Source: a virus. From it: 29,158 nt of DNA. The stretch lies in IMG/VR virus record IMGVR_UViG_3300045257_000097, positions 1 through 29,158 of that record. The stretch is one strand, 5' to 3'. Position 1 is the stretch's first letter, and each line of letters opens with the position of its first letter. Below are positions 1 through 29,158 of the stretch, piece after piece. The position numbers and the translations under genes were made by a program. A model generated the notes under the pieces. That model was not told the origin of the DNA. It saw nothing but the letters and a program-made list of their open reading frames with translations, and searched no databases.

Positions 1-1
1 A

Positions 2-214
2 ACAATAAAAAAAATAACTAATACAGATGATAGTATTATAACAATATATACTACATTAGGCGATATATTTACTATAACTACTGATGACAAAGATTTTTTA
101 TCGGAGTTAGAATTTAATAAGATAGAAACAACAGATAATGAATTTCATTCATGGTATGAAATTAATAATAAATACGGATCTAAATTTATAAAAGTTTATG
201 GTAAAAATAAATAG
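2..214 (+). CDS. C-terminal end of an unknown protein (5' end outside window)
   Basis: An open frame enters from the left edge and ends at TAG 212-214, giving about 70 residues. The visible part is rich in Thr, Ile, Asp and Asn and ends in GKNK. I see no recognisable motif, membrane segment or catalytic pattern, so no function can be given. It lies 38 bp upstream of the HD-domain gene on the same strand. Its last codons form part of a 28-bp sequence that is nearly repeated at the end of that next gene. The composition fits the rest of the window. Confidence 0.5.
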   Translation, partial: TIKKITNTDDSIITIYTTLGDIFTITTDDKDFLSELEFNKIETTDNEFHSWYEINNKYGSKFIKVYGKNK

Positions 215-228
215 CTAACAGTTTTTAA
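201..228 (+). repeat. Gene-end direct repeat, copy 1
   Basis: This 28-bp stretch overlaps the stop codon of the first gene and matches 879-906 at 25 of 28 positions. Both copies begin with GTAAAAATAAATAG and then differ at three positions. Copy 1 carries CTAACA where copy 2 carries a consensus TTGACA. It may be the scar of a local duplication or of module exchange. Confidence 0.55.
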
Positions 229-252
229 CAACAATTCAACTAAGGTAATTAT

Positions 253-882
253 ATGAACGAGGATGGATTATTCGAACTTTATAAGACAATAAAAGCTCGG
301 AGCACACCTGATAGGTGGGAAGTGGAGAAAAAAATTGAGTATTATAGGATTATTGAATTTGCTATACAAAAACACGGTGTTCAAAAAAGAAAATACACGG
401 AAGAACCTTGTTGGGTTCATTTAGCACAAGTAGCTGGTTTAGTATCTACGATTTATTCTAAACCTTCAGTTATTGCAGTTGCTTGGCTACATGATGTACT
501 AGAAGATACTGACACAACAAAAACGGAGATAGTTAGCTTATTTGGACACGATGTATTATACGGAGTTGAGTTTTTGTCTGATTTAGAAGGAGGGAACAGA
601 GCGACAAGAAAACAACTTAGCCGTGAACGCTTATCAAAAGCTCCAGCCTGGGTACAGGATATAAAGGTATGTGACTTAATAAGTAATACATCATCTATAT
701 TAAAACACGACCCCAAGTTTGCCAAAATTTACTTAGAAGAAATGAAATTATTATTAGATTGTCTAGCGTTAGCAGATAAAAGGCTTATAAAGCTGGCAAA
801 GACGACAATGGAAAATTCTTTTGATAATTATACTATTGAGGAAGAAGAGGAAGAATATTACGGCTGTCCATGTTGCGAGTAA
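253..882 (+). CDS. Small HD-domain hydrolase, SpoT/MESH1-like (putative alarmone hydrolase)
   Basis: The 209-residue protein has the HD metal-site pattern of the RelA/SpoT hydrolase and small alarmone hydrolase families: H56, then H80-D81 in WLHDVLEDT with E84-D85, then D141 and N145 in a KVCDLISNT motif. The spacing and the segment before the last motif (ERLSKAP) resemble MESH1-type enzymes, which remove pyrophosphate from (p)ppGpp. No synthetase domain follows. The C-terminus is unusual: a run of Glu and then CPCCE, which could bind a metal. The start is an ATG preceded by AAGG. It stands between an unknown gene and the non-coding leader of the portal gene, and is not obviously part of the head operon. 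Activity on (p)ppGpp is inferred; other HD nucleotidases remain possible. Confidence 0.72.
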   Translation: MNEDGLFELYKTIKARSTPDRWEVEKKIEYYRIIEFAIQKHGVQKRKYTEEPCWVHLAQVAGLVSTIYSKPSVIAVAWLHDVLEDTDTTKTEIVSLFGHDVLYGVEFLSDLEGGNRATRKQLSRERLSKAPAWVQDIKVCDLISNTSSILKHDPKFAKIYLEEMKLLLDCLALADKRLIKLAKTTMENSFDNYTIEEEEEEYYGCPCCE

Positions 883-906
883 AAATAAATAGTTGACAGT
901 TCTTAA
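879..906 (+). repeat. Gene-end direct repeat, copy 2
   Basis: This is the second copy of the 28-bp sequence at 201-228, with three mismatches. It starts at the stop codon of the HD-domain gene and contains the TTGACA of a candidate promoter. The two copies sit at equivalent places, each at the 3' end of a gene. Confidence 0.55.
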
Positions 907-921
907 GCTCTATTCTATTGT
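893..921 (+). promoter_or_regulatory. Candidate sigma-70 promoter upstream of the structured leader and portal gene
   Basis: TTGACA at 893-898 is followed after 17 bp by TATTGT at 916-921, a full -35 match and a 4/6 -10 match at ideal spacing. Transcription would start near 928, run through the hairpins at 967-1239, and continue towards the portal gene at 1456. Confidence 0.45.
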
Positions 922-956
922 GAACTTAGCTTTATTATTTTAGTTGAAATTGTTGT

Positions 957-1260
957 GATAGAGCTAGCACAGTTATTGTATACAGTAACTGTGCGTTCAT
1001 ATTTTGCAAGGGGTTTTTTTATCATGAAATTTCACCCCTTGCACTCTTTACTTTCAAAGTTTAATAATATATAATTTTGTCAATCGTATAAAATGTAGGT
1101 TTTATAGTTTATACAGGGGCTATAGAGTGCATTTTGTCGGGGTTGTAACTATATGTAGACCTGTGTCGTATAGTTATGACAGGGTGATTAGGGTGGTATT
1201 AGACTCTACCTATCAAGGTTGAATCCCTACTTACCACTCCACCTTTCAAAATTAATTTAG
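957..1260 (+). other. Structured non-coding region with serial hairpins; possible leader RNA or small RNA
   Basis: The stretch 883-1455 has no credible gene. Between 957 and 1260 I see four inverted repeats. Stem 967-975/986-994 has nine perfect pairs (GCACAGTTA) and a 10-nt loop. Stem 1006-1014/1034-1042 has nine perfect pairs (GCAAGGGGT) and a 19-nt loop beginning with six T. Stem 1143-1153/1169-1179 has eleven pairs including wobbles. Stem 1191-1198/1232-1239 has eight pairs with one wobble. The second hairpin has no T-run after it on the plus strand, so it is not a simple terminator. The remainder, 1261-1455, is very AT-rich and contains a TATAAT at 1431-1436. The region may be an RNA leader, a small RNA, or a packaging or attachment region. 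Confidence 0.4.
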
Positions 1261-1455
1261 GAGCTATAATAAGTTAATCAAGTAGCTATAGTCTTCACCT
1301 CACTTATCCCCATGTTTTATTAAATTTCATCACTTCGTAATATTGTCAATACTATTTTGTCTTAATTTTAATAATTAACACATTAATATGTAGCGTTTTT
1401 TTATTAAATATGTTTTAATATGAGTTAATTTATAATTAACTGAATTAATCTATTC

Positions 1456-2961
1456 ATGTCAAATAAACGTCATAAGCAAAAAAATCCCATTAAAACAGCC
1501 CCTAAAGAGTTAAAGCTGCCAGAGGCAAGAGGTGATGGCTGGGGTAATGTTATGACTGCAATCGGGGCTTCTAATAGCAGGGTAAATGCAACTACTTATG
1601 GTTTTGCTCCAAGACTTGATGAAAGAACACTAACAAATATTTATAGCACTGATTCTACAGCTCGTAGAGTCATCAATATCATTATTGACGATGCGCTTAG
1701 AGGATTTATAAACGCTGAAGATAAGTTGTTAGAAGAGTTAAAGCGTTTAAAGGTCAAGCAAAAAATTATTGAAGCTGCAACATGGGCTAGAGTATTTGGT
1801 GGATCGGCTTTAGTAGTATTTGCCGATGATGGTCAGGATATGGAAAAACCATTAAATACTGATCGTCTAAAAAAGATAATAAGTATTCAGTCGTATGACA
1901 GATGGCGTCTAACATTCTCACCCACCGACATTAGCCAGGATTTTTATAGCGAGCACTACGGGCATCCAGAGTTATATACTATTAATCCTATTAACGGCAT
2001 ACCTTTTAAGGTTCATAGAACTAGAATGCATTTATTTGGTGGTGAGCGTGTTCCTTTGCAGCAGTATATAAACAACAATAGATGGGATGATTCGGTTTTG
2101 CAGTCCTTGTACGAACCGCTAAGGAACTACGGACAAACTATGAACGCTACTGCTGAAATAGTACAGGACTTTATACAAACAGTTCTTGGGGTTAATGGTC
2201 TAACAGAAATGTTAGAACAAGGCAATGAAAAACTGGTGATAGACAGACTTAATCTTATTGATTTGTCAAGATCGGTAGCTAATACAGTCGTATTAGATTC
2301 GCAAAACGAAACATATTCTAAACATGCTAGCAGTGTAGCTGGATTAGCTGACTTATTAGAAAAGCAACAAGAGGTTATAAGCTCAGGGTCTGGACAACCA
2401 ATGACCAAGCTATTTGGAAATACTAGCAAGGGGCTTGGAGCATCTGGTCAAAATGACCCAGATAACTGGAATAATACTGTTGACGCTTACAGGGGTGATA
2501 CCTTGGAATCTCCAATTACTTGGTTAGTAGACTTAGTAGAAAAGCAAAGCTTGTGGACAGACAAACCGGAATCGTTTGATTGGTCATTCCCATCATTAAA
2601 AGTATCTAATGAACACGAAGTTGTTAAAAACAGACTCATGACAGCTCAAATGGATGAAATATACATGAATCGAGGGGCTGTAGATCCAGACATTTTATAT
2701 AAAAAGCGTTATATGGATGGCGGATTTGAAATAGATATATTCTTTTCTCCTGAAGAACTTGACGAGATAGGTGATTTAAGTGAAAGCAATGAATTTGAAG
2801 AGCAAGAATTACAACGTAGTACAAACGAAGTTAAAGAGCAAATTGCTAATGCTGCAAAGCAACAAAGTAATAGTGATTCATTAAATGAATTAGAGAATGC
2901 AGAGAAAGTTCTGCATCAAAAGTTAATAGAAACTTGTATAAACACTTTGGAAGGTATGTAA
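1456..2961 (+). CDS. Phage portal protein, DUF1073 (Mu gp29/gp6-like) family
   Basis: This 501-residue protein forms the ring at the capsid vertex through which DNA enters and to which the tail attaches. The DUF1073-type features are an N-terminal segment with YSTDSTARRVINIIIDDA, the ARVFGGSALVVF block near residue 115, RMHLFGGERVP near residue 195, and the helical GQPMTKLFGNTSKGLGASG segment near residue 315. Length is typical. Its ATG lacks a clear ribosome binding site; the upstream 60 bp is nearly all A and T, with TATAAT only 20 bp before the start, so a short leader or weak initiation is possible. It is normally followed directly by the Mu F-like gene, but here about 4 kb of fibre genes intervene. 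The terminase expected upstream is not in the window. Confidence 0.88.
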   Translation: MSNKRHKQKNPIKTAPKELKLPEARGDGWGNVMTAIGASNSRVNATTYGFAPRLDERTLTNIYSTDSTARRVINIIIDDALRGFINAEDKLLEELKRLKVKQKIIEAATWARVFGGSALVVFADDGQDMEKPLNTDRLKKIISIQSYDRWRLTFSPTDISQDFYSEHYGHPELYTINPINGIPFKVHRTRMHLFGGERVPLQQYINNNRWDDSVLQSLYEPLRNYGQTMNATAEIVQDFIQTVLGVNGLTEMLEQGNEKLVIDRLNLIDLSRSVANTVVLDSQNETYSKHASSVAGLADLLEKQQEVISSGSGQPMTKLFGNTSKGLGASGQNDPDNWNNTVDAYRGDTLESPITWLVDLVEKQSLWTDKPESFDWSFPSLKVSNEHEVVKNRLMTAQMDEIYMNRGAVDPDILYKKRYMDGGFEIDIFFSPEELDEIGDLSESNEFEEQELQRSTNEVKEQIANAAKQQSNSDSLNELENAEKVLHQKLIETCINTLEGM

Positions 2962-2963
2962 TT

Positions 2964-4214
2964 TTGGAAAATAAATCTACTGATTTAATTAGTTTGTCAT
3001 TACTAATGGCTCTTAAGAAAGTACAAGAAGATAACGCCCTAATATCCATCGAACGCAAGGATGATATATTAATACTTAGTAACAAACTTGGCAAAAAGTC
3101 AGAATTCCAATTGCCAAAGGGAGAGCGTGGAGACAAAGGAGATCCTGGGTTGTCGATTAAAGGAGATAAAGGAGATCCGGGGCTTTCTATTAAAGGTGAT
3201 AAAGGAGAGCGCGGAATACAAGGAGATCCAGGAAAATCAATAAAAGGAGAGCGTGGACTTAGAGGGTTGCAAGGACTATCTGGTAAGTCAGTAAAGGGCG
3301 ACAAGGGTGATAAAGGCGACAAGGGTGATATTGGCGATATTATGAACGTAGTTGGCGAGCCTAAAGCCTATTTTGACCAAAGGGGTCATTGGATATTAGA
3401 GATGTTCTCCAAAAAATACGATATGGGGCTACTAAAAGGCGGCGGCGGTGGAGGGGGTAGCGGAAAGCCACCTACTTATACTAATTCTACACCCATGCCA
3501 ATAGGTGTAGATGGTTACCCCGAAGGAACTACGTTTGAAGCTGTAGAATATGCCGATATGTGGACGGGATTATTATACGGGGCTCAAAGACCTATATTTG
3601 CGTCATTTAGTATAAACTTAAGTGCATTAATATATGAAGTTGGGGCAAATATAACTGCTGGTACATATCAAGCAGTTTGGTCTATTACATCCCCACAATT
3701 CTTAAAAACTAATACTATAAGTATCGACTATATTCATGATTCATCGACTACCACATTAGTTAGTAACCTTCCTAACATTGTTCCTGCCGATGTAGTTATT
3801 CCGGCTATTACATTTAATGTACCCACCTTAATTTCATTTAAAGTTACGGGTGAAAGTACGCTTGAAGGCTTGTTTTCAAGATCTATGTACGTTAACTTTT
3901 ATAACAGAATATACGTTGGCGAAAGTGATTCTACCACTCTTGATTCTGCTGGTATTCAAGCTTTAAGAATAAATAGATTAGCTGACAACATTAATGGAGA
4001 CTACCAGACTGAGTCGGGAGGGTATAAGTGGTTTTGTTTTCCTGTTTCTATGGGTCAAAGAGCTAATTTCATTGATGATGCCACAGATCTTGAGGTCTCT
4101 ATGGATGACTATAGGATTGTTAGTGTAACCAATGCATTTGGAGTTACTCAAAACTATTACGCTTATCGTTCTTATTATATATTACATGCGGCATTAAAGA
4201 TTAGGGTTAATTAA
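2964..4214 (+). CDS. Collagen-like virion fibre protein
   Basis: I place the start at TTG 2964, nine bases after GGAAGG (2949-2954), giving 416 residues. Residues 53-123 are interrupted Gly-X-Y collagen repeats (GDKGDPG, GERG, GDKG) broken four times by GLSIKG or GKSIKG-type insertions. A glycine hinge of seven Gly plus SG follows near residue 160. The C-terminal 250 residues begin with PIGVDGYPEGTTFEAVEYADMW, a segment common in phage structural proteins, and end in a beta-rich domain with FGVTQNYYAYRS. Such proteins form trimeric fibres. It follows the portal gene with 2 bp between, and the next gene starts immediately after its stop, so all three are probably co-translated. Position in the head module suggests a head-attached or neck-attached fibre, which is inference. 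Confidence 0.75.
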   Translation: MENKSTDLISLSLLMALKKVQEDNALISIERKDDILILSNKLGKKSEFQLPKGERGDKGDPGLSIKGDKGDPGLSIKGDKGERGIQGDPGKSIKGERGLRGLQGLSGKSVKGDKGDKGDKGDIGDIMNVVGEPKAYFDQRGHWILEMFSKKYDMGLLKGGGGGGGSGKPPTYTNSTPMPIGVDGYPEGTTFEAVEYADMWTGLLYGAQRPIFASFSINLSALIYEVGANITAGTYQAVWSITSPQFLKTNTISIDYIHDSSTTTLVSNLPNIVPADVVIPAITFNVPTLISFKVTGESTLEGLFSRSMYVNFYNRIYVGESDSTTLDSAGIQALRINRLADNINGDYQTESGGYKWFCFPVSMGQRANFIDDATDLEVSMDDYRIVSVTNAFGVTQNYYAYRSYYILHAALKIRVN

Positions 4215-6683
4215 ATGAGCAAAGGAACGGTGCCAATAACAGGTACTATAACAACTACAAATGACTTAGACACATATCCAACACATTGGGATAAGTTTGC
4301 AAAAGGTGGTCTTAGAACTGTAATTAGCTTAGCACAAAGAGATGCTATAACAACAGAACGCCGAAGCGAAGGAATGCAAGTATATGTACGTGATGTACGG
4401 CAATTACAACAGTTAATAGGTGGTATTGACAACACTAAATGGGTAACATTATTAACTATTGACGTTGATAACCGGGTTATTGTTAATAATGATTTAAACT
4501 TACAGAAATATATAATTGAAGGGACGGCGACTCCATTACTACCTAACGCTGTCCCATTAGCTAGCCAAGCTGACGGTTACTTAGTTAATACCGCTGGTAT
4601 TGTTAGTACGACTACATCATTTTCACCATCGGATATAGCGTTATCAAGTGGAAAATTGCTCATAGGTGATTCATCAAATAAAGCTATTGAAACTCAAACC
4701 GTTAATATTAACAATCTACCTACTGGAGATTTAACCGGTGGTGGTATGATTAAATATGATTCTACAAGCAATTTATTAAAAATAGCTACACCCGATACTG
4801 ATTACGCAACTGTTGTTACATTAAATGCTATAGCAGCGGAAGCTCAAAAATCAGCTACTGCCGCTAGTGCGGACGCTGGGGCTGCGTCAGCTTCTGCAAC
4901 TGTAGCATCTGCAGCTGCTAGTACTGCTACTACAATGGCTGGGGTTGCTAGCACATATGCTGATGCAGCTTCGGCTTCGTCAACTGGTGCAGCCGCATCT
5001 GCGGTTTTGGCTTTAGCTTCAGCAGATGCAGCCGCGGCAGAGACTTTGGAATGTTCAAAACAAGTTAGCCTAGCTAAGGCTGCTGCAACTGTATCTATAT
5101 CAGCTAGTGATTATGCTGCATCTTCGGCATCGGGTGCAGCGGTTTCGGCTGGAAAAGCGCAATCTTCATTAGATACATTATTAGCTACGGGTTTAAACTC
5201 TCTTCCTAATAGTGGCGATATAGATATTAAAGGATATAAAATTATAAATGCAGCGGACGGGGTTAACCCTACTGATCTTGCGACCGTGGAACAATTAGGT
5301 ACAATTGGCAGCACATATGTAAAAAGTGTTAGTGGAACAACTGGTAATATATCAAGTACAGGTGGGCAAACGCCAGTTTTAGACTTAGTTAATACAGCTG
5401 TAACACCAGGATCTTATTTGTTAAGCAACATAACTTTCGATGCTAAAGGTCGTGGTACTGCAGCTTCTTCAACTACGCTAACCGGCGTATCAAATAGAAT
5501 AGCCGTTAGTGGTTATGGGACTGGTTCTATAGTTATTGATTTAGTTAACACGGTTGTAACACCTGGAAACTACTTCATGATGAATGCATCTGTTGATGCA
5601 GCCGGTAGAATTGTTACAGCTGCATCTACAGTGCTTTTAGGGGCAAGCGGTAGGACGGCTATTACAGGTCTTGGTACTAATAATGTAACTATCGATTTAG
5701 TTAAAACGGCTGTTGTAGCTGGTAGCTATATAAGTCCGAACGTGACTTTTGATGATTACGGAAGAGCAACGGCTTCTGAATCAGTAAATATATCGGGAGT
5801 AGCTAATAGAATATTTGTGGGCGGTGTGGGAACATCTTCAATCACAATAGATCTTGTGAATACACTTGTTACACCAGGAACTTACCACTTAAGTAATCCG
5901 ACTATAGATGCATCTGGAAGGATTACAACTGCCACATCTACAACTATATCAGGTACAGCTAGTAGAATATCTGTAACTGGTTCAGGTACTACGACAATGG
6001 CTATTGATTTAATCAATACAGCTGTGACACCTGGGACTTATAATTTAAGTAATCCGACTATAGATGCGAGCGGTAGAGTTACAGCTGCCACATCTACAAC
6101 TATATCAGGTACAACTGGTAGAGTCGTGGTAAGTGGTGCCGGAACTTCTTCAATGTCTATAGATTTAGGCGTTGCAACTTCGGCAGTAACGAATACTATA
6201 GGGCAACATTTAGGTTGGGATACTTACGGAAGAATCATATCATATGAAGCGGCTGCGTATTGTATTTGTACAACAGGTGGGCAATCAGCTAATACTACTG
6301 TACCGACAACTGGAGCTTTATATACAGCAAACCTCCCTCTAGGAACGGTAAAAAAAAGTGTAGGATTTGGAAGTTGGACTGGTGGAACAGCTGGAGTTCC
6401 AGTAAATACTACATTTTCTGCAGATAAAACTGTTACTGTTAATCTAACTCTAAGTCGTAGTGGTACATATGTCGCTGATACCACATATATTGTATTAGTA
6501 AAAAATGTATTAACAACACCAGTTTATTATGGATTTGCAGATATTGCTATAGATTACAAAACTCCGGTAACAATAACTTCGTTAATACCATTACAAGGCG
6601 GAGACTTACTGTATATACAATTTCAAGAAAGTGTGGCTGGTAAAGTAATAACCACACATACATGCAATTGGACAATAGCCTAA
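4215..6683 (+). CDS. Large repeat-containing fibre protein
   Basis: This is an 822-residue fibre-like protein. The N-terminus carries a segment common in phage fibres (YPTHWDKFAKGGLRTVISLAQRD cut short here, then a short domain ending in NTKWVTLL). Residues 205-300 are an Ala/Ser-rich coiled stalk. Residues 390-650 consist of five repeats of exactly 52 residues with the pattern DLVNTAVTPGxYxLSNxTxD then GR. The C-terminal 170 residues look beta-rich and may be a receptor-binding or trimerisation knob. It begins directly after the stop of the collagen-like gene and precedes a small coiled-coil gene. Phages of this layout usually place fibres after the baseplate, so its site next to the portal is unusual. 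It could be a head fibre or a second adhesin. Confidence 0.7.
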   Translation: MSKGTVPITGTITTTNDLDTYPTHWDKFAKGGLRTVISLAQRDAITTERRSEGMQVYVRDVRQLQQLIGGIDNTKWVTLLTIDVDNRVIVNNDLNLQKYIIEGTATPLLPNAVPLASQADGYLVNTAGIVSTTTSFSPSDIALSSGKLLIGDSSNKAIETQTVNINNLPTGDLTGGGMIKYDSTSNLLKIATPDTDYATVVTLNAIAAEAQKSATAASADAGAASASATVASAAASTATTMAGVASTYADAASASSTGAAASAVLALASADAAAAETLECSKQVSLAKAAATVSISASDYAASSASGAAVSAGKAQSSLDTLLATGLNSLPNSGDIDIKGYKIINAADGVNPTDLATVEQLGTIGSTYVKSVSGTTGNISSTGGQTPVLDLVNTAVTPGSYLLSNITFDAKGRGTAASSTTLTGVSNRIAVSGYGTGSIVIDLVNTVVTPGNYFMMNASVDAAGRIVTAASTVLLGASGRTAITGLGTNNVTIDLVKTAVVAGSYISPNVTFDDYGRATASESVNISGVANRIFVGGVGTSSITIDLVNTLVTPGTYHLSNPTIDASGRITTATSTTISGTASRISVTGSGTTTMAIDLINTAVTPGTYNLSNPTIDASGRVTAATSTTISGTTGRVVVSGAGTSSMSIDLGVATSAVTNTIGQHLGWDTYGRIISYEAAAYCICTTGGQSANTTVPTTGALYTANLPLGTVKKSVGFGSWTGGTAGVPVNTTFSADKTVTVNLTLSRSGTYVADTTYIVLVKNVLTTPVYYGFADIAIDYKTPVTITSLIPLQGGDLLYIQFQESVAGKVITTHTCNWTIA
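5382..6164 (+). repeat. Five 156-bp tandem repeats inside the fibre gene
   Basis: The Asp codon opening each unit falls at 5382, 5538, 5694, 5850, 6006 and 6162, an exact 156-bp period. Most units have diverged, but 5889-5960 and 6045-6116 are nearly identical, which indicates a recent duplication or gene conversion. The exact spacing keeps the reading frame, and unit number could vary between relatives. Confidence 0.85.
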
Positions 6684-6714
6684 AAACTTAACATAATTTA
6701 ACGAGGATAAAAAA

Positions 6715-6990
6715 ATGAAAAACTTAAAAACTACACCGCAACAAATGATTGATGAGTGTTTAGCTAATATAGTTACTTTAAATGGGTATATAGCTGATCA
6801 ACAAAAGTTAATAGACCAAAACAACGAGGATATAACAGTTTATTTAGCCAATATAACTATATTACAAAACCTTATTGTAACAAGACAAAACAATAATGTA
6901 GAAAGAAATGCCCAAATTGGGGCGTTAAATGATCGTATTGGCATAGAGAACGATATAATAAATTATATAAATTCTTTACCAAAAAAATGA
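6715..6990 (+). CDS. Small coiled-coil protein of unknown function
   Basis: The 91-residue protein is almost entirely helical. It has regularly spaced Ile and Leu (LNGYIADQQKLIDQNNEDI, then ITILQNLIV) with many Gln and Asn between, as in a coiled-coil oligomer. It has no membrane segment or signal peptide. The ATG follows an AACGAGGA ribosome binding site, and its stop overlaps the start of the Mu F-like gene by four bases. Its place after the fibre gene suggests a fibre chaperone, a trimerisation partner or a minor structural protein. No family is recognised. Confidence 0.7.
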   Translation: MKNLKTTPQQMIDECLANIVTLNGYIADQQKLIDQNNEDITVYLANITILQNLIVTRQNNNVERNAQIGALNDRIGIENDIINYINSLPKK

Positions 6991-7832
6991 CTTACGCTGT
7001 AGCGAAGGTAATTACGTTTCCAAAGTACGAAGCCCTTAAGTATGAACGATACATACTTAAGAGGCTACGGGGAACTATTTCGCTTATAAACATACGTTTA
7101 AAACCTTTCTTTGCTAACAATAAACTTGATAGCGATACTAGAATTGATGATTATGTTGATGATTTACAAAACCTATTAACTGACATAGCTACATTTATAA
7201 CCGTCAATGATAATCAGCTTATAAGAGATCTATTGTTAACTGGTAGATCAATATTACAATACACCAATAAACAACTTTACAATTCATTCAAAGATATTCT
7301 AACTGTAAAAGTAGCGTCACCCAGTTTGATGCTAAATATTTTAAATCAACCGCTATTAAATCCAGATATTGATTTACTATTAAAATCCTGGGTATCAACA
7401 AACGTTAGTTTAATAAAGACCATACAAACAGACTTATTAAGCCAAGTTGGCTTTGTTATAGAAAGTAGTTACCGCTCAGCTTTATCAATGCCAGAGCTAA
7501 CGAAACAATTACAAAAAAGGTTCAATATCTCTCGCAACAAAGCTCGTCTTATTGCTAGAGATCAAACTGCTAAACTTCATTCTGATTACATTAAGCATGA
7601 ACATAAACAAGTAGGCATAACGCAATATGTATGGCTAACATCTAATGATGAGCGTGTAAGAACTAGCCATAAAGTGTTGAATGGCAAAGTATGTCAATGG
7701 AATGATGAGCTAACTTATAGGGATTCGGAAGATGGAAGGCTAAAGAGCAAAAGATCCATTGGTGGTGTCCCGTTACAAGTGGGACAAGACTTCCAATGTC
7801 GTTGCTCTTTAGCTGCTATCGTTAAATTATAG
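6987..7832 (+). CDS. Phage head morphogenesis protein, Mu gpF-like
   Basis: The 281-residue protein is a minor head protein of the Mu gpF/SPP1 gp7 family. The family motif lies in the C-terminal part: YVWLTSNDERVRTSHKVLNG followed by a final CRC segment (DFQCRCSLAAIV). The N-terminal two thirds are helical. These proteins bind the portal and may be injected with DNA or guide capsid assembly. The start overlaps the preceding gene (ATGA). Its stop codon overlaps by six bases, tail to tail, with the stop of the outer-membrane gene on the other strand, so no intrinsic terminator separates them. Confidence 0.87.
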   Translation: MTYAVAKVITFPKYEALKYERYILKRLRGTISLINIRLKPFFANNKLDSDTRIDDYVDDLQNLLTDIATFITVNDNQLIRDLLLTGRSILQYTNKQLYNSFKDILTVKVASPSLMLNILNQPLLNPDIDLLLKSWVSTNVSLIKTIQTDLLSQVGFVIESSYRSALSMPELTKQLQKRFNISRNKARLIARDQTAKLHSDYIKHEHKQVGITQYVWLTSNDERVRTSHKVLNGKVCQWNDELTYRDSEDGRLKSKRSIGGVPLQVGQDFQCRCSLAAIVKL

Positions 7833-8474
7833 ATTAAGTCTTATTGCTGTCATTATAGCATGACCTTTGTAATTATTTATGTACTCACCTAAATGTTGAT
7901 AACTATAACCAATTTCTAGATGTGTATTATTAAATAATTTTCTGTTTACACCTAAGTAAATCGCATAAGTCAAATCTTTTTTTTCTGATATTACATCTGA
8001 ATCCAGTCCTTTTGTCAATACGCCTTTTGTTTTTGAGATTCCAGCACCTAAGCCCCCATATAGTGTATTACCTTTAATTTTTAATAAATCTACAAAAAGA
8101 TTGATTTTCCCTGTGGTGACTTTTCCATAAGTGCAAATCTTATTATCATCTACCAAAGGATTTGAATTTCTTTGAGCACACAGATTAGCATGGTAAAAAG
8201 CATGTCTTATATTAGAAAAATGTTCGATTGATAAATCTATTCTGGCGTTGTCAGCAATATCATAACCAATAGCAAAACCAATAAATGGGGTTTTTTTACT
8301 AGTCATAGCACCAACTTTTTGCGGGCTAAAATGTCCCAATATAGGTTTTATATAATAATTAGAATTTTCAGCTTTGGCTACGTTTACAAACGTTAGAACT
8401 ACCGCTCCTAAAAGAACATTTAGTAATATGTGCAGTAGTATAATAATTAAATAAGCTCTCGTTTTTGTTAGCAT
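7827..8474 (-). CDS. Outer-membrane beta-barrel protein, Rickettsia Adr1/Adr2-like (cargo gene)
   Basis: I choose ATG at 8474, which has GAGG six bases upstream, giving 215 residues. A signal peptide is clear: basic start, long hydrophobic stretch, cleavage after AKA at residue 35. The mature part alternates polar and hydrophobic residues in beta strands and ends in an aromatic/hydrophobic strand (YKGHAIMTAIRLNL). The segments GYDIADNARIDLSIEHFS and NNYKGHAIMTAIRLNL resemble, from memory, Rickettsia Adr1/Adr2 surface antigens, which bind host factors such as vitronectin. Two Cys flank an extracellular-loop-like stretch. It is the only minus-strand gene among the head genes and has its own upstream region, which fits a moron. 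Other small 8-stranded barrels are possible. Confidence 0.72.
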   Translation of the reverse strand: MLTKTRAYLIIILLHILLNVLLGAVVLTFVNVAKAENSNYYIKPILGHFSPQKVGAMTSKKTPFIGFAIGYDIADNARIDLSIEHFSNIRHAFYHANLCAQRNSNPLVDDNKICTYGKVTTGKINLFVDLLKIKGNTLYGGLGAGISKTKGVLTKGLDSDVISEKKDLTYAIYLGVNRKLFNNTHLEIGYSYQHLGEYINNYKGHAIMTAIRLNL

Positions 8475-8552
8475 AATAACCTCGTATTTAAATTGTAAAA
8501 GTAACAAAGGTTAACAGTAAAAAGTTAAATTATCAATAATTAATTAATAATA

Positions 8553-8583
8553 TTGACAATTATGTAAACTTAGTTAATATATT
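8553..8583 (+). promoter_or_regulatory. Candidate promoter for the capsid gene block
   Basis: TTGACA at 8553-8558 is followed by TAATAT at 8575-8580 (16-bp spacer) or TATATT at 8578-8583 (19-bp spacer). It lies 30-50 bp before the TTG start of the prohead protease gene. Read on the other strand, the same site gives TTGTCA, which may serve the outward-facing membrane-protein gene, so 8475-8609 probably holds divergent promoters. The motif AGTTAAT followed by TAT also occurs upstream of the portal gene near 1423. Confidence 0.45.
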
Positions 8584-8609
8584 AGTAATACATTAATATT
8601 GGTGACATC

Positions 8610-9728
8610 TTGACGGATATAAGAATAGACAGAGTAAAACTTGGCAAAGTATCAAAGACTCCGGAGGGGTTTTTAAAAGGAGATGCTGTTGTCACTAGAA
8701 CTGGCGTTTTTGTATATCACAATATGGACGGCACAGAACGTAGAGAGTTAAGACATCCTAAGGATGTTTTAATAAGTGAAAGCTTAGAAACATTAAAATC
8801 ATTACCTATAACCAATGATCACCCAAGCACATTAGTTAACGTTGACAATGCGGATTCTTTAGTTGTGGGAATGACTGGCGAGACGGTAAAAATCGAAGAA
8901 GGTTTTGTCGCCGTATCTTTAAATATTACTCACAAAGATGCTATAGAAGCGATTAACAATGGTAAACATGAGTTGTCTGCTGGATATAGGGTCGATCTAA
9001 TTGAAGAAGTCGGAGAATATGAAGGCGAAAAATACACTCATCGCCAAACCAACATTAACTACAATCACATTGCATGTGTAGATAAAGGCAGAGCCGGTGC
9101 GGTGGCTAGGCTAAATCTAGATGGAGCATTTATTCAATGCGAAGAAATCAAAAACGAAACAAAGGAAATTATGACAATTAATAAAGACAACGAAGGCGAG
9201 AGCCTTATTGAAAAATTGGCAGAAACGGTAATTAAAACAACTGTTGACACCGAAACAAAATCAATAACTGAAGAAGTAAAGGAAGTGAAGGCACTTGTTG
9301 AGGGTGAAGTAAGCTCTATTGAATCCGAATCTAATAACGATTCGATTGAATCAGTTATCGAGAAACTAAGAGCTGAAAATGAAATGCTCAAAAGCACCAA
9401 AATAAATGTTGACTCCTTGGTTGCTGAAAAAGCCATACAAAGAGTTTTGCTTTTGAATAAGGCTGCATCAATCATGAACACAGACGGACTGATTGACAAG
9501 ACCGAAAGAGAAATCATGGAAAGTGCAATTAAATCAAGACTTAATTGCGAAGCTAACTTTGCTGATAAGTCAGATGACTATGTAGCTGGTAGATTTGATG
9601 CAGTTATTGAAGATAACCAATACAGAAACATTAAAAAACAAATGACCAATTTAGATATGAGTGTTGCGGATAAAAAGCCAAAAACTCTTATGGATATTTT
9701 GAAAGCTCAACACGCTGGGGGTAAATAA
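8610..9728 (+). CDS. Prohead protease fused to scaffold, DUF2213 family
   Basis: This 372-residue protein starts at TTG 8610; an in-frame stop at 8586 rules out a longer form, and GGTG lies just upstream. Residues 1-175 form the DUF2213 domain, a HK97-like prohead serine protease fold with probable catalytic H71 (ITNDHP) and S123 (HELSAGYRVDL), and NHIACVDKGRAG near residue 153. Residues 188-360 are highly charged and helical (EEVKEVKALVEGEV, KLRAENEMLKS), as expected of a scaffold. The enzyme would trim the scaffold and capsid proteins during head maturation. An internal ATG with a strong ribosome binding site at 9171 could yield the scaffold alone. Confidence 0.82.
   Translation: MTDIRIDRVKLGKVSKTPEGFLKGDAVVTRTGVFVYHNMDGTERRELRHPKDVLISESLETLKSLPITNDHPSTLVNVDNADSLVVGMTGETVKIEEGFVAVSLNITHKDAIEAINNGKHELSAGYRVDLIEEVGEYEGEKYTHRQTNINYNHIACVDKGRAGAVARLNLDGAFIQCEEIKNETKEIMTINKDNEGESLIEKLAETVIKTTVDTETKSITEEVKEVKALVEGEVSSIESESNNDSIESVIEKLRAENEMLKSTKINVDSLVAEKAIQRVLLLNKAASIMNTDGLIDKTEREIMESAIKSRLNCEANFADKSDDYVAGRFDAVIEDNQYRNIKKQMTNLDMSVADKKPKTLMDILKAQHAGGK
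9171..9728 (+). CDS. Nested scaffold form from an internal in-frame start
   Basis: ATG 9171 is codon 188 of the protease gene and lies right after AAAGGAAATT, a better ribosome binding site than that of the full-length TTG start. It falls exactly where the protease domain ends and the charged helical region begins. It would give a 185-residue scaffold. Nested scaffold genes are known in lambda (C/Nu3) and related phages. The existence of the product is inferred from position and signal only. Confidence 0.45.
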   Translation: MTINKDNEGESLIEKLAETVIKTTVDTETKSITEEVKEVKALVEGEVSSIESESNNDSIESVIEKLRAENEMLKSTKINVDSLVAEKAIQRVLLLNKAASIMNTDGLIDKTEREIMESAIKSRLNCEANFADKSDDYVAGRFDAVIEDNQYRNIKKQMTNLDMSVADKKPKTLMDILKAQHAGGK

Positions 9729-9729
9729 T

Positions 9730-10188
9730 ATGGCATACGGTTATATATATCCAGAACCGCAAGCAGGTCAACCTTACGATACTACTATCAAAACAAATGA
9801 CAGTTTTGCGGCTGAAGAAGTCATAGGGTTTGGATTACCTTTGATGAGAGGGTCAGACAAAGAAAAACAAGTAAAAGTATTCAACGGTGGTATTACAACA
9901 AAACTGTTAGGTATTTCCGGTTATTCAGCTACTAGAATTGAAGGTTCATACGCGCCTCAATCTATGGTTACAGTAGTCACTATGGGTAGAGTATGGGTAC
10001 CTCTTGTAGGTACTGTAACGGTTCAACCTGGTCAAACAGCTTATCTTAATATTACTGATGACATAATCACTAACGTTGCCGTAACAGATGAAACAATCGC
10101 TATAGGCAGATTTTTAACCGGTGGTACTACTAATCCATCAGTACAAAAGCTATTCGTATTAGAACTTGAAGTCGGATTTGAGGAGTAG
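9730..10188 (+). CDS. Capsid decoration/cement-like protein 1, DUF2190-like
   Basis: This 152-residue beta-rich protein belongs to a tandem set of three related genes. Shared blocks are an N-terminal GQPYDTTIKTNDSFAAEE-type segment, a central MVTVVTMGRVWVPLVG core and a C-terminal IAIGRFLTGGT. DUF2190-type proteins lie next to the capsid gene in many phages and are thought to stabilise the head surface. The start lies 1 bp after the stop of the protease/scaffold gene. It is closest to the third copy. Confidence 0.7.
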   Translation: MAYGYIYPEPQAGQPYDTTIKTNDSFAAEEVIGFGLPLMRGSDKEKQVKVFNGGITTKLLGISGYSATRIEGSYAPQSMVTVVTMGRVWVPLVGTVTVQPGQTAYLNITDDIITNVAVTDETIAIGRFLTGGTTNPSVQKLFVLELEVGFEE

Positions 10189-10692
10189 ATGGAATACGGA
10201 CAACATGCACCGGCATTAGCTGGTCAATTAGAAAGTTCACCTCTTAACATCAAAGATAGTTTCACAGCTTCTGGAGTCATAGATTTTGGCAGACCAGTAA
10301 TGAGGCACACTCCTCTAGAAAAGACTTGTGCGATATACAACAACTTTGGAGCGACTGTTTTAAACAAATTCTTAGGCGTAGCAGTTTACAACGCTCTTAG
10401 TCTTCCAAGAGAGGCTAATCCATTAGGCGGAGTATATGTCGATGGAGATGCTGTGACTGTACTAACAGCCGGTAGAGTATGGACAACTCTAAAACCGGGG
10501 CTTGTTGTTACAGCTGGCGACTATTGTTACATAGATGAAAGTACTACTGTTATTAAGGATGACTTTTCTAATATTCCAGTAGGCACATTTATAACAGTAG
10601 GAAGGTTCTTAACTGGTGGTACGTCAGATGGGCTCAACGGAGAAAAGGTATTTCTTTTAGAAATCCAAACGGGCTTTAACGCCCCACTTTAA
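10189..10692 (+). CDS. Capsid decoration/cement-like protein 2, DUF2190-like
   Basis: The second copy has 167 residues and starts immediately after the stop of the first, with GAGGAG inside the end of the preceding gene as ribosome binding site. It keeps the core (DAVTVLTAGRVWTTL) and the end (ITVGRFLTGGT), but has extra residues around the middle (REANPLGGVYVDGD) and is the most divergent of the three. The difference suggests a separate position or role on the head. Confidence 0.68.
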   Translation: MEYGQHAPALAGQLESSPLNIKDSFTASGVIDFGRPVMRHTPLEKTCAIYNNFGATVLNKFLGVAVYNALSLPREANPLGGVYVDGDAVTVLTAGRVWTTLKPGLVVTAGDYCYIDESTTVIKDDFSNIPVGTFITVGRFLTGGTSDGLNGEKVFLLEIQTGFNAPL

Positions 10693-10714
10693 CTAATACA
10701 TAGAGAAAAATAAT

Positions 10715-11176
10715 ATGGCATACGATTACAAATACACAGTAGCGCAGGACGGACAAATAGTCGACTGCACTATAAATGTTAAAACAAGCTTTGGAGCTGA
10801 AGAGGCTATCCCCTTTGGTCAACCCTTGATTAGGGGTACAGATCCACAAAAACAAGTCAAGAGATTTCCAGCTGGCGGTGCATCTACTCTCAAATTCCTT
10901 GGAGTATCGGGTTATGACCCAGAGCAAATAGGTGGTTCTTATCCAACAGCTAGCATGGTTACGGTTGTTGAGCAAGGCAGAGTATGGGTGCCATTGATAG
11001 GAGCTATAGCGGTAGATGCTGGAGACTGGGCTTACTTAGACAGAAGCACTGGCTTGATTACGGATATAGAGCCTGCATCAGCAAATAAAATCACTATAGG
11101 TAGATTCTTAACTGGCGGTGCGTCATCTGGTACCAACCTATTTGCGCTTGAAATAATTCCGGGTTTAGAAGTTTAA
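10715..11176 (+). CDS. Capsid decoration/cement-like protein 3, DUF2190-like
   Basis: The third copy has 153 residues and is clearly a paralogue of the first: both begin MAY, both share FGxPLxRGxD, GRVWVPL and IGRFLTGG. It has its own weak ribosome binding site (AGAG) and is followed after 23 bp by the major capsid gene. Three copies in a row is more than usual for this module. Confidence 0.7.
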   Translation: MAYDYKYTVAQDGQIVDCTINVKTSFGAEEAIPFGQPLIRGTDPQKQVKRFPAGGASTLKFLGVSGYDPEQIGGSYPTASMVTVVEQGRVWVPLIGAIAVDAGDWAYLDRSTGLITDIEPASANKITIGRFLTGGASSGTNLFALEIIPGLEV

Positions 11177-11199
11177 TAATTAAAAGAGAATAAAATAAA

Positions 11200-12144
11200 A
11201 TGACAAATCTTTACAATATGAATGGTAATACATTAACTAACCTAGATAGCGCACAAACAATTTTCTTTTTGCGTGAACTAGAGCAAATTAAATCTAGAGT
11301 TTTTGAAGTGCCAATTGCGCCTTTGAAAGCTGCTGAATTAATTCCTATCGATAGAACTACATCACCTGGCGCAACAACTGTTACTTATACTGTATATGAT
11401 TTTACTGCAAAAGGTAAGATCATAAGTAACTATGCTGACGATCTACCTCTAGTAGATGTTATGGGTCAACAATACACTAATAATCTAAGGTCATACGGTA
11501 ATGCATATTCTATATCTATAGAAGATATTAGAGCTGCAATGTTTGCTGGTAAGCCATTAGAAGAAAGAAAAATCAGAGCTGCTTTAAAAGAACATCTAAG
11601 ATTCATGAATGATACAGCATTCTTTGGTGATGCAACTGTGGGACTTAATGGTTGGTTAAATAATACGTCTATCCCTACAGCTCCTGTAGCCGGCGCATCT
11701 GCTCCAGCTAGACTTTGGGCTACTAAGGTTGCTACTCCAGCACTAATTTTACAAGATCTTAACGAACTTAAATCATTCGTTCAATCTTCAACAAACGGTG
11801 TTGAGAACATTACTGATATCGCTATGCCAATAGCTCAATATGACATTATTACTAATACACAATTAGGTATTGGTACTGATACCACAATTGCTCAGTTCTT
11901 CTTAAGAAACAATCCTGGTGTAACCATTCACTGGGCTAACGAGCTAAAAGGAGCATTTGGTGGATTGGATGGAATGATTGGTTACGATAGAAACATCGAC
12001 AAGTTCTGGCAGGAAATACCGCAAGACTTCGAGATGTTTGCACCACAATGGAACAACCTAGCTTACAAAGTACCTTGTCACTCTAAGCATGGTGGTACTA
12101 TCATTGTCCGCCCTCAATCACAAGCTATTAGAACAGGTATCTAA
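11200..12144 (+). CDS. Major capsid protein, DUF2184 family
   Basis: The 314-residue protein has the DUF2184 pattern, a HK97-fold capsid family: an N-terminal helix (FFLRELEQIKSRVFEVPIAPLKA), the segment IPIDRTTSPGATTVTYTVYD, the block YSISIEDIRAAMFAGKPLEERKI cut short here, and a C-terminal AYKVPCHSKHGGTIIVRPQ. Its place after protease and decoration genes and before DUF4054 is standard. Length matches the family. It would assemble into the icosahedral shell around the scaffold. Confidence 0.88.
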   Translation: MTNLYNMNGNTLTNLDSAQTIFFLRELEQIKSRVFEVPIAPLKAAELIPIDRTTSPGATTVTYTVYDFTAKGKIISNYADDLPLVDVMGQQYTNNLRSYGNAYSISIEDIRAAMFAGKPLEERKIRAALKEHLRFMNDTAFFGDATVGLNGWLNNTSIPTAPVAGASAPARLWATKVATPALILQDLNELKSFVQSSTNGVENITDIAMPIAQYDIITNTQLGIGTDTTIAQFFLRNNPGVTIHWANELKGAFGGLDGMIGYDRNIDKFWQEIPQDFEMFAPQWNNLAYKVPCHSKHGGTIIVRPQSQAIRTGI

Positions 12145-12494
12145 TGTCTACACCAGCTGAATATTTGGTAATTATAGCACCCGAGTTCAAGAATATTGAT
12201 TTTGTAGGAGCTCTACAGGTAGCAGAATTACAAATATCAGCTGGTTTATGTGGCGATAAGCGTCCTTTATTGGTCGCTTATCTAGCTGCCCATGTATTGA
12301 CAATAGCCAATGCAACGGGTGGTTCAGCAGGAAATATATCCAGTTATACAGAAGGTGGCGCTTCCATAAAATATGAGATCACAAAGACATCATTAGATGT
12401 ATCTGGCTTATCAGATACTAAATATGGTCGTGAACTTATACGAATAAGAAGCGGATGCATTATGCCTGTAAGAACTCGTGCTTGCGTCATATGA
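12144..12494 (+). CDS. Head-tail connector protein, DUF4054 family
   Basis: A 116-residue helical protein with the DUF4054 features APEF near the start, LVAYLAAHVLTIA in the middle and the ending TKYGRELIRIRSG. It starts on the last base of the capsid stop codon, and its stop overlaps the next start (ATGA). Members of this family act as adaptors that extend the portal ring. The assignment rests on sequence pattern and on gene order. Confidence 0.78.
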   Translation: MSTPAEYLVIIAPEFKNIDFVGALQVAELQISAGLCGDKRPLLVAYLAAHVLTIANATGGSAGNISSYTEGGASIKYEITKTSLDVSGLSDTKYGRELIRIRSGCIMPVRTRACVI

Positions 12495-12973
12495 ACTATA
12501 CAGACGTAGACAAAGGATTTAAGGCATTAGAGAAAAGACTTAAAGAGTTTAAGAAAGCGGTAATAAAAGTTGGTATTCAAGGGCGAGAGGCTTTGAATAA
12601 AAACAATGGAGAAACCATAGTAACTTATGCAACGGCAAATGAATTTGGAACTACAACCGCTGGCGTTAATAAAAATATAGTTATACCTCAGCGTTCATTC
12701 ATTCGTTCTACAACTGATAAAAAGAACGGTTGGAAGAAAGAAATTGAACAAGCCTATAACAATATAATAGATGGAAAAGATACGGCGTTAGCTGCTATTG
12801 CGAAAGTTGGAATTATAGCGAGGGATGACATAAAGCAAACTATTACTGATGGAGTTTCTCCGCCAAATGCAGAGTTTACGATCAAAAAGAAGAAGAGTTC
12901 ACATCCGCTTATAGATACTGGTGTTATGAGAAATTCTGTTAGTTATAAATTTGCAGACGAGAACGGCGATTAA
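12491..12973 (+). CDS. Neck/tail-completion protein, HK97 gp10-like
   Basis: The ATG at 12491 overlaps the stop of the preceding gene and gives 161 residues. The blocks VKVGIQG, TYATANEFGT, IPQRSFIRST and HPLIDTGVMRNSVSY are typical of HK97 gp10-like and Mu virion-morphogenesis proteins, which sit in the neck or complete the tail. Position between the connector and the tail terminator supports this. Confidence 0.78.
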   Translation: MNYTDVDKGFKALEKRLKEFKKAVIKVGIQGREALNKNNGETIVTYATANEFGTTTAGVNKNIVIPQRSFIRSTTDKKNGWKKEIEQAYNNIIDGKDTALAAIAKVGIIARDDIKQTITDGVSPPNAEFTIKKKKSSHPLIDTGVMRNSVSYKFADENGD

Positions 12974-12975
12974 TT

Positions 12976-13326
12976 ATGTTAACAGATATTTTTAAAAGAG
13001 ACGTTCCTGTAGTTAGACCAGGTTCTGGTGGTTGGTTAAACGGATATTGGGTAGATGGAGTAGAGAGTAATTTCGTTATAAGGGCTAACGTCCAGCCGGT
13101 ACCAGCGATAGTTATGGAAACCTTCCCGGAAGGTTATAGGACTAAGTCTGCATTTATACTTTATACGAATACGGAATTGAACACATCAGAAGACAACTTG
13201 AATAAACCTGATGTTGTTATGTTGTATGGAAAAAAATACTTAGTAACTAAGAAAGAGATATGGGGAAGTACTGAATTAGCACACTACGAAATTATCGTAT
13301 TTAAAGGGGAATTAGATGCTAATTAG
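12976..13326 (+). CDS. Putative head-tail stopper/joining protein
   Basis: This 116-residue protein is beta-rich: GSGGWLNGYWVDG, then RANVQPVP, and an ending YEIIVFKGELDAN. This is the pattern of phage stopper proteins (FII/gp16-like), which close the connector after packaging. It overlaps the next gene by 11 bp. The call relies on gene order between the gp10-like and terminator genes as much as on sequence. Confidence 0.6.
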   Translation: MLTDIFKRDVPVVRPGSGGWLNGYWVDGVESNFVIRANVQPVPAIVMETFPEGYRTKSAFILYTNTELNTSEDNLNKPDVVMLYGKKYLVTKKEIWGSTELAHYEIIVFKGELDAN

Positions 13327-13831
13327 CGAAGTATATGAGAGGTTCAGGGTTTTTATAGTCGATGTTTTAGACGAAAGCTCAATAACAGTCATATTTGCTA
13401 ATCAGATAGCCCCAAGACCTAAGAAGCCGTTCATTACTATGTCAATAAACCAGATGACGGATTTAAGCTTACCAATGCGATATGGAATTGACGATTTAGC
13501 GCAACAAAAGATTTTATACAATAAGTCGTTTTTAGTGACATTAGAAAGCTACGCGGATGAGCTTCATAAATCTGAAGAGATGCTAAATAAATTACAAAAC
13601 TACTTAGCTACAGAAATAGCATACAACGCTTTTAAGGGTGATATGGCATACATGAAAACCACATTAGGAGTATCAGCTATACCACAAGCTATAAGCGGTA
13701 TAAACGAAAGCAGATCTATCTTAGAGCTTGAGTTTAACCTAACGCAACAAGTAATCGATAAGGTCGGCTTAATAGAACATATTCATATAGTAGATATAGA
13801 TACTGGCAAAGAAATTATAATAAATAAATAA
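13316..13831 (+). CDS. Putative tail terminator, LIC_12616-like
   Basis: A 171-residue protein with RPKKPFITMSINQMTDL near residue 35, a long middle strand (KSFLVTLESYAD) and helix EEMLNKLQNYL, the pattern of LIC_12616/gpU-like tail terminators. It sits just before the sheath gene, the expected place. The protein would cap the tube and sheath and join the tail to the head. Confidence 0.65.
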   Translation: MLISEVYERFRVFIVDVLDESSITVIFANQIAPRPKKPFITMSINQMTDLSLPMRYGIDDLAQQKILYNKSFLVTLESYADELHKSEEMLNKLQNYLATEIAYNAFKGDMAYMKTTLGVSAIPQAISGINESRSILELEFNLTQQVIDKVGLIEHIHIVDIDTGKEIIINK

Positions 13832-13840
13832 AAGGTAAAA

Positions 13841-14878
13841 ATGGCTTTAATAGATAGAATTGTCGACATTAAAATAACTAGAGCTACCAAAGGAATCAAA
13901 AGAGATGAGTTTAGCACAATTTTGGTTATTGGTAATAGCACCGACTCGGATGTAGTAAAAGAATATTTTTCAGCTGCCGAGGTAAAGGTAGATTACGCCG
14001 CTGATAGCCAAGAATATCTAATAGCAACTAGAATCTTCGGTCAAGCAGTTTCAGTAAACAAAATATTAATCGGGCAAACAAAAGCCGGCGAGTCTTTGGT
14101 TGACTCTTATACAAGAATCGGTGCTTCATACACATTCTATGCAGTTGTGATAGCAGATGACATAAGTATTACTCTTGCTAATTATGTCGCTCTAGCTGCT
14201 GCAGTTGAAGCTGATGACCAACCTAAAATGCTTGCATTGCAGGAATATGACTTATCTGGATTAGCCCTTATGACTGCTATACACGCAGCTAACTATGATA
14301 GAACTTTTGTAATATATAATGCTCATGATAATGCTGGCAAAGCTACATATGCAAATGCAGCCTGGTTAGGAGCATTGTTACCTACTGATCCAGGTACGGC
14401 AAATTGGGCGTTTAAAACATTAGCCGGAATAGTAGCGGATACTCCAATTTCTGCAGGTTCATTAACAAGTGCTAAAATAACTCAAATCGAAAGTCTTAAC
14501 GGTAATTATTATACCAACATGGCTGGTAGAGATGCAACATTCAATGGCAAAATGGGGGGTGGAGAATTTATCGACATTATATATGGCGTTGATTGGCTTG
14601 AAAACACAATGCAGCAAGATGTAGCTAATATATATTTCACTAATCCAAAGATACCATATACCGTTCAGGGTATTAGCTTGATAGAAACTGCTATGAGAGC
14701 GTCTTTAGAGTTAGGTGTAAAACTAGGAGTTTTGTCAGGTTACACAATAACAACTCCAGATATCAACACTATAACTGCTGATACTAAAGCTACTAGATCC
14801 TTAACTGGCTTAACTTTTTCAGCTGTAGTAACTGGGGCTATAAATAAAGTTACTATTAACGGTTTTGTAACAATATAA
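13841..14878 (+). CDS. Contractile tail sheath protein, DUF3383 family
   Basis: This 345-residue protein starts MALIDRIVDIKITRAT and contains FSTILVIGNS, the block AWLGALLPTDPGTANWAFKTL cut short here, and NYYTNMAGRD followed by GEFIDIIYGVDWLE. These are signatures of the DUF3383 sheath family, where the PGTANWAFK loop resembles sheaths of other contractile tails. It is on the short side for a sheath. Presence of this gene shows the phage is a myovirus. It is followed by the tube gene. Confidence 0.85.
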   Translation: MALIDRIVDIKITRATKGIKRDEFSTILVIGNSTDSDVVKEYFSAAEVKVDYAADSQEYLIATRIFGQAVSVNKILIGQTKAGESLVDSYTRIGASYTFYAVVIADDISITLANYVALAAAVEADDQPKMLALQEYDLSGLALMTAIHAANYDRTFVIYNAHDNAGKATYANAAWLGALLPTDPGTANWAFKTLAGIVADTPISAGSLTSAKITQIESLNGNYYTNMAGRDATFNGKMGGGEFIDIIYGVDWLENTMQQDVANIYFTNPKIPYTVQGISLIETAMRASLELGVKLGVLSGYTITTPDINTITADTKATRSLTGLTFSAVVTGAINKVTINGFVTI

Positions 14879-14897
14879 ATATAAGAGAGAAAACAAG

Positions 14898-15344
14898 ATG
14901 GCTAAAACTTTCGATCCAAACCAGGTGACTGTAACAATAACAGGGCTTAACTTAAGCCATATTGTAACCGGATTTTCAAAAGATACATTTGTAAGCATTA
15001 CATGGGACGAAGACTTATTTAATGATGACAATGATGCAAATGGAAATTTAATCAGATTCAAAAACAATAACTATAATGCAAAGCTAACACTAACACTAAG
15101 TCAAGGGTCACCTTCAAATGAAATTCTATCAAATTTTATGAATTTAGATAGAGCGGTAAACGTAGGTGGTGCTTTTGCAATAATGGTAAAGGATAACAAT
15201 GGTGGTACTTTAATAACCAGTACATACGCTTATATTCTTACTCCTCCAACTGTAGAGTTTGGAACTTCGGCATCAAACAGAAGTTGGGTAATCAGAATGG
15301 GTGAGGCTGTAGGAACTATTGGGGGCATCAATGGTCAAAACTAA
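14898..15344 (+). CDS. Tail tube protein, DUF3277 family
   Basis: The 148-residue protein has the DUF3277 pattern: TFDPNQVTVTITG at the start, FVSITWDEDLF, a middle strand RFKNNNYNAKLTLTLSQGS with NEILSNFMNLD, and a C-terminal PPTVEFGTSASNRSW. It forms the inner tube inside the sheath. The ribosome binding site is AGAGAG. The next gene starts inside its end. Confidence 0.85.
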   Translation: MAKTFDPNQVTVTITGLNLSHIVTGFSKDTFVSITWDEDLFNDDNDANGNLIRFKNNNYNAKLTLTLSQGSPSNEILSNFMNLDRAVNVGGAFAIMVKDNNGGTLITSTYAYILTPPTVEFGTSASNRSWVIRMGEAVGTIGGINGQN

Positions 15345-15759
15345 CAAAACTATTAATGGTCACGAATATGAGTTTATGGCGTTGCCAGCTATGCATAACT
15401 ACACTTTGTTTTTAAAGTTTAGTGCTACAGTTGGTGACTCGTTGAAAAGCATATTTAGCGTTATGGATAATAGCGGATTTGGTGGTTTAGGCGAAGGTAT
15501 ATCATTGGTTTTAAAATCATTATATACCAACGATCCTAAGGGTGATCTAATGCTAGAGATCATGTCTCAAACTACTAGAGATGGTGTAGCTATAAACAAA
15601 AGTACATTTGACAAGTTTTATACTGGCAATATCGAAGAGATGACGGAGGCGTTAACTCAATCTATCATCGTACATTTCAAGGGTTTTTTGCCAATCGACC
15701 GGCTCTCTGGACTCCTTTTGAACCAAGGAGTGGTGACAACAGAGAGTTCGGAAGTTTAG
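15331..15759 (+). CDS. Tail assembly chaperone, short form (gpG-like)
   Basis: The ATG at 15331 follows GGGGG and lies within the last codons of the tube gene; it gives 142 residues. Features include a helical core (HNYTLFLKFSATVGDSL, GISLVLKSLYTN) and the end LTQSIIVHFKGFLPIDRLSG. Position between tube and tape measure is diagnostic for the G/T chaperone pair. The short form is made by normal termination at 15757-15759; a fraction of ribosomes should shift at 15684-15690 and make the long form. Confidence 0.78.
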   Translation: MVKTNKTINGHEYEFMALPAMHNYTLFLKFSATVGDSLKSIFSVMDNSGFGGLGEGISLVLKSLYTNDPKGDLMLEIMSQTTRDGVAINKSTFDKFYTGNIEEMTEALTQSIIVHFKGFLPIDRLSGLLLNQGVVTTESSEV

Positions 15760-15938
15760 ACGAGAACTTAAAGATAAAGTGGTTTATGTATAGACCACTT
15801 TTAGAGGGTAAGGTTACATTTGCAGAATTAAACACCTGCATAACTATAGATGATTTGTTTGAAATTAATGCGTTATTAGATATGCAAGCTGATATCAAAT
15901 ATCAATTAGAGAAAGAATCTGCTTTAAAGCAAAGGTGA
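15331..15938 (+). CDS. Tail assembly chaperone, long frameshift form (gpG-T-like)
   Basis: A -1 shift at T-TTT-TTG (15684-15690) moves ribosomes from the 15331 frame into the frame ending at TGA 15936-15938, with no stop between. The fusion has about 202 residues. The T extension begins FFANRPALWTPFEP and ends ALLDMQADIKYQLEKESALK, a helical tail common to tape-measure-binding chaperones. Without the shift, 15760-15944 would be a 185-bp gap with no start or ribosome binding site, although its -1 frame is fully open. The G part is thought to bind the tube protein and the T part the tape measure. Confidence 0.82.
15681..15746 (+). promoter_or_regulatory. Programmed -1 ribosomal frameshift signal
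   Basis: The run GGGTTTTTTG (15681-15690) contains T-TTT-TTG and also G-GGT-TTT in the correct register. After a 12-nt spacer comes a two-part hairpin: outer stem CTCTCTG 15703-15709 with CAGAGAG 15740-15746, and inner stem ACTCCTT 15711-15717 with AAGGAGT 15725-15731, both perfect, with a 7-nt loop. This is the standard layout of a -1 frameshift site. Confidence 0.85.
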
Positions 15939-15944
15939 TAGTTT

Positions 15945-17534
15945 ATGATTTTAAGGGAAATAGTAACGAAACTTAGCTTTCTTATTGATCAGAAGAAGCT
16001 TTTTAAATTTAATGATACTATTGCTCAAATTAAAGATAATCTTAATGAACTTGGCAAGTATTCTAATTTAGCTAAAAAATCTTTATTAGGACTAACTGGA
16101 ACAGCTACAGCCATAAGTTTATTAAGTCTTCATACTGCTAAAGTTGCGAAAACCGCAGACCAATTAGCTGAAAAACTAGGTATAACAGCGGAGGAGCTAC
16201 AAAGCATAGAGCTAGCAGCTCAGTCTACTGGACTTGGCGTTGGAGAGCTTAGCGAATCCATGAATGTATTTCATAAGAAGCTAGGTGATATTGGTCAAGG
16301 TAATAATGAAGCTACTAGAGAAATGGCTCGCTTAGGTATTGTCTTTACTGGTGTTAATGGTAAAGTAAAATCCTCATTTCAATTATACGAAGAACTAGCA
16401 CAAAAGATTGATTCTATCAATAGCCCAATAGCTAGAGCTTCAGCATTACAAAAAGTTTTAGGTACTGATAACATAGAACTTGCCAGGTTGTTTAAGAATG
16501 GTGGTGAGTCTCTAAGGCAACAGCGTATAGAAATAGAAAAGATAGGCTATATAATTGATTCTAGGGGTATAAAGAGCTCTAAGGATTATATAAAGTCATG
16601 GTCAGAACTACAAATAATAGTTAGCAGTGTTAAGAAAGAACTTTCTATTAAGTTCATGCCTGTATTCAATAACATGATAAAGGCATTCAAGGGTTGGTTC
16701 ATTGAGAACAGAAAGATAATATCACAAAATATATCTTCATTCATAAACGTATTAAGTATAGCTTTAAATATATTGTTTAGAGCTTTACAATTGATTATCA
16801 CCCCTATTAATAAAGTAATAGAGGTAATGGGAGGTTTTGAGAACGCTGTATCAGTTGTTGGAATTGCTTTAGCCTTTATACTAACACCAAGAATCTTAGC
16901 GGCTGTATCAGCATTTAGAGCTTTAACAGTTGCCATGTTAACTAACCCATTAACATGGATAATAGCTGGATTAGCAGCTTTAGGAGTAGCTATAGGGTTA
17001 GTTATAAACGATCTATATCACTGGGTGCAAGGCAATGAGTCTGCTGTTGGGATAATTGGTGTTCACTGGTATAAATTCAAAGTAAAGTTTTTTGGCGTTA
17101 TAGACGATATCACTGATTATTTTGTAAGTAAGTTTAAAGACTTAGCTAGTTGGTTTACTGGCTTTTGGAATGATACTTTAAACTTTGATAATATAGTTAA
17201 TAAGATATCAAAAGCCACTGGTATAAAGAAGGCTGAAGATATAGAGATTAAACTTGCTAGAGACGCAGCTAGACCAAGATTTACCGGTTTAACTGGTGCT
17301 ACGTCAGCTATATCATTAAGCCCAAATTCTCCTACAAGTGGAGTTATCTCGGGCAATAATTATAATAGCGATAAAAAGGTAAACCAATATATTACCGAGA
17401 ATATCACTGTAACTGTTCCATCTGGAACTAGTAGTGAACAATCAGCGTCTATCGCTACCCAAATAGCTCAAGAAATGCAACTACAGTTTAATGTAAATAT
17501 GCAGCGTGGTATTGACTCTATAAGTGGAAGGTAA
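15945..17534 (+). CDS. Tail tape measure protein
   Basis: This 529-residue protein follows the chaperone frame and sets tail length. The N-terminal 250 residues are helical, with AVAKTADQLAEKLGITAEELQSIE-like segments typical of tape measures (here from residue 65). Residues 300-355 are strongly hydrophobic (VVGIALAFIL and LTWIIAGLAALGVAIGLVI), suited to crossing a membrane at DNA entry. The C-terminus is more polar. At about 1.5 angstrom per residue, the usual relation, the tail would be near 80 nm. The ribosome binding site is AAAGG nine bases before ATG. Confidence 0.85.
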   Translation: MILREIVTKLSFLIDQKKLFKFNDTIAQIKDNLNELGKYSNLAKKSLLGLTGTATAISLLSLHTAKVAKTADQLAEKLGITAEELQSIELAAQSTGLGVGELSESMNVFHKKLGDIGQGNNEATREMARLGIVFTGVNGKVKSSFQLYEELAQKIDSINSPIARASALQKVLGTDNIELARLFKNGGESLRQQRIEIEKIGYIIDSRGIKSSKDYIKSWSELQIIVSSVKKELSIKFMPVFNNMIKAFKGWFIENRKIISQNISSFINVLSIALNILFRALQLIITPINKVIEVMGGFENAVSVVGIALAFILTPRILAAVSAFRALTVAMLTNPLTWIIAGLAALGVAIGLVINDLYHWVQGNESAVGIIGVHWYKFKVKFFGVIDDITDYFVSKFKDLASWFTGFWNDTLNFDNIVNKISKATGIKKAEDIEIKLARDAARPRFTGLTGATSAISLSPNSPTSGVISGNNYNSDKKVNQYITENITVTVPSGTSSEQSASIATQIAQEMQLQFNVNMQRGIDSISGR

Positions 17535-17537
17535 GAT

Positions 17538-18191
17538 ATGGCAATAAGTTTATTAGCAAAAATATCTAATCTTGTACTTACTGGAAAAAAGATTTTATTC
17601 AACAATAAAAGTCAAATAGGTGATCTTGTTATAGACGGTACTCATCTAGAGACCATTACTTACAATAATACTATAACAACTCATCCCGTAGAGTCTGGGG
17701 CTTATATAGCAGATCACATCTATATAAATCCATTAAGGGTTACTATGGATTGTAGTATAACTGATTCAGCTGGAGACATTGTAAGCGGTATAAGGGAAAT
17801 TGGTTCTTTGTTTAGCGGTAATATACTAAATAATCTTAGTAATAGGTTTCAAGGTAAAGGGGCAAAGCAAACAGCTGCTTATGAGTTTTTAAAAGATTTA
17901 GCCGGTAGCAAATCAACTGTAACCATAGTTAACAAGCTTGATGTATTACCTAATATGGCTGTTGAATCTGTAAGCATGCCAAGAACCAAAGAAACTGGTG
18001 ATCGTTTATATTTTACCATTACATTGCAGCAGATTACATACGCTACAGTCGAAAAAACAACTGGTTTAAGCAAGAAGTACAATCTAGCTGGAAAATTAAA
18101 CTTAGGAAAGCAAGATAGTAAATTAGCCTCGGTAGAAGAATCTTCGAAAGCAAAAAGTGCATTAGTAAGCATATTAGGTATTGGTAAATAA
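17538..18191 (+). CDS. Dit-like baseplate protein
   Basis: This 217-residue protein contains GDLVIDGTHLETITYNNTIT and the segment HPVESGAYIADHIYINPLRVT, trimmed here, then a Gly/Ser loop and YFTITLQQITYATVE. This pattern matches the N-terminal Dit-like domain of myovirus baseplates, which joins the tube end to the hub. It follows the tape measure by 3 bp with a strong GGAAGG site. Confidence 0.72.
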   Translation: MAISLLAKISNLVLTGKKILFNNKSQIGDLVIDGTHLETITYNNTITTHPVESGAYIADHIYINPLRVTMDCSITDSAGDIVSGIREIGSLFSGNILNNLSNRFQGKGAKQTAAYEFLKDLAGSKSTVTIVNKLDVLPNMAVESVSMPRTKETGDRLYFTITLQQITYATVEKTTGLSKKYNLAGKLNLGKQDSKLASVEESSKAKSALVSILGIGK

Positions 18192-18514
18192 TGCAAGTAA
18201 TAAACTGGGCTACAGAAGAAAGCTTTTTTACACAAAACATATTGCTAGGTGACAAACCATTTGTTATGTCAGCCTCTTGGAACGCTAGGGACGAAACTTG
18301 GGCTATTAGTCTATCTACGAACGAAGGTGAAACTTTAGTAACTAATAGACGGCTTATTATAAACACTGATGTATTAGATGGAGTTCATTCTCAAAATAAG
18401 CCACAAGGTTATTTGATTGTAACACCAGTTACTCCAATTGTTGTACCTATAACCCAATCAAACATGGGTATAGATATATTGTTAATATTTGCAGGATTTG
18501 ATGAGATACTTTAA
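18191..18514 (+). CDS. Baseplate plug-like protein (Pam3 gp18/DUF6983 type)
   Basis: The 107-residue protein is beta-rich: FTQNILLGDKPFVMSASWNARD, shortened here, and LIINTDVLDGVH. It resembles small baseplate plug proteins of simple myoviruses such as cyanophage Pam3. It starts on the last base of the preceding stop codon and overlaps the next gene by 14 bp, so expression is tightly coupled with the hub. Confidence 0.62.
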   Translation: MQVINWATEESFFTQNILLGDKPFVMSASWNARDETWAISLSTNEGETLVTNRRLIINTDVLDGVHSQNKPQGYLIVTPVTPIVVPITQSNMGIDILLIFAGFDEIL

Positions 18515-19325
18515 TCGAATTTGTATAGTTGATGTCTCTCCTGATATAAGAATCGAGAATTTACGTATAAAGTTCGACATCAAGAAAAGTATTTTTTCTA
18601 ATCAAAACTATTGTCGTGTAGATATTACCAACTTAAGCCAAACCACAAGGAATAAGATAACTAGTGACCCTTCTAGCTTAGTAAGGGTCAAAGCTGGATA
18701 TGTAGAGAATGGAGGTGCTATAAGCATTGGTCAAGGTAATATAAGTAACATAATACATACCCTACAGACCCCTGATATCATTAGCACGATATATTCAAAG
18801 GATGGCTTTAACTCAATAATTGACAACAATATTAGTTTGTCATTTAAAGATAATACTTCTTTAAATTCGGTTATTGATGCAATAGCTAAAGAATTGAAGC
18901 TACCAATTAAATATGCTGATTACGACAAAAGCGCAAAATTTAAAAACGGCTATTCATATATTGGTTCTATCCCTAATTCATTAGACCAATTAGGTGAACA
19001 GTTCGGGTTCAAGTGGTCAATACAGAATGACCAATTAATGATAATTAAGAATGGCAATTCTAATAAGAATAAAAGTGTTAGTTTATCGGCTGAAACAGGT
19101 TTGATAGATTCACCGGAACTTATTATTAAGACTAAGAACTTAGATTTATTAAACAAGAATGAATATAAGGTAACCTCTCTTTTGCAACCCCAATTAGAGG
19201 CTGGAGACTTAATAGATATCAAAAGTAAAGTATTAACAGGAACTTTTATAGTAAAGGAACTAAATCACCTTGGAGATACTAGGGGTAATGAGTGGTTTAC
19301 GAAAATAATAGTTACAAATAGTTAA
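18501..19325 (+). CDS. Baseplate hub protein (gp27/gpD-like)
   Basis: I choose ATG 18501, preceded by AGGA, giving 274 residues. The N-terminal part contains IKFDIKKSIFSNQNYCRVDITNLS shortened here, the usual opening of phage hub proteins. Middle and C-terminal parts include LDQLGEQFGFKWSIQNDQLMI and VTSLLQPQLEAGDLIDIKS, also typical. The hub trimer links tube and spike. Gene order plug, hub, spike supports the call. Confidence 0.76.
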   Translation: MRYFNRICIVDVSPDIRIENLRIKFDIKKSIFSNQNYCRVDITNLSQTTRNKITSDPSSLVRVKAGYVENGGAISIGQGNISNIIHTLQTPDIISTIYSKDGFNSIIDNNISLSFKDNTSLNSVIDAIAKELKLPIKYADYDKSAKFKNGYSYIGSIPNSLDQLGEQFGFKWSIQNDQLMIIKNGNSNKNKSVSLSAETGLIDSPELIIKTKNLDLLNKNEYKVTSLLQPQLEAGDLIDIKSKVLTGTFIVKELNHLGDTRGNEWFTKIIVTNS

Positions 19326-19369
19326 AAAATAAACTATAATTCAATATATATAAATAAAGCATTAAATTA

Positions 19370-20440
19370 ATGGACGATATAGTAAGTTTAATACAAAAAC
19401 TTAACACTAGCATTGCTGGCTCAATAAGAGTTTGCATGCCTGGATCTATTGAGTCTTATGATTTTAAAAAGCAATTAGCTAATGTAAAAATCAGTATGAA
19501 AGAGCTTTACTCTAATGGTAAAGAGCTTGATTACCCAGTAATTAATAATGTACCTGTAGTATTTATGTCTTCAGGGGGAGCATCTATAACATTACCAGTT
19601 AATAAAGGTGATCCTTGTGTTTTGTTATTTGCAGATAGAGATATGAGCAATTGGTTGCTTGGTGGCGTTGGACAAAAGGCTGCATCTACAAGATCTCATA
19701 ACTTAAGTGATGCTATAGCAATTATGGGGTTACAACCTTTTACTAAAGTTGGTGGAGCAAAGAACAATGAGGATTTAGCGATTAATTTTTCGGGTGCTAG
19801 TATTAACATTACTAAAGGTGGAGACATCAACATAACAACCACAAAAACTGTGAATGTTAAATCTACGGATATGATAAATATTAATTCTAAAGAAATAAAC
19901 GTAACATCTACAGATTCGGCGACCGTTACATCTAAAGATGTAAATATAGTTGGCACAGAAGTGGTGAATATTAGATCTGTGGAATCAATGAATATTAAAT
20001 CCAAAAATATAAATATAACATCTACGGAGACAGTTGCTATTGATGCTAAGAATGCAACATTAAATGCGTCTGAAAGCGTTACAACTACATGTAAAGATGC
20101 TGTAATAACAGCAACTAACCAAATACAGACCACAGCAGTAAAATTTGTACACAAAGGTGATTTTGCTGTTAGTGGTAATTTTGAACTTGGTGGTACTGGT
20201 AGCGGAGTTAATGGCGGAGTCATAACATTCAAAGGTGGCATTAATAGCGATGGAACATTTACAAATACTGGCGACTTCAATAATACTGGTAGCATTACCA
20301 ATACGGGCAGCATTACTGCAACTGGAGCTATTAAGTCTGGATCTGTTACTTTAGGTACTCATACACATTCTTATACAGAGCCAATAGCTGGTAGTACACC
20401 AACGGCTGTTATTCCTGGTTTCACAGGCACACCAACATGA
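19370..20440 (+). CDS. Baseplate spike/membrane-piercing protein (Gp138/gpV-like)
   Basis: The 356-residue protein has an N-terminal OB-fold-like domain (GSIRVCMPGSIESYDF, VVFMSSGGASITLPVNKGDPCVLLF shortened here, DMSNWLLGG). Residues 145-260 form short repeats of about eight residues (NITSTETVAIDAKN), the pattern of a triple beta-helix needle. Near the C-terminus, H331 and H333 in GTHTHSY match the HxH metal motif that holds iron at the tip of gpV and related spikes. The preceding 44-bp gap lacks a good ribosome binding site. Confidence 0.78.
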   Translation: MDDIVSLIQKLNTSIAGSIRVCMPGSIESYDFKKQLANVKISMKELYSNGKELDYPVINNVPVVFMSSGGASITLPVNKGDPCVLLFADRDMSNWLLGGVGQKAASTRSHNLSDAIAIMGLQPFTKVGGAKNNEDLAINFSGASINITKGGDINITTTKTVNVKSTDMININSKEINVTSTDSATVTSKDVNIVGTEVVNIRSVESMNIKSKNINITSTETVAIDAKNATLNASESVTTTCKDAVITATNQIQTTAVKFVHKGDFAVSGNFELGGTGSGVNGGVITFKGGINSDGTFTNTGDFNNTGSITNTGSITATGAIKSGSVTLGTHTHSYTEPIAGSTPTAVIPGFTGTPT

Positions 20441-20802
20441 GTAAAACTTTAAATAGAGACTTATTAATTGATGCTACAGGCGAGCTCTCAATAGTCAATG
20501 GTGATTTGTCATTAACTGATTCAACTACTAACACCGCTCAAGCTATTAGACGTAGGCTTTCTACATTTGAGGGCGAATGGTTTTTGGATGAAGCTATTGG
20601 ATTACCCTACTTTAATGACATTCTTGGTAAGGGTAAATTCTTATCAGATATCAAAGTTATTTATCTAAGGGAGATACAATCAGTTCCTGAAGTAGAGGAG
20701 ATCCTAGAGTTTAACATAGAGGAGGACCCCCTGTTAAGAATATTAAAAATAAACTTTACAGTACTTGATGATGGCGGAAATATAATAGAAATAGAGATAT
20801 AA
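20437..20802 (+). CDS. Baseplate wedge protein, gp25/Mu gp46-like
   Basis: The 121-residue protein has the gp25-like core AIRRRLSTFEGEWFLDEAIGLPYF and a C-terminal FNIEEDPLLRILKINFTVLDDGG segment, both shortened here. These residues are typical of the family that nucleates sheath assembly on the baseplate. It overlaps the spike gene by four bases (ATGA) and is followed by baseplate J. Confidence 0.82.
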   Translation: MSKTLNRDLLIDATGELSIVNGDLSLTDSTTNTAQAIRRRLSTFEGEWFLDEAIGLPYFNDILGKGKFLSDIKVIYLREIQSVPEVEEILEFNIEEDPLLRILKINFTVLDDGGNIIEIEI

Positions 20803-20803
20803 A

Positions 20804-22222
20804 ATGACTGATTCTTACGGCGTAGTTCCTAGCGGATTTAACACTAAAAGCTTTGACGAAATAAGAACGAGTATAAACCAGCTTTTATACGAAGCTTTTG
20901 GAACTATAAGGGTAGATGAGGAGTCGGTATTTGGCCAGCTTATAGGTGTATTAACCGAGCCAACTGCTGAAGAGTGGCTTGCGCTTGAATCTGTTTACAA
21001 CTCGTTAAACCCTAATACTGCAACTGATTTTAGTTTAGATAATATAGCTGCGTATATTGGGGTTAAAAGGTTAGAGGCTACCGCAACAACTGTGGAGGCG
21101 TTTTTAACTGGAGTAAACCAAACAGTTGTACCACAAGGCAGCGAAGCTGTAGCTCTTGGCATAAATACAGTATTTAAACTTGATAACCAAGTAGTTTTAA
21201 GTAATTTAGGGTGTTCAGGTATAAAGCTTGATTTTGTTTTTGTTGAAGGGAACATATATCAACTAACAATAAGTGGTCATTCATATAGTCGAGTAGCTGC
21301 ACCTCTTGAAGTAAAGGCTACTGTTGTAAATTCTTTGGTGTCTAGTATCAACACATCAGCAATTGGGGTAACAGCGACCAATGTTAATGATATATTAACT
21401 ATAATCATTAACGACAGAACTCCTATCAACGTAACGCATAATGATAATATGTTCATTGTAAATGTTGCTCAGTACGCTAATTTCACAGCTAGTGACAAAG
21501 GGGATATAGCTTTACCAGCTGGACAACTAACTATTATTCAAACTCCAATAGGTGGATGGGAGACAGTTTACAATGACTCTCCTGGTGTCATAGGTCGTAA
21601 TCTAGAAATAGACGATGAATTACGTATTAGACGAGAAAGGTCGTTAAAACTTGCTGGTGCTGGAACTGTAGATGCTATAAGAGCTAGGGTGTTAAACATC
21701 GAAGGTGTAACGGCTGCTACAGTATCAGAAAACTCTACTAATGCAACAGTTGATAGTTTACCAGCTCATAGCTTTGAAACACTTGTATTAGGTGGACTAG
21801 ATCAGTTAATAGCAAATGCAATCTGGGTTACTAAGCCCGCTGGCATAGCTACTTATGGCAATGTTACAAATACCATTATTGATACAGCTGGCAAAACCCA
21901 CATAGTATATTTCTCAAGACCTGTCAAGTTGTATATTTACGTTAATGTTATTTTAACTAAAGACGTAAGTCTATATCCAATAAATGGGGATGCCGTAATA
22001 AAAGACGCTATAGCAAAGCAAATAATGAAATTAGAAGTTGGAGAAGATGTAGTATACCAATCTCTTTATCAATCTATTTATGAGGTGCCAGGTATTACAG
22101 CCGCTGTAATACAGATTGGTGGTTCATTAGTCGAGTCACCACCAGCATTATCAAGTGCAAACGTAACTGTTGGATCTTCTCAAATAGCTGTAAGCGATAT
22201 AACCAAAATTACAATAGCATAA
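20804..22222 (+). CDS. Baseplate J-like wedge protein
   Basis: This 472-residue protein shows the Baseplate_J pattern: opening GVVPSGFNTKSFDEI, then the NPNTATDFSLDNIAAYIGVKR-type block (shortened), a central GWETVYNDSPGVIGRN with DELRIRRERS, and a C-terminal GEDVVYQSLYQSIYEVPG. It forms the iris of the baseplate with the gpI-like protein. Its stop overlaps the next start by one base. Confidence 0.88.
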   Translation: MTDSYGVVPSGFNTKSFDEIRTSINQLLYEAFGTIRVDEESVFGQLIGVLTEPTAEEWLALESVYNSLNPNTATDFSLDNIAAYIGVKRLEATATTVEAFLTGVNQTVVPQGSEAVALGINTVFKLDNQVVLSNLGCSGIKLDFVFVEGNIYQLTISGHSYSRVAAPLEVKATVVNSLVSSINTSAIGVTATNVNDILTIIINDRTPINVTHNDNMFIVNVAQYANFTASDKGDIALPAGQLTIIQTPIGGWETVYNDSPGVIGRNLEIDDELRIRRERSLKLAGAGTVDAIRARVLNIEGVTAATVSENSTNATVDSLPAHSFETLVLGGLDQLIANAIWVTKPAGIATYGNVTNTIIDTAGKTHIVYFSRPVKLYIYVNVILTKDVSLYPINGDAVIKDAIAKQIMKLEVGEDVVYQSLYQSIYEVPGITAAVIQIGGSLVESPPALSSANVTVGSSQIAVSDITKITIA

Positions 22223-23025
22223 TGGGATTAAGTAAAGTTACTAATTTTTCTGTTAACGCTAAAGCTAGGTTAATGGAACAAGACAAGGGGCGCTTAAGAG
22301 TCCCCGAATTAATTAACGCATTCGCTTCCGAGATTCAGGAAGTAGAGAATGCCATGTCGGACGTATATACTAAATGTGGTATATACACCGCTAACAATAC
22401 ACAACTTGATGTTGTAGGAGCTATTGTAGGCGAAGCTAGAGTTGGAAGATCTGACGAAGTATATAGAATTGCTATAATAGCGAGAATAAAACTAAACATT
22501 GGAGCTGGTGAGCCAAACACTATAATTGATGCCATTAAGCAATGGATGAATCCAACTGTTGTTGATTTTTCAGAGCCATACCCAGCTTACTTTAGCGTAT
22601 TTATACAAAGCTCAATAAACATATCTAGTATAGCTAGTCTGGTAAAGGAGATATCACCTGCTGGCGTTGGTAGTACAGTAAGCACTATGCCTGATGGACT
22701 AATACCATTAATTGTAGCCGAAGTGAGAGGAACTCCAGCCGACTTTGATATACAAGCTAACCCATTACCTGCTGCACTTGATCAATACGCCGTTAGTGTA
22801 ACTGATACATTGGAAATATCAGATATGGAAGCACAAGGGTTTTTAGACGGAAGTATATTAGCAGAAGTTTACCTAACTAAAGTATTTTTAGATATAAACT
22901 TTGGTGGAACTTTATATGAATACGACATAGGCAATGGCGACATATTAGATTTAAAATTAATAAATGCTAACGAAGACTACGCGATAAGTGACTTCGGTGG
23001 CAGATTATCGGAAGTAAGAATATGA
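22222..23025 (+). CDS. Baseplate/tail protein I-like, DUF2612 family
   Basis: The 267-residue protein includes QLDVVGAIVGEARVGRSDEVYRI, shortened here, followed by RIKLNIGAGEP, the signature of DUF2612. Such proteins sit at the outer edge of the baseplate and connect to fibres. It follows baseplate J with a one-base overlap, and its stop overlaps the next start by four bases. Confidence 0.8.
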   Translation: MGLSKVTNFSVNAKARLMEQDKGRLRVPELINAFASEIQEVENAMSDVYTKCGIYTANNTQLDVVGAIVGEARVGRSDEVYRIAIIARIKLNIGAGEPNTIIDAIKQWMNPTVVDFSEPYPAYFSVFIQSSINISSIASLVKEISPAGVGSTVSTMPDGLIPLIVAEVRGTPADFDIQANPLPAALDQYAVSVTDTLEISDMEAQGFLDGSILAEVYLTKVFLDINFGGTLYEYDIGNGDILDLKLINANEDYAISDFGGRLSEVRI

Positions 23026-23417
23026 AAAAACTAAAAAAGCTTACTAAAACAACTGTTTCAGTCGGAGCAGCCCCAACAAAATATCCCGACTGGGCGATGA
23101 CTGACATTATAGAACCAATAAGTGGATCTAATAATGTCATAGAGCCACCGGATGAGTTTAAACAGTCCGGGTTTTTATACGCCGGAGTAATACAAAGAAA
23201 TTGGATTAACTGGCTATTTAGATATATCAGTCTTTGGATTAGATTTTTAAACGGTGCATTACATACGCCATATAGCTATTCCAACACAGGCAAACCTATA
23301 GCTAGCGATTTCACCCCGGGGAAAATGATTTTTATATCAGACTTAGGAGTTGGTGGATCAATGGCTTTCAGTGACGGCACTAACTGGCGCAAGGTTAGTG
23401 ATAACAGTATAATATAG
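23022..23417 (+). CDS. Small baseplate- or fibre-associated protein
   Basis: The 131-residue protein has a phage pattern seen in fibre proteins: PDWAMTDIIEP, a NNVIEPPDEFKQSGF block, and RNWINWLFRYISLWIRFL, followed by a short beta-rich end (IFISDLGVGGSMAFSDGTNW). It probably attaches the fibre to the baseplate. Overlap with the DUF2612 gene and position before the long fibre gene support this. Exact role is unknown. Confidence 0.62.
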   Translation: MKKLKKLTKTTVSVGAAPTKYPDWAMTDIIEPISGSNNVIEPPDEFKQSGFLYAGVIQRNWINWLFRYISLWIRFLNGALHTPYSYSNTGKPIASDFTPGKMIFISDLGVGGSMAFSDGTNWRKVSDNSII

Positions 23418-23426
23418 AGTAAAATT

Positions 23427-25151
23427 ATGGCACAAAAACAAATAACAGATTTAGCATTAGCCACATCCTTCGATGTTGGTGACTTGCTATTATTAAGAAA
23501 GACAGGAGAGGGCGTTGACAAAGCAATTACTCAACAAACCTTTATTGAAACATTAGGCAACCCTTCAGTTACCGGATTCACGGCAACTAGTACGGTAGCT
23601 AACCAAGTAGTATTAACGCCGTCCAATGATGTCGTTATAGACAAGTATTACAATGGTATGATCGTATCTTTTATATCTCCTATTACAAGTACTGGAGCTG
23701 TAACTATAAAGATAGGAACTTTAACCTTTAGGACATTACAAGAGTTGGGAGGAGCAACTACATCAATACTTTTAACCGGCAAATTCTATCAATGTGTATT
23801 TATAGGAACGGCAGGTGCTGGTACATTTTTTCAAACCAATGTTGTAATTCCTTATATATTCACGAATGAGTATATAGCTGCTGGAACTGTGCAACCTGGT
23901 GATACTAGCACTAAGTATGCTTTGACTACAGCTATTGGAGCTAGTAAAACTACAACCGGTTACTATAACGGTATGAGCGCATTATTTACAGCTGATATAG
24001 CCAGTAAAGGTGCTGTGATATTAAATATTGACGGTTTAGGCGAAAAGTCATTACAAGATCCAGTAGGTGATGACATACCATTTAATTTATTGGCTAACGA
24101 AGCTATATTTGCTATTTATGATGGTACAGTATTTAGAAAACGTATGTTTACTGATGTTGAGCCTATTGATCCTGATCCTATCGATCCTCCGGCTGATATA
24201 ACTGTCAATGTTGGTCCGACTAGAACTATAAAAACAATCTTATCAGCATTAGCTCAATTGACCAGGGATTATAACGAGGATGGTGATGGAAATACTGCGG
24301 TAGTTCAACTTGATGCAGATTATATTCAAGCTAGTAGAGAAATAATAAAATACGACTCTCCTTGGATTACTATAAAAGCTCACGCATCTGGTAATGTGGT
24401 TAGAGGATTTAATGCAGATGGTAAATGTAACATAAACTTTGAGGGTATATTTAACCACACTCCTATTGTTGGTTCTAATAGTTTTTTAATTATAAGCACA
24501 GGGAGATTTACTTTTAAAAATTCAACTATTAACTGTTTAGGGGCGTCAACACTAACTACAGAATGTGTAGAAATTAGATCAACAGCAGGATCCGGAATAA
24601 ATGATGCTACCGTCTTTCAAAATGTTAATGTAAACAACTTTGCTATATTACTTACCGATAATTTCACAAGCTCTACTTCAACAGGAAACTTTAGATATGA
24701 TACTGGTGTAGTTGTAATGAGAAACACTGGTTCAGGAATTGATCAACCTATTGTAAATTCTTTTGGCACAGTAACACTTAATAATATAAATTTTGGAGAA
24801 ACAAATAGAAATCCCGCGGCAACAAGTATTATTTTTATTAATAGAGCTTTATTTATGGACAATTCAACAATGACTACTAGTTCAGATATAAGTATAGTTT
24901 ATTGCACTGCTAATAGTAACGATCAAAGTATATTAACTAACTGCATTCTAAAAAACACAACTGGTTCATCAACACCAGCTATCCTATCAGGAGCACCATT
25001 AATTATAAGTGGTGGTGATTTTAGACATCCTACATCCTCATCATTTCCAGATATTTTTGCTCAAGATTACGCTGGAGCTATTATAAGGCTAAGGAGTAAT
25101 CCACTTGGGTCAACTGGTAAAGTTGGTAAAGGTCAGATAATTAACGAATAA
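23427..25151 (+). CDS. Tail fibre/tailspike-like protein
   Basis: The 574-residue protein begins with a fibre-attachment segment (ITDLALATSFDVGDLLLLRKT). Two similar beta domains follow, each with a YYNGM motif (near residues 74 and 180). A Pro/Asp linker (EPIDPDPIDPP) lies near residue 250. The C-terminal 300 residues have short repeated strands rich in Asn, Thr, Ser and Ile, as in a right-handed beta-helix. This resembles tailspikes, but I see no confirmed catalytic site, so adhesin and depolymerase are both possible. It is the last gene of the rightward tail operon. Confidence 0.73.
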   Translation: MAQKQITDLALATSFDVGDLLLLRKTGEGVDKAITQQTFIETLGNPSVTGFTATSTVANQVVLTPSNDVVIDKYYNGMIVSFISPITSTGAVTIKIGTLTFRTLQELGGATTSILLTGKFYQCVFIGTAGAGTFFQTNVVIPYIFTNEYIAAGTVQPGDTSTKYALTTAIGASKTTTGYYNGMSALFTADIASKGAVILNIDGLGEKSLQDPVGDDIPFNLLANEAIFAIYDGTVFRKRMFTDVEPIDPDPIDPPADITVNVGPTRTIKTILSALAQLTRDYNEDGDGNTAVVQLDADYIQASREIIKYDSPWITIKAHASGNVVRGFNADGKCNINFEGIFNHTPIVGSNSFLIISTGRFTFKNSTINCLGASTLTTECVEIRSTAGSGINDATVFQNVNVNNFAILLTDNFTSSTSTGNFRYDTGVVVMRNTGSGIDQPIVNSFGTVTLNNINFGETNRNPAATSIIFINRALFMDNSTMTTSSDISIVYCTANSNDQSILTNCILKNTTGSSTPAILSGAPLIISGGDFRHPTSSSFPDIFAQDYAGAIIRLRSNPLGSTGKVGKGQIINE

Positions 25152-25159
25152 AAAACAAA

Positions 25160-25192
25160 GCAGCTAGTACATTCCCTAAAAGTACTAGCTGC
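25160..25192 (-). terminator. Intrinsic terminator for the leftward operon
   Basis: An 11-bp perfect stem (GCAGCTAGTAC with GTACTAGCTGC, 25160-25170/25182-25192) has an 11-nt loop. On the minus strand it is followed by TTTGTTTTTT (25159-25150). It lies 8 bp after the fibre gene stop and would end transcripts from the regulator operon. Confidence 0.75.
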
Positions 25193-25194
25193 CC

Positions 25195-25250
25195 GTATTC
25201 TAGGTGCTGGGTCATGTGGTTAATAATGCAACACAATGCACCTAGGATAC
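25195..25250 (+). terminator. Hairpin, probable terminator of the late rightward operon
   Basis: GTATTCTAGGTGC (25195-25207) pairs with GCACCTAGGATAC (25238-25250) over 13 bp with one wobble and a 30-nt loop. It is followed on the plus strand by TTATTTTATATATTT. The loop is long for a terminator, so another RNA role is possible. Confidence 0.5.
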
Positions 25251-25332
25251 TTATTTTATATATTTAAGTTATTAATTAATCAAGACTATATTAGTTTGAT
25301 TATTTTTTCCTCGTCATTCATATTAAGATTTA

Positions 25333-25470
25333 TTATTGTAAAAGTGAATACATTACATAAATCCAATTTAATGAGCCATGAATAATAGCCCACATAATTG
25401 ATTTATTAATTGAATAAGATATTGTAATAGCTATCACAGATCCTAGACCTAATATCTTCTCTATTTCCAT
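25333..25470 (-). CDS. Small membrane protein, 45 residues
   Basis: ATG 25470 to TAA 25333-25335 encodes a 45-residue protein with two hydrophobic stretches: GLGSVIAITISYS and SIMWAIIHGSLNWIYVMYSLL. The WAIIHG...W.YV.Y pattern is seen in many small phage and bacterial proteins of unknown function. It starts one base after the stop of the XRE regulator gene, which suggests translational coupling. No function is known. Confidence 0.6.
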   Translation of the reverse strand: MEIEKILGLGSVIAITISYSINKSIMWAIIHGSLNWIYVMYSLLQ

Positions 25471-25471
25471 C

Positions 25472-25837
25472 TCACTGACCCGCTACTAATAACTTAAGCA
25501 TTGAATTAACAGCTTGTTGATGCTTTGGATTTTGAAGTTTCATAAAGTTTCTAGAAACCTCGATACACATACGTTGATGCTGTGTTTTTGGCTCGATGTC
25601 AATCATTCTATCATAACCATCAATAAAATATGATATTGGAACTTTAAAAGCTTTTGCCACTAGTATAAGAGTACTAATTGAGATCCTATTACTGCCATCC
25701 TCATATTTTGCTATTTGTTGACTAGTAACTCCAATATGTTTAGTTAATTGTTGTCTCGACCAACCTTCACCTAATCGTAGATCATAAATCTTGCTACCTA
25801 TAACCTTTTCTATCTTGTTATCACGAGTTCTAGACAT
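25472..25837 (-). CDS. Cro/CI-type helix-turn-helix regulator
   Basis: I choose ATG 25837, with AGG upstream, giving 121 residues. The N-terminal XRE domain covers residues 12-70, with the recognition region in WSRQQLTKHIGVTSQQIAKY followed by GSNRISISTL. The C-terminal half is helical (CIEVSRNFMKLQNPKHQQAV) with no visible peptidase residues. The sequence style is like XRE proteins of Rickettsiales and other alphaproteobacteria. It is transcribed from the promoter at 26165-26193 behind two small genes, and palindromes there could be its operators. Repressor or anti-repressor roles cannot be told apart. Confidence 0.82.
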   Translation of the reverse strand: MSRTRDNKIEKVIGSKIYDLRLGEGWSRQQLTKHIGVTSQQIAKYEDGSNRISISTLILVAKAFKVPISYFIDGYDRMIDIEPKTQHQRMCIEVSRNFMKLQNPKHQQAVNSMLKLLVAGQ

Positions 25838-25841
25838 GTTA

Positions 25842-25982
25842 TTACCTATTATAAAAATTTGATTTGATGTAATCATAAGATGCAGTTTGCGTATCCGCAC
25901 TATGTGGAAGATTACTAAAAGCAACGGTTAACGTCCCCCATATTATTAGGAATGTTAAGAATATTATTGATTTGTTTTTCAT
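25842..25982 (-). CDS. Small exported or membrane-anchored protein, 46 residues
   Basis: ATG 25982 to TAA 25842-25844. The protein begins MKNKSIIFLTFLIIWGTLTVAF, a signal-like or single-span segment, followed by a short polar tail with PHSADTQTASYDY. AGAG lies upstream of the ATG. It ends four bases before the regulator gene and shares its promoter. The function is unknown. Confidence 0.5.
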   Translation of the reverse strand: MKNKSIIFLTFLIIWGTLTVAFSNLPHSADTQTASYDYIKSNFYNR

Positions 25983-26000
25983 GATTTTTCTCTTTTTTTA

Positions 26001-26132
26001 TTAATTTCGTATGTTCTTTTTTATCATACATAGAGTAGCAATATTAAATAACTTTCTTTCGTTTTCTAAGATCTTTAGCAACTCATTTATGATTTCTTCT
26101 TCTTTATATTCGTTTATAAACTTAACTATCAT
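26001..26132 (-). CDS. Small charged helical protein, 43 residues
   Basis: ATG 26132 to TAA 26001-26003. The product (INEYKEEEIINELLKILENE then KLFNIATL) is an acidic and basic helix with regular Leu/Ile. AGGTG lies just before the ATG. It is the first gene after the strong promoter, so it may be a regulatory peptide. The evidence is position and codon pattern only. Confidence 0.5.
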   Translation of the reverse strand: MIVKFINEYKEEEIINELLKILENERKLFNIATLCMIKKNIRN

Positions 26133-26150
26133 TTTACACCTATTTATAAA

Positions 26151-26195
26151 TTAGTTGTAAACTAAGCATAATTTGTAACTAACAAGTTGTCAAAT
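26151..26195 (-). promoter_or_regulatory. Near-consensus promoter with two overlapping palindromes (candidate operators)
   Basis: On the minus strand TTGACA (26193-26188) is followed after exactly 17 bp by TATGCT (26170-26165). A perfect palindrome TTAGTT-GTA-AACTAA (26151-26165) lies at the start point. A second, imperfect inverted repeat, ATTTGTAACT at 26171-26180 against AGTTGTCAAAT at 26185-26195, fills the spacer and -35 box. Such placement is typical for phage repressor operators, most simply for the XRE protein of the same operon. Confidence 0.65.
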
Positions 26196-26210
26196 TAAAA
26201 AATAAAATTT

Positions 26211-26663
26211 TTACAAAATCGCAGAATTTGAAATTTTTAAATTTATCATTTCTAAATCTTCGCTATTCCATAGCTTTTGTTCTAGCATTCTCAAAGCCCT
26301 TGTTTCCCTTGGTTCTCTTCTGTCACAAAACAATCTTTCAGAGGCTAATTTAAATCTTTCATTATTAACATCATCTAGATTTGATGGGCTAGGTTGTATA
26401 TGTTTGCTATGAAAATAACTAATTAAGGCGCATAGCTTGTTTTTTGGCAATTCAATTTTTAGATGTTTATTTAATTCATCACATATTGTATTAAGATCAC
26501 TAAGTAACAAGTAATGGGCTATATCCGAAGTAATAGACTTGGTAGAAGAACCGGCTTTAATTAAATGGTTGTAGCCTATTATCCCTTGCTTCACTTCTGT
26601 AAATAACTTTGTTGAACTCATTACAAAGTTTCTTGTCTCGTTGCTAATAGTAAAGTTTTTCAT
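26211..26663 (-). CDS. Unknown 150-residue helical protein
   Basis: The ATG follows a clear AAGGAAAT site. The product is mixed helical, with LLLSDLNTICDELNKHLKIE and a basic/acidic region RREPRETRALRMLEQKLW. It has no signal peptide, membrane segment or known motif. It is separated by 12 bp from the small gene before it. A regulatory or nucleic-acid-linked role is possible but not shown. Confidence 0.65.
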   Translation of the reverse strand: MKNFTISNETRNFVMSSTKLFTEVKQGIIGYNHLIKAGSSTKSITSDIAHYLLLSDLNTICDELNKHLKIELPKNKLCALISYFHSKHIQPSPSNLDDVNNERFKLASERLFCDRREPRETRALRMLEQKLWNSEDLEMINLKISNSAIL

Positions 26664-26675
26664 GAAATTTCCTTT

Positions 26676-26834
26676 TTATACACCCCTTACGAGCTTATTT
26701 TTGTTAATTTTAATTGCCTGATTTATTTCGTATACATTCTCCGCCAATTGCCAAACAACTACACATAATGTAAGTTGTAACCAAAACACAAATACTGCTA
26801 TACCTAGCGTAACTATTAAAAGAGTGTTTTTCAT
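26676..26834 (-). CDS. Small membrane protein, 52 residues
   Basis: ATG 26834 to TAA 26676-26678. One hydrophobic span (IVTLGIAVFVFWLQLTLCVVV) is followed by a polar tail with EINQAIKINKNK. The start overlaps the previous stop (ATGA) and AGGAAG lies upstream. It is part of a chain of small single-span proteins. A holin-like role or membrane-based control is possible; nothing specific is visible. Confidence 0.55.
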   Translation of the reverse strand: MKNTLLIVTLGIAVFVFWLQLTLCVVVWQLAENVYEINQAIKINKNKLVRGV

Positions 26835-26980
26835 AAGAACCAGCTTCCTATTATTTTATCTATTAACTTGCCAGTTATTGCAAATATTACAAAAAGAAAC
26901 ATACCAGTAACTATAAGACCAGCTCCAAAAAGTCCTAATTTTACAAATATTTCAATGCCAAAAATTAAAGTGTCAATCAT
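26831..26980 (-). CDS. Small membrane protein, 49 residues
   Basis: ATG 26980 to TGA 26831-26833. The sequence is almost all hydrophobic, with Gly-rich LGLFGAGLIVTGMFLFVIF and a short basic end (GKLIDKIIGSW). AGGT precedes the start. It overlaps the preceding gene by 8 bp and the next by 4 bp. Confidence 0.55.
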   Translation of the reverse strand: MIDTLIFGIEIFVKLGLFGAGLIVTGMFLFVIFAITGKLIDKIIGSWFL

Positions 26981-27119
26981 TTTTATTACCTTTAAAAATT
27001 AAATATATAATCTCTAACAAGACTAAAAATACCGTAAATATTACCGAAAAACGAAAGTCGATTAAAAAAGAAGCTATTATAAATATTAAAAAAAAATTCA
27101 GCCTCCTGTAATTATTCAT
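26973..27119 (-). CDS. Small membrane protein, 48 residues
   Basis: ATG 27119 to TGA 26973-26975. The product has a basic start (NNYRRL), two hydrophobic stretches (FFLIFIIASFLI and FSVIFTVFLVLLEIIYLIF), and the end KGNKND. It overlaps both neighbours by 8 bp. Its last codons match the end of the 27311-27517 gene, which also ends GNKND. Confidence 0.5.
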   Translation of the reverse strand: MNNYRRLNFFLIFIIASFLIDFRFSVIFTVFLVLLEIIYLIFKGNKND

Positions 27120-27318
27120 TTTTATAACTCAACTTTTCTTTAATACCTTTTAGTTCATAAATTATTTCGTCTATTTGTTCATGCTGAGATCGATGAATAC
27201 TCTTCTCCCCTCTTGCCTTGTATCGCTCCTCCATAATCTTGGAGTCATTATCTGAACATGTAAGAATGTGAAACAATGTAAAGCCGGTTAAAATCCCGAT
27301 AATTATTATATTAATCAT
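27112..27318 (-). CDS. Single-span small protein, copy 2 of a tandem pair
   Basis: This 68-residue protein has a hydrophobic N-terminal anchor (IIIIGILTGFTLFHILTC), then CSDND, and a charged helix with RYKARGEKSIH, DEIIYELKGIKEK. It is a paralogue of the gene just upstream. The Cys after the anchor recalls a lipobox, but the preceding residue is Thr, so lipidation is doubtful. It is not a recognised family. Confidence 0.65.
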   Translation of the reverse strand: MINIIIIGILTGFTLFHILTCSDNDSKIMEERYKARGEKSIHRSQHEQIDEIIYELKGIKEKLSYKNE

Positions 27319-27517
27319 TTTTATTACCCATCTTTTTATTAAGAACTTTTAGCTCGTGAATTATTTCATCCATTTGTTCTGAATTATATTTATGAATATA
27401 TTTCTCACCCCTTGAATTATATCTTGATTCTCTTTGTATATCCTCATTATCCGAACATGATTTAATGCTTATTAATACAATCGTAGTAAATACTATTGTA
27501 ATTATTGTATTAATCAT
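27311..27517 (-). CDS. Single-span small protein, copy 1 of a tandem pair
   Basis: This 68-residue protein shares the layout of the next gene: anchor (IITIVFTTIVLISIKSC), CSDNE, RYNSRGEKYIH, and DEIIHELKVLNKK. Conserved positions are CSDN, RY..RGEK.IH and DEII.ELK. It begins directly after the helicase stop and overlaps its paralogue by 8 bp. The charged helix could make a coiled-coil contact in the cytoplasm. Function unknown. Confidence 0.65.
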   Translation of the reverse strand: MINTIITIVFTTIVLISIKSCSDNEDIQRESRYNSRGEKYIHKYNSEQMDEIIHELKVLNKKMGNKND

Positions 27518-28846
27518 TTAAGCTACCTCTTTTTCTTTTATATGCATTGCCAGGCTATCTAACAATACTTTTTGGTTAATATCCTTATTATTTAGAGCTT
27601 TCATAACCTCTTCATCTATACCTCCTTTAGCTACTATATGATTTATTACAACAGAACGTTGTTGACCCTGTCTATGAAGCCTTGCGTTAAACTGCAGGTA
27701 ATCCTCTAAGTTCCATGTTAAACCAAACCAAACTATAAGTCGTCCACCAGCTTGAAGATTTAAGCCCTTACCAGCACTTACTGGGTGACATAACAACATC
27801 TTGATTTCTCCTTTGTTCCACCGCTCAACGGCGTCACTACCAGAAGTAAATATATGAGCGTCCTTAAACCTTTCTTTAAGACGCTTTAAATCACTTTTAA
27901 AGTTATAAGCTACTAGTATATTCTCATTAGGATTATCACTTATAATACCTTCTAAAGCGTCTAATTTAGCATTGTGAACTTCTATGATATTCTTATCTTC
28001 ATCGTAGATAGCCCCATTACAAAACTGTAATAACTTACCAGCCAATGTAGCAGCATTAGAAGTGGTTATTTCTGTAGCATTGATGTTGGTTACAAACTTT
28101 TGTTCTAGCTCCTTATACTCCTTAGATTTATTTATTGTTACATAGGTTATTAAATCTATACGCTCAGGGATCTCAAGATAATCCTTAGCACTCATGGACA
28201 ATGTTATATCCTTTATTGCATCAAGTATTTCGCTAGGATTACGAGGCGTAAATTTATAACCCATAAAATCTGAATAAAAGTATTTTTCCTTGTAAGCAGT
28301 CATTGTCTTACCCAGTCTTTCGCCGCCATCTATTAAATACATTTGCGTCCATATATCTAACAGTCCATTAGGAGATGGTGTGCCAGTAAGTTCAACTAAA
28401 TAGTCATACTTCATTTTCTTTGAAGCTCTAAATCTCTTAGATGATTGGTTTTTAAAGCTAGAAGACTCATCAATAATAACCATGTCGAACGACGCTCTTC
28501 TTTTGGATAACCAAACCACATTTTCCCTATTGACCACATACACATCAACTTTAACATCTAAAGCATTAGATCTTTGCTTATCAGTTCCAAGAACTAAAGA
28601 AAAAGTAATACTGTTTAAGCCACTCCACTTTTTAGCTTCATTATGCCACACGTTATAAGCTATGTGTAATGGAGCTATTATAAGTACCGACTCGATCTTT
28701 TTTTCTTTAAGTAATAGGTATATAGATACTAAGCTTATGGCCGTCTTACCCATACCCATATCCAAGAACAAAGCGACTTTCTTTTTGGTAATAATGAATT
28801 TAACAGCATTCTTTTGGTACTCGTAAAGAGTTAGTTTATTACTCAT
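27518..28846 (-). CDS. SNF2-family helicase/ATPase
   Basis: I choose ATG 28846 (overlap ATGAGTAA with the preceding stop), giving 442 residues; upstream in-frame ATGs would add ten at most. Motifs: DMGMGKT (29-35), DESS (126-129), TGTPSPN (154-160), AGKGLNLQAG (358-367), and ARLHRQGQ (388-395). These define a SNF2-type superfamily 2 ATPase, a compact phage type without accessory domains or nuclease. It probably moves along or remodels double-stranded DNA in phage replication or recombination. It sits downstream of a coiled-coil protein and upstream of the small membrane chain. Confidence 0.88.
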   Translation of the reverse strand: MSNKLTLYEYQKNAVKFIITKKKVALFLDMGMGKTAISLVSIYLLLKEKKIESVLIIAPLHIAYNVWHNEAKKWSGLNSITFSLVLGTDKQRSNALDVKVDVYVVNRENVVWLSKRRASFDMVIIDESSSFKNQSSKRFRASKKMKYDYLVELTGTPSPNGLLDIWTQMYLIDGGERLGKTMTAYKEKYFYSDFMGYKFTPRNPSEILDAIKDITLSMSAKDYLEIPERIDLITYVTINKSKEYKELEQKFVTNINATEITTSNAATLAGKLLQFCNGAIYDEDKNIIEVHNAKLDALEGIISDNPNENILVAYNFKSDLKRLKERFKDAHIFTSGSDAVERWNKGEIKMLLCHPVSAGKGLNLQAGGRLIVWFGLTWNLEDYLQFNARLHRQGQQRSVVINHIVAKGGIDEEVMKALNNKDINQKVLLDSLAMHIKEKEVA

Positions 28847-29158
28847 CGTCTTCGTAACATTCGTCATAAATATCATTTTCTTTTATATCGTTTAAAAAAA
28901 GTTGTAACTTTTCTATTCTTTCTCTTTTTTTCTCTAAGCTTTTAACGATATTGCCTATATATATATTCATATACTCAAGCTTTTTTGTTCCCTCATAATA
29001 CTCCCCTTCCATCATATCTTTTGAAGATTTTAACAATTCTTTAGTACTTCCTTTGAGATAATAAGCCTGGAGTTCAATTTCTAACTTTGTTTCAAAACAC
29101 TGATATACAAAATTTGCTTTCATATTCAAGTATTTTGCTCTTTTTTCTTTGTATTCTT
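28839..29158 (-). CDS. Coiled-coil protein, possibly cut by the window edge
   Basis: The frame ends at TAA 28839-28841. It stays open to the right edge of the window. Possible starts are TTG 29129 and ATG 29123 (95-97 residues), but no strong ribosome binding site favours them, so the gene may extend further. The protein is helical and charged (KSLEKKRERIEKLQLFLNDIKE) with an acidic end (DECYEDDE). It overlaps the helicase start by 8 bp, which suggests joint expression. No family is recognised. Confidence 0.55.
   Translation of the reverse strand, partial: EYKEKRAKYLNMKANFVYQCFETKLEIELQAYYLKGSTKELLKSSKDMMEGEYYEGTKKLEYMNIYIGNIVKSLEKKRERIEKLQLFLNDIKENDIYDECYEDDE

Follow-up and report, generated by a model that had tools for sequence, protein, structure and literature searches.

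A putative accessory Adr-related outer-membrane barrel gene in the head module of a probable Rickettsiaceae phage

The DNA analysed here (the window: an IMG/VR virus record of 29,158 bp, taken at its full length) carries between two head genes a minus-strand gene, OMP, whose predicted product is related to the Adr surface proteins of Rickettsia. Our best explanation, which as a whole we consider probable, is that the window belongs to a tailed phage of Rickettsiaceae; that OMP represents an old phage-specific subfamily, derived from a stem lineage of the Rickettsiaceae Adr/Adr-like family and inherited with the phage since; and that its product is an accessory barrel that would remodel the surface of the infected Rickettsiaceae cell. 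Rickettsiales phages outside Wolbachia are little known, and among the titles and abstracts listed in searches of open-access papers we found no report of an Adr-like gene on a phage. The features on which the argument draws are collected in Table 1, together with further observations on the window.

Table 1. Positions of the OMP gene, its surroundings and other features of the window
Feature	Position	Strand	Basis or remark
Adr-related outer-membrane barrel gene (OMP)	7827..8474	-	215 aa; ATG at 8474, stop at 7827-7829
Predicted signal peptide, residues 1-35 (...NVAKA/EN)	8370..8474	-	sequence; aligns with A-x-A/E of relatives
Predicted surface loop 2 (residues 87-121), enlarged, between Cys99 and Cys114	8112..8216	-	alignment
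MuF-like minor head protein, left neighbour	6987..7832	+	profile matches
OMP/MuF tail-to-tail overlap, 6 bp	7827..7832		identical arrangement in L274 and L275
Conserved divergent regulatory region, 135 bp (138 and 136 bp in sister phages)	8475..8609		comparison
Sigma-70-like promoter TTGACA-16-TAATAT, toward head protease	8553..8580	+	kept in all three phages
23-bp near-perfect palindrome over the -10 box, operator-like	8574..8596		kept in OMP-bearing phages
DUF2213 head maturation protease, right neighbour, TTG start	8610..9728	+	profile matches
Portal protein	1456..2961	+	marker tying the window phage to Rickettsiaceae-borne phages
HD-domain phosphohydrolase (HD_4; phrog_990), upstream of portal	253-882		
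Three tandem related small head-protein genes between protease and capsid	9730-11176		first copy phrog_563, virion structural protein
Weak sub-threshold phage lysozyme match	26211-26663	-	E 3e-4
Overlapping tandem copies of a 68-aa protein	27112-27318, 27311-27517	-	hydrophobic N-terminus

The OMP cassette and its insertion site

The OMP reading frame is intact over 215 codons on the minus strand and, as an earlier note on this DNA had stated, stands alone there within the head operon, its flanking MuF and DUF2213 protease genes both being on the plus strand. A purine-rich GAGG lies upstream of the start codon. Using a portal profile built from three Rickettsiaceae-type phages, we recovered nine sister contigs, two of which carry OMP: L274 and L275 (both from IMG/VR; portals 62% and 56% identical to that of the window, respectively) possess an orthologue at the same site, on the same strand and with the same 6-bp overlap with MuF. 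Since the orthologue recurs at the same site and strand in these two sister phages, OMP is a genuine gene and not a chance ORF. Chimeric assembly was considered as well and is rejected, as the identical junction recurs in two further contigs. No copies besides those of L274 and L275 came to light when we scanned with the three phage OMPs. As a lone query the window protein (P0001) detected nothing in viral contigs, genome contigs or phages, and only weak Rhizobium matches in plasmids, and a mostly host-derived alignment retrieved no phage copies because its patterns misfit the phage subfamily.

The earlier note's description of the gene as phage cargo holds: OMP is absent from the MuF/protease site in L277 (portal 52% identical), L282 and the collinear contig G230:C2, in the last of which nothing separates the MuF and protease genes, which share a 4-bp overlap. 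Present in L274 and L275 and missing from collinear relatives, OMP is an added unit, as phage accessory (moron) genes are. Insertions between MuF and protease are common in the wider group of phages: of 79 related loci (L011-L090), 21 have a junction of more than 300 bp there, and what it contains varies. While such a junction might also have received a recombined host gene as a neutral passenger, useless to phage and host alike, we regard this as very unlikely: although head-protein identity among the three phages is just 52-73%, all of them retain an open frame with its signal peptide and cysteine pair, the barrel residues and the regulatory region, and dN is well under a saturated dS. A virion or lysis component, for instance an outer-membrane factor needed late in infection, would suit the fixed place of OMP in the region of the late structural operon. 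We think it just as improbable, given that the gene lies on the opposite strand, is missing where collinear relatives have the same head module, and belongs to a family of cellular outer-membrane barrels.

Upstream of OMP, the region that separates it from the protease gene is 64-70% identical among the three phages overall and 68-79% in its core, whereas third codon positions of the neighbouring genes differ by about half. The conserved forward promoter has TAATAT or TAAAAT as its -10 box across the three phages. The palindrome overlying this box is single-copy in the window (0.02 copies expected by chance at up to three mismatches, a guide value, as the pattern was derived from this very site) and recurs in the sister phages with 0 and 2 mismatches. 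This conservation suggests that the stretch 5' of OMP is a regulated divergent region. The clear conserved promoter points away from OMP to the head genes, and its role may be to drive those that follow the inserted cassette; we found no terminator at the cassette.

Kinship with the Adr family

Profile searches place OMP among outer-membrane proteins and, more specifically, near Adr. The Pfam search returned OMP_b-brl with an E value of 2e-5, just below the Pfam cut-off, and the N-terminus is a hydrophobic signal with cleavage predicted between AKA and EN, in line with the signal peptide and barrel proposed in the earlier note; beside the signal peptide, alternating strands are seen in the sequence. 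The NCBIfam search returned Rick_Adr (NF052636) with an E value of 1e-17 over nearly the full length, OMP residues 17-213 aligning with profile positions 4-222 of 224. Homologues are found in 54 of 344 Rickettsiales genomes (selected by a 16S pattern scan; best E 4e-18) and in 4 of 399 genomes of a phylum-wide Pseudomonadota sample (best E 4e-5). By GroEL and 16S, the genomes with the best matches go with the Rickettsia-type genomes, separate from both Midichloriaceae and Anaplasmataceae, and are assigned to Rickettsiaceae on that ground. We aligned the window protein with 31 proteins from Rickettsiales genomes: G70, Y71, R78, D129, G145, G175 and Y190 are invariant among the 32 sequences, N76, D80, H205, G210 and R212 are nearly so, and the two blocks that had been quoted as recalling Adr1 and Adr2 are signatures of the family as a whole. 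The kinship with Rickettsia Adr put forward in the earlier note is thus sustained by the full-length match, the Rickettsiales homologues and the common motifs. Adr-like genes stand in tandem arrays of at least two copies in several Rickettsiaceae genomes (L177, L180-L184, L193).

Compared with the PDB, the family profile matches Opa60 (E about 3e-6), NspA (about 7e-6) and also OmpA, all of them outer-membrane barrels. Opa60 and NspA of Neisseria are the nearest solved structures, albeit through a weak profile match, and differ from OMP in not being phage-borne; NspA has also served as the modelling template for Adr2 (PMC5491016). AlphaFold run on the window protein without an alignment gave a mean pLDDT of 40 and 31 for the two models from this single-sequence input. 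From the profile matches and the N-terminal signal, OMP is probably exported and probably forms an 8-stranded outer-membrane barrel. No match to the Ail/OmpX family was obtained in the Pfam and NCBIfam profile searches.

Homology to Adr does not amount to membership. The phage-encoded OMP shares with Rickettsia Adr1/Adr2 a homologous family, size, signal peptide, profile match over the full length and the GYxxxDNxRxDL and KGHxxxxxxR blocks, but scores 64.4 bits against a curated Rick_Adr cut-off of 210 bits; the sister-phage proteins score 60.9 and 67.7. Two proteins from the searched Rickettsiales set reach 244-245 bits, and on that score are Adr proper. When the window protein was the only phage sequence in the tree its placement was unsure, with a risk of long-branch artefacts, and AU tests did not decide. 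Adding the proteins of L274 and L275 improved the placement, though the tree tool warns of long branches: the three phage OMPs form one clade (support 100/100), this clade attaches to the Rickettsiaceae family at 97/94, and the host Adr and Adr-like proteins group without the phage OMPs at 98/90. A constraint uniting the phage OMPs and the main host group as a single clade was likewise not rejected. A tree with Rickettsiales surface antigens, as the earlier note had proposed, therefore recovers kinship with the Rickettsiaceae family but does not put OMP inside the Adr group, and of the term 'Adr-like' the homology stands while membership does not. Judged by these scores and by the tree, OMP is a distant cousin of Rickettsia Adr and not Adr1 or Adr2; because the phage clade lies beside the host Adr group, the gene is Adr kin without being a recent capture of either.

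Phage, host and lysogeny

The assignment to Rickettsiaceae rests chiefly on the portal, whose best cellular matches lie in two genomes (44-45% identical, E about 1e-121) that belong to Rickettsiaceae by the same GroEL and 16S comparison. In a portal tree of 76 sequences the window groups with G168:C68 and G230:C2 (SH-aLRT 98). The major capsid protein (MCP) by itself yielded one weak match, and in a single-sequence search of viral contigs no match. G230:C2 is a 57,766-bp contig of a Rickettsiaceae genome; its 99-bp terminal repeat suggests that it is circular, and its genes include ParA, DnaB, an HU-like protein, a lysozyme and a DNA methylase (loci L212-L215), so that we describe it as a phage-plasmid, probably circular. 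It matches 22 of the 35 window genes tested: the structural-module genes, from portal and fibre through head and tail to baseplate, are collinear, and the collagen-like fibre is common to both and unmatched in the remaining relatives of that comparison. Unlike the window, G230:C2 lacks OMP, and it has plasmid genes and a patatin-like phospholipase gene in its fibre region. The intracellular Rickettsiales host assumed in the earlier note accordingly agrees with the portal clade shared with Rickettsiaceae-borne phages and with this collinear phage-plasmid.

The phospholipase gene of G230:C2 lies at 4501-5514 of L212 (Pfam E 3e-21), and a patatin-like phospholipase is also present in the fibre region of L276, L277, L278, L280 and L282; it is unmatched in the three OMP carriers, the window, L274 and L275. 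Two contigs of 5,104 bp each, L279 (IMG/VR) and L271 (G168:C68), have the same portal position and identity and are probably the same sequence. A phage head and tail module of related type occurs on a Criblamydia sequanensis plasmid (L004); judged by the identity of DUF2213 and capsid, the window is closer to it than to the cultured phages compared.

That the window derives from a prophage which converts its lysogen, as the earlier note had it, goes further than its contents do: the 29-kb record has no integrase, bacterial flank or other prophage proof. Conversion is what we infer, along with barrel insertion, expression during lysogeny and the benefit. A profile match identifies an HTH regulator in the window, and lysogeny is suggested by this regulator together with the more distant phage-plasmid G230:C2.

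Divergent loops and the proposed surface role

OMP diverges about twice as fast as the adjacent head genes. Among the three phages it is 37-43% identical, as compared to 67-73% for MuF, 55-63% for the protease, 52-70% for MCP and 56-62% for the portal, with a dN of 0.52-0.61 versus 0.22-0.41 for neighbouring genes. Although dS is saturated, dN is below it, and OMP is hence under constraint overall. The barrel segments have stayed free of indels: wherever the aligned mature proteins show gaps, these lie in loops whose borders are predicted from the alignment. Relative to Adr1/Adr2, loop 2 is enlarged in all three phages and bracketed by a cysteine pair that is present in 3/3 phage OMPs and in 0/31 aligned host proteins. 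Loop 3 of the window protein has a charge of +1 as against +3 to +5 in the Rickettsia proteins, and loop 4 is short and neutral (11 residues, charge 0, versus 17-19 residues and +1 to +4).

These loops bear directly on whether a true Rickettsia-type Adr adhesin or complement-resistance factor has moved onto the phage to act as Adr1/Adr2 do in mammals. While the full-length Rick_Adr match and the common motifs speak for it, we consider it very improbable: beyond the score of 64 out of 210 bits and the position of the phage OMPs outside the host Adr clade, the near-neutral loop 3 and the short, uncharged loop 4 differ from their positively charged counterparts in Adr1, a pair of loops that suffices to confer serum resistance and to bind vitronectin (PMC5491016). 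Nor should adhesion be read from the name Adr, because Adr2 expressed in E. coli conferred serum resistance but no adherence (PMC5491016). On both counts, the loops and the Adr2 result, we do not retain the term 'adhesin' used in the earlier note.

Our preferred reading is a moron-type cassette at the MuF/protease junction, composed of the divergent regulatory region and the minus-strand OMP gene. Transcribed against the late operon, OMP would be exported by Sec in the infected or lysogenic cell, inserted into the outer membrane of the infected cell, and there would display fast-changing loops, foremost the cysteine-bracketed loop 2, that alter the binding partners of the cell surface. OMP is thus likely to reshape the surface of the Rickettsiaceae cell that the phage infects. 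The closest parallel is Lom of phage lambda (Ail/OmpX/PagC family), likewise a small phage-carried outer-membrane barrel gene, which is expressed in lambda lysogens (PMC7067206) and is involved in adhesion to buccal epithelial cells, according to work cited in PMC4198210. OMP differs from Lom in its family, in the order of its host and in its location on the opposite strand in the head module.

Such a surface change could benefit the bacterium's contact with its eukaryotic host, to which, as the likelier of two benefits, we give roughly an even chance, or else exclude competing phages, which comes second and is somewhat less probable. We favour host contact, and only weakly so, because the hosts are intracellular and the sister phages carry a patatin-like phospholipase. 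As a full alternative to our reading, superinfection exclusion would have the barrel mimic or mask an Adr-like receptor of this phage group, a receptor decoy by which the infected cell would stop adsorbing particles, or stop losing them to rivals. The phage OMP stems from a surface-protein family of its own hosts, often present there in tandem arrays; its loops diverge fast while the barrel is kept; and receptor inactivation is a common exclusion route (PMC11436027). A possible functional parallel is Cor of phi80/N15, a phage-encoded conversion protein that acts at the surface (PMC11436027). Sister phages with the same fibre module nevertheless do without OMP, and we rate the decoy as possible but on the whole unlikely.

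Returning to surface remodelling, a long-split phage OMP subfamily kept as a regulated cassette with a variable display loop may constitute a Lom-like conversion system in Rickettsiales, a proposal for which we see the case as evenly balanced. In practical terms, portal and OMP together provide a marker for finding more phages of this group. If the proposal is true, phages would have a hand in what an intracellular bacterium presents at its surface, be it to its eukaryotic host or to further phages, and with an Adr-related barrel maintained on phages, obligate intracellular bacteria could have surface traits that phages carry and diversify.

Follow-up and report, generated by a model that had tools for sequence, protein, structure and literature searches.

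The G/T locus among the late genes

The stretch of DNA analysed here in its entirety (the window) comprises 29,158 bases of an IMG/VR virus record and carries late genes of a phage with a contractile tail, coding for the portal, a Mu F-like protein, the major capsid protein, the tail terminator, the sheath (DUF3383), the tube, a chaperone, the tape measure and the baseplate. The gene at 14898..15344 (+ strand) specifies the presumed tail tube protein, so named from its place after the sheath gene; its product matches PHROG 280 (KPP10_Orf10-like) with E 8.9e-39 and Pfam KPP10_Orf10 with E 2.4e-4, the latter under the Pfam cut-off. Downstream of it lies G (15331..15759, +), which starts with an ATG preceded by GGGGG and encodes a tail assembly chaperone with a zero-frame product of 142 aa. 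T is an open frame in the −1 register (15690..15938, +), with 82 codons past the slip position (15690-15935) and a TGA at 15936-15938, and the tape measure protein gene (15945..17534, +; PHROG 8125, E 3.6e-39) begins directly after it at 15945, just as the preliminary description of this DNA had stated. The order typical of a lambda-type module, i.e., tail tube, G, overlapping T and tape measure, is therefore present in the window. The G-T fusion has a predicted length of 202 aa, with the junction at F119-L120|A121 as numbered from the ATG at 15331, a refinement of the preliminary description.

In profile searches, G gave matches to PHROG 1613, a family of tail assembly chaperones (E 6.5e-5), and to Pfam PF21822 Phage_TAC_15 (E 6e-4; 20.7 bits, just under the cut-off of 22). 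In the AlphaFold model of G, confidence is high as far as about residue 120, where the slip falls, and low in the zero-frame tail (123-142); in a fold search, the model matches annotated tail assembly chaperones. T is modelled fairly confidently as a small helical fold of its own without a named match. Among solved structures, neither G nor T had convincing sequence relatives, a PDB fold search with G returned nothing significant, and the fold search with T gave one weak match. No match was obtained by tblastn with G against isolated phages, and the search of isolated phages with T gave distant matches; the first scan of genome contigs yielded none and the second two prophages.

Several other features of the window were recorded. 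An HD_4 domain protein (HD phosphohydrolase-like) is encoded near its start (253-882, +), and among the structural genes, but read from the other strand, lies an outer-membrane beta-barrel gene (7827-8507, −), its product matching OMP_b-brl with E 2.7e-5, under the cut-off, and PagL weakly. Three tandem similar ORFs (152, 167 and 153 aa) precede the major capsid gene at 9730-11176, and two tandem similar ORFs of 68 aa each are found near the right end (27112-27517).

The slip site and the downstream hairpin

The slippery run GGGTTTTTTG (15681..15690, +) is read in the G frame as AAG GGT TTT TTG, and therefore both G_GGT_TTT (15681-15687) and T_TTT_TTG (15684-15690) stand in the X_XXY_YYZ register near the 3′ end of G, as the preliminary description had claimed. 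When the genes of the + strand were scanned for in-register X_XXY_YYZ sites, this one alone had a long −1 frame together with a strong fold on its 3′ side. The scan also touched A_AAA_AAA followed by TGA (6981-6990), which ends a 91-aa ORF (6715-6990) and is in register toward the Mu F-like gene, whose start is at 6987; the fold near this A7 site is weak, and the site most likely represents plain ATGA start-stop coupling.

Relatives were gathered by a search with G and then with T. An in-register slip heptamer is present in nearly all of 25 viral loci; the pattern did not reveal a canonical one in L024 and L031, and in L033 the only candidate is GGGTTTT. The near relatives have TTTTTTG with GG, GA or CC before it, and relatives one step further away carry CCCTTTTTTC or CCCTTTTTTT. 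Several distant relatives (L034, L036, L037, L038 and L048) retain CCCTTTTA alone, with four T at the same place, and distant members also add or use C_CCT_TTT. Since T_TTT_TTG is kept in near relatives and CCCTTTTA in far ones, the conserved element is NNT TTT, and the P-site/A-site pairs move by one codon between lineages. NNT TTT occupies the slip in 22/22 of the loci checked, which had been picked because the slip could be placed in them, though the GC-rich members usually choose other codons; under each locus's own Phe/Pro codon usage, the product of frequencies is ~1e-15, a figure that ignores relatedness. The expected conservation of the slip site was thus found for T_TTT_TTG/NNT TTT in nearly all relatives, but not for G_GGT_TTT, whose register is private to the window phage, near relatives retaining only T_TTT_TTG.

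The same comparison bears on whether the polymerase, rather than the ribosome, slips on the six-T run. The retention of the T6 run in the closest relatives would suit transcriptional slippage. Six T, however, make a short run for polymerase slippage, and the distant relatives with only four T are better accounted for by tandem tRNA slippage, so that a transcriptional origin of the shift is rejected as very improbable.

A candidate stimulatory stem-loop (15699..15751, +) begins 8-12 nt past the slip. Its outer stem is formed by CTCTCTG (15703-15709) paired with CAGAGAG (15740-15746) and can be extended to 15699-15709/15740-15751, and its inner stem by ACTCCTT (15711-15717) paired with AAGGAGT (15725-15731). 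The predicted fold of 15691-15770 has an energy of −24.5 kcal/mol with a z of −1.87 relative to dinucleotide shuffles, and is therefore only moderate. Among the 60-nt windows of the late region, the hairpin nevertheless falls in the lowest 0.5%; its fold gave P = 0.0075 in the comparison with synonymous recodings of T and P = 0.08 in that with permutations of T's own synonymous codons.

In the nearest relative, L012, a hairpin on the same outer arms is stronger than that of the window (−30.2 kcal/mol, z −6.7), and the outer-stem arms differ between the two at 1/22 sites compared with 16/36 sites around them (Fisher P 0.001). The inner stem is not retained in L012; L015 and L016 have different stems, and in L013 and L014 the hairpin is weak or essentially absent. 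In the eight-sequence alignment of relatives, neither a consensus RNA structure nor covariation was detected, pair counts being within those of shuffles, and the mark of a stimulator, a downstream stem-loop that relatives keep through compensatory changes, was not found. Of the two-stem stimulator proposed earlier, then, both stems are indeed there and the outer arms are held in L012, but the inner stem is lost and no structure is common to the relatives. A stimulatory role in the sub-lineage of the window is plausible. The sequence comparison leads us to conclude that the outer stem would matter more than the inner one and that the hairpin does not define the module. Two overlapping heptamers and a strong hairpin occur together only in the window phage, and it is conceivable, albeit rather unlikely, that they make frameshifting exceptionally frequent or let it take place at two sites; if so, the ratio of G to G-T would be atypical.

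Conservation, selection and predicted expression of T

T was found in the −1 frame of a G-like zero frame in the 25 viral loci (the zero frame of one, L032, is truncated), in isolated phages and in two prophages. The one exception is a Leminorella grimontii prophage (L036, the same as L049, 2980-3090), in which a stop interrupts the T frame although the slip site is retained, and which is probably decaying. T is under strong purifying selection: in six near relatives, the dN/dS of the T part past the zero-frame stop is 0.04-0.22 where dS is unsaturated, and the differences are concentrated at third positions. W, RP and INALLD are retained in T (24 sequences), and the mean column identity is 43% for T vs. 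26% for G. The prediction that the −1 frame and the slip would recur in close relatives has therefore held, the T frame being kept except in the decaying prophage and the slip in nearly all loci.

A separate small gene, translated from its own start or by reinitiation after the G stop, could also lie here. This arrangement is how the downstream part is annotated in AP22, Brutus, SOI901 and MiCath, and the window does have an ATG at T codon 35, the only early one. That ATG, however, is without a Shine-Dalgarno motif and is replaced by Ile in L012 and L016. No T start with a Shine-Dalgarno motif was detected in the window, and neither a conserved start nor a conserved Shine-Dalgarno motif among the relatives, in agreement with the earlier claim that the extension has no start or ribosome binding site of its own. 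Moreover, T is conserved from the slip on, upstream of any possible start, the slip codons being conserved at the nucleotide level; in L012, a T-frame stop stands two codons before the slip. Because the first 45 T codons of L012, L016, L023 and L027 include no start codon, a separate gene or reinitiation is rejected as very improbable, and a conserved −1 coding extension without its own start is what the loci contain. A chance open frame, or one gene split by an indel or by a sequencing or assembly error, is the least credible reading. For an open stretch of 84 codons, the probability of a chance origin in this sequence is about 0.0014 per try, which is not negligible for a whole genome; but many independent contigs, and isolated phages too, show the same divided gene with its slip and T domain, and T is under purifying selection, so that conservation across relatives rules this reading out.

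The locus is thus almost certainly a G/T module of the lambda type, in a phage with a contractile tail, and would yield a G-T fusion via −1 slippage, and the comparative data support the core claim of a putative −1 frameshifted G/T chaperone with an unannotated T part. Most ribosomes would complete G (142 aa). In a minority, the tRNAs on UUU and UUG at 15685-15690 would slip back by one base to UUU UUU, and these ribosomes would read 82 further codons to produce the 202-aa fusion; the hairpin 8-12 nt downstream probably raises the shift rate in the lineage of the window. By analogy with lambda, the role of the G part may be to coat the tape measure protein, and that of the T part to recruit the tail tube protein.

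Relation to known G/T systems

The G/GT tail assembly chaperone of phage lambda is reportedly made by −1 frameshifting, as described by Xu, Hendrix and Duda in 2004. The window resembles lambda in gene order, in a −1 shift late in G, in a T without a start and in the position of T just before the tape measure gene, but differs in the T_TTT_TTG slip, the contractile tail and the candidate downstream hairpin. The G/T −1 frameshift is established for tail chaperones (review PMC5009743). In Vandenendeviridae/Andersonviridae (Adele), the GTTTTT slip is conserved and the T part is routinely mis-annotated (PMC12846349). These phages share with the window a contractile tail, a T-rich slip and a T mostly recorded as a hypothetical gene of its own, but they form a separate lineage, and PAK_P1 is without a canonical in-register X_XXY_YYZ at the site. 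A second close contractile-tailed precedent is the tail chaperone frameshift of Moogle (PMC4319497), whose "tape measure chaperone" matches the G model of the window with E 4.7e-3.

In Obolenskvirus (AP22), Rosemountvirus (yarpen) and Dibbivirus (DIBBI, PSKM), the tape measure gene is likewise preceded by a −1 T frame, and the in-register slip reads TTTTTTA, TTTTTTC or CCCTTTT, but the T identity is 30-43% and in part statistically weak. The −1 T frame with an in-register slip was located in DIBBI, PSKM, AP22, fHy-Eco03, yarpen, Brutus and SOI901 (L037 2465-2725, L038 2465-2725, L039 2501-2767, L041 1905-2198, L042 1878-2147, L043 1950-2267 and L044 1845-2141), where it is unannotated or given as a separate hypothetical gene. 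A joined G-T gene is annotated in none of the isolated-phage records examined; the unmarked G/T arrangement was found in these seven phages and in MiCath. With the terms used, the literature yielded neither a description of this frameshift in DUF3383 phages nor a test of the heptamer UUUUUUG. The view that G/T frameshifting is well known while its T part is easily left unannotated agrees with several isolated-phage records that omit or split T.

The window locus is a correct and ordinary addition to the known G/T frameshift class; it completes the tail gene annotation of an uncultured phage lineage and leaves the understanding of phage tail assembly unchanged. Public records omit or split T for several genera of isolated phages, so that many annotations would be corrected by a slip-plus-T profile derived from the family of the window.
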